Shown here piece after piece: positions 1-64,000 of a stretch of 64,000 bases of DNA (positions are counted from its first letter, which is position 1; each line of letters starts with the position of its first letter). Source of the DNA: Eubacteriaceae bacterium (lineage in GTDB: Bacteria > Bacillota > Clostridia > Eubacteriales > Eubacteriaceae); contig JAAYJS010000031.1 of the NCBI GenBank assembly GCA_012522805.1, positions 62,001-126,000 of the forward strand, written 5' to 3'. A program made the translations under genes and the position numbers. The notes under the pieces are model-generated. The model was given only the letters and a program-made list of their open reading frames with translations, had not been told where the DNA came from and made no database searches.

Positions 1-44
1 GATGTTTCCGCAGTGTTACGATGGATGGTTGCAACTCTGGTCAT
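1..44 (-). CDS. hisB: Imidazoleglycerol-phosphate dehydratase, N-terminal fragment cut by the window edge
   Basis: On the minus strand an ATG at 44 follows an AGGAGG ribosome site (51-56) and opens a frame reading MTRVATIHRNTAET before the window ends. This matches the usual HisB N-terminus (RxAxxxRxTxET). It overlaps the last 29 bases of hisC in another frame, so the two are probably translationally coupled. HisB would dehydrate imidazole glycerol phosphate to imidazole acetol phosphate, the substrate of HisC. Only 14 codons are visible, so identity rests on this short match plus the operon position. Confidence 0.8.
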   Translation of the reverse strand, partial: MTRVATIHRNTAET

Positions 45-1086
45 GGCATACCTCCTTGAGAATTTTTGCAATTTTTTTGTTTTCTTCCGGGGAGCCGATG
101 GTTAGGCGAATGGCGTGATCATCGGGAAAATATCGGATTAAAATATTGTTGGCCTCCATGGTGTTGTAGATGGCTTCTGCCTTGGGTGTTTTAAAATAGA
201 TGAAGTTGGAAGCCGCCGGATAAGTTTGAACATCGGGCAAGCACTGCAACAAGTCGTTGATTTTACATTTTTCATCTTTCAATAAAACCAGTCGCTCTTT
301 TAAAAGATCTCGGTTATTGAGCACGATTTCCGCTGCGATTTGCGTCAAACTGTTGATGTTGTAAGGGGCTTTAACCTTATAGAGATAGTCGATGAGTTTG
401 GGGTTGCCCAAGCAATACCCACAGCGCAGGGACGCTAAACCGAAAGCCTTGGAAAGAGTCCGCATGATGATGAGGCGTTCGGGGTACATGTCGATCAAGT
501 CCCCCATGCTGCTGCCGTGAAATTCCATATAGGCCTCATCTAAAACGACCAAGCTTTGTGTGTTGTCGATGATATCGACAATCTCTTCTCTGCTGAACAG
601 ATACCCTGTGGGGTTATTGGGATTACAAATAAAAATCATTTTGGCCTGATGGGTGTTGGCGAGATCAATCATCGCTTTGCAATCGGGAACACCCTCTTCG
701 GTATCGGGAACATCCATAAAGGTGGCCCCTGCAATTTCAGCCCAAATGCCGTACATGGCAAAGCCCGGGCTATGGGAGACGGTAATTTCTCCGGGGGATA
801 CGAAAGTTTGGTACAGCATAGCGACCAGTTCGTCGGAGCCGTTGCCGCAGATGTGGTGGTCTTCCGGGTATCCGGTATAGTCCGACAAAGCGGTGAGTAA
901 ACGCCGAAAGCCTGCATCGGGATAGCGGTTTAAAGGCGCCGCCATAATTTGTTGACAGATCTCTTCCTTTAAAACGGTGGGAATATCCCAGGGGCACTCG
1001 TTGGCATTGACGACAATCTCGTAATCCGGTGGTGTGACCCGATAAGCATTGAGTTTTTCGATAACCGGTCTGACATAAGAACTCAT
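16..1086 (-). CDS. hisC: Histidinol-phosphate aminotransferase
   Basis: A 356-residue fold-type I PLP aminotransferase, normal length for HisC, which transaminates imidazole acetol phosphate with glutamate. Visible signatures are the CNPNNPTG motif near residue 155, the DEAYMEF stretch near 185 and the PLP-binding lysine in TLSKAFGLA near 215. The ATG overlaps the hisD stop in an ATGA arrangement and its 3' end overlaps hisB, so it is an internal gene of a tight histidine operon. The operon context separates it from other aspartate-aminotransferase relatives. Confidence 0.95.
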   Translation of the reverse strand: MSSYVRPVIEKLNAYRVTPPDYEIVVNANECPWDIPTVLKEEICQQIMAAPLNRYPDAGFRRLLTALSDYTGYPEDHHICGNGSDELVAMLYQTFVSPGEITVSHSPGFAMYGIWAEIAGATFMDVPDTEEGVPDCKAMIDLANTHQAKMIFICNPNNPTGYLFSREEIVDIIDNTQSLVVLDEAYMEFHGSSMGDLIDMYPERLIIMRTLSKAFGLASLRCGYCLGNPKLIDYLYKVKAPYNINSLTQIAAEIVLNNRDLLKERLVLLKDEKCKINDLLQCLPDVQTYPAASNFIYFKTPKAEAIYNTMEANNILIRYFPDDHAIRLTIGSPEENKKIAKILKEVCHDQSCNHPS

Positions 1087-2366
1087 TGAAACCGCCTTTC
1101 TACACTGAGTGCGTGGGCATCTAAACCTTCGGAACGGGCAAAAGTAGCAATTTTTTGATAGACTTTTTTCAAAGCCGCTCGATCGTATTGGATGATGGAG
1201 CTTCTTTTAATAAAGTCGTACACCCCAAGGGGAGAAGAAAAGCGGGCGGTACCCGAAGTGGGTAGGGTGTGGTTGGGCCCTGCAAAATAGTCTCCCAAGG
1301 GTTCGGGGGTATAATGTCCAATAAAAAAGGCACCGGCATTGTACAGGTGTTCCAGAGCTTCCTCGGGGTTTTCCAGTAAAATCTCCAAATGCTCCGGGGC
1401 AATGGCGTTGGCTAGGGCATAGGCTTCTTCGAGATTGTGTACATCAAAAATAAACCCGTAATCCGCAATGGCCTTGGCGGCGATGTCCTTCCTTCCCAGA
1501 TCTTCCTCTAGTTGCTTGGCAATGGCCGCTTCGACGGCATCGCCAAAGGCGGGGTCGGTGGTAATCAGAATAGCCATGGCCCTCTCGTCGTGTTCCGCTT
1601 GGGAGAGTAAATCTCCTGCGACGATAGCCGGATCGGTATCGATACCGTCGGTGATCACCAGCACTTCGCTGGGACCGGCGATCATATCGATGGCCACCTT
1701 TCCGAAAACTTCTCGCTTGGCTAAGGCGACAAAAATATTGCCGGGACCGACGATTTTATCCACCGGGGCGACGGTTTCGGTACCGTAGGCCAAGGCGGCT
1801 ACCGCTTGGGCACCCCCCACCTTATACACACGGTGTACCCCTGCAATTTGGGCTGCCGCTAAAATGGCCGGAGCAACCTTGCCGTTTTTTTGCGGCGGTG
1901 TGACGATGGATAACTCCGATACACCTGCTACCAAAGCGGGGATAGCATCCATCAACACTGTGGACGGATAGGCAGCCTTTCCTCCGGGGACGTACAGCCC
2001 AACTTTTTGGATCGGTGTAACCTTTTGTCCTAAAACAATTCCGGGTTCCGGACTGTAGGTCCAAGTGGATTCTATTTGTTTTTCGTGAAAAGCGCGGATA
2101 TTTTCGCCGGCTTCTTGGATGACTGTTATGAGTTCATCGGAAACCGTGGTCATGGCTTCGTTGAACTCCTCCTCTGTTACGACGAGGGTGTCTAAAGAAA
2201 CGCCGTCGTATTCTTCGGTGAGTCTGAACAGCGCTTCGTCTCCGTTTTTGCGCACATCTTCAATGATGTCCGCCACTTGTTTGCGCAAAACTTCTTGAGT
2301 GTCTTCTTCTCTTAAAAGAAGTTTATCTATTTGCGAAATACTCTCTTGGTAAGTGTAACGTTTCAT
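1083..2366 (-). CDS. hisD: Histidinol dehydrogenase
   Basis: A 427-residue protein of full family length that performs the last two NAD-dependent oxidations from histidinol to histidine. Family hallmarks are present: GPGNIFVALAKR near 205, AGPSEVLVITD near 228, the catalytic QAEHDERA near 255, PEHLE near 325 and GPNHTLPTSGTARFSSPLGV near 365. Its stop overlaps the hisC start by four bases. An 82-base gap separates it from hisG, with an AGGA ribosome site just upstream of the ATG. All key Zn and base residues I can identify are intact. Confidence 0.97.
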   Translation of the reverse strand: MKRYTYQESISQIDKLLLREEDTQEVLRKQVADIIEDVRKNGDEALFRLTEEYDGVSLDTLVVTEEEFNEAMTTVSDELITVIQEAGENIRAFHEKQIESTWTYSPEPGIVLGQKVTPIQKVGLYVPGGKAAYPSTVLMDAIPALVAGVSELSIVTPPQKNGKVAPAILAAAQIAGVHRVYKVGGAQAVAALAYGTETVAPVDKIVGPGNIFVALAKREVFGKVAIDMIAGPSEVLVITDGIDTDPAIVAGDLLSQAEHDERAMAILITTDPAFGDAVEAAIAKQLEEDLGRKDIAAKAIADYGFIFDVHNLEEAYALANAIAPEHLEILLENPEEALEHLYNAGAFFIGHYTPEPLGDYFAGPNHTLPTSGTARFSSPLGVYDFIKRSSIIQYDRAALKKVYQKIATFARSEGLDAHALSVERRFQ

Positions 2367-2448
2367 ATTTCCTCATTTCTCGACTTCACATTCAGTATAC
2401 CCTGAATGTATGTAGAAAAACTTTATTTATTTTTTACAAATATAAGAT

Positions 2449-3078
2449 TTAACCATCGTAGCGCATGCTGTCAAACTTTTCGAGAATCGGGTCGATGGCA
2501 GCGCGTTTGGTTTTCAAACTGACTTTGTTTGCGATGAGTCTGGAGGAGACTTGGGCAATCTCTTCCAATACAACCAAGCCGTTTTCCTTTAAAGTACTTC
2601 CGGTTTCCACAATGTCCACGATGTAATCGGACAACCCTAAAATGGGTGCTAACTCCACAGATCCGTTGAGATAGATGATATCCACGGGTTGTTTTTTTTC
2701 GTTGTAATAATGTTTGGCAATGGTGGGGTATTTGGTGCCCACGACTATTTTTTTATTTTGCGGTATCTGGGCATTCTCCATACCTGCGACACAAATGCGA
2801 CAGCGTCCGATGTTCAAATTGAGCAACTCGTACACCGGTGCGGGGTGCTCCATGAGCACATCTCGCCCGACGATGCCGATATCTGCAACGCCCTTGGCAA
2901 CATAGGTGGGCACATCGGGAGATTTGACCAAAAAGAAGGCGATTCTGCCGGTACTGTCGGTAAAAATAAGCTTGCGACTGTCGTCGCTGTAATCGGGAAA
3001 GGTGTAGCCCACTTCGCCTAACAATGCGATGGCTTTTTTCGCCACTCTTCCTTTGGCCAGAGCTAATTGGATTTGCAT
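2449..3078 (-). CDS. hisG: ATP phosphoribosyltransferase, short catalytic subunit
   Basis: At 209 residues this is the short form of HisG, lacking the C-terminal ACT-like histidine-binding domain, and therefore expected to work as a hetero-octamer with HisZ. It condenses ATP and PRPP in the committed step of histidine synthesis. Visible landmarks include the N-terminal LALAKGR, the GIVGRDVL loop and the PRPP-binding DIVETGSTLKENGL loop near residue 155. Its start lies inside the 3' end of hisZ (16-base overlap), consistent with stoichiometric coexpression of the two subunits. Confidence 0.96.
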   Translation of the reverse strand: MQIQLALAKGRVAKKAIALLGEVGYTFPDYSDDSRKLIFTDSTGRIAFFLVKSPDVPTYVAKGVADIGIVGRDVLMEHPAPVYELLNLNIGRCRICVAGMENAQIPQNKKIVVGTKYPTIAKHYYNEKKQPVDIIYLNGSVELAPILGLSDYIVDIVETGSTLKENGLVVLEEIAQVSSRLIANKVSLKTKRAAIDPILEKFDSMRYDG

Positions 3079-4316
3079 GATGGGTTCTCCTTTTCCGGTA
3101 CTAAGGCGCCGTTTTGATAATGGTGAAATACACCGTCTTTAAGATAGATAAAACGAGCGTTTTCATATAGAATATTGTTTTTCTGGGAGTGGATAAAGGC
3201 TTTAGGTGTCGTGTATAAATCAAACATCTCTGCGCTCTTTCCTTTGCTTCTGAGTTCGGTTGCATATTGGTGAGCCCGGGCCTTTTCATCTCGATGGTAG
3301 AGGATGACCGTGGTGCTGACGGCTTCTTTTTCCAACAACCCTTTTTGATCTAAATAATCTAAGGTTCCCAATAGATCGATACCAAAACCACAAGCCGGCC
3401 GATCGATGCCGAACTGAGCGGACAGGTGGTTGTAGCGGCCACCGCCGATCACCGTTTCGCCCCAGTCGTCCATGTAAGCTTTAAAAATTAAATCCGAATA
3501 ATAATTCATGCGATTGGTAAAGCCTAAATCAAAATATAAATACGGTGTGATTCCCACCGTATCCGTATGGTGGAGCAGCGCTTTGAGATAATCTACCACC
3601 GCTTCCATGTCTTCATTGACGCACAGTTCAGACATTTCGGAGACGATGTCTTTAGGGTCGCCGTAGAGCATGGGCAATGCCATCAGTATTTTTTTAGATT
3701 TTTTAGTCAGCGACAATGGGGCAATAAAATCGTGGATGTCCGCCAAGTTTTTATTTTCAATGAGGCGAAACAATTCCAACCGCGTTTTTTTGCTTAAACT
3801 CAAGGTGTCAAAAAAGTGGTTGATAAACCCCACGTGGCCAATATCCACGTGGATATCCTGAATGCCGTTGACCTTTAAAGATTGTAAGGCGAGCTCTATG
3901 ATTTCGCCGTCGCATTCCGGGCTGTGGCTGCCAAAATACTCGATCCCCATTTGGCTCTCTTCTTTCTTAATGATGTCCGGAGATGAGAAGTTTCGATACA
4001 AATTGGTGTGATAAAAAAATTTAATAATTTCTTTGCGATCTCTGTGGTTGATGGCGGCTGTACGGGTAATAGGAACAGTGGCATCGTGCTTTAAGACCAA
4101 TACCTTTCCCTGATGGTTTACCAATTTAAATAGATCTTCCCGCCGAAAACCTTCTTCATCGCTGTATAAGTCGTAGGATTCAAGGGTCGGCGTCATGACT
4201 TGATGGTAACCGTAACTCTTGTACAGCGTACTCAGCCGCCCCTGTAGGGTTTGCAAATGTTTTAAACCCTGATATTGTATGTTTTCAAAACCTTCTAAGG
4301 TATAACCTGTTGACAT
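3063..4316 (-). CDS. hisZ: ATP phosphoribosyltransferase regulatory subunit (HisRS paralogue)
   Basis: A 417-residue class II aminoacyl-tRNA synthetase-like protein beginning with the characteristic YTLEGFENI...LQGRL start and containing the motif 2-like FYHTNLYRNF near 105 and a glycine-rich VIGGGRYNHLSAQFG near 300. It lacks the anticodon-binding domain of real HisRS and sits directly before short-form hisG, which together identify HisZ. It gives histidine feedback control to the HisG complex. First gene of the leftward operon, with a good promoter upstream. Confidence 0.93.
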   Translation of the reverse strand: MSTGYTLEGFENIQYQGLKHLQTLQGRLSTLYKSYGYHQVMTPTLESYDLYSDEEGFRREDLFKLVNHQGKVLVLKHDATVPITRTAAINHRDRKEIIKFFYHTNLYRNFSSPDIIKKEESQMGIEYFGSHSPECDGEIIELALQSLKVNGIQDIHVDIGHVGFINHFFDTLSLSKKTRLELFRLIENKNLADIHDFIAPLSLTKKSKKILMALPMLYGDPKDIVSEMSELCVNEDMEAVVDYLKALLHHTDTVGITPYLYFDLGFTNRMNYYSDLIFKAYMDDWGETVIGGGRYNHLSAQFGIDRPACGFGIDLLGTLDYLDQKGLLEKEAVSTTVILYHRDEKARAHQYATELRSKGKSAEMFDLYTTPKAFIHSQKNNILYENARFIYLKDGVFHHYQNGALVPEKENPSCKSN

Positions 4317-4357
4317 ATGACCTCCAATTTAATACGTTATCGTAGTAAAGTAAAGAT

Positions 4358-4386
4358 AGTTTATCACTAAATAATTTAAAGGTCAA
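4358..4386 (-). promoter_or_regulatory. Promoter of the his operon
   Basis: On the minus strand TTGACC (4381-4386) and TAAACT (4358-4363) are separated by exactly 17 bases, about 45 bases before the hisZ start. No T-box, leader peptide with His codons or terminator-antiterminator pair is visible between it and the gene. Confidence 0.7.
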
Positions 4387-4450
4387 GGGGTAACTGATCT
4401 TGATTTGAACATAAAATGAATTCAAATTGCCTTTGTTTGGTCGGGAATGA

Positions 4451-4479
4451 TTGTCCATTATATTTGAATAGGTTATAAT
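4451..4479 (+). promoter_or_regulatory. Promoter of the lipoprotein gene
   Basis: TTGTCC (4451-4456), 17-base spacer, TATAAT (4474-4479), about 50 bases before the start of the lipoprotein gene. It diverges from the his promoter. Confidence 0.7.
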
Positions 4480-4530
4480 ATAGAAATAGATCTTGTTAAA
4501 TGTTTAGAATGAATCGAAGAGGAGTCTAGT

Positions 4531-5271
4531 ATGAAAAAAAACAATCTGTGTATTTTTTGTTACGCCAAGGGGATCATAGCCCTCATCCTGGTGTTGGTTA
4601 CAGTGCTGTTATCCAGTTGCGGCGGCAAAGTGGACGAACGCCTTTCCGGTAAATGGATAGCGATTAAAACTTTTGCCAGTGGCGTGACTTTGCCGGCATC
4701 GGAAGTGTATAAAGACGGTTTTACCTTGGAGTTTGTATCCGGTAGTAAAGTCGATTTTACCGTCAATGGCGAAAAGGATGTCGCCAAATGGTCCATCGAT
4801 GGAGACGAGATTACCATAGAAGCCGGTAGCGAAGAATGGAAAGGCACCTTAATCGGAGATTTCATAGAATTTAAAAATGTTTCCAACATGGGTGTTGACA
4901 TTACCTTTGGTAGGGAAGGTACAGATGCCATGGACCCGATCAATACGCTTTCCGAAAATGAAAAGAAATTGGTGGGCACTTGGGTTTCCGAATCGGTGGT
5001 CGACGTGATGGGAACAGAAACGCAAGTGGAAGGCGTAGAAGTTCAAGATGTATTGAAACTGACCTTTCATCCCGATCGTGTTTTGAATATTGTTCACAAA
5101 GGGCAGGAAGTCGGCGATACCAAGTGGGTGCTCATCGAAAATTGGGATGCCCCGGAAGATATCGGCAACTTTAAAATTATGTACGAAGTCCAGGAAGATG
5201 GCAAAATAAAAGCAGATGTCTTTACAGACGATACGTTTTTGTACACCGTAACCTGTGTCCAAGCAGAGTAG
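4531..5271 (+). CDS. Lipoprotein with two lipocalin-like repeats
   Basis: A 246-residue secreted protein with a lipoprotein signal peptide: basic start, hydrophobic stretch 14-27 and lipobox LSSC with the lipidated Cys at residue 30. The mature part falls into two similar halves, each opening with a (L)xGxW element (LSGKW near 38, LVGTW near 149) and followed by alternating beta-strand sequence, as in lipocalin-like domains. It should sit on the outer face of the membrane. The ligand is unknown. It has a clear GAGGAG ribosome site and lies 31 bases upstream of rsmA, possibly cotranscribed. Confidence 0.75.
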   Translation: MKKNNLCIFCYAKGIIALILVLVTVLLSSCGGKVDERLSGKWIAIKTFASGVTLPASEVYKDGFTLEFVSGSKVDFTVNGEKDVAKWSIDGDEITIEAGSEEWKGTLIGDFIEFKNVSNMGVDITFGREGTDAMDPINTLSENEKKLVGTWVSESVVDVMGTETQVEGVEVQDVLKLTFHPDRVLNIVHKGQEVGDTKWVLIENWDAPEDIGNFKIMYEVQEDGKIKADVFTDDTFLYTVTCVQAE

Positions 5272-5302
5272 TGGCACTTTTCTGAAGAGGATGGTATGAG
5301 GA

Positions 5303-6169
5303 ATGAATAAATTGACTTCACCGACGACGGTGCAGGCCTTGCTTAAAAAACACAACTTTCGCACCAGCAAACGGTATGGTCAAAACTTTATCGTGGATCA
5401 TAATATTGTAGAACGGATTGTAGACACCGCTGAAATCACTGAAGAAGACATCGTTTTGGAAGTAGGTCCCGGTATCGGCACCATGACCCTTGCTCTCTCC
5501 GAAAGGGCGGCACAGGTCTTTGCCGTAGAAATTGACACCCACCTGATACCGATCTTGGAGGAGACCACCGCCGGCAGAGAGAACATTACCATCCACCACG
5601 GCGACATTTTAAAGACCGATGTTTCCGCTTTAATCGGGGAGGGCGTACCCTTTAAAATAGTGGCCAACTTGCCCTACTATATTACCTCGCCCATCATCAT
5701 GGGGTTTCTCGAATCGGATTTACCCATTCAGGGAATGACCTATTTGATTCAAAAAGAAGTGGGGGATCGCCTAGGGGCAGAGCCCGGTACCAAAGAATAC
5801 GGCGCCTTAACCATTGCTTGTCAGTATTATGCCGAAGTGTCGGTGGCTTTTAAAGTACCGCCCACGGTGTTTATTCCCAGACCTCGGGTAGACTCCGCTG
5901 TACTTCATTTAAAAAAACGGGAAGTTCCGCCGGTAGAGGTGGCCAGCAAGGAAGCATTTTTTAAAATTGTCAAAGCTTCCTTTATGAATAGACGAAAAAC
6001 CTTAGCCAATGGCCTGCAGATGAACTTGGGTATCCCTCGGGAGATCACCCAAACTATATTAGAAAGCATGGGCTACCCTGCAACTTTAAGGGGAGAAAAA
6101 CTCTCCGATATGGAATTTGCCCGTTTAAGCAACTTGTTGGTGGAACAAAAACACCTCGGTTCGAATTGA
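5303..6169 (+). CDS. rsmA: 16S rRNA (adenine1518/1519-N6)-dimethyltransferase
   Basis: A 288-residue class I SAM methyltransferase of normal KsgA/RsmA length. Motif I is LEVGPGIGTMTLAL (about residue 52), the acidic motif II is VEID, and motif IV is NLPYYITSP (about 125), the target-adenine signature of this family. The C-terminal part carries the FxxxVKASFMNRRKTLANG helix typical of RsmA. It dimethylates two adjacent adenines in helix 45 of 16S rRNA during small-subunit assembly. A strong terminator follows. Confidence 0.97.
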   Translation: MNKLTSPTTVQALLKKHNFRTSKRYGQNFIVDHNIVERIVDTAEITEEDIVLEVGPGIGTMTLALSERAAQVFAVEIDTHLIPILEETTAGRENITIHHGDILKTDVSALIGEGVPFKIVANLPYYITSPIIMGFLESDLPIQGMTYLIQKEVGDRLGAEPGTKEYGALTIACQYYAEVSVAFKVPPTVFIPRPRVDSAVLHLKKREVPPVEVASKEAFFKIVKASFMNRRKTLANGLQMNLGIPREITQTILESMGYPATLRGEKLSDMEFARLSNLLVEQKHLGSN

Positions 6170-6213
6170 ACGAGAGTCCAAAAGACAGAGCAGGGTTGGC
6201 CTATCGGAATAAA

Positions 6214-6245
6214 CAAAAAAGACCGCTGAGCAGGCGGTCTTTTTT
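6214..6245 (+). terminator. Intrinsic terminator after rsmA
   Basis: GACCGC/GCGGTC stem (6221-6226 with 6234-6239), a short loop, an A-run before and a T-run after. It can also serve the convergent repressor gene. Confidence 0.85.
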
Positions 6246-6301
6246 AAATGAAAAATATAATAAGAAATATATAGCTGACAATTCATACGAATTGAATAGC
6301 C

Positions 6302-6577
6302 CTATTTAATTCTGGAGAATTGATCGATGGCATCCGACAAATCGCTTAAAGCCTTGTCGGGATCTCCATGTTCGATGCTGTCTCGCACGCAATGGCTGAT
6401 GTGACCTTCCAAGATCGTCTTGCCGATCTTATGAACGGCACCCTTGACGGCATTGACTTGAATGAGGATTTTTTCGCAGGGAATATCCTCCTCTATCATT
6501 TTATCGATGGCATTCAGCTGCCCGATGGTTCTGTTGATTCTTTGATGAAGATTTTTTAAATCCATACATTGGCGCAT
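6302..6577 (-). CDS. CsoR/FrmR-family metal- or thiol-sensing repressor
   Basis: A 91-residue all-helical protein of the DUF156 family, normal length. It keeps the Cys-His-Cys ligand set of CsoR-type copper sensors: Cys34 in IPCEKIL, His59 and Cys63 in HISHCVRDS. This points to Cu(I) sensing, although persulfide-sensing members share the cysteines. It is transcribed alone; no copper ATPase, chaperone or sulfur gene is adjacent. A G-tract inverted repeat lies over its own start site, implying autorepression. Start chosen with GGAGG seven bases upstream. Confidence 0.85.
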   Translation of the reverse strand: MRQCMDLKNLHQRINRTIGQLNAIDKMIEEDIPCEKILIQVNAVKGAVHKIGKTILEGHISHCVRDSIEHGDPDKALSDLSDAIDQFSRIK

Positions 6578-6603
6578 CGCTCATCCTCCGTTCCCACTCT
6601 TTA

Positions 6604-6620
6604 ATACCAATGGGGGGTAT
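6604..6620. promoter_or_regulatory. Candidate CsoR-type operator
   Basis: ATACC-AATGGGG-GGTAT, a pseudo-inverted repeat with an internal G/C tract, the layout of CsoR/RcnR-class operators. It lies directly downstream of the -10 of the repressor promoter, around the predicted transcript start. Confidence 0.6.
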
Positions 6621-6626
6621 GTGTAC

Positions 6627-6655
6627 ATGATAAACTTCTTAAATTGAAAAGTCAA
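6627..6655 (-). promoter_or_regulatory. Promoter of the CsoR-type repressor
   Basis: Minus-strand TTGACT (6650-6655), 17-base spacer, TATCAT (6627-6632), abutting the candidate operator. Confidence 0.65.
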
Positions 6656-6870
6656 GTCCTCTTTTAAATTTGATTTAAGTTTTTAATTTAAATCTTCAGG
6701 CCCAGGCTTGATCATCGAAGGCATATGGGTCGGATGTCTTGTTTTGAAAATGATGAATGGTGGCGATGGTTACAATGATAAATTTTCAAGCTTATTCCCA
6801 TCGGTCATCGATACAAACTCATCGGCTTTTCACATAAATTCTTTGAATCGGCTTTGAAACCCAAGGGCTA

Positions 6871-7839
6871 TCAATCCTGATCCGGTTGATCGATCTTTTC
6901 CAAGGCTCTGGCCATGGCATAATCTGTAATCAAGACATTGATAAACCCGCCGCGTATGGCACCCAATACGGCTTTGACCTTTTCAGTGCCGCAACAAACA
7001 CCGATGGTGTATTGTGTATGGCGCAGCAAATTTAAATGGATCGCCATGACCTGCTGATTGATATCGTATTTATCGATGCGGCCCTCCTCGTCGTAGAAAG
7101 TCATGCAAATATCTCCCACTAAGTTTAAGGCGTTGATTTCATCCAGCATGGCCGGTGAAATATATCCTGTTTTAATGATGGTGGATTCTAAGCTCGGTGT
7201 GCCGATACCCACAATGGCGATATCCATTTTTTCGGCTTTTTTAAAAATACGGCGGATGGTTGTCTCTTTCATCAGTTCTGTTTTTGTACTTTTTCTGGAC
7301 AACATAGCCGGAGCATGCAGTGGAAAATATTTACCACCGTAAGCCTTGGCCATGGACTCCACGATAAAATTGCTGTGTAATTCGTTGGAAACCGTTCCAA
7401 TACCTCCAATGAGTGGGATAAAGGTCAGGTTGGGATAAAAACTTTCAGCTATGTGATGAGAAATATAAGACAGACTGGTCCCCATGGAAAGTCCCACAAC
7501 TTGATTGTCCTTAATGATACGCGAAAGAAATTGCGCGGTTGCTTTGCCCATCGCATCCTTGGTTTGGGTGACATCCTCCATGGTTTCGATGATAAAAACT
7601 TCGTCTAAACCGTATTGCTCTTCTAATATTTGCTCCAATTGGAAATGTTTTCGACCACTTAAATCGGACACTGTGATGGTGACGATACCTATCTCCCGGG
7701 CTGCTGTCAACAACTTGGATACCGTCGGTCGGGAAATAGACAGGCGGTGGGCAATCTCCTGCTGATTTAAATTGTGGTTGTAATACAAATCGCTGACGCG
7801 TAGCATCATGCGTTCATCTTCAACAATATTTTTTTTCAT
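6871..7839 (-). CDS. SorC-family sugar-responsive transcriptional regulator
   Basis: A 322-residue regulator with an N-terminal helix-turn-helix (about residues 25-48, NQQEIAHRLSISRPTVSKLL) and a C-terminal NagB/DeoR-like sugar-phosphate sensor domain with the conserved GLSMGTSLSYI (about 113) and IVGIGTPSLEST (about 208) stretches. SorC proteins sense phosphorylated sugars or polyols. Divergent position to the glucitol-type PTS operon 650 bases away makes it the likely regulator of that operon. An AGGGAGG site lies six bases before the ATG. Confidence 0.88.
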   Translation of the reverse strand: MKKNIVEDERMMLRVSDLYYNHNLNQQEIAHRLSISRPTVSKLLTAAREIGIVTITVSDLSGRKHFQLEQILEEQYGLDEVFIIETMEDVTQTKDAMGKATAQFLSRIIKDNQVVGLSMGTSLSYISHHIAESFYPNLTFIPLIGGIGTVSNELHSNFIVESMAKAYGGKYFPLHAPAMLSRKSTKTELMKETTIRRIFKKAEKMDIAIVGIGTPSLESTIIKTGYISPAMLDEINALNLVGDICMTFYDEEGRIDKYDINQQVMAIHLNLLRHTQYTIGVCCGTEKVKAVLGAIRGGFINVLITDYAMARALEKIDQPDQD

Positions 7840-7865
7840 TCCAGCCTCCCTTCTATTCTAAAAAC

Positions 7866-7894
7866 ATCCTAACATGTACAGAAGTTTCAGTCAA
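7866..7894 (-). promoter_or_regulatory. Promoter of the SorC regulator
   Basis: Minus-strand TTGACT (7889-7894), 17-base spacer, TAGGAT (7866-7871), about 27 bases before the start codon. Confidence 0.55.
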
Positions 7895-8038
7895 AACAAT
7901 CGTAAAAGCTGAATGAATACGGATTTTGTCTGAAAAGCGGTTATAACCTTGTTGCTGAACTGGTTTAAAAACAATTCAAAAGATTAAAGCACATCGCGGC
8001 TCTCCGAACCATTGGGGTGTCCCGATAGCCTTTAAAAT

Positions 8039-8194
8039 ATGCAATTGGAAAAACGACGTTCGCGAGATTTTATCATCCTTTATATAGGTAGAGAAGCAGT
8101 GATTATAGGGTTTGAAAAGAGAAAATATGGATATCAAGAGTTGGCGGTTTTTGAATTCGAGACAGAAGAGTTGTTAAAGGGCATGAAAAGGTAA
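8039..8194 (+). CDS. Possible small protein or gene remnant, 51 residues
   Basis: An ATG-initiated frame in the 650-base gap between the regulator and the PTS operon. It encodes a charged, protein-like sequence (starts MQLEKRRSRDF, ends LLKGMKR) with one short beta-like hydrophobic stretch. No good ribosome site precedes it, and I do not recognise the sequence. It may be a leftover of a longer gene. Apart from this and the two promoters I see nothing else in 7895-8431 except several AACAAATGT-like half sites near 8280 and 8384. Confidence 0.25.
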   Translation: MQLEKRRSRDFIILYIGREAVIIGFEKRKYGYQELAVFEFETEELLKGMKR

Positions 8195-8431
8195 AATATT
8201 GTGTTGCGGAATTCTCTCCTTGTGGTGTGAACTTTTGTAAAAGGCAGTTAAATTGTTAAATAAATAACGGTATATTTTTAACAAATGTAAAAAAACAAGA
8301 TAGAGCATGTTTGATGAAAATGTTTTAAAAGTGCAAGAAACTTCGAAAATACCGATATTAAATGGTAAAAAACGGTTTTAAAAAACAAATGTTAAAACAA
8401 AAGGCTTAATTCTTTAAATCAAATGAATGCG

Positions 8432-8460
8432 TTGACATTTACAAATGTTCGTAATATAAT
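8432..8460 (+). promoter_or_regulatory. Promoter of the polyol PTS operon with a palindrome in its spacer
   Basis: TTGACA (8432-8437), 17-base spacer, TATAAT (8455-8460), a near-perfect promoter. The spacer and end of the -35 contain ACATTT-AC-AAATGT (8435-8448), a perfect inverted repeat well placed for a repressor or an activator; the SorC protein is the natural candidate. Confidence 0.85.
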
Positions 8461-8495
8461 TTTGTTATAAAGAGATCAAAGAGGGAGGCCGGTTG

Positions 8496-8984
8496 ATGTC
8501 TAGAGAACAATTTTTTTTACTGATTATCCTTCTCATGTCTGTGCAACTGGGTATGGGCATCATTCAAGTTAAACGTTATCAGAAAGAATTGAAAAAACTC
8601 AGAGGTACCGGGACTGTGGGCCTAGGCCATACGAAAGGCGGATTTAAACCCGGTCAAATCGTCATCATCTCCTATAAAGCCGGCGAAGATCGTGTTGTTG
8701 CTTTTCGTAGAATGCGTGGTATGACCATTTTTGCAGGTTTTAAAACCGACGACAAGATGATCGGATTAAACCTGGATACGTTGAGACAAAAAGCGTTACA
8801 AGAAGATGCTCGAGAATTTGCACGCAGACGCAAAAAACATCCCTACAATCCGAAGGATATCACAAAGAAAAAAGGCGCCATGATACAGGCGGTGGAGGCC
8901 ATCGACAATCGATTGGCCACGGAAAAGCGGAAGCTGGAACAAGCAAAGCGCATCGAAGAACACAAGCGTATCGAAAGTAACTAA
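8496..8984 (+). CDS. GutM/SrlM-family glucitol operon activator-like protein
   Basis: A 162-residue protein with one N-terminal membrane-like helix (about residues 6-24) and a basic cytoplasmic part, as in GutM/SrlM proteins. In enteric bacteria GutM is an accessory activator of the glucitol operon; its mechanism is not well understood. First gene of the PTS operon. I chose ATG 8496, which has GGAGG seven bases upstream, over the in-frame TTG at 8493. The C-terminal third is a highly charged, probably helical tail. Confidence 0.75.
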   Translation: MSREQFFLLIILLMSVQLGMGIIQVKRYQKELKKLRGTGTVGLGHTKGGFKPGQIVIISYKAGEDRVVAFRRMRGMTIFAGFKTDDKMIGLNLDTLRQKALQEDAREFARRRKKHPYNPKDITKKKGAMIQAVEAIDNRLATEKRKLEQAKRIEEHKRIESN

Positions 8985-9027
8985 GTTTATCGTTTTTTAG
9001 GTAAAAATTTTATATAAGGAGGAAACG

Positions 9028-9558
9028 ATGGAATTTTTATCAACCTTAGCAACTCAGTTTATTGGGTTGTTCCAAGCAGGGGGGGAAACCTTTATGGGGT
9101 TTGTCACCGGTATCATTCCGACGTTGGTCTGTTTGATTACAGCGGTTAATGCTTTAATTGCAATTATCGGACAGGAGAAAATTGAAAAGGTAGCACAGGT
9201 TAGTGGAAAAAACTTTATTCTACGCTATACGCTGCTACCCATTTTGGCAATGTTTTTCTTTACAAACCCGATGGCTTACACCATGGGACGCTTTTTGGAA
9301 GAAAAACACAAACCCGGTTTTTATGATGCGGCAGTGTCCTTCTGCCATCCGATTACCGGCTTATTTCCCCACGCCAATCCCGGCGAATACTTCGTATACG
9401 GTGGGATTGCAGCAGGTATTACTGCATTAGGCAAAGACTTAGGTCCTCTGGCCATACGCTACTTTTTAGTAGGTATTATCGTCATTTTAATCCGCGGTAT
9501 CATCTGTGAAAGATTGACGATTCAGTTTATGAAGAAGGGGGAAGAAGCAAATGTTTAA
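9028..9558 (+). CDS. srlA: PTS glucitol/sorbitol-type transporter, EIIC component
   Basis: A 176-residue polytopic membrane protein matching the small EIIC of the glucitol family, with recognisable [37 protein letters not shown] in the middle (described here as the TNPMAY to GLFPH block, residues about 75-112). It forms the first half of the membrane channel, the second half being fused to EIIB in this family. It starts after a perfect AAGGAGG and overlaps the EIIB gene by eight bases. The transported polyol cannot be read from sequence. Confidence 0.9.
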
Positions 9559-10537
9559 AGCAGTAAAGATTTCTAAAGGCCCCGGCGGTTGGGGCGGACC
9601 ATTGGTCATCCAACCGACAGAACAAAAAAATAAAATTGTATCCGTAACCGGTGGCGGTATCGATCCGATTGCACAAAGAATAGCCGACTTAACCGGCGCT
9701 GTTGCAGTAGACGGTTTTACAACCGGTGTCAAAGACGAAGAGTACGCCTGTGCCGTTATCGACTGTGGCGGAACCGCTCGTTGCGGTGTTTATCCTAAAA
9801 AACGCATTCCTACCATTAATCTGACTCCGGTTGGTCAAAGCGGACCTTTGGCAAAATTCATCACCGAAGACATTTATGTATCCGGTGTCAAGGAAGCCAA
9901 TATTGAATTGGTAGACGCATCGGAAGTACCGGTCGTCGAAGAAGCGGCTGCAGAAGCATCGGCTCCGGTCGCCACCGAAGCTCCAAAGGCAAGTGCTTCA
10001 GGTGCTAAAAAAGACAGCATCATCGTTCGAATTGGTAAAAGTGTGGGTAACGTGGTTGGAAAATTCTTCCAAGCCGGACGCGACACCATCGATATGGTAA
10101 TCCGCAACGTCTTACCCTTCATGGCATTCGTTTCCATGCTCATCGGTATTATCACCGCTTCGGGTTTAGGCGACTGGATTGCCAACACCATATCACCTTT
10201 GGCAAATACCCTTCCGGGATTGCTGGCGATTTCTGTGGTTTGTACCATCCCGATTATTTCGCCGATTATTGGACCCGGTGCGGTTATCGCTCAGGTTGTC
10301 GGTGTGTTGATCGGACAACAAATCGGTATCGGCGCCATCAACCCGTCCTTGGCATTGCCCGCATTGTTTGCGATTGACGGCCAAGTCGGTGCGGACTTTA
10401 TTCCCGTTGGTTTGTCCTTAGGAGAAGCCGAACCGGAAACGGTCGATGCCGGTGTTCCCGCTGTTTTATTTGAACGTTTGCTAACAGGTCCTTTATCGGT
10501 GCTCATCGCCTATGCGTTCAGCATCGGATTATACTAA
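9551..10537 (+). CDS. srlE: PTS glucitol/sorbitol-type transporter, EIIB fused to second EIIC half
   Basis: A 328-residue protein with the EIIB domain first (residues 1-125), including the [20 protein letters not shown] block whose cysteine carries the phosphoryl group, then an Ala/Pro-rich linker near 130-155 and a membrane domain with several helices (about 185-328). This is the normal SrlE architecture and length. It phosphorylates the polyol during uptake. Start overlaps the end of srlA, indicating translational coupling. Confidence 0.92.
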
Positions 10538-10558
10538 GGTTAAGAGGTGGTTATCGGA

Positions 10559-10921
10559 ATGGATTTTAAGAGTGTTGTAACAGGTATCGGCCCTTTGGTT
10601 GAAGAGATGGCGGAAGCTGCCGGTTTAATCATTGTCTTTGACGATAATGCGCCGGAAAGCTTAGCGGAAATGGCAGTTTTGCATACCCATTGTGATCTCT
10701 CACAGGATGTTAAAGTCGGCGATGTTGTTCTATTTGGGAACTATCAATACGTCGTGACTGCCGTTGGAGAAGAAGCCAACAAAACTCTGAAGAGTATGGG
10801 ACATTGTTCCTTTAAATTTACAGGAGAAGACTCCGTGGATATGCCGGGTCAAATCGCCTTAAAGGGCGATGGTGTACCGGCAATAAAAGTCGGAGATTCC
10901 TTTGAAATCATTTTTGTCTAA
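10559..10921 (+). CDS. srlB: PTS glucitol/sorbitol-type transporter, EIIA component
   Basis: A 120-residue soluble EIIA of the glucitol family. The HTHCDL stretch near residue 46 corresponds to the phosphorylatable histidine region, and FGNYQYVVTAVGEEANKTL plus the GHCSFKF block are family landmarks. It passes the phosphoryl group from HPr to EIIB. A GTG at 10547 is also in frame, but ATG 10559 has GAGGTGG eight bases upstream and gives a better family start. Confidence 0.88.
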   Translation: MDFKSVVTGIGPLVEEMAEAAGLIIVFDDNAPESLAEMAVLHTHCDLSQDVKVGDVVLFGNYQYVVTAVGEEANKTLKSMGHCSFKFTGEDSVDMPGQIALKGDGVPAIKVGDSFEIIFV

Positions 10922-10951
10922 AGCATGATTTATTGATTCGTAGCCTGATCA

Positions 10952-10991
10952 CACAAAAGTTTTTATCCATGTTGTGATAAAAACTTTTGTG
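10952..10991 (+). promoter_or_regulatory. Perfect 16-bp hairpin inside the PTS operon
   Basis: CACAAAAGTTTTTATC (10952-10967) is repeated exactly inverted at 10976-10991 around an eight-base loop. No T-run follows, so it is not a standard terminator. It lies in the 114-base gap between the EIIA gene and the DRL-like gene and could be an mRNA processing or stability element that sets different levels for the two halves of the operon. Confidence 0.55.
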
Positions 10992-11035
10992 GTGCGGTAT
11001 ATATTTAGATTTAATTGAAAGTAGGTAGTAAAACA

Positions 11036-12337
11036 ATGATCAACATGATGCACAAATTACAAGCGTTGGAAGATGCTGGCGAATCCATTAAAGCAAGCAT
11101 TGTCGGTGCCGGTCAAATGGGATGCGGTATGGCCGCTCAAATGACCGTGATGAAAGGGATGGACCCGGTGGTCGTCGTAGACGTGATCTTGGATAATGCC
11201 AAACGCGCTTACATCAACTCCGGTTACAAAGAAGGTGTCGACTTCGTCGAAGCCGAAACCATCGAAGAAGCAAACAAATTTTTAGCAGAAGGTAAATTCA
11301 TCGTCACAACCAATAACGAAATTGCCACCAAATGCGATATCATCGATTGCGCTGTGGACGCGACCGGTGTACCGGAAGTCGGTGCCAAGGTAGCGATGGA
11401 TGCCATCAATGCAGGCAAACACATCTGCATGCTCAACGTTGAAACCGACGTTTGTATCGGCCATTTACTATACAAATTAGCGAACAACGCAGGTGTCGTC
11501 TATACGGGCTCCGCAGGGGACGAACCCGGTGCGGTTATCGAATTGTACGACTATGCAAAGGGCTTGGGCTTTGACGTTAAAGTGGTTGGTAAAGGTAAAA
11601 ACAACCCCTTGGCGTTGACCTGCAACCCGGATACCGTAGCGGATATCGCTAAAGCCAAAGGCGCATCTCCTAAAATGATTTGTGCTTTTAAAGACGGTAC
11701 CAAAACCATGGTTGAAATGACCGCCATGGCCAACGCAACCGGATTTTTGCCGGACGTTACCGGTGCCCACGGTCCGGAAAGCGATGTTAAAGGCCTCAAC
11801 GACGTTCTGAGCTTGAAGAGCGAAGGACGGGGCGGCATCTTAAACAGCTACGGTGTCATTGAATACGTCAACGGCGTTGCACCCGGCGTCTTTGTGATCG
11901 TCGGAACCGACCAACCGGATATCGCAGCGGAAATGACTTATTTGGATATGGGACCGGGACCGAACTACACGTTGTACCGTCCTTACCACTTATGCTCTTT
12001 GGAAACGCCTATGTCTGTTGCAAAGGCATGCATCGATGGCGAACCGACCATTGTACCGGCATGTGGTCGTGTTGCAGAGGTTGGCACCATTGCCAAAAAA
12101 GACATGAAAGCCGGCGAATACTTAGACGGTATCGGTGGTTACACCATCCGCGGTACCTTCATGGCGGCTGAAGAAGCCGACGCGACCAACGCATTGCCCA
12201 TGGGTTTGGTAGATAAAAAGACAAAATTGTTAAAAGACGTTAAAGAAGGAGATCTGATCACCTACGATCATGTTGAACTCAACAACGATAACCTGATCGT
12301 GCAATTACGTCGCATTCAAGACAATCTTTTCCTATAA
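11036..12337 (+). CDS. DRL/COG4091 oxidoreductase (homoserine dehydrogenase-like fold plus SAF domain)
   Basis: A 433-residue protein with an N-terminal Rossmann domain (GAGQMGCGM near residue 25, then VVVVDVI) and a C-terminal SAF-type domain (from about 350: KKDMKAGEYLDGIGGYTIRG to LVDKKTKLLKDVKEGD). This is the architecture of COG4091, which includes DRL, the alternative 1-deoxyxylulose-5-phosphate reductoisomerase described in Brucella. It occupies the place where a sorbitol-6-phosphate dehydrogenase would be expected. I infer that it oxidises or rearranges the polyol phosphate made by the PTS. Substrate unproven. ATG 11036 chosen over TTG 11015. Confidence 0.75.
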   Translation: MINMMHKLQALEDAGESIKASIVGAGQMGCGMAAQMTVMKGMDPVVVVDVILDNAKRAYINSGYKEGVDFVEAETIEEANKFLAEGKFIVTTNNEIATKCDIIDCAVDATGVPEVGAKVAMDAINAGKHICMLNVETDVCIGHLLYKLANNAGVVYTGSAGDEPGAVIELYDYAKGLGFDVKVVGKGKNNPLALTCNPDTVADIAKAKGASPKMICAFKDGTKTMVEMTAMANATGFLPDVTGAHGPESDVKGLNDVLSLKSEGRGGILNSYGVIEYVNGVAPGVFVIVGTDQPDIAAEMTYLDMGPGPNYTLYRPYHLCSLETPMSVAKACIDGEPTIVPACGRVAEVGTIAKKDMKAGEYLDGIGGYTIRGTFMAAEEADATNALPMGLVDKKTKLLKDVKEGDLITYDHVELNNDNLIVQLRRIQDNLFL

Positions 12338-12346
12338 GGCATACCG

Positions 12347-12619
12347 ATGGCAAACAGACAAGTAGAAATTCAAAACCCCACCGGTCTGCATGCGAGACCC
12401 GCAGCGGAATTCTGTAAATTGGCAGCCCGCTTTACTTCCGACATAACCGTTAAAAAAGTGGGTGTCGATAAAGAAGGCAACGGAAAATCCGTTATTTCAT
12501 TGATGACCTTGGGCTTTAATAAAGGCTCCGTCATCGAGATTTCCGCAGAAGGCGACGATGCGCAAGAAGCTGTGGATGCATTGGCAGCTTTAATAGAAGA
12601 AGGCTTCGGAGAGATATAA
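12347..12619 (+). CDS. HPr-family phosphocarrier protein encoded in the PTS operon
   Basis: A 90-residue HPr with the active-site His15 in NPTGLHARPA and a serine in GKSVISLM at the position of the regulatory Ser46 (residue 48 here). It would relay phosphate from enzyme I to EIIA and could also be an HprK target. It may be the general HPr of this organism or a dedicated one. It follows the DRL-like gene by nine bases and closes the operon; no enzyme I gene is near. Confidence 0.92.
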   Translation: MANRQVEIQNPTGLHARPAAEFCKLAARFTSDITVKKVGVDKEGNGKSVISLMTLGFNKGSVIEISAEGDDAQEAVDALAALIEEGFGEI

Positions 12620-13021
12620 GCGTATATAAAGCACGTCGGTACCTGAATCCATCGGCGATTGAATGGCGAGGTTGTGCACCGAGTATCCGAGCAAAGGTGT
12701 ACGTGCCACCGGTTCGTTTAAAAGCTATTGTAACGGTAAAGTGAAGCTTTAGAGTGTGCATCATTCAACAAAACTAAATCAATATACTATCCTATTAAAA
12801 GAGCCCGCAGTTTGTGACTGCGGGCTTTTTTTGATAATCTCTAATAGAAAAATGGCTTGGAATCATCCAAGAAAGTTTTAAACCAATTGTCGATTGAAAT
12901 CTTTAAAGGAGTTCGAACCCATCGCTTTTTTCAGATCATATGAATGTGGATCTATGGCAGAAGAAGAAACCAAAAGTCTACTTATATCGGTTCGAGCGGG
13001 ACCAAGTCAAAATGCAGATCG
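12620..13021. other. Gap between the PTS operon and birA
   Basis: A 180-base GC-richer stretch with no credible gene, then the operon terminator, then a short CTTGGA/TCCAAG hairpin (12856-12871) that reads into ATTTTT on the minus strand and could terminate birA. The short frames here lack ribosome sites and look fortuitous. Confidence 0.5.
12802..12832 (+). terminator. Intrinsic terminator of the PTS operon
   Basis: AGCCCGCAG (12802-12810) and CTGCGGGCT (12818-12826) around TTTGTGA, followed by a seven-T run. Confidence 0.93.
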
Positions 13022-14011
13022 TCAACGGTTGGAGCCAAAACCAAAGTCTCCTCTTAAGGATACCTCCGCGGACATCAAGTTTTCCAGCTGACCGTCGGCT
13101 CTTTCTAAGACCAGGGCGCCGTCATCTCGAATGGCTTTGACCGTGCCGACAATTTTTCTGTCTCCCATGGTGGCCAGCACCTCTTTGCCTAACACCACGG
13201 AGCGTTCTCGGTATTCTGAAAGGAGGGCATGGTCCTGATCTTCCGTCAACAATTCCCGATAGGCTTCTACCAAATCTTGAGCCAAGGGGTTTTTAATGGG
13301 CTGGTAGTGATCCGGAGAAAACAATGCCGCGGCGTGGCTGGCAATATCTTCCGGGAAACCGCCTGCCGGGGGTAGTAAATTGATGCCGACACCCACCACG
13401 ACGGTATCCACCATGCCGTTTTCCATGTTGATGGTCGCCTCCGTTAAAATGCCTGCGACCTTCCCGTGGGATGTATATAAATCGTTGACCCATTTCACAC
13501 CGATGGGTGGCGCACCGTATTTTTCCAAACATCGGGCGGCTAGAACCGCAGCCTTTAAGGTGGTATTCAAACCGACTTGAAAGGAAGGATCCGGTTTTAA
13601 CAAAACGGATACATAAAGCCCCGTTAGTGCAGGAGAATAAAAGGAGCGCCCCATGCGTCCCTTACCTGCACTTTGGTGATCCGCCAATACGGCACTTCCG
13701 TGGAGGGCACCCGCCCGCGCCAAGTTTTTTAACTGGTCGTTGGTGGAGTCCACGGTGGGGTAGACCCATAGAGGGGCGGACTCCACAAGGGTCTTTTTAA
13801 AATAAGAAGCTTGTAAGGGATCGTAGGTAGTGGGCAGTCGGTAGCCCTTGTTGGGCAGTGCACGAATGGGCACGCCCTCTTTTTGTAGGGTTTTTACGGC
13901 CGCCCAGACGGCGTTGCGACTGACACCCAAATGGTCGGCCATAGTTTGTCCGGAAAGCTCTTCTTCTCTATGATTTAAAAGGGCCCTCAGCACCTTGTCT
14001 TTTGTTTTCAT
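13022..14011 (-). CDS. birA: Biotin-[acetyl-CoA-carboxylase] ligase and biotin repressor
   Basis: A 329-residue bifunctional BirA with an N-terminal winged helix (residues about 15-45, SGQTMADHLGVSRNAVWAAVK) and the ligase domain carrying STNDQLK, the adenylate-binding GKGRMGRSF near 115 and KWVNDLY near 175, followed by a C-terminal SH3-like part. It attaches biotin to carrier proteins and, because the HTH is present, can probably repress biotin genes. No biotin gene is in the window. The start has AGGAGAATAGG upstream. Confidence 0.94.
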   Translation of the reverse strand: MKTKDKVLRALLNHREEELSGQTMADHLGVSRNAVWAAVKTLQKEGVPIRALPNKGYRLPTTYDPLQASYFKKTLVESAPLWVYPTVDSTNDQLKNLARAGALHGSAVLADHQSAGKGRMGRSFYSPALTGLYVSVLLKPDPSFQVGLNTTLKAAVLAARCLEKYGAPPIGVKWVNDLYTSHGKVAGILTEATINMENGMVDTVVVGVGINLLPPAGGFPEDIASHAAALFSPDHYQPIKNPLAQDLVEAYRELLTEDQDHALLSEYRERSVVLGKEVLATMGDRKIVGTVKAIRDDGALVLERADGQLENLMSAEVSLRGDFGFGSNR

Positions 14012-14153
14012 CCTATTCTCCTATTTCCATCAGAAAGTCGAGTTGACACATCTCGGTTATGGCAGAACTTGCGCATGGTGTTTATTATACTGATTATCCC
14101 ATAAAACAAAAAAAATATCTTCGTCAAAAATAGTCCTTTTGTGGAACAGCGAC

Positions 14154-14181
14154 TTGAAATAATTTGTAAATAGGTTAAAAT
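14154..14181 (+). promoter_or_regulatory. Promoter of pyrG
   Basis: TTGAAA (14154-14159), 16-base spacer, TAAAAT (14176-14181). A leader of about 75 bases follows. Confidence 0.6.
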
Positions 14182-14203
14182 AAAGGTAGATGAAGTTGAT
14201 AGG

Positions 14204-15878
<1,675 letters not shown>

Positions 15879-16109
15879 AGTGGGACCACACGTCGGAAAA
15901 TCGAAGGAGTAAAATAGACGCCAATCGAAGGGCAAGGAGAAATTTTCTGAAAAGCCGGACAGCTTAATACCGACTGTCAACGAAAAGATGACAGTCGGAT
16001 AGAGTTTGAATAGAACAACATAGAGTTGACAGGATCGATCCAAGTATTTTTGTATCCGGTAAAAAAATAATTCAATCATCATAGAAATAGACATAGGTTC
16101 ACTAACAGC

Positions 16110-16153
16110 AAACCCATGGATGGTCAGCTCATCCACGGGTTTTACTATTTTTT
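16110..16153 (+). terminator. Terminator downstream of pyrG
   Basis: AAACCCATGGATG (16110-16122) pairs with CATCCACGGGTTT (16130-16142) with a single mismatch, seven-base loop, then TTTTACTATTTTTT. Confidence 0.75.
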
Positions 16154-16303
16154 GCAATTTAAATACGTCCTTCGCAACGTCCGGTGTCAGAAACGGGTTA
16201 TCCTATTTCGGTTTCACACATGGAGAACAGAGTCATAAACGTTATTCTTTTCCCTTCAAACAGTTATATCTGTTCGTAGAGGCAACTCCATTCTGGCGGT
16301 AAA

Positions 16304-16423
16304 ATGCAGAGCTGTCCGCTTTGTGTAGGTAAGGTATCCAATTTACAGGATTATTTGGAAACAAAGTGCGCGAAAGGGAGCCTCTACAGAGATGAAGATT
16401 TTACCTGTCAATGTAAAAAATAG
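16304..16423 (+). CDS. Possible 39-residue Cys-rich (zinc-ribbon-like) protein
   Basis: ATG-initiated frame reading MQSCPLCVGKVSN and ending DFTCQCKK, with a CxxC near the start, a central Cys and a CxC at the end, a pattern that could bind zinc. Ribosome site is weak (GGCGGT). It could equally be a decayed remnant. I do not recognise a family. Confidence 0.25.
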   Translation: MQSCPLCVGKVSNLQDYLETKCAKGSLYRDEDFTCQCKK

Positions 16424-16523
16424 ATTAAACTTGTAAAAAATCGAGTCTTTCGTTTCGTAACATATTATTGGCAAAAAAAATTTTCATTTGGAATTGACAC
16501 AATATGTGGACATGTGGAAAGAA

Positions 16524-16711
16524 TGTGGATAACTCTTCAATATTTAAAACAAAAGCCGAAAATGTTCAATAAAATTGTGGATAAGGGCGGTGGAAACTGT
16601 GGATAATGTGGATAACTTATCCAAAATGCCAGAAATCGCTAAAATTGTGGCTTTAATTCTGTGAAGAAATGTGGATAACTCTTGGGATAAACCCAAAACG
16701 AATGTGTATAA
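16524..16711 (+). other. Cluster of DnaA boxes, candidate replication origin or DnaA-binding control region
   Basis: Five exact TGTGGATAA boxes (16524-16532, 16576-16584, 16598-16606, 16607-16615, 16670-16678), one TGTGTATAA (16703-16711), all in the same orientation, and one inverted near-match TTATCCAAA (16617-16625). Two boxes are directly tandem. All six same-strand boxes fit the TTATNCACA consensus (complement). An AT-rich segment follows at 16711-16860. The neighbour is NAD synthetase rather than dnaA, so it is either an oriC separated from dnaA or a DnaA-controlled or DnaA-titrating site. Confidence 0.75.
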
Positions 16712-16732
16712 TTTTTAACAAGAGCTTTTTTC

Positions 16733-16761
16733 TTGTGGGAGAAAAGCCAAAGGGTTATAAT
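16733..16761 (+). promoter_or_regulatory. Promoter of the NAD synthetase-serS unit
   Basis: TTGTGG (16733-16738), 17-base spacer, TATAAT (16756-16761), immediately downstream of the DnaA-box cluster, so DnaA bound there could influence it. Confidence 0.65.
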
Positions 16762-16895
16762 AGAATCGTTACAATTCTAGATATAGCGTAACAAAACAAA
16801 AAAACAGACACAGACAGAATTGTTTTTTAAAATAAATAAGATAAAAATTTGTGATATGGTGAAGTGTAGAAGAATTTGATGGAAGAGAGGATGAA

Positions 16896-20898
<4,003 letters not shown>

Positions 20899-20909
20899 AG
20901 AGGAGCACT

Positions 20910-21347
20910 ATGAAAATCGCACTACCCTATGACCACGATCAAGTCCATTCGGATTTTGGAAAAGCACAGGAATTTGTCGTCTATCACTTTCAATTTGGGC
21001 GCATCGCAGGAAAAGAACTTGTGGAGGCGCCGGGCAAGGGCTACCAAGGCAATATCGATGCCCTCATCGATGCCAACGCCGTTACCATTATCTGCCATCG
21101 TATTGAAGAGGAAGCCTTAGAGGTGTTGTACGACGAAGGCTTTGAAGTTTTCACAAATAAGCAGGGTCAAACCGACGGATTGGTGACCACCTATATGGCG
21201 CAAAAATTGCCCCACGGCGACACGCCCTTTACCCTGCCGGAACCCAGTTGTGGAGAACATTGCAACCACCATCACGGCGAAGGACAACAATGTGGGCACC
21301 ACCATGGCGACGGCCACAATTGCGAACATCACAGCGAAGAACACTAA
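20910..21347 (+). CDS. NifX/NifB-type (dinitrogenase iron-molybdenum cofactor family) protein with His/Cys-rich tail
   Basis: A 145-residue protein. Residues 1-108 match the small NifX-like cofactor-binding fold (MKIALPYD, HFGxAxxFxxY-like HSDFGKAQEFVVY, NIDALIDANAVTIICHRI). Residues 112-145 form an unusual tail with four Cys and eleven His in GEHCNHHHGEG and QQCGHHHGDG style repeats, likely to bind nickel, zinc or iron. No nitrogenase gene is near, so a metal storage or chaperone role is more likely. AGAGGAG precedes the ATG. A terminator follows. Confidence 0.75.
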   Translation: MKIALPYDHDQVHSDFGKAQEFVVYHFQFGRIAGKELVEAPGKGYQGNIDALIDANAVTIICHRIEEEALEVLYDEGFEVFTNKQGQTDGLVTTYMAQKLPHGDTPFTLPEPSCGEHCNHHHGEGQQCGHHHGDGHNCEHHSEEH

Positions 21348-21410
21348 GGATGCTGTGCCGGTAAAGAGCAATAAAAGCACAAATAGTTTAAAAAATAAAT
21401 ACAAAAAATA

Positions 21411-21462
21411 ACGACTCGATACTGTCCGCACTCATAAGTACGAACGGCATCGGGTCGTTTTT
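21411..21462 (+). terminator. Terminator after the NifX-like gene
   Basis: ACGACTCGAT (21411-21420) pairs with ATCGGGTCGT (21449-21458, one G-U) and is followed by TTTTT. Confidence 0.65.
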
Positions 21463-21540
21463 ATGGATAGAAAGAGGATAGACACATCATTGTTTTATAA
21501 AAAAAAGTGATTGTATTTGTACGGGCCGAGGACGAAAAAT

Positions 21541-22293
21541 CTATTTTGTTGCGGACAGTAAGAAAGGACGTGCGGTGCGGTATAAAACTTTTTCTTGCGA
21601 CGTGTAAATCTGCTCACCGATATGTTTATCGACAAAGACTTCGGAAAAGCCGATCTTTGTTAAAATAGCGGTGTCCCATTCCGGGCGGTCCACACGGCTT
21701 AAGGGTAAGTCCATGGCAAGTTGCTCCATGGTTTTGGCCATTTCTTTTGTAACCGGATCGTTATAACCCATTTTTTCAACGAGTTGTCTGTCATGGTGAT
21801 ACAGGTTTTTTGTATCGCTTTGGTAAAGGTAGCGGTACCAATTGGCGTCAAAGTTCAGTAGAAGGCCGCCGGGTTTTAAGACCCGATACCATTCCCGGTA
21901 GGCGGTGTGGGGGTCCGGCAAATTCCAAGTTAAGTTTCTGCTGACAGCCACATCAAAAGTATTGTCCTCAAAATTTAAGGATTGGGCATTCATCGGCATA
22001 AAATTGGCACACAGTCGGTGTTCGATTAAATTGTGAGTGGCTTTTACCAACATTTCACCGGTCAGATCAATCCCCGTTACCTGGTGTCCCATTGCAGCAA
22101 TCAGCATAGTAAAAAAACCCGGTCCACAACCGATATCCAAAACGTTTAACCCACTCCCTTTGGGAAGGTGATGGATAAAAATATCGGTGTAAGCTTTATT
22201 TTGCCATTGGCTGTATTCTCGATTGTTGGAAATGGAATAGGTTGTCGAACGTCGAGTCCAGTAGTTTTGCACTTCTGTAAAGATGTTTTGCAT
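21541..22293 (-). CDS. Class I SAM-dependent methyltransferase
   Basis: A 250-residue methyltransferase with motif I VLDIGCGPGFFTML (about 51-64), acidic motif II GIDLTGEML, motif IV VSRNLTWNLPDP (about 137) and VLKPGG. The substrate is not evident; the SRNLTWNLPDP block occurs in a group of anaerobe methyltransferases whose substrates I cannot name. It is a single gene whose leader contains a terminator hairpin, suggesting attenuation. Start has AAAGGAGG seven bases upstream. Confidence 0.8.
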   Translation of the reverse strand: MQNIFTEVQNYWTRRSTTYSISNNREYSQWQNKAYTDIFIHHLPKGSGLNVLDIGCGPGFFTMLIAAMGHQVTGIDLTGEMLVKATHNLIEHRLCANFMPMNAQSLNFEDNTFDVAVSRNLTWNLPDPHTAYREWYRVLKPGGLLLNFDANWYRYLYQSDTKNLYHHDRQLVEKMGYNDPVTKEMAKTMEQLAMDLPLSRVDRPEWDTAILTKIGFSEVFVDKHIGEQIYTSQEKVLYRTARPFLLSATK

Positions 22294-22309
22294 AGTGCCT
22301 CCTTTATGT

Positions 22310-22357
22310 ATAAAAAAAGCGATACGACTTGCCGTTTCTACGGCAAGTGTATCGCTT
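22310..22357 (-). terminator. Leader terminator (attenuator) before the methyltransferase gene
   Basis: An 18-bp stem with one bulged base (AAGCGATAC-G-ACTTGCCGT against ACGGCAAGTGTATCGCTT, loop of four). Read on the minus strand it runs into TTTTTTTA. It ends only 17 bases before the methyltransferase start and no gene lies upstream on this strand, so it fits a regulated leader. A weak TTGACT/GAAAAT promoter lies about 45 bases upstream. Confidence 0.65.
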
Positions 22358-22479
22358 CAGCATTGCTCATTAAATTTATATTTATTTTCTATCAGAAAAA
22401 GGAAAAAGTCAAGAAAAAAACTGAATCATGCGAAAAATCAAGGTGATGTGTTTAATTTTAAGAAGGAAAAAGGGTCCTA

Positions 22480-22488
22480 TGTTATAAT
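22480..22488 (+). promoter_or_regulatory. Extended -10 promoter of the surface protein gene
   Basis: TGTTATAAT, that is TGn before a perfect TATAAT, with no recognisable -35. It lies 28 bases before the start codon. Confidence 0.45.
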
Positions 22489-22515
22489 GACGATGATTTT
22501 TATGGGAGAAGAACT

Positions 22516-23658
22516 ATGAAAAACAAAGTTAATTCAACGGTAGTACCGGTGATAGCCGCTATCATTTTGATACTCACGGTGGGTATCGGTCCGGTATTTG
22601 CAGATACAAAAAAGATGGATCCAATCTCCGAAAACAAAGGGGAGATTCCGGTTACCTTTATGTTTTATGACAAACTCGTCTACAAAACCTCGGTTTATGG
22701 TACGCCCGGAGAAACAACCACCAAGCGGGAAATATACGACTATGTTAAAAAGAATAGTGCACACCATCTGGCAGGGTATACTTTTGCCAATGCCGCCAAT
22801 GGGGGGCAACCGGTACAATTTCCTTCGGCATCTACCCGTATCCCGGATAGTAAGGCTATTCAGATTATGGTGGTTTTAGACGGGACACCCCTCGCCTCCC
22901 AAAGCCGTATCGACTTGATTTTTTACACCACCCACGATGAAAATTCCGATACGTCCCCAGACGCATTGGAAGATTCCAAAAGAAAAACCAAGGTGATTGA
23001 CCGTCAAACCGTAAAAGGAACCCCCGGAGAAGCTCTGGCAGAAGATGTAGGTGCGTGGTTGGTGGCGCAAGCCTATACCATCATTGATGGAGATAAATAC
23101 GAAGTTGAGACAATAGAAGGCACCCAAATTTTTCCTGAGTCCGACAGTCAAGATAGCGAAGCCTTGCATGTCCATTTGAAACGCATAGGCCCCGCCAGCG
23201 AAGAGGAATTATTGCGCAAAGAATACAAGCGGCTGAACAGTACCGCTGTTCTGTACTTGGTGGACCAGAAAGACAAGTCTAACCCCTTGGGCGGGGTAAC
23301 TGTACTCGGAGAATCGGGAAAACCCATCGATACGGTCAAACTCAGCCAAGAGTTGAAGCGGGATTTGTCCTATCGAAAAGTACTCATGGATTACGAATAT
23401 ATCGAGACTTTGGACAGTCAACATCTTCCCATCGATCAGAAAAAAATTGTCTACCCTCCACCCAACGAAGAAGGGGTCGTTTATGTGATGGTGTTTAAAA
23501 ACAAAGGGTTTCATCGCCCGAATCAGGAAGTCGGCACAATTTTATGGCCCACCCCCTTTACCGGAGATAGAAGCCCCGTAGCAACCGGTGTGGTGCTCAG
23601 CTCCATCAGTTTGATCCTCTTAGCGCTATTTCACAATAGAAAAAACAAAACGTCATAA
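22516..23658 (+). CDS. Secreted cell-surface protein with C-terminal anchor
   Basis: A 380-residue exported protein: signal peptide 1-29 ending VFA, a body with two similar segments that each contain a GTPGE motif (VYGTPGETTTKREIYDYV near 60 and VKGTPGEALAEDVGAWLV near 168), resembling MucBP/internalin-associated beta domains, and a C-terminal anchor of TPFTGD (346), hydrophobic helix and a basic tail. TPFTG resembles a sortase LPxTG signal with the first Leu replaced. Probable adhesin or matrix protein; ligand unknown. Convergent to another surface protein. Confidence 0.65.
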   Translation: MKNKVNSTVVPVIAAIILILTVGIGPVFADTKKMDPISENKGEIPVTFMFYDKLVYKTSVYGTPGETTTKREIYDYVKKNSAHHLAGYTFANAANGGQPVQFPSASTRIPDSKAIQIMVVLDGTPLASQSRIDLIFYTTHDENSDTSPDALEDSKRKTKVIDRQTVKGTPGEALAEDVGAWLVAQAYTIIDGDKYEVETIEGTQIFPESDSQDSEALHVHLKRIGPASEEELLRKEYKRLNSTAVLYLVDQKDKSNPLGGVTVLGESGKPIDTVKLSQELKRDLSYRKVLMDYEYIETLDSQHLPIDQKKIVYPPPNEEGVVYVMVFKNKGFHRPNQEVGTILWPTPFTGDRSPVATGVVLSSISLILLALFHNRKNKTS

Positions 23659-23686
23659 CATAAGATACCAAATAGAATAAAACACC

Positions 23687-23720
23687 ATGTAGCAGTTGGA
23701 TACGACTGCTACATTTTTTG
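23687..23720 (+). terminator. Terminator after the surface protein gene
   Basis: ATGTAGCAGT (23687-23696) pairs exactly with ACTGCTACAT (23705-23714), followed by a T-run. Confidence 0.85.
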
Positions 23721-23899
23721 TGTCAATATATCGGGATATTCTACGATGCAGTGCCTTGTGTTGATTTGATCGGAACAAGTCAAAAGAGAAAAAGAATAGG
23801 GTTGCGGGTAGATGGTATTTTGTGCTCAAAGGCGATCTAAGTTGAAATAAAAGATACCTAAAAAAACAGTTTGAAAGATTTGCCATAAATCGAAAAACA

Positions 23900-23936
23900 A
23901 AAACGGGATGTTCAGAAACATCCCGTTTTGTTTTTT
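23900..23936. terminator. Bidirectional terminator before the beta-helix protein's 3' end
   Basis: AAACGGGATGTT (23901-23912) and AACATCCCGTTT (23917-23928) with a CAGA loop; T-runs follow on both strands. It directly abuts the stop of the large leftward surface protein. Confidence 0.88.
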
Positions 23937-26670
23937 ATTGATTCATTTTTCTTTGATAGAAGAGCAATCCGATGCCGGCCATGGACAACGCACCTAAGAT
24001 CGACCACAACAGTATATTGGTGGTATCCCCGGAAAAGATGCTTTTATGGGGCGGTTTAGGTTTGTCTTTTTGTGGTTTCGGCGGCTCCGGTTTGTCGCTC
24101 CGTGGCTTCGGCGGTTCCGGTTGCTCCGGTGTTTCCGGTGGGTTTTCTTTGTTGTGAACAGTAAAACCCGTTTTTTCTTCGCCGGTCACGGTGGCCGTAT
24201 AGCCTTCGATGGCTTCTTCCTGTACGGTATAGACGATGGGTTCACCGGTTTCGGCGTTGATGAGCGGCATGTCTTCAAAGAGATGTTGCCAATGATGGCT
24301 GTCGTCAAGTACGGCGGTTGCTACAATTTTGCCATCGGCCAGTAAATGGATGGTCACTTCTTCGGTTTTCGTACCCTCCCAAGTTTTTGTGACGGGAATA
24401 TCTATTTTAACCATGGCGTTGGTCACGTCGATTTCAAAAAGAATATTGGCGCCATCTTGGCCGATTTTTTTAATTTCAGAGACCTGAGATTCCCATTGGT
24501 CGGAATCAACCTCTTTCACATAGATTAAATCTTCGATGGGAATGCCCCCGATGGTTGCGGGCAAATCGTATAGCGTTTCCGTATAGCTGTTGCCTTCATT
24601 TAAAATGACGGTCTCAAGCAGATAATCCGAAGAGACCCCGGCTATCTCCTTGATCCTGACATCCACGCTGATTTCTTTGGGGAAGGTGCCTTCTTCCCAA
24701 ATCTTGTTGATTTTTAAATTTTTGAGGGGGTTGTGCTCTTGAGGTTTGTGTCCGAAAATGATGTTTCCGTTGGATCCGATTCCTCCGCCTTTGCTGGCTG
24801 TATTGCCTTCTATGAATAGGGTGGACAGCTCTCTGGAAGGCTGCAAATCGTCACCGGAAAGAATTGCTTTTAAAGCCAATTCTTCTTTGATGTTGTTGAC
24901 ATCCTCAACGATGGTGCGATGACCGTCTTTATAGCGATGGCCTTTGAAATCTTCATAATAGGTTATTTTTTCCCCGGTGGGGCTTCTGGTGGGCAAGGTG
25001 ACGGTGGCATAATCGATGGATTTCAGTTCATTAAAGAAATCGTCGCCGGTGTTGAGAGCGTCGTTTTCTGCCAATACGGCACCGCTTTCTGCATAAAAAA
25101 TGGCATCTCCCGTGGGGCAAAACCAGACGCCACCTCCGGACCCATCGGTTAAGTTTTCTTTTCTCTCTATGAGTTGGGCATGGTTGTCCACGATATAAGC
25201 ATTTTCGATATGTAGGACGTAGGGGACGGCGGTAACATAAATGCCGCCGCCTTGACTGCCGGCAACATTGTTTTGAATTTTTCCGGCAAGCAGTTTGGCA
25301 TTATTGGTAGAAATATTGATACCACCACCACTTCTGTCAGCCTTGTTGTTGACAACCGTGCCGCCTTCCATGACAAAACCGCCAAGGTATTTTTGGTTCC
25401 AATCCTCGATGGATACACTACCCGTTTTATTGTCACTCCAAACACCATCGACATACCAGTCCGATACAAAGATACCGCCGCCCTGATAAGCGCGGTTGGA
25501 GTCAATTAATAGGGTGGAGTCTGCCGGGATTTGAATATCCACATGACCGTGCCCTGAAATAGCACCGCCCCCAACACCGTGGTTGTTTCTGATGGTGCCA
25601 CCATAAAAAGTTGCGGTAGCCAAAGCTTGTTCTGCTAATTTGGAGGGATCGGTTTGTCTTCTATTGTATGCGTAGGGGGAGGGTTCGCCTATTAAAATGG
25701 CACCGCCGTACCCTTCGTTGTTGTGAATGTCGCCACCATTCATGACGAAATCTGCACCACTATAAACAAATACAGCGCCGGCTCCCGGTGAATCCGACCA
25801 TACAAAATCGTCGTGATAAGGGTGATAACTGGACCCTATATTATTGCGGATGGTACCGCCGTTCATCACCATCCGGGCACCATTTTCAAGAAAAAAAGCT
25901 CCGGAGGAATAGGGGCATTTGGTGTAGTCGTTGTTTTCAACGATACCGGCATTCAATTCGATTGTGGCGCCGGGTCCGTCGGCAGTAATGGGCGAACGAT
26001 GGAGTCCGCTGCCGCCTTTATCGTTCTTAAAGGTCGCGCCATCAATGATGAAGGAACCCTTTGTTAAAATAAAGCTGGTCGCATCTCGGGCTGTTTGCAT
26101 TTCACCATCAAAGATCAGTCCGTTCTCGGTGCTTTCCAAGGTTAAACCACCGGTGTTTTCAATGCGAATCATGGTTCGATTAAAGGACGGGTCTTTTTTA
26201 AAGACGACTCCACCATTGCTCTTAAATGTGATATTTTTATCGGCGATGATTAAGGACTCGGTGAATAAATACTCTCCCGGTATCAGCGTTATCACATCGC
26301 CATCTGCAGCATTGGCCACTTGCTCTTTTAAGGTTTCAAATAAAGGAGCAGTGGACATGACCTTGGATTCTCTGATGGGCTCCGGTGTCTGAGAAGGATC
26401 CAATATCGGTGTCGGGTTCCCTTCGCCTTGATCGCTTTTCGATTCGTTGGCGACGGAGGGATCTGTATTTTCAACGGTGTCTTCTTCTAGAAGAGCATTC
26501 GGGTTTTCTTGCATCGGTACATCTTGTAGTTGTCGGGCATGATCTGACGCTATAAATGGTGCCTCCTCTCGAGCCGTGACAACGCTAAAATTGCCAGTGC
26601 TCCCCATTAATGTCAGTGTCATGATCACCGTCAATAGCCATGTCAAAACGATTTTGTTATTAGTCTTCAT
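23935..26670 (-). CDS. Large beta-helix surface protein with Cna-B-like domains and sortase-like anchor
   Basis: A 911-residue exported protein. Order: signal peptide (1-33), Glu/Ser/Pro-rich linker to about 110, a right-handed parallel beta-helix (about 120-640) with repeated GGTIRNN, GGAI and GGGIFVSD turns typical of pectate-lyase-like adhesins, two Cna-B-type domains (about 655-755 and 765-840, second opening VTKTWEGTKTEEVTIHL), a Pro/Lys/Glu-rich wall-spanning stretch (845-878) and an anchor SIFSGD, hydrophobic helix, basic tail. The anchor lacks a canonical LPxTG. Probable adhesin. It is the largest gene in the window. Confidence 0.82.
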   Translation of the reverse strand: MKTNNKIVLTWLLTVIMTLTLMGSTGNFSVVTAREEAPFIASDHARQLQDVPMQENPNALLEEDTVENTDPSVANESKSDQGEGNPTPILDPSQTPEPIRESKVMSTAPLFETLKEQVANAADGDVITLIPGEYLFTESLIIADKNITFKSNGGVVFKKDPSFNRTMIRIENTGGLTLESTENGLIFDGEMQTARDATSFILTKGSFIIDGATFKNDKGGSGLHRSPITADGPGATIELNAGIVENNDYTKCPYSSGAFFLENGARMVMNGGTIRNNIGSSYHPYHDDFVWSDSPGAGAVFVYSGADFVMNGGDIHNNEGYGGAILIGEPSPYAYNRRQTDPSKLAEQALATATFYGGTIRNNHGVGGGAISGHGHVDIQIPADSTLLIDSNRAYQGGGIFVSDWYVDGVWSDNKTGSVSIEDWNQKYLGGFVMEGGTVVNNKADRSGGGINISTNNAKLLAGKIQNNVAGSQGGGIYVTAVPYVLHIENAYIVDNHAQLIERKENLTDGSGGGVWFCPTGDAIFYAESGAVLAENDALNTGDDFFNELKSIDYATVTLPTRSPTGEKITYYEDFKGHRYKDGHRTIVEDVNNIKEELALKAILSGDDLQPSRELSTLFIEGNTASKGGGIGSNGNIIFGHKPQEHNPLKNLKINKIWEEGTFPKEISVDVRIKEIAGVSSDYLLETVILNEGNSYTETLYDLPATIGGIPIEDLIYVKEVDSDQWESQVSEIKKIGQDGANILFEIDVTNAMVKIDIPVTKTWEGTKTEEVTIHLLADGKIVATAVLDDSHHWQHLFEDMPLINAETGEPIVYTVQEEAIEGYTATVTGEEKTGFTVHNKENPPETPEQPEPPKPRSDKPEPPKPQKDKPKPPHKSIFSGDTTNILLWSILGALSMAGIGLLFYQRKMNQ

Positions 26671-26922
26671 TGTTACCTCTTCATGTTGCTATGATATAAA
26701 ATAGATCCAAATTTTTATATAAAATTTGAATTTCTAAGCATTCTAACATGGTTTTCAAATAAGGTAAAGATGAAAATGCATTAAATTACATAAAATTGAA
26801 AATAATTACAAAAAAACTTAACTATTTGAAGAAAAGTACTCTTGGATAAAAGAATTAAATCCGGAAGGAAAGCTGATATTTTTGATAGATAGCATCGCTT
26901 TCTCCCCGGATTATTGTTGATA
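26671..26922. other. Gap upstream of the beta-helix gene
   Basis: AT-rich sequence with the upstream region of the leftward surface protein gene and, at its right end, the nrdG terminator. No gene visible. Confidence 0.6.
26858..26912 (-). terminator. Probable terminator of nrdDG
   Basis: AATCCGG (26858-26864) pairs with CCGGATT (26906-26912) with an inner GGAAAGC/GCTTTC pairing; a T-rich stretch follows on the minus strand just after the nrdG stop. Confidence 0.5.
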
Positions 26923-27420
26923 TTAGATGTTTAAAAGTGAGATTTCCCCTTTTAGTCGGGTTTGGTGTAAATCGATGAGCCGTTGGTTTTCAGAACCTCT
27001 AAAAGCCAAACGCAAGTTTTTCTCTGCCTCCAGATAGGGGCCGTCGACCAAAACATCCACCCATTGAAGGACATCCATTACCTCTTTTTGCAAGTGAAGG
27101 TCGTTGTAGACATAACCGGTGTACAACCAAATGCTTTTACGACTTTCCTTTTTAATCCGCTTTAAAAAGGAAGCGAGCTCCGTCAAGTTTTGCTGCAAGG
27201 GTTCGCCGCCTAACAGAGTGAGGCCAGCGATGATGGGCTTGTCCAGAAGGGTCAAAATACTTTGTATTTGTGTTTCGGTGCAGGGTTCTCCGTAGTTGAA
27301 GTCCCAATACTCCCGGTTAAAGCAATGAGGGCAAGCGTGGCGACAGCCACTGACAAAAACACTCACCCGTACACCCGGACCATTGGCCACGTCCATGGGG
27401 CGTATTTGTGCGATATTCAT
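26923..27420 (-). CDS. nrdG: Anaerobic ribonucleotide reductase activating protein
   Basis: A 165-residue radical SAM enzyme with the CRHACPHC cluster motif (CxxxCxxC, about residues 26-33) and a TLLGGEPL SAM-binding stretch. It generates the glycyl radical on NrdD using SAM and an electron donor. It starts immediately after the nrdD stop, so the two are one operon. Normal family length; no missing residues seen. Confidence 0.95.
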   Translation of the reverse strand: MNIAQIRPMDVANGPGVRVSVFVSGCRHACPHCFNREYWDFNYGEPCTETQIQSILTLLDKPIIAGLTLLGGEPLQQNLTELASFLKRIKKESRKSIWLYTGYVYNDLHLQKEVMDVLQWVDVLVDGPYLEAEKNLRLAFRGSENQRLIDLHQTRLKGEISLLNI

Positions 27421-29616
27421 TTATATATGCAAAACCCTTTCGCTGATTTCCTTTGTTTTGCCGTGATTCCAGTAGTTTTCGCCCAAGTAACCACAGGTAC
27501 GGCGCACGACAGTCATGGCTTCTTCGTCTTGGTTATGGCATTGGGGGCATTCCCAATGGCCTTCTTTATTAACGACAATTTCACCGTCAAAACCGCATTG
27601 GTGACAATAGTCGCTTTTGGTATTGAACTCTGCATAGGTAATGTGGTCGTATATATAGGTCATCATGGTTAAAATAGCCGATAAATTGTTTTGCATATTG
27701 GGGATTTCCACATAGGAGATGCACCCCCCGGTGGAGATGTTTTGAAACTGAGCCTCAAAATCAAATTTAGAAAAGGCGTCGATTTCTTCCCCGACAAAAA
27801 CATGGTAGCTGTTGGTATAGTATTCTTTATCGGTAATTTGGGGCACCTTGCCGAAGATGGCCCGGTCTTTGCGGCAGAAGGTGTAAACGGTGCTTTCCGC
27901 CGGTGTGCCGTAAAAAGCAAAACCCAGATTGGTTTCCTTTTTCCAAGTGTCCACCGTCTTCTTCAGGTAGTTCATGACTTTTAAGGCAAAGGCTTGCCCC
28001 TTGGGAGCGGTGTGGGATTCGCCGATAACCGCCAGAGTTGCTTCGTAAAGACCCACATACCCTAAGGAGATGGTCGCATAACCGCCGGTCAACAATTTGT
28101 CGATGGTTTCGCCTTTTTCCAGTCTGGCGATACAACCGTTTTGCCAGTGAATGGGACTGACATCGCTGGTGGTGCCCTTCAGGAGTTTGTATTTGATGAG
28201 CAGTGCCTCTTTGCAAATGTCCAAGCGTTTGTCCAGAAGGTCAAAGAAAACTTTTTCCTTGTCTTCTTGCCGGGAATGCATGGCGATGAGACCAATCTGC
28301 GGCAAATTCAAGGAAACAACGCCCATGTTAAATCGGCCATCAAATTGGTATTCGCCCTTTTCGTTTTTCCAAGGGGAAAGGAAGGAGCGACACCCCATGG
28401 GGCTATAGACATTGCCTTCGTAGATGTCACGCATACGTTTTGCGGAGATGTAGTCCGGGTACATGCGCTTGGCCGTACACTTTGCCGCCAACTCCGTTAA
28501 ATAGTAGTAGGGTGCGTCTTCATGAATATTGTGCTCGTCCAAAACGTAAACCAGTTTTGGGAAAGCCGGTGTGATGTACACATCTTTTTCGTTTTTAACC
28601 CCTTCTAAGCGTTGTTTTAAAATTTCTTCGGTAATCATGGCAGCCTCTTTGGCATACGCATCATCCGGTTCAAAAAACATAAACAAGGTGACAAAGGGGC
28701 TTTGACCATTGGTGGTCATCAATGTATTGATTTGATATTGGATGGTTTGAACCCCATCTTTCACTTCTTTGCGGGTGCGCGCCCATGCGACCTCCGAGGC
28801 TTTTTCTTCATCAATGGGCATCTGATAGATTTCTTGTTGTTCCTGTAAGGCAATATCGTAATACTTTTCATAGGAGCGGCGCACATAGGGGGCTAAGATT
28901 CGGTCCACACCATTGATACTTTGACCACCGAATTGGGAGCTGGCCACTTGAGCGATGATCTGTGTCATGACTGTACAGGCTACTTGAAAACTCTTGGGCG
29001 TGTCGATTTTCTTACCGTTGATGATGGTGCCGTTTTGAAACATATCCTCTAAATTGATGAGACAGCAATTGAAGATGTGTTGGATATAATAATCCATATC
29101 GTGGATATGGATCGCACCATCGTCGTGGGCTTGCAAAATATCCGCGGGGATCAGCATTCTTCTGGTAATATCCTTCGATACCTCTCCGGCGATCAAGTCT
29201 CTCTGTGTTGAGGACAATTTAGCATTTTTATTGGAGTTTTCTTTAGCGACCAAGTCGTTTTTATTGGAAATTAAATCCAAAATAGAACCGTCGGTGGTGT
29301 TGAGTTGGCGTTTAAAGCTCTGGACCGACTTATAACCTTCGTAGGCTTTAGCAGTGGAAGGGTTGTTATGTCGGATCAATTCGTAGTAAACCTTATCTTC
29401 GATTTCGTAGATGGTCATGGGTTGATCCCGAAGGGTGGCAAATTTTTCGATATCATCGGCGATGGCTTCCGCCATCAAGGGCACGTAAACCCCGGTACTG
29501 GAATGCATGGCTTTTTCTATGGCGATGACAATTTTGGAAGCGTTAAAGGGTACCGTGGTACCGTCCCGCTTAATGACACAAAGCGAATCTTTGGAAAATT
29601 GGATTTGAGCAGACAT
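27421..29616 (-). CDS. nrdD: Anaerobic (class III) ribonucleoside-triphosphate reductase
   Basis: A 731-residue oxygen-sensitive reductase making deoxyribonucleotides. An N-terminal ATP-cone (residues about 10-100, CVIKRDGTTVPFNASKI) provides allosteric control, the catalytic core includes GCRSFLSPW with the active-site Cys, a C-terminal zinc site is CHQCG and CPQCH, and the glycyl radical sits in RRTCGYLGENYW. All key elements are intact. Transcribed with nrdG from a promoter carrying NrdR and DnaA sites. Confidence 0.97.
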   Translation of the reverse strand: MSAQIQFSKDSLCVIKRDGTTVPFNASKIVIAIEKAMHSSTGVYVPLMAEAIADDIEKFATLRDQPMTIYEIEDKVYYELIRHNNPSTAKAYEGYKSVQSFKRQLNTTDGSILDLISNKNDLVAKENSNKNAKLSSTQRDLIAGEVSKDITRRMLIPADILQAHDDGAIHIHDMDYYIQHIFNCCLINLEDMFQNGTIINGKKIDTPKSFQVACTVMTQIIAQVASSQFGGQSINGVDRILAPYVRRSYEKYYDIALQEQQEIYQMPIDEEKASEVAWARTRKEVKDGVQTIQYQINTLMTTNGQSPFVTLFMFFEPDDAYAKEAAMITEEILKQRLEGVKNEKDVYITPAFPKLVYVLDEHNIHEDAPYYYLTELAAKCTAKRMYPDYISAKRMRDIYEGNVYSPMGCRSFLSPWKNEKGEYQFDGRFNMGVVSLNLPQIGLIAMHSRQEDKEKVFFDLLDKRLDICKEALLIKYKLLKGTTSDVSPIHWQNGCIARLEKGETIDKLLTGGYATISLGYVGLYEATLAVIGESHTAPKGQAFALKVMNYLKKTVDTWKKETNLGFAFYGTPAESTVYTFCRKDRAIFGKVPQITDKEYYTNSYHVFVGEEIDAFSKFDFEAQFQNISTGGCISYVEIPNMQNNLSAILTMMTYIYDHITYAEFNTKSDYCHQCGFDGEIVVNKEGHWECPQCHNQDEEAMTVVRRTCGYLGENYWNHGKTKEISERVLHI

Positions 29617-29696
29617 AAAAACCCTCTCTCATAATATTAGGCTTGTGATACGAACATATTTCGAAAAGATGTTTCGACTTTTGAACAAGCATTATC

Positions 29697-29725
29697 ATTA
29701 TATGTGGATAATAAGAAGTTGTCAA
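29697..29725 (-). promoter_or_regulatory. Promoter of nrdDG with a DnaA box in the spacer
   Basis: Minus-strand TTGACA (29720-29725), 17-base spacer, TATAAT (29697-29702). The spacer ends with TTATCCACA (29703-29711), an exact DnaA box directly touching the -10. About 80 bases before the nrdD start. Confidence 0.85.
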
Positions 29726-29741
29726 ACACTATATATAGTGT
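29726..29741. promoter_or_regulatory. NrdR box
   Basis: ACACTATATATAGTGT, a perfect palindrome matching the NrdR consensus, directly upstream of the -35. A weaker match CATTATATGT (29696-29705) overlaps the -10 with a centre-to-centre distance of 33 bp, the usual tandem spacing for NrdR repression. Confidence 0.85.
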
Positions 29742-30101
29742 ACAAATCTTTATGCCACAAGTAGCAATCGTTATTTGTTGCAACAAATAGGCCTAAAAAT
29801 CGATTTGTATGAAGAAGGGCTGAGGAAAGGCTGCCCAACCCCATTAAACGCCTTTTTGACAGGTGTGCATCTAGTGGTGTGGGAATGCCAAACAATATAT
29901 GTAGATCAAAATACGAAGATATTTTTTTGTCCATCTGCAATAGAAATTGGATTCATGAAAAAATAGCCGCCGATTGAGGTATTGAAAGCCCCTTATCAAG
30001 ATCCATAAACTGATGAATGGTAAAGATAGATACAATTGGAGCCTCAATTGTTGTATAATGAAATAGAGCAAAAAACAGCAATGATGTAAAGGGTGAAGGA
30101 T
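29742..30101. other. Gap upstream of an unknown gene
   Basis: AT-rich stretch without a convincing gene; short frames on both strands lack ribosome sites. The upstream region of the following rightward gene lies near 30040-30090. Confidence 0.5.
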
Positions 30102-30617
30102 ATGGATGATCTGATAAAAATTAAAATAGATATTAAAAATGCATTGAACATTCAAGGTGACAGCAACAATAAAGAAGTCATCGTCCATTATTTGAAAAAT
30201 TGTTGGTGTATCGGAAGGTCACCGTCAATAGAAAAGGATGAATTGACCGGCGAAAGCCTGAGCATGGGTTTAGAAATGATGACAGACGGTAAATATGTAT
30301 GGACCAACACCCTGAGCTACTATGTGGAGAAATACGATATCGTCTTACCTAAAGATTTTGTGGAACACATTTTCATGACAAAAGAAGTCATGAGAAAGTT
30401 AAAGCGCTATGCCCAAAAGAGCGGATGCTTGTATATCAAGCATATCAAACATTGGAGAGGTTTTGAAGTTTACAAGCCCATTGCGGTTGCCCACGAACAG
30501 TTAAGAAGGGAAATCGCCGAGTATCTTTTAGTGAGAGGCGCATCGGCCAGGGTAGCAACCCGGATGGAAAGCAGGCTGTTTTTAAAGGAATCAGAGAATA
30601 GATATTTTCGAGTGTAA
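30102..30617 (+). CDS. Conserved-looking protein of unknown function
   Basis: A 171-residue soluble protein, no signal or membrane segment, with a Cys pair in KNCWCIGRSP (about 35), a YVWTNTLSYYVEKYDI stretch near 70 and a basic helical C-terminus. I do not recognise the family. Start uncertain: ATG 30102 is used; GTG 30093 is in frame but has no spaced ribosome site. A single gene followed by a strong terminator. Confidence 0.6.
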   Translation: MDDLIKIKIDIKNALNIQGDSNNKEVIVHYLKNCWCIGRSPSIEKDELTGESLSMGLEMMTDGKYVWTNTLSYYVEKYDIVLPKDFVEHIFMTKEVMRKLKRYAQKSGCLYIKHIKHWRGFEVYKPIAVAHEQLRREIAEYLLVRGASARVATRMESRLFLKESENRYFRV

Positions 30618-30638
30618 GACACCTTGCGCAGATAGTCG

Positions 30639-30684
30639 ACAGACCTTTTCGGAACCAAACAATTCCGGAAAGGTCTGTTTTGTT
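30639..30684 (+). terminator. Terminator after the unknown gene
   Basis: ACAGACCTTTTCGGAA (30639-30654) pairs with TTCCGGAAAGGTCTGT (30663-30678, one G-U), followed by TTTTGTTC. Confidence 0.88.
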
Positions 30685-30803
30685 CTGCGATGGTTTTTAA
30701 TTAAAAAACTGATTTTGTCCCTAGTACAGGGCATGGTTTAACAGGGATTTGATGTTAGAAGGCTATACTGAAGATAAAAGTAAACAACTGAGAGGTGTGA
30801 ATC

Positions 30804-32575
30804 ATGAAAATAAAAAAACCGTATCGACGGTCATCGCATTGGCGCTTGTATGCCTATGGGTGATGCCCTTACAAGCACAGGAAGCGCTTTTACCATCGGG
30901 TATTTCTGAGGATGAAATCGGTGAAAAAATAGAGGCTTTCGTGGCAGAACACAAGGCATCCACCACAGGTCTGTCGGTATGCGTTTTTAAAAAAGATCGC
31001 ATTTTATACGGAGGGACCTTCGGTTGGATCGATGTGGAGAAGCAAATACCCGTAGCCCAAGATTCTATTTTTGAATGGGGTTCCATCTCCAAGCTGACGG
31101 TTTGGACCGCCGCCATGCAATTGTCGGAAACGGGTCGATTGGATTTGGCTGCAGATATCCGAGACTATCTGCCTCAAAACTTTGTAGACCAATTAAAATA
31201 CGAAAAATCCGTTACGATGATCGACTTGATGAATCACAAAGGCGGGTTTGAAGAAGTTGTCACCAATTTAATGGTAAAGGACAAAGCGAAACTCTTGCCC
31301 TTGCCGGAGTTGTTGATTGCGGACCAACCACAACAGGTCTACGCTCCGGGTTCGGTGACCGCCTATTCCAATTGGAGTACCGCCTTGGCGGCTTACGTTG
31401 TGGAATGTGTGGCCGGGGAGCCTTACGATGATTATGTGCACAAGCATATCTTTGCGCCATTGCAGATGGCAGATACGGATTTTATGTTGGGAGGCAATGA
31501 CAAAAATCTGGACGAAAGTGTTTGGAAGCAGACCAAAAACTACAGCAATAAGGGACAACCTTTGTCCGATACGCAAGTGTACATTCCCCTTTATCCGGCA
31601 GGTGCCCTTGCCGGCACCATAGGCGATTTGGTACGTTTTGGCCAAGCGCACCTTCCCGGTCAGGATCCAACCCCCTTTAAAAAAGTGACAACGGTACAAC
31701 AATTGTTTACGCCCACCGCCACTCACACCGATCAGGTGAGTCCTATCAATGCCCATGGCTTTTGGTCTTTAAATTACAGCGTACCGGTGTGGGGCCACGG
31801 CGGCAACACGGCGGGGCAATCGGCCCATCTTCTGTTGGACCGGGCATCCGATGTCGGGTTGGCCATCATGACCAATCAGAAAGGTGAACAGATCTACAAC
31901 TTTACCTTACCGGAACTCATTTTTGGCCCCATGCAAAACAAAGGAGAGACCATTCCGAAAGGGTTTTACGTTTCTGCCCGTTCCGTTTGAAAGGGCCCTT
32001 TCAAATTTCAATCATCTTTTGTGTTGCCGGCGCGCTTTGCGGGATATGCTAAACTCGGCGGCACCCATTCCATTGAAGAGACGGAGACCATGACCAGAAT
32101 TGTCGCTCCTTATTGGAATATGATTCGGATATCCGGGGGGATGGCATTAGCTTCTCTGACGTCGGTATCGGCCCTCGCCCTCTCGCTGCTTTACGGCACG
32201 GGTACCTTGTTGATCAAGGGCCTTCAAAAAATCATTCATATCATCAAAGGAACGGCCATCGATGATGAAAAGCATAAAACATCCAAGCGTTTAAATTCTT
32301 TATCCGCTGCGTTGCTGGTATTGTATCCCCTTAATCTGATGACCATTGTCATTCAATTGATGGATTTAAAAGCAATCAAAAGTTTTTATTGGCAATGGCT
32401 CCTCAATCCGGTTTTAGTTTTAGCCATGGCAATGGTCGTGGTGTGGACGAAAAAAAACTGGCGCTTTCAACACCTTGCTGGACAAAAAATACGATCATCT
32501 TTGAATAGTGTTTTGATGGTAGGCTTAGTTTTTTCCTTTTTCTATTGGGAGTTGTATGCCCTTTGGTTGCTCTAA
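30804..32575 (+). pseudogene. Serine hydrolase (beta-lactamase/PBP family) with C-terminal membrane domain, interrupted
   Basis: Penicillin-binding-protein-like serine hydrolase with SISK (SxxK), YSN (YxN) and HGG (HxG) motifs in the extracytoplasmic domain, ending at an in-frame TGA (31988-31990). The same frame then continues without a break through KGPFKFQSSF and about 185 more codons (to 32575) that encode four membrane helices, the usual C-terminal region of long relatives. At the 5' end the best start (ATG 30804, GAGAGG eight bases before) is one base out of frame with the signal peptide; an A7 tract at 30812-30818 separates them. An in-frame GTG (30797) has no room for a ribosome site. 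Most likely a decaying gene. Confidence 0.7.
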
Positions 32576-32756
32576 TCGAGACAATTGATCGATGATCTAA
32601 TATATATTTTTGCGCTTCAATCAATTTACATTTATTACAATTGGTACAATTAACCCTCAAAAAAAACCTAGTCCAACTAATGGAAAATTAGCCATCGGTC
32701 AACCTAGGTCTTTTGGAACAAAGTGTAAAGTGATGGATATAGCAATTTTATTAGAC

Positions 32757-32803
32757 AAAAGGACCTCAGAGTAGCCGAGATGCATCTCGGCTCCCTGAGG
32801 TCC
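32757..32803 (-). terminator. Terminator of the rRNA methyltransferase gene
   Basis: GGACCTCAG/CTGAGGTCC outer stem (32761-32803) with inner AGCCGAGATGCATCTCGGCT palindrome; on the minus strand it runs into TTTT. Lies between convergent genes. Confidence 0.8.
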
Positions 32804-32830
32804 AATAATTTTGAAATATAATGATAGCTT

Positions 32831-34222
32831 TTAAATATTTTTAAAAATTCTCAATCCCTTGGGGTAGTGGTTTTTTAATATGCCACCGCTGACCTTACCA
32901 AAACCCAGATTGTAGCCGCGGTAATGGACAGCGGTCCAACCCTTGTTGGCTTGATCGGGCAAAGTGTGTCCCTTTAAGTAGGCATAAGCTTCGTCGTCTT
33001 CTGAGATGGCATGTTGGTAACGAAACCCCTCTGCAGGGCGATGCATGGCAAAGCCGTGGGAGGGCTCAAAGCGACCGGGTTTAAATGTCCCCAGATGCAA
33101 ACCCATCTGATAAACGGGAAGGCCTGCAAACCATGTGGGCTCAAGGCCTTGGGGCAATTGGTACAATTCGTCCTTCCATTTGTAGAGATTTCTTCCAAGG
33201 GGTTCGGTTAAAAAATCTTTCTCAAAATCGCTAAGCTGTCGCAATTCAGTCTTTGTGATTTTAGTCATTACGCCTTTTTTCTTATTCAATTTGGGACTGC
33301 CGGAGGGGCTGCCCTCTTTTTGCATCAAAGCGATAAAATGACCTTCGCCCGGAATATTGTGGGGCATGAGCCGTTGAGTTTTGGCAAGCTCCGGGTTGGC
33401 CGGTGTTACAGCTTCCGGAAAACCCGTTAGGTCAACTCCCTTTAAGCTTAAAGGCAATAGGTGTATGTCGGGGTATTTTTTTAAAAAGTGATTCACGGTG
33501 CCCTCATTTTCTTCCGGAGAAAAGGTACAGGTGGCGTAGACTAATGTGCCTCCGGGTTTTAGCAAGGCGTAGGCGGAATCTAAAATGGCGCGCTGGCGAC
33601 CGGCAAAGCGCATAACCGCTTCTTGGGACCATTGTTTTAAAATCGTCGGATCTTTCCGGAACATCCCCTCTCCGGAACAAGGGGCATCCACTAGAATTTT
33701 ATCAAAGATTTCGGGCATTCGATCGGCCAAGGCTTGAGGGAAAGCGTTGAGGATAATGCCGTTGGCGCTGCCCATGCGTTCTAAGTTGGAAGCCAACACC
33801 GGTACCCGGCTTTTGATCAGTTCGTTGGACACGAGCACCCCCTTACCTTCTAATTGACAGGATAATTGAGCGGATTTACCTCCCGGAGCGGCGCAAAGGT
33901 CTAAGACCCAGTCGCCGGGGTTTGCGGACAGGGCTTCGGCTGCCGCCATGGCCGAGGGCTCTTGAACGTAGTACACACCGGTGTAGTAATAAGGGTTTTT
34001 ACCCGGGCGAATGTCCCCGTCTATGGTATAGCCCGTCGGGCACCATGGTACAGGGTAGGTTTGAATAGGTAGGTGTGATATACATTTCTGTTGGGGATCC
34101 TTTAAGGTGTTGATGCGAATGCCTTTATAAGCTGGTCGGTTGTAGCTTTCAATGAAAGCATCAAAATCTTTTTGCGGCAACAGTGTTTGCATTCTTTTGT
34201 AAAATTTCTTGGGTAATGTCAT
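32831..34222 (-). CDS. RsmF/NOL1-NOP2-sun family RNA (cytosine-5) methyltransferase
   Basis: A 463-residue SAM methyltransferase with DLCAAPGGKSAQL (motif I), the general-acid Cys in VDAPCSGEGMFRK (motif IV) and the nucleophile Cys in YATCTFSPEENEG (motif VI), followed by a C-terminal RNA-binding domain as in RsmF (YebU) and Firmicute relatives that modify 16S rRNA. The exact target cytosine is not deducible. I chose ATG 34222 over TTG 34264 because a terminator-like hairpin occupies 34241-34272. Confidence 0.88.
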   Translation of the reverse strand: MTLPKKFYKRMQTLLPQKDFDAFIESYNRPAYKGIRINTLKDPQQKCISHLPIQTYPVPWCPTGYTIDGDIRPGKNPYYYTGVYYVQEPSAMAAAEALSANPGDWVLDLCAAPGGKSAQLSCQLEGKGVLVSNELIKSRVPVLASNLERMGSANGIILNAFPQALADRMPEIFDKILVDAPCSGEGMFRKDPTILKQWSQEAVMRFAGRQRAILDSAYALLKPGGTLVYATCTFSPEENEGTVNHFLKKYPDIHLLPLSLKGVDLTGFPEAVTPANPELAKTQRLMPHNIPGEGHFIALMQKEGSPSGSPKLNKKKGVMTKITKTELRQLSDFEKDFLTEPLGRNLYKWKDELYQLPQGLEPTWFAGLPVYQMGLHLGTFKPGRFEPSHGFAMHRPAEGFRYQHAISEDDEAYAYLKGHTLPDQANKGWTAVHYRGYNLGFGKVSGGILKNHYPKGLRIFKNI

Positions 34223-34240
34223 AGCTTTCTCACATAAAGA

Positions 34241-34272
34241 GTGCCTGTCGACAAAGGATGTCAACAGGCACA
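34241..34272 (-). terminator. Hairpin after the YacL-type gene
   Basis: GTGCCTGTCGAC and GTCAACAGGCAC (one mismatch) around a seven-base loop, in the gap between the YacL-type gene and the rRNA methyltransferase. The following T-run is short, so termination may be partial. Confidence 0.5.
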
Positions 34273-34303
34273 GGAACTCTTGGATTCAATTGCAGAATCG
34301 GCT

Positions 34304-35422
34304 TTATCGACGCTTGTCTTGTTTAACGCGCGCAAAAATCATACGGCCGGCAGCAGTTTGTAAAACTGAAGAGACCACGACGTTGACGTTTTGATGCAGG
34401 TACCGTCTTCCGTTTTCAACGACAATCATGGTACCGTCTTCCAAGTACGCGATGGCTTGTGCACTTTCTTTGCCTTCTTTAATGAGGTAGACATTGCGCT
34501 CTTCTCCGGGCAGTAAAATAGGCTTAACGGCATTGGATAATTCGTTGAGATTTAAAACCGACAACCCCTGTACTTGGGCGACTTTATTTAAATTGTAATC
34601 TAAAGTCAAGATATCGCACTTGTGGTCCTTCGCAAAGTGAAGCAACTTTTCATCGACGCCGTCCAAATCCGGGTAATCGTCCTCTACGATTTGAATCGGC
34701 AAATCTTCTATTTGTTGCAATTCGTTGATCACATCCAAACCGCGTCGTCCTTTTTCTCGTTTTAGACTGTCGGCAGAATCAGCAATGGTTTGTAATTCTT
34801 TGACAACAAATACGGGAATCACCAAACATCCTTCTAAAAATCCGGACTTGACGACATCGACCATACGGCCATCGATCAAGGCACTGGTATCCACTACCTT
34901 GCTGGCAATGCTGACGCGTTTTTTAGACATTCTTTTTGCCGGTAGGACATCTTTTTCCTCTCTACTCCGTAGGGTATTGCGAAAAGCGTTGACCAATTCG
35001 TCTTTTTTTCTACCGGGGAGTGTCGCGCCTAAATAGCCGAAGATAATGTAAGCGGCAATTGTAGAAATAACGCGAACCCACACAAAGGGTATTTGTGTAA
35101 AGGCAAAAGAGATGAGCGTTGCGATGACCAAACCTACAATAAAACCAAAAAGAGAAAAGAGTATCTCCGACAGTTGAAAACCGTCAAAAGCTCTTTCAAT
35201 GCTGGTGCCAATCTTTTCCATACGCTTGTAGATGGTCGGGTATAAAAAATAAAAAATAAGTCCAAGAGTCATCATACACAATGTGTATACTAAAACTTTG
35301 CTCCAAAAAACGTCGGGCAAAAATACATAGGGGTTTAGCTGGGAAGTGGGCATGGTATAGGCTGTAATAGCGCCCATTAAAACACCTAAAACCCCAAAAA
35401 GTGATCGCATTGTTTTTTGCAT
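34304..35422 (-). CDS. YacL-type membrane protein with PIN and TRAM domains
   Basis: A 372-residue protein with four N-terminal membrane helices (within 1-150), a PIN nuclease-like domain starting VVDTSALIDGRMVDV (about 195) with further acidic residues in LTLDYNLNKVA, and a C-terminal TRAM nucleic-acid-binding domain (about 310-365, AIAYLEDGTMIVVENG). This is the YacL architecture, found in Firmicutes usually near radA, disA or ispD; those are absent here. Probable membrane-linked RNase; physiological role unclear. Confidence 0.9.
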   Translation of the reverse strand: MQKTMRSLFGVLGVLMGAITAYTMPTSQLNPYVFLPDVFWSKVLVYTLCMMTLGLIFYFLYPTIYKRMEKIGTSIERAFDGFQLSEILFSLFGFIVGLVIATLISFAFTQIPFVWVRVISTIAAYIIFGYLGATLPGRKKDELVNAFRNTLRSREEKDVLPAKRMSKKRVSIASKVVDTSALIDGRMVDVVKSGFLEGCLVIPVFVVKELQTIADSADSLKREKGRRGLDVINELQQIEDLPIQIVEDDYPDLDGVDEKLLHFAKDHKCDILTLDYNLNKVAQVQGLSVLNLNELSNAVKPILLPGEERNVYLIKEGKESAQAIAYLEDGTMIVVENGRRYLHQNVNVVVSSVLQTAAGRMIFARVKQDKRR

Positions 35423-35899
35423 TTGTTCTGACCTCCTTTCTGAATAGAATGATCTTATTATAACATAAGTACAAAGAGCTATTGTTAAATTATAGATGTA
35501 TATAAAGAAAGTCTTTATAATGGTCTTTCAAAGAGCCGAGGCTAAAGAAATACGGCGCAAAACCAAGTTAGGTTGATCTTAAAATTTGTAAAATGTTATT
35601 TTATAAAGCCGGTTATCATTTTGTCAATGATGCAATAGATGGTAGAATAGAATTTAAAAAAGGACGATAAAAAAATGATGTCCGAAAGACGCTGTCTATT
35701 AAAAAATAAAGAACAGAGAAGTCATTTCGGAAGATAGAGAGTGACAGGATCAAAGAAAAGTTCTCCCACAGCTTTTGCTTTAAACCGCATTGCTGATATC
35801 GGTTTTTTGGTAATCCCATTGATCAACCGAAGGTTTTCAAAACTTTTTGGCAAAAGTAGAAAACCGCAAATTTTTGTGTCGGCAACAGAAGAGGAATGT
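35423..35899. other. Gap with a long leader before the TIGR04076 gene
   Basis: Contains a candidate promoter TTGTCA (35621-35626), 16-base spacer, TAGAAT (35643-35648), then roughly 250 bases of untranslated-looking sequence before the gene. The frame open upstream of the gene start reads low-complexity basic sequence and is probably not translated. Confidence 0.4.
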
Positions 35900-36214
35900 A
35901 TGAAAAAAATTAAAATTACCGTTAAAAAAGTAGCCTGCTATCAGGACTTAATCGACCAATACGAAAACCCATTGGAAGACGCCTGCGATATGAAAGAAGG
36001 GCAGGTGTTTATTGCCAATGGCTGGCAGAAACCCCAGGGGTTTTGCGATTCGGCTTGGGAGAGTCTCTCCCCATTTGTGCTGGCATTGGCCCATGGCAGT
36101 GAAAATTTTTACGACGGTTGGATGAAAAACAAAAAATCTGCTATGATCTCCTGCAACGACGGGTTTCGACCTGTCAGCTTTCTGCTGGAAACGATGAAAG
36201 AGGGTGCCGAATAA
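35900..36214 (+). CDS. TIGR04076 family protein
   Basis: A 104-residue protein beginning MKKIKITVKKVACYQDL with the family pattern GQVFIANGWQKPQGFCDSAWESLSPFVLALAHG and CNDGFRPVSF. TIGR04076 proteins are small, conserved in anaerobes, often near redox genes, and of unknown function; two conserved Cys-containing segments are kept. ATG 35900 is preceded by GAGG at a good distance, so the longer upstream frame is not used. The MATE transporter starts three bases after its stop. Confidence 0.8.
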   Translation: MKKIKITVKKVACYQDLIDQYENPLEDACDMKEGQVFIANGWQKPQGFCDSAWESLSPFVLALAHGSENFYDGWMKNKKSAMISCNDGFRPVSFLLETMKEGAE

Positions 36215-36217
36215 AAT

Positions 36218-37564
36218 ATGACACCATCGACGTTGTTCAAAGATTATATAAAGTACGTCTCCTTAAATATCCTTGGTATGTTGGGATTATCCTGCTACAT
36301 TTTAGCGGATACTTTTTTTATCGCCAAGGGGGTGGGTGCCAATGGTCTAACCGCTTTAAATATCGCAATACCGGTGTACGGTCTGATGAACGGATGTGCC
36401 TTGATGATTGGAATGGGCAGCAGTGTCCGCTATACCATTTTAAAAAGCCGAGAAGAGGATAGGGGGGCGGACCATATTTTTACTATAGCGATGATGCTGA
36501 CCTTCGTTTTTTCCTTGGTTTTCTTTTTATCCGGTGTTTTTATTGCGGGAGAAATCTCAACCTTACTGGGTGCCGATACAGCGATTTACCAAATGAGTAA
36601 AACGTACATACAGGTCATCTTGTTATTTTCTCCGATGTTTAATTTAAACAATGTCATTCTTTGTTTTGTAAGAAACGACGGTGCGCCGCAGTTTGCCATG
36701 ACAGCCATGCTCGGTGGCAGTTTCGCCAACATTGTTTTAGATTACATTTTTATTTTTGTCTTTGGTATGGGTCTATTCGGAGCGGTGTTGGCGACCGGCA
36801 TCGCACCGATGGTTTCTTTGACGATCTTAACCCCTTACTTTGTCAGGAGGCAAAACGGATTTCATTTAACGAAAAGCCCCTTTTCCTTCAAAATGGCAGC
36901 TGCTGTGTTTTCTATCGGCGTACCTTCCCTGATCGCGGAGTTATCCTCCGGTATTGTGATTTTTGTGTTTAACCTGATCATTTTGAAGTTGGAAGGCAAT
37001 GTCGGCGTTGCGGGCTATGGTATAATCGCCAACATATTTTTTGTGATTTTGTCCATTTATACGGGCATTGCACAAGGCATTCAGCCTATACTTTCCAGCA
37101 ATTATGGTGCCGGTTACCATCAAAATGTCCTTACTCTTTTAAAGTATGGGTTGAGAACCATTTTGGTACTGTCCTTAGGGATTTATGGCGGTATTTATTT
37201 CGGTGCATCGCAAATTGCCATTATTTTTAACAGCGAAGGCAATCCGATTTTACAAAGCATCGCGACATCCGGTTTAAAGATTTACTTCACGGCTTGCTTT
37301 TTTGCAGGCTTCAATATCCTGATGGCGAATTATTTTTCAGCCTTGGAGCGTCCGTTGCCGGCACAAGTGATCATGCTTTTGCGTGGATTCTTTGTCATCA
37401 TTCCCATGACCTTTCTATTGGCACATCTATGGGGTATGACCGGTGTTTGGTGGTCTTTTCCGATAACGGAATTATTGGTCAGCCTTTTAGGTGCGATATT
37501 TTATTTTCGTATGCAAAGACGTTATAAAACCCATCCGGGTATGCCGAAACACTCGGATAGATGA
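36218..37564 (+). CDS. MATE family multidrug efflux transporter
   Basis: A 448-residue membrane protein with twelve predicted helices in two homologous halves, and MATE features such as MIGMGSSVRYTILKSRE near 65 and the GIAQGIQPILSSNYGAG stretch near 285 mirrored between halves. It would export cationic drugs or metabolites with Na+ or H+. It is cotranscribed with the TIGR04076 gene. A terminator follows the stop. Confidence 0.92.
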   Translation: MTPSTLFKDYIKYVSLNILGMLGLSCYILADTFFIAKGVGANGLTALNIAIPVYGLMNGCALMIGMGSSVRYTILKSREEDRGADHIFTIAMMLTFVFSLVFFLSGVFIAGEISTLLGADTAIYQMSKTYIQVILLFSPMFNLNNVILCFVRNDGAPQFAMTAMLGGSFANIVLDYIFIFVFGMGLFGAVLATGIAPMVSLTILTPYFVRRQNGFHLTKSPFSFKMAAAVFSIGVPSLIAELSSGIVIFVFNLIILKLEGNVGVAGYGIIANIFFVILSIYTGIAQGIQPILSSNYGAGYHQNVLTLLKYGLRTILVLSLGIYGGIYFGASQIAIIFNSEGNPILQSIATSGLKIYFTACFFAGFNILMANYFSALERPLPAQVIMLLRGFFVIIPMTFLLAHLWGMTGVWWSFPITELLVSLLGAIFYFRMQRRYKTHPGMPKHSDR

Positions 37565-37570
37565 AGAATG

Positions 37571-37619
37571 AAATGACCGGAGCCAAACAGAAAATGTTTA
37601 ACTCCGGTTCTTAATTTTT
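37571..37619 (+). terminator. Terminator after the MATE gene
   Basis: GACCGGAG (from 37575) pairs with CTCCGGTTC (to 37610) with an inner AACA/TGTT pairing, followed by TTAATTTTTG. Confidence 0.7.
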
Positions 37620-37820
37620 GAGATTGTTGTTCAACCTCATGGGCTGTAATTTGCAAAAGGCTGGCTTCGGTAGCTACGTTTAGAGCCTCTTTTTAAAATT
37701 GAATTTCCAATTGTAGACTATAACCTTCACGTTAACGGGGATGTCTTGGCATGCCGGTGGAAACCCGGTGCCACCGGAGCTAGCCGGATAGTTGTGCCGT
37801 TTCTTGCATCCTTCTGTGAC
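37620..37820 (+). other. Structured non-coding stretch between convergent genes
   Basis: No gene. Contains GGCT...AGCC followed by a T-run (about 37656-37697) and a GC-rich block near 37736-37785 with CCGGTGGAAACCCGG and CCACCGG elements that can fold in competing ways. The wording of that block is loosely similar to cobalamin riboswitch cores, but no gene follows on that strand. Confidence 0.35.
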
Positions 37821-37850
37821 AAAAAAAACCGATAGATGGCCATCTATCGG
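37821..37850 (-). terminator. Terminator of the deacetylase-like gene
   Basis: Perfect palindrome CCGATAGATGGCCATCTATCGG (37829-37850) followed on the minus strand by eight T residues. It could also stop rightward transcripts. Confidence 0.85.
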
Positions 37851-37863
37851 CTTTTGTTTGGGC

Positions 37864-39177
37864 TTAATCGCTACTTGTCAAATAGCGATCATTGAGAAGA
37901 TCTTGTAAATATTTTTTTTGTTTTGACGAAGAGCTCTTATCTTCAAAGATGTGATAGCCTTCTTTTTCGCAGGCAGCACAAGCATTGCGGGGAATGGTAA
38001 TCCCCAATATTTGAGCGCCTCGGTCATTTTTAGAGTGAACCATATTGACACCCGGACAGTCGGGGCACACTTTAAATTCTTGGATTTGCCCTTCCATGAT
38101 ACCCGCAGTGTCGTAGTAGACCTGTCGTTGTCGCTGAACCGTTTTTTTACCTTTAAATTTCTTCTCGGCCAGCGCTTCTTTATTTTTCCAGTTTTCTAAA
38201 ACGCGGCGGGCAATATCTTGTACTTGAGAGGTTACCCGATCGGTTTGTTTCCATTTTCCTAAATGGTAATCCGGTTCGTAAACCCCGGAGTAGTCCAACC
38301 CTGCCATGGCCAACACAATGCCGGTATTGACGTAGGGTAAAGCACCTTGTATGGAGTAGCCCCCCTCTAAAACCGCAATATCCGGATTCAACCTGTGGTT
38401 GAGTGCTGCATAACCTTGAGCAGAAAAATTCATATTGGTCAGGGGATCGGTATAGTGGTTATCCTGCCCCGCAGAATTGATGATGAGGTCCGGTTGAAAG
38501 TCTTCCAAAATCGGCATAACCGTATTTTCAAGAACATACTGAAAGCCTTCGTCACCGGTATTGGGGGGCAAGGGAATGTTGATGTTGTAACCGTAAGCAC
38601 CGGGTCCGCCTAACTCTTCCATATAACCCGTACCGGGGTAGAGGGTCCGTCCGTCTTGGTGAAAGGAGATGAACAAAGTGTCGGGATCGTTCCAATAGAT
38701 GTCCTCCGTGCCGTCGCCATGGTGACAGTCCGTATCCACGATGGTCACCCGTCGGTCTCCGTACTTTTTTCGGGCGTATTCCAACCCGACGGCTTCTATG
38801 TTGATGATGCAAAAGCCGCGATCGCCATAGACAACTCTTTGAGCGTGGTGTCCCGGTGGTCTTACCAAGGCAAAGGATTTGTCCGTTTCTCCACCGAGTA
38901 CCGCATCAAAAGCACGTTTCATGCCGCCGGCGGCGATAAAGTGAGACTCTGTCAGCAAGGTTTCCGGATCGGGATAGCAAAAATGCACCCGGTTGATATC
39001 CTTCGTTGTTGCGATACCGGGGTTAAAAAAGTGGATGCCATCGATATCCTCGATGCCTTCTTCAAGAATTTGGTCCTGTGTATATAAAAGTCTTTCCTCT
39101 CGCTCCGGGTGCGTGGGCGAAATTGCCCAGTCAAAGGCCGGAAAGAGAATCAAACCTAAAGTGTTTTTAGCTTTCAT
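37864..39177 (-). CDS. Histone-deacetylase-superfamily amidohydrolase
   Basis: A 437-residue protein with the zinc amidohydrolase core of the HDAC/acetylpolyamine deacetylase superfamily: RPPGHHA (catalytic His pair, about 112), DTDCHHGDGTEDIYW (zinc Asp/His, about 150), SFHQDGRTLYPGTG, NSAGQDNHYTDPL (second zinc Asp, about 240) and EGGYS. An added C-terminal domain (about 360-437) has CPDCPG and ACAACEKEG, possibly a second metal site. The substrate is unknown; acetylated polyamines or amino acids are plausible. It overlaps the preceding hydantoinase-type gene by 11 bases. Confidence 0.87.
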   Translation of the reverse strand: MKAKNTLGLILFPAFDWAISPTHPEREERLLYTQDQILEEGIEDIDGIHFFNPGIATTKDINRVHFCYPDPETLLTESHFIAAGGMKRAFDAVLGGETDKSFALVRPPGHHAQRVVYGDRGFCIINIEAVGLEYARKKYGDRRVTIVDTDCHHGDGTEDIYWNDPDTLFISFHQDGRTLYPGTGYMEELGGPGAYGYNINIPLPPNTGDEGFQYVLENTVMPILEDFQPDLIINSAGQDNHYTDPLTNMNFSAQGYAALNHRLNPDIAVLEGGYSIQGALPYVNTGIVLAMAGLDYSGVYEPDYHLGKWKQTDRVTSQVQDIARRVLENWKNKEALAEKKFKGKKTVQRQRQVYYDTAGIMEGQIQEFKVCPDCPGVNMVHSKNDRGAQILGITIPRNACAACEKEGYHIFEDKSSSSKQKKYLQDLLNDRYLTSSD

Positions 39178-40852
39178 GTGATGATGCCTCCTTTTTCAAT
39201 TTGGTCAGTAAGCCCGGTTTAATTTGCGCTTTGACGCGAATGTTTTTGTCTACACCATAATAGCCCTGAACCATATTAAAGGAACTTGCTTCAACAATTT
39301 CCGCCTCGATTTGATCCTGAGGGAGCCCCAGGGTTGTCCCGGCTTTAGAAACTAGCTCCAACGCATAATCTTGAGCCTTATCCAGATTGTAATCCTTGCC
39401 TATTTTCTCGTAAATTTCCAACTCCGGTACGGATAGTATTTTTCTTTCCGTATCGGCGATCATATTGATCTCTACAGTTGGCTTTGCTAAAGCGGCGCCG
39501 ATGGCATTGGCCACCTCGTACCTCTCGGGATAGAATACCGGAAGTTCCAGGGATTCTTCCAAATATGGTGCTAAGGCTTGTGCCGGGCCACCGATCATTT
39601 CCACAGCTTGTGGTTTGATGCGTCTATCTTGCAAAAGTTTTTCGATGGTGTAAACTGGGTTCGCATTGAGTTGATCTAAAATTTCTTCGATGGTTTCTTT
39701 TATTTTTTGACCTACCATCGAGACGATTTTCAAAGCCAAAGCTTTCGGTTCTAAGCCGATTTCCTGAGCCATTTCCTTCAACTTGTCTTTGCTCTTATCC
39801 GGGTATTGCCCCGTCATTTTGCCCAAATATACCAGAGCATCCGTAGGTGTCAGGTGTTTTCCACCAAAGGCTACGGCGGCATCCAATCGTTTGGGGCCAA
39901 TTTTAATGGTGTTTTCTTCGATGCGCACATGGCTATCGCCACCTAAGCCGATGGACACGCTGTAGATAGCTCGCACTAAGGTTTTTCTGCGGTCGATTTC
40001 GATACCGGTGGGCTCAAAGACCGGCGTACCATCTACCAAGAAGAAGATATCTGTTGTTGTGCCGCCGATGTCGATGAGGCAACGGTCGGTTTGAGCGTCA
40101 TCAAACAACGCACGCATACCCATAAAACTGGCCGCCGGACCGGATAGGATGGTTTCGACCGGTTTGTTCAAAGCGCCTTTTAAATCGATGGTACCACCAT
40201 CGGCCTTTAAAATATAAATCGGCGCTGTGATCCCTTTTTGAGCTAGAGCCTCCAACATGTGGTTGGTAAAATTGCGAAAAGTGCTCGCTACCGCTGCATT
40301 TAAGTAAGCGGTTTGTACTCGCCTTGGGAAATTGAGCTTTCCGGATAATTGATGCCCCATGGTGATTTCCTCGTAGTCCGACTTAAAAAAATCGTGGATT
40401 CGCTGTTCAAATTCCGGATTTCTCGTTGAAAACTTGTTGACAATGGCGAGCGCCTCGATGGGATTTTGTGAAAAATTTTCCTTGATCTCAGCTAACTCTT
40501 TCATGTCCAAATCTCGTACAACGATGCCACGGTGATCGACAGAACCGGAAAGGTATGCCAGATAAGACCCCAAATCTTCAAACACCCATTTGAGTCCGGG
40601 TCCGGTTTGTAAAATGACACCTACCTCTGAGATATTATTTTCGACAATAGCGTTCGTACAGATGGTCGTACTTAAATTAATTCTATTTATGTTTTGTGGA
40701 TCGATATTCTGAAGTAATTCTTCTAAACAATGCCAAATGCTAAAAAAATAATTTTCCCTATCAACGGGATGTTTGACAGTTTTTATCAGGGATCCATCAT
40801 GGATTGCGACACCGTCGATATTGGTGCCACCCATATCTATACCAATAATCAC
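39167..40852 (-). CDS. Hydantoinase/oxoprolinase family (HyuA-like) protein
   Basis: A 561-residue ASKHA-fold protein with IIGIDMGGTNIDGV at the start and LIDIGGTTTDIFFLVDG near 285, the two ATP-phosphate loops of HyuA, oxoprolinase and acetone-carboxylase beta subunits. There is no HyuB partner, so hydantoin hydrolysis is uncertain. GTG 40852 is chosen: AGGAGG lies six bases upstream and the first beta-strand begins at once. It forms a two-gene operon with the deacetylase-like gene, divergent from the uroporphyrinogen-decarboxylase-fold gene. Confidence 0.82.
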   Translation of the reverse strand: MIIGIDMGGTNIDGVAIHDGSLIKTVKHPVDRENYFFSIWHCLEELLQNIDPQNINRINLSTTICTNAIVENNISEVGVILQTGPGLKWVFEDLGSYLAYLSGSVDHRGIVVRDLDMKELAEIKENFSQNPIEALAIVNKFSTRNPEFEQRIHDFFKSDYEEITMGHQLSGKLNFPRRVQTAYLNAAVASTFRNFTNHMLEALAQKGITAPIYILKADGGTIDLKGALNKPVETILSGPAASFMGMRALFDDAQTDRCLIDIGGTTTDIFFLVDGTPVFEPTGIEIDRRKTLVRAIYSVSIGLGGDSHVRIEENTIKIGPKRLDAAVAFGGKHLTPTDALVYLGKMTGQYPDKSKDKLKEMAQEIGLEPKALALKIVSMVGQKIKETIEEILDQLNANPVYTIEKLLQDRRIKPQAVEMIGGPAQALAPYLEESLELPVFYPERYEVANAIGAALAKPTVEINMIADTERKILSVPELEIYEKIGKDYNLDKAQDYALELVSKAGTTLGLPQDQIEAEIVEASSFNMVQGYYGVDKNIRVKAQIKPGLLTKLKKEASSHES

Positions 40853-41512
40853 TTGAGTCCTCCTAATCAAGAATACTGTTTTAATCATATCATGGATGGG
40901 GTTGAGATGCCTGAGGCGAGCTGTGGAATATGGAGGTAAACCTATGGATCTTCAATTACAATCAGCTGAACGGGTTGTCAAATACCGAGTTGTATGTAGC
41001 CGATACAAAATAAAAAGAGCTCCTTTAGCAGCACTCTACAAGCTAAATTTTGTCATGATAGCGAACTTAATTTTTGTTAATCTGAATTGATAGGAGTTAG
41101 CGGGCATCGCGGATCAATTTTTAAATGACATCGCCATAAAGGCAAGGCTCTTTGTTGTGGTGGAGTGTCCCACGGCTGGTTGAAATTGGACTTTGATACA
41201 AATTTTTTGAAGAAATTATTCTTATCACGATTGACCCATGCCGGCATTACCCACTTGGCGTATAGACGTTTTAGGGCAACCGTGCGCACCGACCGGGGCC
41301 ACGTCGTCTTTTAAAACGAAGCCCCATGATTCTATAAAACCCTTTGAGTATCCAATTTTAGTCTAAAAGACAAAATTTAAAACAGAAGGCCTAATCATCT
41401 TAGATGCACCAAGAGTTGATCAAGCAGAGATTTTGTGAAAGTCTATAAAATGTCTGACAGTCTTTAATTTATTGTTTTTTATTAAATAATGATTAACACC
41501 TACATACAACGA

Positions 41513-41542
41513 TTGACAACAACATAAAAACAATTGTAAAAT
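41513..41542 (+). promoter_or_regulatory. Promoter of the uroporphyrinogen-decarboxylase-like gene
   Basis: TTGACA (41513-41518), 18-base spacer, TAAAAT (41537-41542). Leader of about 135 bases. Confidence 0.6.
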
Positions 41543-41549
41543 AAAAACA

Positions 41550-41563
41550 AGAAAACGTTTACA
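41550..41563. promoter_or_regulatory. cre-like catabolite control site
   Basis: AGAAAACGTTTACA, complement TGTAAACGTTTTCT, matches the CcpA cre consensus TGNAANCGNWNNCW. It lies across the predicted transcript start, the usual position for CcpA repression. Confidence 0.55.
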
Positions 41564-41686
41564 CCTCTTATCTTCGCTTCATAAAAATATTTTAAAAATT
41601 CAAAAGAGAGGTAAAAATTAGCAACTAGTTCGGGTTCCTATTAAGAGAAGTGGAGTTTTAGTATTATAAAGAAAAGAGGTTTGAAA

Positions 41687-42946
41687 ATGTCTACAGAATT
41701 TTTATCCAAGTATGACGAAAAACTCGAACGATTGGACAAAAGCGTCAAGTTGGAAAAAGTTGACCGGGTTCCTATGGCGGCTGCAACACTATATTTTCCT
41801 GCGAAATATTCCAATATTTCTTATGCATCGATGTTTTACGACAACGAGAAATATACGCGAGCAGCCTCAAAATTTGCACTGGATTTTGATTGGGATGCGG
41901 TTTGTTTTTTGCGATCCTTTGAAACGGTTCCCTTAGGGCTGTCCCTTGCTGCAGTAGATCCCGAATTAGCCATCAATGTAGCGATTGCATCTGTTTTGGG
42001 TGGCGGGTTTGCCCATGATATTTTAAAAGATCACTATTCTGATCAACCGGGTAGGGAATCTCCCGAGGGTTTGGAATCGCAATTTACCATTAAGAAGCCA
42101 TTAATGGATGGAGAAGAGTACGATGCCTTGGCAGAAAATCTTCTACAGTATTTAGCGGAAATAATTGTGCCGAGAATTTATGGCAGTTTAAACAATCCCG
42201 GCAGCATGGAATCCAATGCAGCTCTCATAGAGTTTGGATTGCAATTAGGTGGCGCCTTGGCTCATGTTCAAAAATTTACCCAGAGGATGAAAGAGGTCCA
42301 TTGTCCACCTTGGTACATGGCATTGGCGCCCAATCCATTGGATTTTTTAGGCGCCTTTTTAAGAAATTTTGACAAGGTTTTATACGATATTCGACGGTAT
42401 CCCAAACAAATTTTAAAAATTTGTGAAGCTTTAGCGCCGGTGTTTTTGGCGGTGGGCAAGGCAACCGGACAGATATCCTACGCCCTTACCGGATCGCGAA
42501 GAGTTTTTTTGCCCGTTTGGTACAATAGTTTTTTATCTCAAAAACAATACCAAGAATTTCATTGGCCTTTTATCAGATACATCGCAGAAGAATTGATCGC
42601 AGATGATTTTACACCATTATTTTCCTTTCAAGGAGAGCACGACCATCTTCTACAAACGATTTTGGAGTTGCCGGAAGCCAAGGTCATAGCATGGTTTGAT
42701 CGAACAGATGTGGTCAAGGCCAAGGGAGTTATCGGCGAACACTCTTGCATTGCGGGGGGTATCTCGCCTTCCATTTTAATAGGTAGAAGCGTCGAAGAAG
42801 TAGATCGAGAAATCAAAAGGATCCTTTATGAAATGAAGACAGCACGGGGGTACATACATACCCTACCTTTCAATGCCATTGGACCGGCCAAAATTGAAAA
42901 CATTCAAGCGATGACAGAAGCGATCCTTCAATACGGTAGGTATTAA
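41687..42946 (+). CDS. Uroporphyrinogen decarboxylase (URO-D) fold protein, probable methyltransferase-type
   Basis: A 419-residue protein of the URO-D superfamily, which includes corrinoid methyltransferases such as MtaA and CmuA as well as heme HemE. It has the N-terminal DRVPMAAATLYFPAKYSNIS region, a LAPNPLDFL stretch and a C-terminal LPEAKVIAWFDRTDVVKAKGVIG segment matching the barrel strands of the family. No heme genes are near, so a methyl-transfer or catabolic role is more likely than HemE. ATG 41687 has AGAGG seven bases upstream; TTG 41681 is in frame. Confidence 0.75.
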   Translation: MSTEFLSKYDEKLERLDKSVKLEKVDRVPMAAATLYFPAKYSNISYASMFYDNEKYTRAASKFALDFDWDAVCFLRSFETVPLGLSLAAVDPELAINVAIASVLGGGFAHDILKDHYSDQPGRESPEGLESQFTIKKPLMDGEEYDALAENLLQYLAEIIVPRIYGSLNNPGSMESNAALIEFGLQLGGALAHVQKFTQRMKEVHCPPWYMALAPNPLDFLGAFLRNFDKVLYDIRRYPKQILKICEALAPVFLAVGKATGQISYALTGSRRVFLPVWYNSFLSQKQYQEFHWPFIRYIAEELIADDFTPLFSFQGEHDHLLQTILELPEAKVIAWFDRTDVVKAKGVIGEHSCIAGGISPSILIGRSVEEVDREIKRILYEMKTARGYIHTLPFNAIGPAKIENIQAMTEAILQYGRY

Positions 42947-43110
42947 ATGATTTCTTCGGTCAGCATTGAGAAAACCTGAAGTTATCAAAAGGCGACCTTC
43001 AAAGCATGAAAAGCATAAGAAGATTCACTGAGTTTGGGATCAACTCAATTGAAGTTAAATTTACGGAGAGGAAATTCAACAGGATCCAGTTTGTATGGAT
43101 GATTTTCAAT
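42947..43110. other. Gap before the ahpF duplicate
   Basis: No gene seen; ends where sequence similarity to the region after the flavodoxin gene begins. Confidence 0.4.
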
Positions 43111-43566
43111 ATGGAATAAGACTCTAAATAAATAAAAAACCGCTCCTAACAGAGCGGTTTTTTATTTGCTATGAGCCGTCAAAGACTCAAAGTTCGTTCA
43201 TAAAAAATCATATATGCTTATTATACACAAAGGTACTCATGGATTCTAGGTATCGCATACCTGGGAGGATCGCAGTGAGTTTACCCTGTCGGATTAAAGA
43301 ATCCTAGACGCCAAGGCTGCAGTAGTATCACTTCTCATGGAAATGACAATTTGTTTGTAGGCGGTGTCGGTGCAGTCCTCTGCGGTATCAATGCCCTTTG
43401 CAGAAGTTGCCCCGTGGCTGACAACGACAATTTCGCCCCGAGGGTTTAACGCTAGGGTGTCTTGAACCCAAGCGGTGTCGGGTAGCAAGTCGATTTGCAC
43501 AAAGACGCCATGAACGTCGAGGGTTGTCTTCTCGTTGCCGGTGGGATCTTTGTAGCGGATAGCATT
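43111..43566 (-). repeat. Decayed duplicate of the ahpF 3' end and its terminator (copy 1)
   Basis: This stretch aligns along its whole length with 44772-45290: the same ATGGAATA-GACTCTAAA entry, the same terminator (ACCGCTC/GAGCGGT), the same AGGTATC...ATACCT...GGAGGATC block, then the last part of ahpF. A deletion of about 60 bases (near 43220) accounts for most of the length difference. The similarity stops sharply at GATAGCATT. The two copies are direct repeats enclosing the DUF3793 and flavodoxin genes. Confidence 0.9.
43133..43163. terminator. Terminator, copy 1
   Basis: ACCGCTC (43139-43145) and GAGCGGT (43152-43158) flanked by A- and T-runs; works in both directions and may now end the URO-D-like transcript. 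Confidence 0.8.
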
Positions 43567-43569
43567 CAT
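43294..43569 (-). pseudogene. C-terminal ahpF fragment
   Basis: A 91-codon frame nearly identical to the end of AhpF (from NAIRYKD to TAAL). Conserved positions are damaged: the FAD-binding AGDC reads AEDC, YAAG reads DTAE, GSGAT reads RSDT, and a one-base deletion changes the last ten residues (ASRIL instead of AYDYLIRQG). It has no ribosome site. It is a remnant of the duplication and not expected to be functional. Confidence 0.9.
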
Positions 43570-43700
43570 TGGATTTTATTTGTCAGATTCATCATTAAAT
43601 AAATGCTTTTTTATAAAGATTATTTTCAAGATGGCAACAAGTGCTGAGAAGGCCGTTATTATGGGCTATAAAAATATAGTGAAAATATCAAATAAAAGGA

Positions 43701-43729
43701 TTGACAGAATAGTTAGAAGATGATAACAT
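43701..43729 (+). promoter_or_regulatory. Promoter of the DUF3793-flavodoxin pair
   Basis: TTGACA (43701-43706), 17-base spacer, TAACAT (43724-43729), 36 bases before the start codon. Confidence 0.7.
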
Positions 43730-43765
43730 TTAAAAAGCTAGAAAACATATTTGAGAGGTGAATGA

Positions 43766-44323
43766 ATGAGCCCACATTTTGAGCATCTGTTAACCCGTCA
43801 TTGTGCTCCGGCAATTATGGGAGCAAAGGTGTCCAACTTGGTAATGGTTAGTAAAGAGGACTATCCCGATATCGACGAAATCTTGAAACACTATAATATA
43901 CTGTTCTCTAAACGCAAGTTAAAGTTTGCTGCTTTAAAAGAGAGCGCATACAAGCACGGGATATTGGTTTACAATCAAGATATGATGGCCGAGCTTCTGG
44001 AATGCCCTCGCATTCGTCAATTTTTAAAAAATTATGGTTACGACCTATGTTTAAACTCTCAAGATTGCATAAAAAGATTAAAAGAAAGACTGCAAAATGG
44101 CAAAGAGTTTCCCCATGAAATCGGTGTTTTCTTAGGTTATGCACTAGACGATGTCGATTGTTTTATCAAACATAAGGGCAAGCATTATACATTTTGCGGT
44201 TACTGGAAAGTATACGACAACCCGGAGGAAAAGATGGAAACTTTTAAACGTTACGATAGGTGTAGAGAAGCCTTAGAAACGCAGTTAGACAATCACGGAT
44301 CCTTACAAAAAGCATTACATTAG
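43766..44323 (+). CDS. DUF3793 family protein
   Basis: A 185-residue protein matching DUF3793: N-terminal CAPAIMGAKVSNLVMVSKED, a central KHGILVYNQDMMAELL, and FPHEIGVFLGYALDDVDCFIKHKG with YTFCGYWKVY near 140. Proteins of this family are common in anaerobic Firmicutes, often beside a flavodoxin as here, and their function is unknown. Several conserved Cys residues suggest a redox or metal role. Start has GAGAGGTG upstream; the flavodoxin gene follows after eight bases. Confidence 0.85.
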   Translation: MSPHFEHLLTRHCAPAIMGAKVSNLVMVSKEDYPDIDEILKHYNILFSKRKLKFAALKESAYKHGILVYNQDMMAELLECPRIRQFLKNYGYDLCLNSQDCIKRLKERLQNGKEFPHEIGVFLGYALDDVDCFIKHKGKHYTFCGYWKVYDNPEEKMETFKRYDRCREALETQLDNHGSLQKALH

Positions 44324-44331
44324 GAGGAATT

Positions 44332-44760
44332 ATGGATAAAGTAGCGGTAATTTATTGGAGCGGATCAGGTAATACTGAAAAAATGGCTGAAAGCATTGTT
44401 GAAGGCATCAAATCTGCCGGTGTTGAAGCCGACCTGTCATTTTGCACAGATTTTGATATGAATGCAGTTGATCAATACGAAAAATTTGCCTTTGGTTGCC
44501 CCTCTATGGGTGACGAAGTTTTGGAAGAAGACGAATTTGACCCTTTCTTTGAAGAAATCGAAAAGCATCTCAGCGGCAAAAAGGTAATTCTTTTTGGATC
44601 CTACGGCTGGGGAGACGGCGAATGGATGGAAGATTGGGAAGAAAGAGTTCGCAATTTAGACGCTTATTTATTCGACGACGGTCTGATCTTAAACGAAGAA
44701 CCCGATGACGACGGCCTTGCAGAGTGTGTCGATTTGGGAAAAAGCTTTGCCAAGTGCTGA
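44332..44760 (+). CDS. Flavodoxin
   Basis: A 142-residue FMN protein with the phosphate-binding loop WSGSGNTEKMA (residues 9-19), the 50s loop FGCPSMGDEVLEEDEF and the SYGWGDGEWMEDW loop around the isoalloxazine ring. Acidic throughout, as expected for a low-potential electron carrier replacing ferredoxin. Possible partners include the anaerobic RNR activase or dehydratase activator, but nothing in the sequence proves it. TAGGAGG site upstream; terminator follows. Confidence 0.95.
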   Translation: MDKVAVIYWSGSGNTEKMAESIVEGIKSAGVEADLSFCTDFDMNAVDQYEKFAFGCPSMGDEVLEEDEFDPFFEEIEKHLSGKKVILFGSYGWGDGEWMEDWEERVRNLDAYLFDDGLILNEEPDDDGLAECVDLGKSFAKC

Positions 44761-44771
44761 AGTAGATTATA

Positions 44772-45290
44772 ATGGAATAGGACTCTAAACAAATAAAAAA
44801 ACCGCTCGTTACAGAGCGGTTTTTTATTTGCTATGAGTCGTCAAAGACCCAAATTTCATTCACAAAAATCACATTTGCTTACTATTTTTAGAATATTGTC
44901 TTTACTCAGCCCCATTGGCGCTGTATTCAGGATTTCAATACTCACTACACAAAGATACTCATGGACTTTAGGTATCTTATACCTAGGAGGATCCTATTGA
45001 GTTTACCCTTGTCGGATTAAATAATCGTAGGCGCCCAAGGCTGCGGTAGCACCGCTGCCCATGGAAATGATAATTTGTTTGTAGGCGGTGTCGGTGCAGT
45101 CCCCTGCGGCATAAATGCCCTTTGCAGACGTTGCCCCGTGGCTGTCAACGACAATTTCGCCCCGGGGGTTTAATGCTAGGGTGTCTTGTACCCAAGCGGT
45201 GTCGGGTAGCAAGCCGATTTGCACAAAGACACCTTCAACGCCGAGGGATGTCTCTTCGTTGCTGGTGCGATCCTTGTAGCGGATAGCATT
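44772..45290 (-). repeat. Parent copy of the duplicated ahpF 3' region (copy 2)
   Basis: Aligns with the decayed copy at 43111-43566. It comprises the intact ahpF C-terminal codons, the 240-base 3' region and the shared terminator. Confidence 0.9.
44795..44826. terminator. Bidirectional terminator between flavodoxin and ahpF, copy 2
   Basis: ACCGCTC (44801-44807) and GAGCGGT (44814-44820) with flanking A- and T-runs; serves the rightward flavodoxin and, 180 bases from its stop, the leftward ahpF. Confidence 0.88.
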
Positions 45291-46538
45291 GACTTTCTTT
45301 TCGCCCTCAATGGCTAAGGTTTGTGCATTGGTTACCACAGAGATATTTTTGAGTTGTGACAACCTTTTTTGCAAGACTTGATCCGCCTTTAATTCCGGTA
45401 GAAACTCAATGACGTTGACGTGATTGACGATGCCCGACAAATCGATGGCAGCTTCGATTCCGGAGTTGCCTCCGCCGATAACGGCGATATCCTTCCCTTT
45501 AAATAGTGGGCCGTCACAGTGGGCACAGTAAGCGATGCCTTTGTTTTTAAATTCTTGTTCGCCGGGAACACCAACCTCTCTCCATCGCGCGCCGGTTGCG
45601 ATGACAACGGTTTTAGCTTTTAAATGTGCCCCGGATTCTAAATGAAGTTCCCAAAGATCGTTTTTTTCCTCGAGCTTTGCGGCCATTTGATTCTCTATGA
45701 TTTCGATGGGATAGGCCTGCACGTGTTCTTTAACTTGTGTCATGAGTTTGGAGCCTTCGATATAGGGGGTGCCGATCATATTTTCGATACCCAAGGTTTC
45801 CTGAACCTGTCCACCAAATTCATCACAAACAATCCCGGTGCGAATACCCTTACGTGCTGCGTAGATGGCAGCGGCTGCTGCCGAAGGTCCACCACCGACA
45901 ATGAGCATATCGAAGGGATCCATTTCATTGAGATAGGAAGAATCGGCCGGTGATGCCACCAAATTTAAGAGGGAATCCATACTTTGGCGACCGCTGACAA
46001 ACTCCTTGCCGTTTAAAAAGACAGTGGGTACGGCCATGATATCCCGTTCTTCTACCAGCGCCCGATGCATGCCCCCATCGATCATGGTGTGGCGTATCTT
46101 GGGGTTGAGAACGCTCATAATATTCAGGGATTGTACGACTTCGGGACAATTGGTACAACTTAAGCTGGCAATGGTTTCGAAATGCAGATCTCGATCGATT
46201 TCTACAATACGCCTTTGCTGCTCCTCAGTTATTTTTGGCACCCGACCACTGACTTGCAGTAAAGCCAATACAAAGGATTCAAACTCATGCCCTAGAGGCA
46301 CGCCGGCAAATACAATGCCGCTGTCGTAATCCTTTCGATTGATGGCAAAGGCAGGCTGTAAGAACAATGGCTTCTCTTCGACGGACAATTTTTCGGACAT
46401 CTGGGCGATTTCTTCAACAAAAGCCGATAATTCTTCGGAGGCTTCGTCATCACCGAGATGCAGATGAAAAACCACAGGTTTTTCAAGATATTCTAAGTAT
46501 TGTACTAATTGTTGTTTTAAAGTTTTATCTAAAGCCAT
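45003..46538 (-). CDS. ahpF: Alkyl hydroperoxide reductase subunit F (thioredoxin-reductase-like)
   Basis: A 511-residue flavoprotein: N-terminal double-thioredoxin domain with the redox pair in SCTNCPEV (about 128), FAD/NAD domains with GGGPSAAAAAIYAARKG (about 213), the second redox pair in AYCAHCDGPLF (about 340), GGGNSGIEAA and a final AAGDCTDTAYKQ. It passes electrons from NAD(P)H to AhpC. Eight bases downstream of ahpC in the same operon. The very end of this gene has been duplicated at 43.1-43.6 kb. Confidence 0.96.
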   Translation of the reverse strand: MALDKTLKQQLVQYLEYLEKPVVFHLHLGDDEASEELSAFVEEIAQMSEKLSVEEKPLFLQPAFAINRKDYDSGIVFAGVPLGHEFESFVLALLQVSGRVPKITEEQQRRIVEIDRDLHFETIASLSCTNCPEVVQSLNIMSVLNPKIRHTMIDGGMHRALVEERDIMAVPTVFLNGKEFVSGRQSMDSLLNLVASPADSSYLNEMDPFDMLIVGGGPSAAAAAIYAARKGIRTGIVCDEFGGQVQETLGIENMIGTPYIEGSKLMTQVKEHVQAYPIEIIENQMAAKLEEKNDLWELHLESGAHLKAKTVVIATGARWREVGVPGEQEFKNKGIAYCAHCDGPLFKGKDIAVIGGGNSGIEAAIDLSGIVNHVNVIEFLPELKADQVLQKRLSQLKNISVVTNAQTLAIEGEKKVNAIRYKDRTSNEETSLGVEGVFVQIGLLPDTAWVQDTLALNPRGEIVVDSHGATSAKGIYAAGDCTDTAYKQIIISMGSGATAALGAYDYLIRQG

Positions 46539-46546
46539 AGGAATAT

Positions 46547-47110
46547 TTAAATCTTACCAACGAGATCGAGCCCGGGAGTGAGAGTTTTTTCTCCTTCTTT
46601 CCATTTTGCAGGGCATACTTCACCTGGATTTTTAGAAACATATTGAGCAGCTTTAACTTTGTTTATCAAGGTGCTTGCATCTCGTCCGATACCATCGGCA
46701 TTGATCTCAGCGGCTTGTACCACGCCTTCGGGGTCTATTAAGAAAGTACCTCTTTGAGCAAGGCCGGCATCTTCATCTAAGATGTCAAAACTTCTTGTTA
46801 TCGCTTGACTCGGGTCTGCTAACATATGGTAGGTAATTTTTCCAATAGCTTCAGAGTGGTCGTGCCATGCTTTGTGTACAAAATGTGTATCGGTAGAAAC
46901 AGAGTAAACCTCTACTCCTAATTCCTTAAGAGCGGGGTATTGCTCTTGCAAATCTTCCAATTCTGTAGGGCAAACAAAGGTAAAATCTGCGGGATAAAAG
47001 CAGAAAATACTCCATTGACCCATTAAGTCTTCATCGGTTACTTCGACAAAATCGTCGTTATAATACGCTTGCGCTTTAAAAGGTTCGATTTTTTTTCCAA
47101 TCATTGACAT
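46547..47110 (-). CDS. ahpC: Alkyl hydroperoxide reductase subunit C (peroxiredoxin)
   Basis: A 187-residue typical 2-Cys peroxiredoxin. The peroxidatic Cys is in [12 protein letters not shown] (about 48) and the resolving Cys in GEVCPAKW (about 167), with the [14 protein letters not shown] strand between. It reduces hydrogen peroxide and organic peroxides with AhpF, a normal oxygen-defence module in anaerobes. First gene of the operon, from a promoter overlapped by a palindrome. Confidence 0.97.
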
Positions 47111-47172
47111 AATTTAATCTCCTTTAAATGTACTTGTCGACACAATCATAAATTAGATTGCGCTAACTCATG

Positions 47173-47203
47173 TGTAGTATACTACAAATCGGAATCATTT
47201 CAA
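47173..47203 (-). promoter_or_regulatory. ahpCF promoter overlapped by a palindrome
   Basis: Minus-strand TTGAAA (47198-47203), 16-base spacer, TATACT (47176-47181). The -10 lies inside TGTAGTATACTACA (47173-47186), a perfect 14-bp palindrome that looks like an operator. It is not a good PerR box (TTATAATNATTATAA). Confidence 0.65.
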
Positions 47204-47299
47204 AGTAAACTTAATAAATACAGTATACATTTAAGATTAAGCTGCGGATAAGTTAAAAAATAGCGTCAAAACCGCCATATTCAGAAGGCCGACACAACC

Positions 47300-47335
47300 A
47301 AAGAACCTTAATTTCGTTTGAAATTAAGGTTCTTT
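47300..47335. terminator. Perfect 16-bp hairpin between ahpC and a small membrane protein
   Basis: AAAGAACCTTAATTTC (47300-47315) and its exact inverse at 47320-47335 with a four-base loop. T-runs are only three long; probably the end of the leftward small gene. Confidence 0.5.
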
Positions 47336-47435
47336 GAACGATAACTCGATAGGGTAAACACCGATGACCGGTGCATTTTTTTATTCAGATTTTAAAATAA
47401 TATCAAATTCAAAGAGTTTTGGATGATTCAGGCCG

Positions 47436-47699
47436 TCAGATTTTATTCAGATAATTATCCAGGCAGGAGAGAGCCAAATAATCGATCAATTTGATAAAGG
47501 GAAAATATAAAATGAGGCTGACACTCACAAACAAGCCTATATAGAGCAAGATTTTTAGAATCAAAGGTTTAAACAAATGGATGTTGCGTTTGTCCATTTG
47601 TTCTAAAAAATGGACAAATATAATGGTGTTGGCAACAACGGCGATAAAAATAAAAATAGCGTGTTGAGCGATCTTATAAAGCCAGTAAAGGATACTCAT
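47436..47699 (-). CDS. Small membrane protein of unknown function
   Basis: An 87-residue protein with two membrane helices (about 11-31 and 45-70) separated by a short charged loop, beginning MSILYWLYK. ATG 47699 has GGGAGA upstream; longer in-frame starts do not. No family recognised. Single gene. Confidence 0.55.
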   Translation of the reverse strand: MSILYWLYKIAQHAIFIFIAVVANTIIFVHFLEQMDKRNIHLFKPLILKILLYIGLFVSVSLILYFPFIKLIDYLALSCLDNYLNKI

Positions 47700-47937
47700 G
47701 TTCTCTCCCATTGTGTAAGTTGTTATCGTCATAAAAATAGTGTAATACAAAGCGATCTTTCGCGGTGTTCAAGCGACTGCTCAAACCGATAGCATCATTA
47801 TACAACACGCAATTGAGTAAGGGCAATGATTGCGTTTAATTGGAGGATAAAAACAAACCGATCTTTGTGTTGAAGACGGGTTGGGGAAAGCGTGTTATGA
47901 TAAACTAAAGAAAAAGACAAAGGAAGCGGGAGGCAAA

Positions 47938-48843
47938 ATGAAAACAATTGGCATACTGGGTATGGGAGCCATTGGGGGTATGTTGGCTTCGCATATTGTA
48001 GATCATGGTAGCGACACAGTTTATATATTGGGGGATGAAGAACGCATAGAAAGATACAACAATCAAAATTGGATTTGTGTTAACGGCAAAGAGTACACCT
48101 TGATGGGGATGACACCAAAAAATGCCGAAATTTTAGACCTCATCATTTTAGCAGTTAAATACCATCATCTAAAAGAGGTGATTCCCTTTATGGCGCCCTT
48201 TATCGGGGATCACACGACGATCGTCTCCTTGATGAACGGTATCGATTCTGAAAATTTAGTGGGAGAAGTTTACGGGATGGATAAAATCGTCCATGCCTTC
48301 ATTGTAGCCATTTCCGCTGTTAAAAAGGGGAGAGCTATTCAGGCCACCGCAGGGGAGGTAGTTTTTAATTCCATCAGGGGAGATCAGGAAAAAGTTGCCG
48401 CATTATCGTCTTTTTTTAAGCGTAACGGCATCTCCCATCGCATACCCGATGATATACTGAAGGAGATTTGGTGGAAATTCATGATCAATGTGGGGGTCAA
48501 TCAAGTTTCTGCTGTTTTGGATGCCCCCTATGGCGATTGTCAAAGCATTGAACCTATCGGCGAGTTGATTGATGCCGCCATGATGGAAGTGATTGAGTTG
48601 TCAAAGTACGAAAAGGTTCATTTGACCATGGCGGATTTGGAACGCTGGCATTTGGTTTTACAGGATTTAGCTCCGGAAGGTCTGACCTCGATGCTGCAGG
48701 ATATGCGTGCCAGGCGAAAAACAGAGGTAGAAATGTTCGCAGGGGTGGTGCAACGTCTCGGCATTCAACACGGTTATCCCACGCCTGTCAACGATGTTCT
48801 CTTTCACCTGATCAAGGCTAAGGAGGCTCAAGAAGGGGTTTAA
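47938..48843 (+). CDS. Ketopantoate reductase family (2-dehydropantoate 2-reductase)
   Basis: A 301-residue NAD(P)-dependent reductase with the Rossmann GILGMGAIGGML at the start, the VKYHHLKE catalytic-lysine region (about 75) and INVGVNQVSAVLD (about 180) with the conserved Asn. This fits PanE, making pantoate for CoA, though many paralogues act on other 2-oxoacids and no pan genes are near. ATG 47938 with GGGAGG upstream preferred over a longer frame. Confidence 0.85.
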   Translation: MKTIGILGMGAIGGMLASHIVDHGSDTVYILGDEERIERYNNQNWICVNGKEYTLMGMTPKNAEILDLIILAVKYHHLKEVIPFMAPFIGDHTTIVSLMNGIDSENLVGEVYGMDKIVHAFIVAISAVKKGRAIQATAGEVVFNSIRGDQEKVAALSSFFKRNGISHRIPDDILKEIWWKFMINVGVNQVSAVLDAPYGDCQSIEPIGELIDAAMMEVIELSKYEKVHLTMADLERWHLVLQDLAPEGLTSMLQDMRARRKTEVEMFAGVVQRLGIQHGYPTPVNDVLFHLIKAKEAQEGV

Positions 48844-49822
48844 ATAAAAAAACATTACGACAATTTGAGAATGCCGATGCGTTCAAAAGCTTTTGACGAA
48901 ATAAAAACCTTCCGGTGCATTGCTTCACCATGGATAAAATGATCGTATCGGGTTATGATGTTAAAAAAATACACAGATGTCACAATAGCAAACTCGGACG
49001 ACCACCTGAAAGAGCTTGCAAAAGTTAGTGAAGAAAGTGTCGGCTATGAAATGAAGAATACAAAATGGGATTGCTGTGTATTGTTGCTCCGGCTATGATC
49101 TCAAAAACATATTGTTACGACTATCAGTATGACCATACCGAGGGTATACTACGATGAAGAACGAGCACCGTTGCTCATTCAAGAAAAAAGACCGCACATG
49201 CAATTCGGTTATAGAGCAGAGGTAATAATTTGAAGTCTTTGGCATTTTTTGATCTATAGCAGATCATCTATCAAAGCGTCCAATTCACATACTGGAGCGA
49301 CTCTACATTCAAAATCATTTTTTTATTTTCTTTTCAATAATACACGGCAAAAAATTCCTTTAACACCTTAAAAGTAGTATAATATTCATAACAGATCAAA
49401 TATATTTAAATTGACAGAAAGAAGATGACGGATCTATACCGATGCAGGCATATTTTCGGAATCATTTGTGAGGGCTTTTTATTGTCACATGTTTGTATGA
49501 ATTGTGTCGATGAAACGGATTTTGGCGATGTAGCAAAAAAATTAATAACTCTTCAGTTTTTCACAATAAAAACAAAGATGCGTTTATATTGATAGCTGAC
49601 GGCATCAAAGGGATGAAAAAACCGCATCTTAGAAAGAAAGTACATGTCGCAATTGAAACGAAAACGATTAAACGAGGGGAAAACGATTTGAAAGTATAAG
49701 GTATATCTTTTAACAAAAACTCCAGAAAGATACTTTCCTATTGTACGATTAAAAGGATATATTTTTTAGAGGAAATCGGCGGAATTGCCGTGTATCTCGT
49801 ACAATAAAATAAGGAGGAAAAA
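48844..49822. other. Nearly one kilobase without an intact gene
   Basis: Several short frames with protein-like wording but no continuous gene, for example 48958-49098 (46 codons starting MLKKYTDVTIANSDD, then stops). This looks like a degraded gene whose family I cannot name. The last 150 bases are AT-rich and should hold the promoter of the KDG kinase gene. Confidence 0.4.
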
Positions 49823-50848
49823 ATGAAATTTTTGACATTTGGTGAAGTAATGCTCCGTTTAAAAACACCGGGCGTAGAGCGTTTTTTTCAAAGCCCCAAA
49901 TTTGAAGCGACTTTTGGAGGTGGTGAAGCCAATGTCGCTGTATCCCTCGCAAATTATGGACTGGATGCTTCCTATTTAACGGTGCTTCCCACTAATGTAT
50001 TGGGAGATGCAGTGATACGGGAGTTACGAAGCTTCGGAGTCGATACCGGTCGTATTGTGCGTGGAGACGGTCGCTTGGGCATTTATTATCTTGAAGCGGG
50101 CGCCAATCAGCTTCCCAGTAAAGTTGTTTACGATCGGGATTATACTGCGATAGCCTTGGCGAAACCCGGTGACATTAACTGGGATCATGCCTTTGAAGAC
50201 ATCGATTGGTTTCATATAACAGGCATTACGCCGGCACTATCCGAAAGTGCAATGGCATTATCCTTAGAAAGCGTAAAAGCTGCAAAAGAAAGAAACATCA
50301 CCGTTTCATGTGATTTAAACTATAGAAAAAATCTATGGAATTATGGAAAAAGTGCCCCTGAAGTCATGTCACTATTGGTAAAATACGTAGATGTTGTGAT
50401 TGCAAACGAGGAGGATTGTCAAAAATCCCTTGGAATTACCACAGATATCCACGTTGAAGGCGGCGAGTTGGACAGAAATAAATATAAAGACTTGTCCGAT
50501 GCCGTGCTTAAAGCGTATCCAAATATGAAGGTCATTGCGATTACATTACGGGAAAGTAAAAGTGCCGATATTAACGGTTGGGCGGCTTGCTTGAATGACA
50601 GGGAATCATTTTATGTCAGCAAACGCTACGAAATCCGCGATATCGTAGACCGTGTCGGAGGTGGAGACTCCTTTGCTGCAGGAATGATTTACGGATTAAA
50701 TCAAATCGTAGACAAACAAAACGCATTAGAATTTGCGGTGGCAGCCAGTTGTTTGAAACACTCAATTATTGGAGATTTTAATCGGGTAACGATACAAGAC
50801 GTAGAAAAGCTGGTCGGAGGAGACGGAACGGGAAGGGTACTGAGATAG
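49823..50848 (+). CDS. kdgK: 2-keto-3-deoxygluconate kinase (PfkB family sugar kinase)
   Basis: A 341-residue ribokinase-fold enzyme with [13 protein letters not shown] and [16 protein letters not shown] at the N-terminus (KDG kinase style) and the anion-hole/catalytic [13 protein letters not shown] near 285 with the catalytic Asp. It would phosphorylate KDG from hexuronate degradation. No KDPG aldolase or uronate genes are adjacent, and other 2-keto sugars are possible. Start follows AAGGAGG. A terminator follows. Confidence 0.82.
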
Positions 50849-50890
50849 ATTAAAAAAAATTATAATGCATTTATTTTGTTCTCAGTTACT

Positions 50891-50935
50891 ACATACTCTC
50901 ATTTGCACAAGTGCGGTAAATGAGAGTATGTTTTT
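50891..50935 (+). terminator. Terminator after kdgK
   Basis: ACATACTCTCATTT (50891-50904) pairs with AAATGAGAGTATGT (50918-50931); the loop itself contains GCAC/GTGC; T-run follows. Confidence 0.92.
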
Positions 50936-51053
50936 GAGCTTAAAAGTAAAAAGAACGACACGGTTAGGCTCAACCTGAGAATGGACGCCTTAAAAGCAAG
51001 TCATTCATTCAAGTATATTCTACTCATTGGAGAGGTGTCTTTACACTTATATC

Positions 51054-51082
51054 TTGAATTATATCCGAGACAGTGTTAAAAT
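51054..51082 (+). promoter_or_regulatory. Promoter of the tRNA gene
   Basis: TTGAAT (51054-51059), 17-base spacer, TAAAAT (51077-51082), 11 bases before the tRNA 5' end. Confidence 0.75.
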
Positions 51083-51093
51083 ATAACAGTTCA

Positions 51094-51167
51094 GCGGGTG
51101 TAGCTCAGTGGTAGAGCCCTGGCTTCCCAAGCCAGTCGCGAGGGTTCGATTCCCTTCACCCGCTCCA
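51094..51167 (+). tRNA. tRNA-Gly with CCC anticodon
   Basis: Complete cloverleaf: acceptor GCGGGTG/CACCCGC, D-arm AGCTCAGTGGTAGAGC, anticodon stem CTGGC/GCCAG with loop TTCCCAA (anticodon CCC, reading GGG), T-arm with GGTTCGATTCC, discriminator T and encoded CCA. It is a single tRNA with its own promoter and terminator. Confidence 0.97.
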
Positions 51168-51178
51168 AGGCGTGTTAC

Positions 51179-51213
51179 AAGTGGCTATTGTCAATTGACA
51201 ATAGCCACTTTTT
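51179..51213 (+). terminator. Terminator after tRNA-Gly
   Basis: AAGTGGCTATTGTCAA and its exact inverse (51179-51210), followed by TTTTT. Confidence 0.93.
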
Positions 51214-51251
51214 AATTGATGAGTATAAAATGTATAAAGGATGGATCACTC

Positions 51252-51755
51252 ATGCTATCTGTAAAAGAATTATCATCGATTTACGATGTTCGCCCCTTGG
51301 AGAGCTCAGACGCTCAAGCCTACGACCATTTATGTCGGGGCAATCCCGATTACTATCAACATTTACACAAGAGTTTCTCCCCTCAAAGTTTAGAAAAGGA
51401 AATGCTCCGGTTGCCCGTTGGCAAGCAAATTGAAGATAAATATTACCTCGGTTTTTTTGACAATGACCAATTGGTAGCTGTCCTCGATTTAATTGATGGG
51501 TATCCCGACAATGCAACGGCTTTTATCGGTTTTTTTATGTTGTCCACAGAATTTCAGGGCCAAGGTATGGGGTCTCAGCTTATTGGAGAGATTCTAAAAA
51601 TGTTGAAGGCTATGGGCTTTAGAAAGGCGCGCCTGGGCTTTGCCGCCACCAATCAAAAAGCCAGAGATTTTTGGATTCAAAAGGGTTTTAGAGCGGTATC
51701 CCATGCCATCGTTCAAAACGGTGTTGCGATTGTCCCGGCGGAAAAGGTTTTATAA
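51252..51755 (+). CDS. GNAT family N-acetyltransferase
   Basis: A 167-residue acetyltransferase: IGFFMLSTEFQGQGMGSQLIGEIL (about 97-120) holds the acetyl-CoA pyrophosphate loop QGQGMGS, and the C-terminal ATNQKARDFWIQKGFRAV is the usual GNAT end. The acceptor substrate is unknown. ATG 51252 chosen; the earlier in-frame TTG/ATG lies inside the tRNA terminator region without ribosome site. Confidence 0.88.
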   Translation: MLSVKELSSIYDVRPLESSDAQAYDHLCRGNPDYYQHLHKSFSPQSLEKEMLRLPVGKQIEDKYYLGFFDNDQLVAVLDLIDGYPDNATAFIGFFMLSTEFQGQGMGSQLIGEILKMLKAMGFRKARLGFAATNQKARDFWIQKGFRAVSHAIVQNGVAIVPAEKVL

Positions 51756-52091
51756 TCACTGGATCAACATCTCAGAGGCACCATCGGCCTTCGATGGATT
51801 GGATGCTGTGCTGCCATAGGTTGTTAAGTGGAGAAAACGTGAAGAAGGGTCTTCTTGGTGTCAACCGATATGCTGGGCTTGTGTTCGGACAAATAGATTG
51901 ACTTTATTTTTTATTTAAGGTAAATTATGTTATTAGGCAAGAATGGATTTTACCGGTGTGCTGGTTTGATTGCTTTCGTTTTAAAGAGCTTTTACAACAG
52001 TTCTTATACTATGTGGGTTGAATACCTGCCGGCAAACGGGTAACGATTCAGCACTCTTGGTGATATCGGTACAGCGGTGGTTTTGTTGGTC
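51756..52091. other. Gap before the DNA glycosylase
   Basis: About 335 bases with no gene, tRNA or clear terminator recognised. Confidence 0.4.
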
Positions 52092-52700
52092 ATGGCTGTT
52101 AAAAAAAACGTTAAAATAATTCATATGAATAAGGATCTTACATCATTGGGATATACTGGAAATCAAAAAAACGAAAAACCTTTGGAACATACTTTTTTTG
52201 CACGACCGGTGGATACAGTGGCATCGGATTTAGTTGGTAAACTGTTGTGTCATTCTCAGAATGGCGAAGTTCGGCAATTGCGTATAACCGAAACCGAAGC
52301 TTATGGCGGTATCGAAGACACGGCCTGCCACGCCTATAAAGGGAAAACAAAAAGAACCGCGGTGCTCTATGAAAAACCCGGTACTCTGTATGTATACATC
52401 TGTTACGGCATTCATCATCTACTCAATGTGGTAACAGGAAATGAGGGAGAGCCTCAGGCGGTTTTAATCCGAGCTTGCGAAAGTGCCGAAGGCCCGGGTC
52501 GTCTGACCAAAGCTTTGGGCATCACCAACTCGTACCACGGTGTACATTTACAAGAAACAGATGCCATTGTGTTTCTGGACGATGGTTACAAACCTAAAAT
52601 CGAACAATTGAGCAGAGTGGGCATCGCTTATGCGGACCAGAAGGATATCGAGGCCTTAAGGCGCTATGTAGATGGTAATACTAAAATCAAATTGAAATAG
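52092..52700 (+). CDS. DNA-3-methyladenine glycosylase (AAG/MPG family)
   Basis: A 202-residue protein of the AAG/Mpg fold: FFARPVDTVASDLVGKLL (about 32), the catalytic Glu in ITETEAYGG (about 63), DTACHAYKGKTKR and YVYICYGIHHLLNVVT. It excises alkylated purines in base-excision repair. Start is uncertain: GTG 52077, ATG 52092 and ATG 52125 are all in frame and no ribosome site is decisive; the core starts well after all three. Confidence 0.9.
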   Translation: MAVKKNVKIIHMNKDLTSLGYTGNQKNEKPLEHTFFARPVDTVASDLVGKLLCHSQNGEVRQLRITETEAYGGIEDTACHAYKGKTKRTAVLYEKPGTLYVYICYGIHHLLNVVTGNEGEPQAVLIRACESAEGPGRLTKALGITNSYHGVHLQETDAIVFLDDGYKPKIEQLSRVGIAYADQKDIEALRRYVDGNTKIKLK

Positions 52701-52738
52701 AGCTGCAATGCGTTGCAGAAATAAGGAGAAGGAGTGAA

Positions 52739-53404
52739 ATGAATCAATACGCTTTACGGATTATTAAAATGTTTGTTGGATTTATTTTTTATGGCTTGGG
52801 TATCGTCGTAACCTTAAGAGCAAACATCGGTTATGCCCCATGGGAAGTTTTTCATGTCGGTGTTGCCAACACCGTCGGGATGAGCATCGGCATGGTTTCG
52901 ATTTTAGTCGGTGTGGTCATCTTTATCATAACGGTTAGTCTTGGCGAAACATTGGGCTCCGGCGCCATCCTCAACATGATTTTTATCGGAGTATTTACCG
53001 ATTTATTTAATATGTTAAGCTTTATCCCGGAAGCTCAGAATCTTACGATGGGTTTGGTGATGATGGTGGTCGGGCTGACCATCATATCCTTTGCAACTTA
53101 TCTATATATTTCCTCGGCTTTTGGAACAGGCCCCCGGGACAGTTTAATGGTAGCCTTGTCCAGAATAACCGGTTTTTCGGCAGGTGCTTGTCGAGGTTTT
53201 ATCGAAGTATCCGTGACCGTTATCGGCTATTTTTTAGGCGGTTCGGTCGGTGTGGGAACGGTCCTCTCCGCTTTGGTAGTGGGCTTTATTCTCCAAGGAG
53301 TTTTTAAAATCTTTCAATTTGAACCCAAAAATGTTCAACATGAAGACATGAAAGAAACCTTCAACCGTTTAAAAGGTTATAAAGAGTCTTTTAAAAGACA
53401 ATAA
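52739..53404 (+). CDS. YczE/YitT-type integral membrane protein
   Basis: A 221-residue membrane protein with five predicted helices, starting with the family pattern FVGFIFYGLGIVVTLRANIGYAPWEVFHVGVA and containing GTGPRDSLMVALSR near 132. Members are widespread in Firmicutes, and their function is undefined. AAGGAG before the ATG. It forms a likely operon with the CorA gene 19 bases downstream. Confidence 0.85.
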   Translation: MNQYALRIIKMFVGFIFYGLGIVVTLRANIGYAPWEVFHVGVANTVGMSIGMVSILVGVVIFIITVSLGETLGSGAILNMIFIGVFTDLFNMLSFIPEAQNLTMGLVMMVVGLTIISFATYLYISSAFGTGPRDSLMVALSRITGFSAGACRGFIEVSVTVIGYFLGGSVGVGTVLSALVVGFILQGVFKIFQFEPKNVQHEDMKETFNRLKGYKESFKRQ

Positions 53405-53423
53405 GAGGCAACAGGAGGCAAAA

Positions 53424-54344
53424 ATGGTCGGTGGACATCAGCAGGTCGAAGCGAATTGGATTCATTTAGAAAATCCTTCCTTAGATGACATGGTTCAAAT
53501 CAGTCAAAAATATCATTTTCCTTTGGACTACCTCACCTCCGCCCTAGATCCTGATGAGATTCCAAGAGAAGAGGGTTTGATCAGAAAAAACGATCGAAAA
53601 ACAGCTCTCATCACTTGTCTTTACCCGAGTAAAAACAGCAAAGAAGTCAGCGAATGGGCGTATGTAACCTGTCCGATTTCTATTGTCATAGTCGGTGACA
53701 AAGTCTACACTTGTGTTAAAAAAACACCGGATTTTATGGAAAACATGTTATTGGGCCAAAGCGACTTGGGTGTTGTGCTTTCGAACCCTTTGGAAATGAT
53801 GATTGAACTTTTTTGGCGTATTTCCAAGGAGTACATACGTTTGTTGAGGGGTATCAATCAGCGCACCAACGACATCCATGCTCAGCTGCGAACTTCTACA
53901 AAATCCGAGTTGCTATTGGAATTATCGGAATTGCAAAAAACCGTCATTTATTTTGAGACCGCTATCGATGAAAACAGCCCCTTGGTCGATGCCGTGGTTC
54001 AATCCAATTTCTTTAAGATAGATCGTACATGCGAAGCGCATTTGTACGATGTTCAGGTAGAGAACTATCAAGCAGAAAAAATGATTCACCAAACCTCTGA
54101 GTTATTGGAAAAGTTATCGGAAATATTTACCGGTATCGTATCTCAAAACCTCAACATCGTTATGAAAATTTTGACGTCTTTGACGATTATTATCACCATA
54201 CCGACCATTGTTGCGGGTATTTGGGGTATGAATGTCAAGTTACCCTTTGAAAACCACCCCTGGGCTTTTGTCATTTTAGGTGTCTTGACACTTGGAGCAT
54301 GTGCTTTAACTGCTTGGTGGCTCAAACAAAGAGATTTACTCTAA
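53424..54344 (+). CDS. corA: CorA family magnesium/divalent cation transporter
   Basis: A 306-residue protein with a long soluble N-terminal domain, coiled stalk (about 165-245) and two C-terminal membrane helices linked by the selectivity motif GMN (IWGMNVKLPFENHPWAF, about 272). This defines CorA-type channels for Mg2+ or Co2+. Ribosome site AGGAGG. Length is near that of Firmicute CorA proteins. Confidence 0.94.
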   Translation: MVGGHQQVEANWIHLENPSLDDMVQISQKYHFPLDYLTSALDPDEIPREEGLIRKNDRKTALITCLYPSKNSKEVSEWAYVTCPISIVIVGDKVYTCVKKTPDFMENMLLGQSDLGVVLSNPLEMMIELFWRISKEYIRLLRGINQRTNDIHAQLRTSTKSELLLELSELQKTVIYFETAIDENSPLVDAVVQSNFFKIDRTCEAHLYDVQVENYQAEKMIHQTSELLEKLSEIFTGIVSQNLNIVMKILTSLTIIITIPTIVAGIWGMNVKLPFENHPWAFVILGVLTLGACALTAWWLKQRDLL

Positions 54345-54482
54345 GCGCCTCAACGAGCGTTATTTTATCCTTTATCTACCGATTATAATGGTTTATAATG
54401 AATAGTATTCATTCAATTACAACTATAAAAACGCCTGATACGATGGCGTACAAAACATTTGACAGACGAAAGGTGAGCGATT

Positions 54483-55049
54483 ATGAATATTTGTGTATAT
54501 TGTGGTTCTAATTCTGGGAAAAATCCTAAGTTTAAACAGATGGCTCGGCAAGTAGGCAGAGCCATAGCCAAAAAAGGCGATGTCTTGGTATACGGTGGTA
54601 GCATGGGTGGTATGATGGGTGCCGCTGCCGATGCTTGCTTGGAGGCAGGTGGAGAAGTTGTCGGTGTCATGCCTTCTTTATTGACAGATAAGGAAATAGC
54701 CCATAATGGTTTGACAAAGTTCTATGAAACGAAAGATATGGAAGAACGCAAAAATAAAATGATGCGTATCAGCGATGCTTTTGTCATTTTACCCGGTGGT
54801 TTTGGAACCCTAGAGGAACTTTACGATACCTTATCGGCCAGTCAATTGGGGATTCACAAGTCTCCCATTGCGATTTTTAACATCGACGGTTTTTTTGATC
54901 CCATTTTGGATATGATGGACCGTGTGGTGTCAGAAACCTTTGCACCGGATTTGGACAGAGGCCTGATACTTTGGGTCGATTCAACGGAAGAGATGTATCA
55001 AGAAATAGAAAGCTTTGTCTATCAAGTCGGCAAAAAGTACGTCGGATAA
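54483..55049 (+). CDS. LOG family protein (nucleotide 5'-monophosphate phosphoribohydrolase type)
   Basis: A 188-residue Rossmann protein beginning ICVYCGSNSGKNP with LVYGGSMGGMMGAAADA (about 36) and the catalytic PGGFGTLEELYD (about 103), the LOG/TIGR00730 signature. Homologues release bases from cytokinin riboside or other nucleoside monophosphates; bacterial role is probably nucleotide salvage or stress. Good GAAAGGTGAG site upstream. Confidence 0.92.
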   Translation: MNICVYCGSNSGKNPKFKQMARQVGRAIAKKGDVLVYGGSMGGMMGAAADACLEAGGEVVGVMPSLLTDKEIAHNGLTKFYETKDMEERKNKMMRISDAFVILPGGFGTLEELYDTLSASQLGIHKSPIAIFNIDGFFDPILDMMDRVVSETFAPDLDRGLILWVDSTEEMYQEIESFVYQVGKKYVG

Positions 55050-55075
55050 GTCTTTGAAATGAAAGGGGCAGGAAA

Positions 55076-55726
55076 ATGGGCAAGGCGCGTAAAATAATTT
55101 CCCTGTGGTTGTTAATTGGGTTGGCCGTTGTCGTCGGAACCTATGGTATCTACCAATTTATCCGCACTTACTACTTTTTCCCACCGATGCAAGAAGCGTT
55201 TTTGGTTAAAAAAGTAAAGGACATTGAACTCGATGTGTCCCTTTTAGAAGATGAAACCATGATACCGGTCATGGCAACTTATGAAGCTTCAGACTATCAA
55301 GAATTTTCGGAAGCAACCAAGAAAAAATTAGAAGATTATGCTTACGAAGAAGAGGAAGACTATTTAGTTCTATTAATAGAAGATGAAAACACTTTGGCTT
55401 TTGAATTTTACAAAGAAGGTAAGCGTATAACCCCTGAGGGTACACCTTCTTTGACCATCCAAGCCGACGCTTTGGAATACGGAGAAACCGCGACCGTGGA
55501 GAGACCCATCGAATCCTACAGGGAAGGTCGTTACGAATTCCGACCAAAGCGCGTCAACCCTCAGCACGATCTTTATTATCTGGAAAAACACTTGATGCTT
55601 TTATCTTACCGCATCGACGGGAAGGATTATGTATCCTTATTCTCCGTGTTGCTGAGTAACGCGAAAGAAGATGCCGACTTTATGGACAACCAAGAACTGG
55701 ACGAACCGATTCTGAATATGGAATGA
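55076..55726 (+). CDS. Membrane-anchored protein of unknown function
   Basis: A 216-residue protein with one N-terminal membrane helix (about 9-28) and an acidic extracytoplasmic domain rich in Glu and Tyr, with EEEEDYLVLLIEDENTLAFEF around 95. No family recognised. It starts 26 bases after the LOG gene behind AAAGGGG and is probably cotranscribed with it. Confidence 0.6.
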   Translation: MGKARKIISLWLLIGLAVVVGTYGIYQFIRTYYFFPPMQEAFLVKKVKDIELDVSLLEDETMIPVMATYEASDYQEFSEATKKKLEDYAYEEEEDYLVLLIEDENTLAFEFYKEGKRITPEGTPSLTIQADALEYGETATVERPIESYREGRYEFRPKRVNPQHDLYYLEKHLMLLSYRIDGKDYVSLFSVLLSNAKEDADFMDNQELDEPILNME

Positions 55727-55899
55727 AAGGATCTGTAAGTTTAGCAATCGATTGATAGATACCTAGATACCCGAGTTGGGACTTTCTGTCTGCAAAATGA
55801 TAGAGGGCCGCTTGTTTCAGCTCAAGGCGGTATAAGAAGGAGTTGCGAGTCCTCTCAACAAAGCCTTGAATGCGAGCGAGTAACTTGAAATTCAATCGG

Positions 55900-55919
55900 T
55901 GGAGTATCCGGATACTCCA
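55900..55919. promoter_or_regulatory. Perfect 20-base palindrome
   Basis: TGGAGTATCCGGATACTCCA, 50 bases before the YccF gene; an operator-like element or a small hairpin. Confidence 0.35.
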
Positions 55920-55969
55920 TACCTCAGCGTTGTTTACAAAAGGGTGGCACCTTATGAAAGGATTAGAGA

Positions 55970-56338
55970 ATGTCATTCATTGGAAATATCATATGGTTTG
56001 TCTTTGCCGGATTATGGCAAGGATTGGCTTGGACTTTTAACGGTATTTTGTGGTCGCTCACTATTATCGGAATACCCGTGGGCAAACAATGTTTTAAAAT
56101 GGCTCGTTTATCCTTTTGCCCCTTTGGCAAAAGTGTAGATTACGGCGGTGGGTCTGTGTCCCTGATGTTGAATTTAATTTGGATCATTGTTTCCGGCTTT
56201 GGAATGGCCTTGGCCTTTGCCCTAAACGGTATCGCATTGTGTGCCACAATTGTGGGCATCCCCTTCGGTTTGCAATGCTTTAAAATGGCAAAATTGGCTT
56301 TGATGCCCTTTGGCGCTCGCGTTCTGAATCAAGCATAA
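55970..56338 (+). CDS. YccF domain membrane protein
   Basis: A 122-residue protein made of two repeated YccF units, each with paired hydrophobic segments followed by GIPxGxQCFKMAxLxxxPFG (first near 34-54, second near 98-117). YccF proteins are small inner-membrane proteins of unknown function. The repeat is clear: IGIPVGKQCFKMARLSFCPFG against VGIPFGLQCFKMAKLALMPFG (20 residues compared in each). Confidence 0.9.
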   Translation: MSFIGNIIWFVFAGLWQGLAWTFNGILWSLTIIGIPVGKQCFKMARLSFCPFGKSVDYGGGSVSLMLNLIWIIVSGFGMALAFALNGIALCATIVGIPFGLQCFKMAKLALMPFGARVLNQA

Positions 56339-56424
56339 AATTTAAATTCTCTCCCATTGTTATGGAGAAGAATTCTGTAGTTAAGCAGATACAAGGAAAT
56401 ACGAATATATGAGGAACGATTAGA

Positions 56425-56781
56425 ATGTTGGATGAAATCAGAGTGAAACCGAGCAGAGACATGCTCTTTTATGTGCTGGTACAATTGCTTCTTTACCATG
56501 CATCGACCTTTTTTATTGTGGACACGGGATCCGGTATGTTTTTCTTGCTCTTAATCTTGCCACTTATGACGGCTGTTATTGCCGTTATTTATGGGTATCG
56601 CCATGGGATCCATGTGCTGTATCCTCTTATCACAGCATTGTTGTTCTTGACAGTGGTATGGTTACACTTTAACGAAAGTGCCTGTATCTATCTGGTTATT
56701 TATGGGATGATTGCGTTGGTGGCCATGGTATTGGGAAAAATACTTAAAAATGTGATGAGGATGACCAAAAAAGAGGATTAG
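56425..56781 (+). CDS. Small polytopic membrane protein of unknown function
   Basis: A 118-residue protein with four closely spaced membrane helices and a basic C-terminal tail. No family recognised. The ribosome site is weak (GAACGATTAG). A strong terminator follows. Confidence 0.55.
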   Translation: MLDEIRVKPSRDMLFYVLVQLLLYHASTFFIVDTGSGMFFLLLILPLMTAVIAVIYGYRHGIHVLYPLITALLFLTVVWLHFNESACIYLVIYGMIALVAMVLGKILKNVMRMTKKED

Positions 56782-56803
56782 AATTGGATACTTGCCCTGA
56801 AAC

Positions 56804-56841
56804 AAAACAAGAGTGCGAACGTGTTCGCACTCTTGTTTTGT
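56804..56841 (+). terminator. Terminator after the small membrane protein
   Basis: AAAACAAGAGTGCGAAC (56804-56820) and its exact inverse (56823-56839), ending in a T-run. Confidence 0.92.
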
Positions 56842-57270
56842 ATATTAGGAATGAAAAGAAAAAGGGGAGATTTTTAATCTCTTAGCAGTATGATATGAAT
56901 CGAAACTTGAAATAGACTTAGAATCTTGAACGAGTTCAAAATTTAAGGAAAGTTATAGAATGCAGTTACATGAGAATGGTGATGCCCCTTAAACATTGTT
57001 GTCTGCAAAACGCATATTAAAATTGAGGGCCATCCCACACAAAGGAAAACATTTGCATCGTCCTGTTGATAAATTGATAACAGAATACAGTAAAAAAACG
57101 AAGTACAATCCATTCATTAAGGTAAAAATGTATCGTATTATTGGATATTGTAATATTCATTTCAAAAAAGTGATAAAAAATCTCTTTTAAAGATAAAGCT
57201 GGTTAAAAATTTACCCTTATGGTTAAATTATATGATATAATGTTACAACGTAGATGGAGGAGGGGATACT
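56842..57270. other. Gap before the sensor kinase
   Basis: AT-rich, about 430 bases; no gene with a ribosome site. A TATAAT at 57234-57239 has no good -35. Confidence 0.4.
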
Positions 57271-58506
57271 TTGAAAATAACCGATGTCTATGATATAGAA
57301 GTATTGCAAAAAATTCAAGACGCATTCTCAGATGCAACCGGATTTGCGGCAGTTACTGTGGATGAAAAAGGCAAGCCAGTCACAGAAACCAGTAACTTTA
57401 CGCCCTATTGCAATGCCATTCGCTCCGACGAAAAAAGGAGGGCCCGCTGTTTATACTCCGATACGGTAGGTTCGCAACAAGCCATCGATACCAATGCGCC
57501 GATGATTTACAAATGTCATGCCGGCTTGGTAGATATGGGAGTTCCTATTGTTGTTAACGGAGAGTATGTGGGCGGTATCTTAGCAGGACAAATACGCACA
57601 GAAGATCCAGAAGAAATGGATACCTTACCCAGTGTCACCGGTAAGGGACATCCCGGTTATGGCGATCCCGAACTTGAAAAACTCTATACCCAAACAGAAA
57701 AGACCGATCTAGAGAAAGTAAAAGCAGGGGCTGAGCTTTTACACACGATATCCAACTACCTGGCGGAAAGAACCATGGTAGAAAAAATGCAAGAACAGCT
57801 GCATAAAAAAAATTTACAATTGATGGAAGAAGTCAAGCTGCGCAGCGAGGTGGAAGCAACGCTGATGGAAGCTGAATTAAAGGCATTACAGGCTCAAATC
57901 AATCCTCATTTCCTCTTTAATGTACTCAATACCATCGGGCGCTTGGCACTTTTGGAGAATGCCGAACGAACCCAAGAAATGATCTATTCTTTTGCCGATA
58001 TGTTGCGTTACACCTTAAAAAAAGAAGACAACCATATCGTTACCATACTGGAAGAGATGGACCATGCAAAGAATTATTTGACAATCCAAAAGACCCGTCT
58101 AGGTGATCGTTTAGAGTACGAACTGGACATAGACCCTCGCACAGAGGGAATCTTGTGTCCATTTATGATCATTCAACCATTTGTAGAAAACGCATTGAAT
58201 CATGCCATCGAACCGAGCTCTCAACTTGGAAAAATTGCCATTAGAAGCCGGTATGAAAACGGCAATGCCCTTATCACCATAGAAGACAACGGGGTCGGCA
58301 TGACCCAAGAGCTTATTGAAAAAGTTTTGTCCGGCGAATACAGGAGCAAGGGTTTTAAGAATACGGGTATTGGTATCAATAATGCAGATCAACGTTTGCA
58401 GTATTGCTACGGATCGGAATATCGATTAAAAATAGAAAGCGAATTGACAAAAGGAACTAAAATCATCGTCCGCATACCGGAGGATTCATCAATAGGGAGA
58501 AAGTAA
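57271..58506 (+). CDS. PocR-domain sensor histidine kinase (LytS/YehU type)
   Basis: A 411-residue cytoplasmic kinase. Residues 1-160 form a PocR-type ligand sensor with conserved Cys in YCNAIR, RARCLYSD and YKCHAGLVDMGVPIVVNGEYVGG, a linking coiled coil to about 205, then a His_kinase domain with the phosphoacceptor in QINPHFLFNVLN and an ATPase domain with PFVENALNHAI, IEDNGVGM and GIGINNADQRL. TTG start behind GGAGGAGGGG. Paired with the following response regulator. PocR domains commonly sense small metabolites in anaerobic pathways, fitting the nearby had operon. Confidence 0.9.
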   Translation: MKITDVYDIEVLQKIQDAFSDATGFAAVTVDEKGKPVTETSNFTPYCNAIRSDEKRRARCLYSDTVGSQQAIDTNAPMIYKCHAGLVDMGVPIVVNGEYVGGILAGQIRTEDPEEMDTLPSVTGKGHPGYGDPELEKLYTQTEKTDLEKVKAGAELLHTISNYLAERTMVEKMQEQLHKKNLQLMEEVKLRSEVEATLMEAELKALQAQINPHFLFNVLNTIGRLALLENAERTQEMIYSFADMLRYTLKKEDNHIVTILEEMDHAKNYLTIQKTRLGDRLEYELDIDPRTEGILCPFMIIQPFVENALNHAIEPSSQLGKIAIRSRYENGNALITIEDNGVGMTQELIEKVLSGEYRSKGFKNTGIGINNADQRLQYCYGSEYRLKIESELTKGTKIIVRIPEDSSIGRK

Positions 58507-59565
58507 ATGTACAGTTTATATATAGTGGAGGATGAACAATTAGAAATTGAAGCCATTAGGCTGATCATTGAACAATACACTCAAAATATAGACATCGTCG
58601 GTACAGCTCATTCCGGAAAACAGGCCTTAAACGATATTCGTCGCTTAAGGCCGGATGTTGTATTGATGGATATTAATATACCTGAAATGAACGGTATAGA
58701 GGTCTTAAAAATTATCAAGAAAGAAGAACCGACGATCAAGGTTATCATCATCACGGCCTTTAACGAGTTTGACTTTGCCCACCAAGCGATTAAAGCCAGG
58801 GTCGACGATTTTTTATTAAAACCCATCAGACCGAAACAATTGGTCGAATCGATTAACACGGTTATTAAGAGCTTAAACACAAAAACGAAAAATCTGTTTG
58901 ATGAAAAGATGAGCGATATTATTTTTGCGGTGGTACAGCGGCGTTATCGGGATACGCGCTTACGTTTAAATGATTACTTGAATGCATTATACGATCACTA
59001 TCAAAATGATATTGCGTCTATCACCAGCGAAGTGCAGCTCTTGATGAACGAACTCAATATCGTATCGAAGGACACCTGTAATTACGAACTTAAATATCAT
59101 CACGATCAAAACAATCAACATATGGTGATGCATTTCCAAACACCCTACGAATTAAAAGTAGAGATCATGAAAGTGCTCGACCCCATGTTTGATCGCATGA
59201 TTGCCAGTCGCGACGATTGCAAAAACAATATAGAGGATATTGTCAACTACATCGATCGCAATTGCCATAAAGACATTTCCTTACAGCAAGTTGGGGAATA
59301 CGCCAACATGAGTTCCTATTACTTGAGTAAAATTTTCAAAAAAGAAACCAATGTCAACTTTGTTACCTATCTGACGGAAAGAAAGGTCGAATTAGCTAAG
59401 GAAATGCTGGCCAACACCGATGCGCCGATCATCAATATTGCAATGGAGTTATCCTATCAAGAGCCAAATTATTTCAGTAAGGTCTTCAAGAAACACACCG
59501 GTATGACACCGACGGAGTATCGAAGAAGCATTAAGCGAAAAAAAAGAAATCAAACGAATGCTTAA
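58507..59565 (+). CDS. YesN/AraC-type response regulator
   Basis: A 352-residue regulator: receiver domain with phosphoacceptor Asp in VLMDINIPEMNG (about 54) and the LLKPIRP lysine (about 104), a helical linker, and a C-terminal AraC DNA-binding domain with ANMSSYYLSKIFKKETN and SYQEPNYFSKVFKKHTGMTPTEYR. It starts directly after the kinase stop, so both form one unit. Targets likely include the had operon 1 kb downstream; this is inferred from position. Confidence 0.92.
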   Translation: MYSLYIVEDEQLEIEAIRLIIEQYTQNIDIVGTAHSGKQALNDIRRLRPDVVLMDINIPEMNGIEVLKIIKKEEPTIKVIIITAFNEFDFAHQAIKARVDDFLLKPIRPKQLVESINTVIKSLNTKTKNLFDEKMSDIIFAVVQRRYRDTRLRLNDYLNALYDHYQNDIASITSEVQLLMNELNIVSKDTCNYELKYHHDQNNQHMVMHFQTPYELKVEIMKVLDPMFDRMIASRDDCKNNIEDIVNYIDRNCHKDISLQQVGEYANMSSYYLSKIFKKETNVNFVTYLTERKVELAKEMLANTDAPIINIAMELSYQEPNYFSKVFKKHTGMTPTEYRRSIKRKKRNQTNA

Positions 59566-59686
59566 AAACAAAAGATTTTTTTAGATTGTAACGATTTAGA
59601 AAGTACAGAAGAAGTGATCAAAATGATTGTTTTCAACCGTTTAGAGTCAATTCTCTCAATAAAATGTGAAAGGAAAGGGGAGGACG

Positions 59687-60364
59687 ATGAGACTTAAAGA
59701 AAATTTTACACCGATGACTTCAGATGAAATTCATGCGGATATTCTTCAAAGAATTGTTGAATTGGACCTAAAACCCGGTGCGCGCCTCATTGAAAAAGAC
59801 ATTGCAAATTACTATGGTGTCTCCCGTTCGGTGATCCGTCCTATTTTTGCAAAGCTGGAACAAAGAAAACTGATTCGCGTTTTGCCACAAAGGGGCAGTT
59901 ACGTCAGCTTAATCAACTTGGAAATGAATAAGGAAATTTTGTTGTTGCGTTCTTTAATTGAGAGAGAAGCAATTGAAAACTTGCTGCACAAAGATAACAA
60001 AGAAGAAATCATAACGGCTTTGGAAGAAAACGTTCAAAAACAAGGAGAACATTGGGAATTACCTTATAACGATGGTTTTAAAGCTCTTGATGCAGAATTT
60101 CATAACCTACTGATTAAAGGCGCCGACATGCAAGGGGTTTTGAGCATTATTGAAGGGCATCTCATACATGTCGCACGCTGGAGGAACTTTGATGTTTTGT
60201 TTTATAATCGTGCACAGGAATTGATTACCGAACATCGTACCATTTTGAAAAGTCTCAAAGAGAATGATGCTGAAAAAGCGAAAATGGCCATGTCCGAGCA
60301 CTTGAAATCCGTCGAAAAAGTAGGGGCCCATGTAATTAAAGAAAAACCGGAATATTTTGAGTAA
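59687..60364 (+). CDS. GntR family (FCD/FadR subfamily) transcriptional regulator
   Basis: A 225-residue regulator with an N-terminal winged helix (DIANYYGVSRSVIRPIFAKLEQRKLIRVLPQRG, about 38-70) and a helical FCD effector domain with metal-ligand style Asp/His positions (DAEFHNLLI, HLIHVARWR, EHRTIL, SEHLKS). FCD members usually sense small carboxylates. ATG 59687 has GGGGAGG upstream. It precedes the had operon, whose promoter carries GTATAC palindromes fitting this subfamily. Confidence 0.9.
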   Translation: MRLKENFTPMTSDEIHADILQRIVELDLKPGARLIEKDIANYYGVSRSVIRPIFAKLEQRKLIRVLPQRGSYVSLINLEMNKEILLLRSLIEREAIENLLHKDNKEEIITALEENVQKQGEHWELPYNDGFKALDAEFHNLLIKGADMQGVLSIIEGHLIHVARWRNFDVLFYNRAQELITEHRTILKSLKENDAEKAKMAMSEHLKSVEKVGAHVIKEKPEYFE

Positions 60365-60398
60365 TAATATATTGAATAACTGAAAATAACCATTAAAG

Positions 60399-60430
60399 AA
60401 GACGCCGATGATAAGGGTCTTTTTAGTTTT
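60399..60430 (+). terminator. Weak terminator after the GntR gene
   Basis: AAGAC/GTCTT stem (60399-60403 with 60417-60421) followed by TTTTTAGTTTTTTTT. Confidence 0.45.
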
Positions 60431-60750
60431 TTTTGGGGTTGATTTTACTTTACAAGAAAACTTTGTTATGTTATTATCCTATCAATAAGGCTAGTATACT
60501 AGAACATTATTCATATATTCTATGCAGCGACGATTGTACGCTATCCCAAATTGAACGACATCTGCCATTGTATTGATAATGGTTTTATTTTTAACAACAG
60601 AACAATACTAGTATACAGCAATTTATAAATTGAACGAATTTCAAGTGTTTGAGTTTTCCGAGTTTTGAAGTTGGTATGTTACCGGATTAAAGCTTTAAGT
60701 GTATACAAGTACACCAACTTTCACAAAGCTCACGGTAAGGAGGGAAAAAG
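60431..60750 (+). promoter_or_regulatory. had operon control region with three GTATAC palindromes
   Basis: A promoter TTTACA (60449-60454), 17 bases, TATTAT (60472-60477) is followed by CTAGTATACTAG (60491-60502, perfect palindrome) at about +6, then CTAGTATACAGC (60608-60619) and AGTGTATACAAG (60698-60709). The shared GTATAC core with flanking symmetry suits a GntR/FCD dimer. The first site would block promoter clearance. A GGTA/TACC repeat lies near 60673. Confidence 0.65.
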
Positions 60751-61551
60751 ATAAGCAATTATGTTTTAGGTGTGGATATAGGATCCACAACATCCAAATG
60801 CATCGTTCTAGAAGATGGTCAACGGGTAGTAGGACAGTCTGTGGTCATAGCGGGGACTGGTACAAAAGGACCGGAACAAGCTGTAGAAGAAGCTTTGAAT
60901 GCAGCGAATTTAAGCATTGAAGACATTGCTTTTACATTAGCTACCGGCTATGGCAGAAATGGTTATGAGGCAGCGGATGCTGTTATGAGCGAATTGTCTT
61001 GTCACACACGGGGGACGCGTCATATTTTTCCAAACGTGCGCACCATCATCGATATAGGAGGTCAGGATGCCAAGGTGATGTCCGTCAACGACAAAGGGCA
61101 AATGACCAATTTCCTCATGAATGATAAATGCGCAGCAGGAACCGGTAGATTTTTAGATGTGATGGCGACTATTTTACAATTGGACATCAATGATTTGGAA
61201 AAGGAAGCTGCAAAATCGGAAAACCCGGTTAAAATATCCAGCACTTGCACAGTATTTGCCGAATCAGAGGTTATCTCTCAATTATCAACCGGAGTCTCTA
61301 TGCCGGACTTGGTTGCCGGCATCTGTGAATCCGTAGCGATTCGAGTGTCCTCGCTGGCAAAACGCATAGGTGTTAAAGAAGATGTCTGTATGAGTGGTGG
61401 TGTCGCCAAAAACGGCGGCGTCCGCAATGCGATGTCACGGGTGCTGGGTGTAGAAATTCATTATTCGCCGATGGCCCAATTAATAGGTGCCTTGGGGGCA
61501 GCTCTGATTGGGTACGATAAATACAATAAATTAAAGAAGGAGAGCAATTAG
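60751..61551 (+). CDS. hadI: 2-hydroxyacyl-CoA dehydratase activator (HadI/HgdC type), apparent AUA start
   Basis: A 266-residue ASKHA-fold ATPase with LGVDIGSTTSKCIV at the start, TIIDIGGQDAKVM (about 100), and the two [4Fe-4S] cysteines in DKCAAGTGRFLD and SSTCTVFAESE. A homodimer bridged by the cluster injects one ATP-driven electron into the dehydratase. No ATG, GTG or TTG fits: TAA at 60736 closes the frame, GGAGGG (60739-60744) lies six bases before ATA 60751, and the next start, GTG 60772, would remove the first beta-strand and has no ribosome site. I therefore place the start at AUA. Confidence 0.9.
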   Translation: MSNYVLGVDIGSTTSKCIVLEDGQRVVGQSVVIAGTGTKGPEQAVEEALNAANLSIEDIAFTLATGYGRNGYEAADAVMSELSCHTRGTRHIFPNVRTIIDIGGQDAKVMSVNDKGQMTNFLMNDKCAAGTGRFLDVMATILQLDINDLEKEAAKSENPVKISSTCTVFAESEVISQLSTGVSMPDLVAGICESVAIRVSSLAKRIGVKEDVCMSGGVAKNGGVRNAMSRVLGVEIHYSPMAQLIGALGAALIGYDKYNKLKKESN

Positions 61552-62784
61552 ATGGCCAAAGAAAAAAAGGCAAGAAGACCGGTAGATCCCAATTCAGCAA
61601 AATATAAATTGGGAAAGATTGTTGAAGATCACTACAGAGAACTTCAAGAGGCAAAAGACCGGGGTGAAAAAATTGGTTGGTGTGCCTCCAACTTCCCACA
61701 AGAAATCTTTCAAACCTTAGGTTTGAAGGTGGGTTATCCGGAAAACCAAGCAGCGGCAATCGCAGCTAGAGGTGCCGGAGAAAAACTTTGTGTTCATGCT
61801 GAAGATAGCGGTTACTCCAACGATATTTGCGCATATGCAAGGGTCAACTTAGCTTATATGGACTTAAAAGATGTGCCGGAACAGAATATGCCTCAGCCGG
61901 ATTTTTTACTTTGCTGCAACAATATTTGTAACTGTATGATCAAATGGTATGAAAACATTTCCAAGGAATTGGATATTCCCTTAATCTTAATCGACATTCC
62001 TTTTAACCCGGACTACGAAGTTTCCGATGAGCAAGTCGCTTATGTTAAGGCACAATTTTTAGCGGCCATTAAGCAATTGGAAGAAATAACAGGCAAAAAA
62101 TGGGACGATGAAAAATTCAAAGAAGTGATGGAAATTTCCAACCGCACATCCAGAGCATGGTTGGAAGCCACAGCTTATACCAAGTATCATCCCTCTCCAT
62201 TAAACGGCTTTGATTTGCTCAACCATATGGCCGTAGCCGTTTGCGCAAGAGGAACAGTCGAAGCTGCAGAAGCATTTGAAACGTTACTGGAAGAGTACAA
62301 ACAATCGGTACAAGACGGTACATCCACCTTTAGAGGGGAAGAAAAATACCGCATCATGTTTGAAGGAATTGCTTGCTGGCCACATTTAAGAGCAACCGCC
62401 ACGGGTCTAAAATCCAGAGGTATTAACATGGTGGCAACTATTTATGCTGATGCTTTCGGGTTTATTTATGACGATTTTGACGGTTTAATTCGCGCTTATT
62501 GTAAGGTGCCCAATTCCATCAACTTGGAAAAGGCAAGGGACATGCGTATTGATATCGCCAAACGTACAGATACAGAGGGTTTGTTGGTACACACCAATCG
62601 TTCTTGTAAATTGTGGAGCGGTTTTATGTATGAAATGAGTCGTCAAATTGGAGAGGCCTGTGATATTCCCGTTACCTCTTTTGATGGAGACCAAGCGGAT
62701 CCCAGAAATTTCTCGGAGGCACAATACGAAACCCGTGTTGAAGGCTTGACAGAAATTATGGAAATGCGCAAGGAGGCAAAATAA
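61552..62784 (+). CDS. hadB: (R)-2-hydroxyacyl-CoA dehydratase, alpha subunit (HadB-like)
   Basis: A 410-residue subunit of the HgdA/HadB family, the length of HadB. Cluster cysteines include WCASNFPQEIF (about 44) and DFLLCCNNICNCMIKWYE (about 118), and further conserved stretches are CWPHLRATATGLK and SFDGDQADPRNFS near 385. With HadC it eliminates water from (R)-2-hydroxyacyl-CoA by a ketyl-radical mechanism. The acyl group (lactyl, isocaproyl, phenyllactyl or glutaryl) cannot be read from sequence. It starts right after the activator stop. Confidence 0.9.
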   Translation: MAKEKKARRPVDPNSAKYKLGKIVEDHYRELQEAKDRGEKIGWCASNFPQEIFQTLGLKVGYPENQAAAIAARGAGEKLCVHAEDSGYSNDICAYARVNLAYMDLKDVPEQNMPQPDFLLCCNNICNCMIKWYENISKELDIPLILIDIPFNPDYEVSDEQVAYVKAQFLAAIKQLEEITGKKWDDEKFKEVMEISNRTSRAWLEATAYTKYHPSPLNGFDLLNHMAVAVCARGTVEAAEAFETLLEEYKQSVQDGTSTFRGEEKYRIMFEGIACWPHLRATATGLKSRGINMVATIYADAFGFIYDDFDGLIRAYCKVPNSINLEKARDMRIDIAKRTDTEGLLVHTNRSCKLWSGFMYEMSRQIGEACDIPVTSFDGDQADPRNFSEAQYETRVEGLTEIMEMRKEAK

Positions 62785-62785
62785 G

Positions 62786-63904
62786 ATGAAATCTTTAGAA
62801 CAAATTTTTGAACAATTTCATTCCATAGCGACAAATCCTAAAGATGCATTCAATCGATATTTAGAAGAGGGCGAAAAAGTGGTGGGTTGTGTGCCCGTTT
62901 ATACGCCTAAAGAAATTGTCCATGCAATGGGACTGGTGCCCTTTGGTGCTTGGGGCGCAGATTTGGAGCTTGCTGAAGCGAAGGAGTATTTCCCCGCTTT
63001 TATTTGCTCCATTGTTCAATCGGTGTTGGAATTAGGCATTCGCGGTGAATACGAAGGCATGAGCGCTCTCATTGTTCCGTCTCTTTGCGACTCTTTAAAA
63101 TGTTTGGGACAAAACTGGAAATATGCTGTGAAGGATATTCCCTTTATCCCTATGACTTATCCTCAAAACAGAAAGGCGGACTTCGGTATCGACTTTACCG
63201 TTGCGGGCTATCAAAGAGTTATCGCAGATTTGCAAGAAGCAACAGGTGCTACCTTTGAACCCGAAAAATTAAAAGAATCGATTAAAGCTTACAATAAGCA
63301 AAACGCATTGATGCGAGAAGTCGATGCTTTAATGGCACAAAAGGGCGTTATGCCGACCCAAAGAAGCGATGTCTACAAAAGTGCTCAATTTATGAAGGTT
63401 GAGGAGCATTCTCAATGGTTGCAAGAGTTGATCGAAGTGTTGAAAAAACAGGAAGATGCCCAACACGATGGTAAAAAAGTTGTCACAGCGGGTATTTTAG
63501 CCGATAGTTCCGGACTGTTAAAAATATTTGAAAACAATCAAATTCAGGTTGTTGCAGACGATGTGGCAGCGGAGTCCCGTCAATACCGTATCGATGCACC
63601 TACAACCGACGATCCTCTAAGAGATCTTGCCGTAAAGTTTGCAGAAATGGATCATTGCTGTGTCCTTTACGATAAGGATAAAAAACGTGCAGATTTAATC
63701 GTCGATATGGTCAAAGAAAAAGAAGCAGACGGCGTTGTCGTTGTTTTAACAAAATTCTGTGACCCAGACGAATTCGACTATGTCATGATTAAACGAGCTT
63801 GCGAAAGCGCTGACATCCCCCATGCCTTGATCGAAGTCGATCGGCAAATGAAAGAATTCCAACAAGCTCAAACCATCATGGAAGCTTTTGCGGAAATGTT
63901 ATAA
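62786..63904 (+). CDS. hadC: (R)-2-hydroxyacyl-CoA dehydratase, beta subunit (HadC-like)
   Basis: A 372-residue partner of the alpha subunit, HadC-sized. Conserved features are GCVPVYTPKEIVHAMGLVPFGAWG (about 33), FICSIVQSVLELG, and SLCDSLKCLGQNWK (about 100) with cluster cysteines, and a C-terminal GVVVVLTKFCDPDEFDY (about 320). One base separates it from the alpha stop. It forms a [4Fe-4S] protein complex that is activated by the product of the first gene. Confidence 0.9.
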   Translation: MKSLEQIFEQFHSIATNPKDAFNRYLEEGEKVVGCVPVYTPKEIVHAMGLVPFGAWGADLELAEAKEYFPAFICSIVQSVLELGIRGEYEGMSALIVPSLCDSLKCLGQNWKYAVKDIPFIPMTYPQNRKADFGIDFTVAGYQRVIADLQEATGATFEPEKLKESIKAYNKQNALMREVDALMAQKGVMPTQRSDVYKSAQFMKVEEHSQWLQELIEVLKKQEDAQHDGKKVVTAGILADSSGLLKIFENNQIQVVADDVAAESRQYRIDAPTTDDPLRDLAVKFAEMDHCCVLYDKDKKRADLIVDMVKEKEADGVVVVLTKFCDPDEFDYVMIKRACESADIPHALIEVDRQMKEFQQAQTIMEAFAEML

Positions 63905-63923
63905 GCTTCAAGTGTATTTATAA

Positions 63924-63954
63924 ACCCGGTTACCCGATTACGAGGCGACCGGGT
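63924..63954 (+). promoter_or_regulatory. Hairpin after hadC
   Basis: ACCCGGT (63924-63930) and ACCGGGT (63948-63954) around a 17-base loop, with no T-run. It lies 26 bases before the next start, so it may tune rather than end the transcript. Confidence 0.4.
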
Positions 63955-63980
63955 AAAATCAAGAATATAAAGGAAAAACT

Positions 63981-64000
63981 ATGTTAGATAAAAATAAAAT
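63981..64000 (+). CDS. Start of a further operon gene, cut by the window edge
   Basis: ATG at 63981 follows AAAGGAAAAACT and opens a frame reading MLDKNK up to the window end. In known had operons an acyl-CoA dehydrogenase or electron-transfer flavoprotein gene comes next, but six codons are too few to tell. Confidence 0.5.

What the first reader, a model, noticed from the sequence alone, without database searches (positions are those of the whole stretch)
16524..16711. oriC-like cluster of consensus DnaA boxes beside NAD synthetase, not beside dnaA
Six same-orientation boxes fitting TTATNCACA plus one inverted near-match lie within 190 bases, two of them in direct tandem, followed by an AT-rich segment and a promoter. 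So many exact 9-mers in so short a stretch is far beyond chance. serS is often near the origin in Firmicutes. It may be the chromosomal origin relocated from dnaA, one half of a bipartite origin, or a DnaA titration or control site for the nadE-serS unit.
Basis: partly seen in the sequence, partly recalled or inferred. Interest (0 to 1): 0.75.

Follow-up and report, generated by a model that had tools for sequence, protein, structure and literature searches.

The report
Conserved DnaA-box array outside the origin
Between two housekeeping genes lies a tight row of binding sites for DnaA, the protein that starts chromosome copying; it is not the origin, but its exact spacing has been kept across three bacterial families even where the neighbouring gene differs, so it probably helps to control DnaA.

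Summary
In detail: six exact TTATNCACA boxes on the minus strand at 16524-16711, two abutting, between pyrG and nadE. The origin reading is refuted: a canonical dnaA-dnaN locus with boxes on both sides of dnaA lies on another contig, GC skew flips there, and skew never changes sign along the 156-kb contig that holds the array.

The array is not random. A core of three same-orientation boxes at 0/+22/+31 bp, often with a fourth at -51, recurs downstream of pyrG in 29 genomes of the family and in 6 genomes of two sister families. In the sister families the next gene is rho; in this family it is nadE. Relocated rho has no array, and nadE outside the family has none. The geometry belongs to the chromosomal site, not to the gene it precedes.

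Best explanation: an extra-oriC DnaA-binding control locus (DnaA-box cluster, datA-like in action), working by cooperative DnaA binding and sequestration, 13-17% of the chromosome from dnaA in seven complete genomes. In this family it also abuts a sigma-A-like nadE promoter, so DnaA control of nadE is the main, compatible rival. Function is inferred; DnaA binding was not tested.

The parts
16576..16615 (-). Conserved core: three same-orientation boxes at relative 0, +22, +31 (TTATCCACA at 16576, 16598, 16607; the last two abut)
   Evidence: 0 mismatches of 24 in this genome; 31 of 35 genomes of three families have at most 3 mismatches; no shuffle of 200 reaches the observed value in 34 of 35
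16524..16532 (-). Box TTATCCACA at relative -52
   Evidence: A box at -51/-52 is shared with genera g5, g9, g4 and with family f5
16670..16678 (-). Box TTATCCACA at relative +94
   Evidence: Box at +95/+96 also in g5 and in one of two g9 genomes
16703..16711 (-). Box TTATACACA at relative +127, 30 bp before the predicted -35 element
   Evidence: Box at +130 in g5 and g9, also about 30 bp before -35
16617..16625 (+). Inverted near-match TTATCCAAA
   Evidence: Present; not conserved at this offset, so probably incidental
16660..16668 (-). Weak box TTCTTCACA (1 mismatch)
   Evidence: conservation not established
16494..16509 (+). Edge motif TTGACACAATATGTGG, resembling one NrdR box
   Evidence: TTGACACAAGATRTRG with up to 1 mismatch occurs at this site in 8 of 11 family genomes and at only one other place in all 11
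16733..16761 (+). Predicted nadE promoter TTGTGG-17-TATAAT
   Evidence: Same TTGNNN-17-TATAAT just after the array in most family genomes; below the generic scan's threshold
14265..15878 (+). pyrG (CTP synthase), the constant neighbour of the array in f1, f2 and f5
   Evidence: Pfam CTP_synth_N 5.5e-131
16896..18800 (+). nadE (glutamine-type NAD synthetase), downstream gene in family f1 only
   Evidence: Pfam NAD_synthase and CN_hydrolase

Best explanation
An extra-oriC DnaA-box array that sits at the 3' side of pyrG in families f1, f2 and f5 of one order. Shown: the boxes, their fixed relative geometry, their presence at pyrG with either of two downstream genes, and that the site is not the origin. 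Inferred: DnaA binds the same-orientation boxes cooperatively; because the site lies at an intermediate distance from oriC it is copied early in each round, and the doubled array then sequesters DnaA (or alters its activity) and so damps re-initiation, as proposed for the B. subtilis DnaA-box clusters and E. coli datA. In family f1 the bound DnaA also lies just upstream of the nadE promoter and may modulate it.
For: Not origin: dnaA locus with boxes on both sides, skew flip there, none here. Geometry 0/+22/+31 in 35 genomes of three families. Downstream gene differs: nadE in f1, rho in f5 and f2, array at pyrG in both. rho elsewhere in f1 has no exact box upstream in 12 of 13 genomes; nadE outside f1 has none. 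Footprint in 16 g2 species: elements 0.915 against 0.710 conserved. Distance from dnaA 12.8-17.0% of the chromosome in seven complete genomes, SD 1.3 against 3.4-7.4 for five control genes. Precedent: removing six extra-oriC clusters in B. subtilis gives early initiation (PMC5295017; PMC13220808).
Against: No binding or phenotype data. In own, g5 and g9 the distances to the nadE promoter are also kept within 1-3 bp, which fits promoter control. G021 has the site about 6.5% from dnaA (positions). g7, f3 and f4 lack the array at pyrG, so it is dispensable or replaced there. The distance comparison covers only three genera.
Confidence: 0.55

Rival explanations
1. DnaA acts as a transcription factor for the downstream gene: boxes just upstream of the -35 element tie nadE (and, in sister families, rho) expression to the initiator; NAD is needed by the NAD-dependent DNA ligase.
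For: TTGNNN-17-TATAAT lies directly after the array in most f1 genomes, with an imperfect -35; the last boxes are about 30 and 64 bp before -35 in own, g5 and g9. In G004 the array and promoter stay together although nadE begins about 300 bp further downstream. DnaA controls sda in B. subtilis from such a cluster (PMC5295017).
Against: The downstream gene is rho in f2 and f5, and rho elsewhere in f1 has no boxes. Inner geometry is shared across families while box-to-promoter distance varies in f5.
Confidence: 0.3
2. The site is the chromosomal origin, or half of a bipartite origin.
For: Many consensus boxes with neighbouring AT-rich DNA.
Against: Canonical dnaA-dnaN box clusters elsewhere, skew flip there, none here, in this genome and in complete relatives.
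Confidence: 0.01
3. A secondary, conditional origin or the relic of one.
For: Origin-like box density.
Against: No local skew disturbance. The DnaA-trio scan found nothing, but it also missed the true oriC, so it is uninformative.
Confidence: 0.05
4. A neutral leftover without present function.
For: Absent from pyrG in some lineages (g7, f3, f4).
Against: Boxes are far more conserved than the DNA between them, and the geometry spans three families.
Confidence: 0.04

Closest known systems
Bacillus subtilis extra-oriC DnaA-box clusters (DBCs)
   Same: Intergenic groups of DnaA boxes outside oriC in a Firmicute (4-11 predicted sites in the six strongest regions, PMC4447404); removing all six gives early initiation (PMC5295017).
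   Different: B. subtilis has six at other gene pairs (such as ywlB/ywlC, yqeG/sda, gcp/ydiF); here one dominant array at pyrG with a geometry shared across families.
Escherichia coli datA
   Same: A non-coding chromosomal locus with several high-affinity DnaA boxes, negative for initiation (PMC5295017).
   Different: datA needs IHF and promotes ATP hydrolysis on DnaA; no cofactor or activity is known here and no sequence relation was tested.
DnaA-regulated promoters such as B. subtilis sda
   Same: Boxes upstream of a promoter; DnaA controls sda transcription (PMC5295017).
   Different: Here the downstream gene is not constant (rho or nadE).

Membership tests
Extra-oriC DnaA-box cluster (DBC) | Several DnaA boxes in a short non-coding stretch, above chance | tested here: met
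   Six exact boxes in 188 bp, P about 2e-16
Extra-oriC DnaA-box cluster (DBC) | Lies outside the origin | tested here: met
   dnaA locus and skew flip on another contig
Extra-oriC DnaA-box cluster (DBC) | Bound by DnaA in vivo or in vitro | not testable with these tools
   Needs ChIP or footprinting
Extra-oriC DnaA-box cluster (DBC) | Affects initiation timing when removed | not testable with these tools
   Needs a deletion strain
Chromosomal origin (oriC) | GC-skew sign change at the site | tested here: not met
   Positive in every 10-kb block of the contig; flip at dnaA instead
Chromosomal origin (oriC) | Adjacent to dnaA/dnaN or another replication gene | tested here: not met
   Neighbours are pyrG and nadE
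Chromosomal origin (oriC) | Unwinding element with DnaA-trios | tested here: inconclusive
   No hit, but the scan also missed the true oriC
datA | IHF site and DnaA-ATP hydrolysis | not tested
   Biochemical; IHF motif not searched
NrdR operator (edge motif) | Match to the published core of one box | tested here: met
   CAATATGTGG here and CAAGATATAG in relatives fit C.[AT].A[AT].[AT].G (expression from PMC12051234); such single matches are common by chance (1.4 per 450 bp)
NrdR operator (edge motif) | A pair of boxes 14-17 or 24-27 bp apart | tested here: not met
   No pair involving the motif in this genome; in 25 f1 upstream regions only G002 has one; pairs found at nrdD in five relatives

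The most novel reading that the evidence does not exclude
The array is a dedicated DnaA-activity control element of one Firmicute order, working through a fixed nucleoprotein geometry (boxes at -51/0/+22/+31) plus, in family f1, a partner protein at the TTGACACAAGATRTRG motif that is nearly unique to this site: a functional counterpart of datA or DARS that has not been described in this lineage.
Probability: 0.2. Interest if true: 0.8.

Novelty: new member of a known kind. Interest (0 to 1): 0.6.

Why it matters
Whether Firmicutes use chromosomal DnaA-binding loci to time replication is open: in B. [quoted passage not shown] One dominant cluster with a fixed geometry, kept at one site beside different downstream genes, is a clean target for that question. 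If the transcription reading is right instead, it links the initiator to NAD synthesis.

Tried and rejected
Origin readings: rejected by the dnaA locus and skew. nadE-specific regulation as the sole function: demoted when the array was found before rho in sister families and was absent at rho in f1. NrdR operator: one box-like match but no pair. DnaA-trio scan: uninformative, its positive control failed. Known RNA near the site: no Rfam match in 14000-30500. Named relatives from genome contigs were mostly Bacteroidales without boxes upstream of nadE. Literature: no held paper joins DnaA boxes with pyrG and rho, and the five joining 'DnaA box' with nadE look unrelated from their titles and abstracts; the B. 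subtilis DBC paper itself is not held.

Full report
OBSERVATION. Five TTATCCACA and one TTATACACA lie on the minus strand between 16524 and 16711, the pair at 16598/16607 abuts, and an inverted near-match is at 16617. The genome (2.02 Mb, 47 contigs) has 80 exact TTATNCACA; only two places have a cluster of them, this one and the dnaA locus. Chance is excluded (Poisson P about 2e-16). The flanking genes are pyrG (14265-15878) and nadE (16896-18800), followed by serS.

NOT THE ORIGIN. dnaA is on contig C46, with three exact boxes upstream and two between dnaA and dnaN, the usual bipartite layout. GC skew is negative over the 96 kb before dnaA and positive after it; the contig with the array (C16, 156 kb) is positive in every 10-kb block. 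In complete relative G022 the sampled skew changes sign at dnaA and not at nadE; in G017 nadE lies inside a positive region.

CONSERVED IN THE FAMILY. Relatives come without names. nadE proteins are only about 41-48% identical to this one, yet seven genera (g1-g6, g9) have a row of mostly same-orientation boxes upstream of nadE. In 16 species of g2 the boxes, edge motif and promoter hexamers are much more conserved than the DNA between them (0.915 against 0.710; Mann-Whitney p 3e-18). pyrG-array-nadE is a constant block while genes further out change. In genus g7 the boxes are gone and in G006 the pyrG coding end runs up to the nadE start.

NOT TIED TO nadE. The turning point was to look at pyrG outside the family. 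In five f5 genomes and one f2 genome, where nadE lies elsewhere without boxes, a box cluster lies just downstream of pyrG, before rho (rho identity from the Rho_RNA_bind family). The inner geometry is the same: boxes at 0, +22 and +31, often one at -51. A search of 391 genomes of the class with the core as a pattern found it beside pyrG in f1, f2 and f5; the remaining matches were elsewhere, one at a dnaA-dnaN origin. In f1, rho is elsewhere, and in 12 of 13 genomes it has no exact box in the 1500 bases before its RNA-binding domain. So the array stays at pyrG while the downstream gene differs. That rho was the ancestral neighbour is an inference from two families against one.

HOW IT PROBABLY WORKS. 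A geometry that persists with different downstream genes points to a function of the site itself: cooperative DnaA binding that holds or modifies DnaA (inference). Its distance from dnaA is 12.8-17.0% of the chromosome in seven complete genomes of three genera, with less scatter than five control genes (SD 1.3 against 3.4-7.4); near-complete G021 is at about 6.5% (from positions), so this is suggestive only. A site at that distance is copied early, so its boxes double soon after initiation, which would damp re-initiation. The B. subtilis clusters are the precedent. The rival is promoter control: most f1 genomes have TTGNNN-17-TATAAT right after the array, and own, g9 and g5 share box-to-promoter distances of about 30 and 64 bp. 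In f5 the distance from the last box to the rho promoter varies. Both functions can hold. Neither binding nor effect was tested.

EDGE MOTIF. TTGACACAAGATRTRG marks the pyrG-side edge of the array in most f1 genera, about 28-31 bp before a box (read from the sequences). With one mismatch allowed it occurs at this site in 8 of 11 genomes and only once elsewhere, in G001, before a gene whose sequence looks like an anaerobic ribonucleotide reductase activator. It resembles one NrdR box, and NrdR is encoded in all 11 genomes, but there is no partner box. Its binder is unknown.

NOVELTY. The kind (a DnaA-box cluster outside oriC) is known. A member anchored at pyrG with geometry kept across three families was not found in the papers searched; the library is incomplete, so this does not prove absence.

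Noticed in passing
window 27421-29616 (-), upstream about 29640-29760: nrdD (class III ribonucleotide reductase): its promoter has a perfect NrdR box ACACTATATATAGTGT and a consensus DnaA box (29703-29711) lying between TTGACA and TATAAT. Two g5 relatives also have a DnaA box upstream of nrdD.
   Followed up: partly
window 16494-16509: Edge motif TTGACACAAGATRTRG, nearly unique to the array site in each genome; binder unknown; second copy at the nadE side in G002 and G021.
   Followed up: partly
L232, L233, L234, L235 (g2) and L238, L239 (g5), about positions 2560-4140: A second extra-oriC DnaA-box cluster in g2 and g5, upstream of a small methyltransferase-domain gene and near primosome genes (DnaB_2 family and an AAA helicase-loader-like gene). 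In G009, G023 and G035 it lies on the opposite replichore from the pyrG array at a similar distance from dnaA. Not seen near the equivalent gene in this genome (L245).
   Followed up: partly
L236 and L237, about 3900-5180: A further small box cluster in two g2 genomes (G023, G035); in G023 it lies between a 5'-nucleotidase gene and a tocopherol-cyclase-like gene.
   Followed up: no
L279: In f2 genome G041 the same core pattern lies outside pyrG, near a gene that looks like a V-type ATPase subunit D: possibly a relocated array.
   Followed up: no
L144 (G006): pyrG of a g7 genome appears interrupted near its 3' end by a stretch that looks like a group II intron end.
   Followed up: no
window 15879-16480: About 600 bases of extra non-coding DNA between pyrG and the array, absent from most relatives; no Rfam match.
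   Followed up: no
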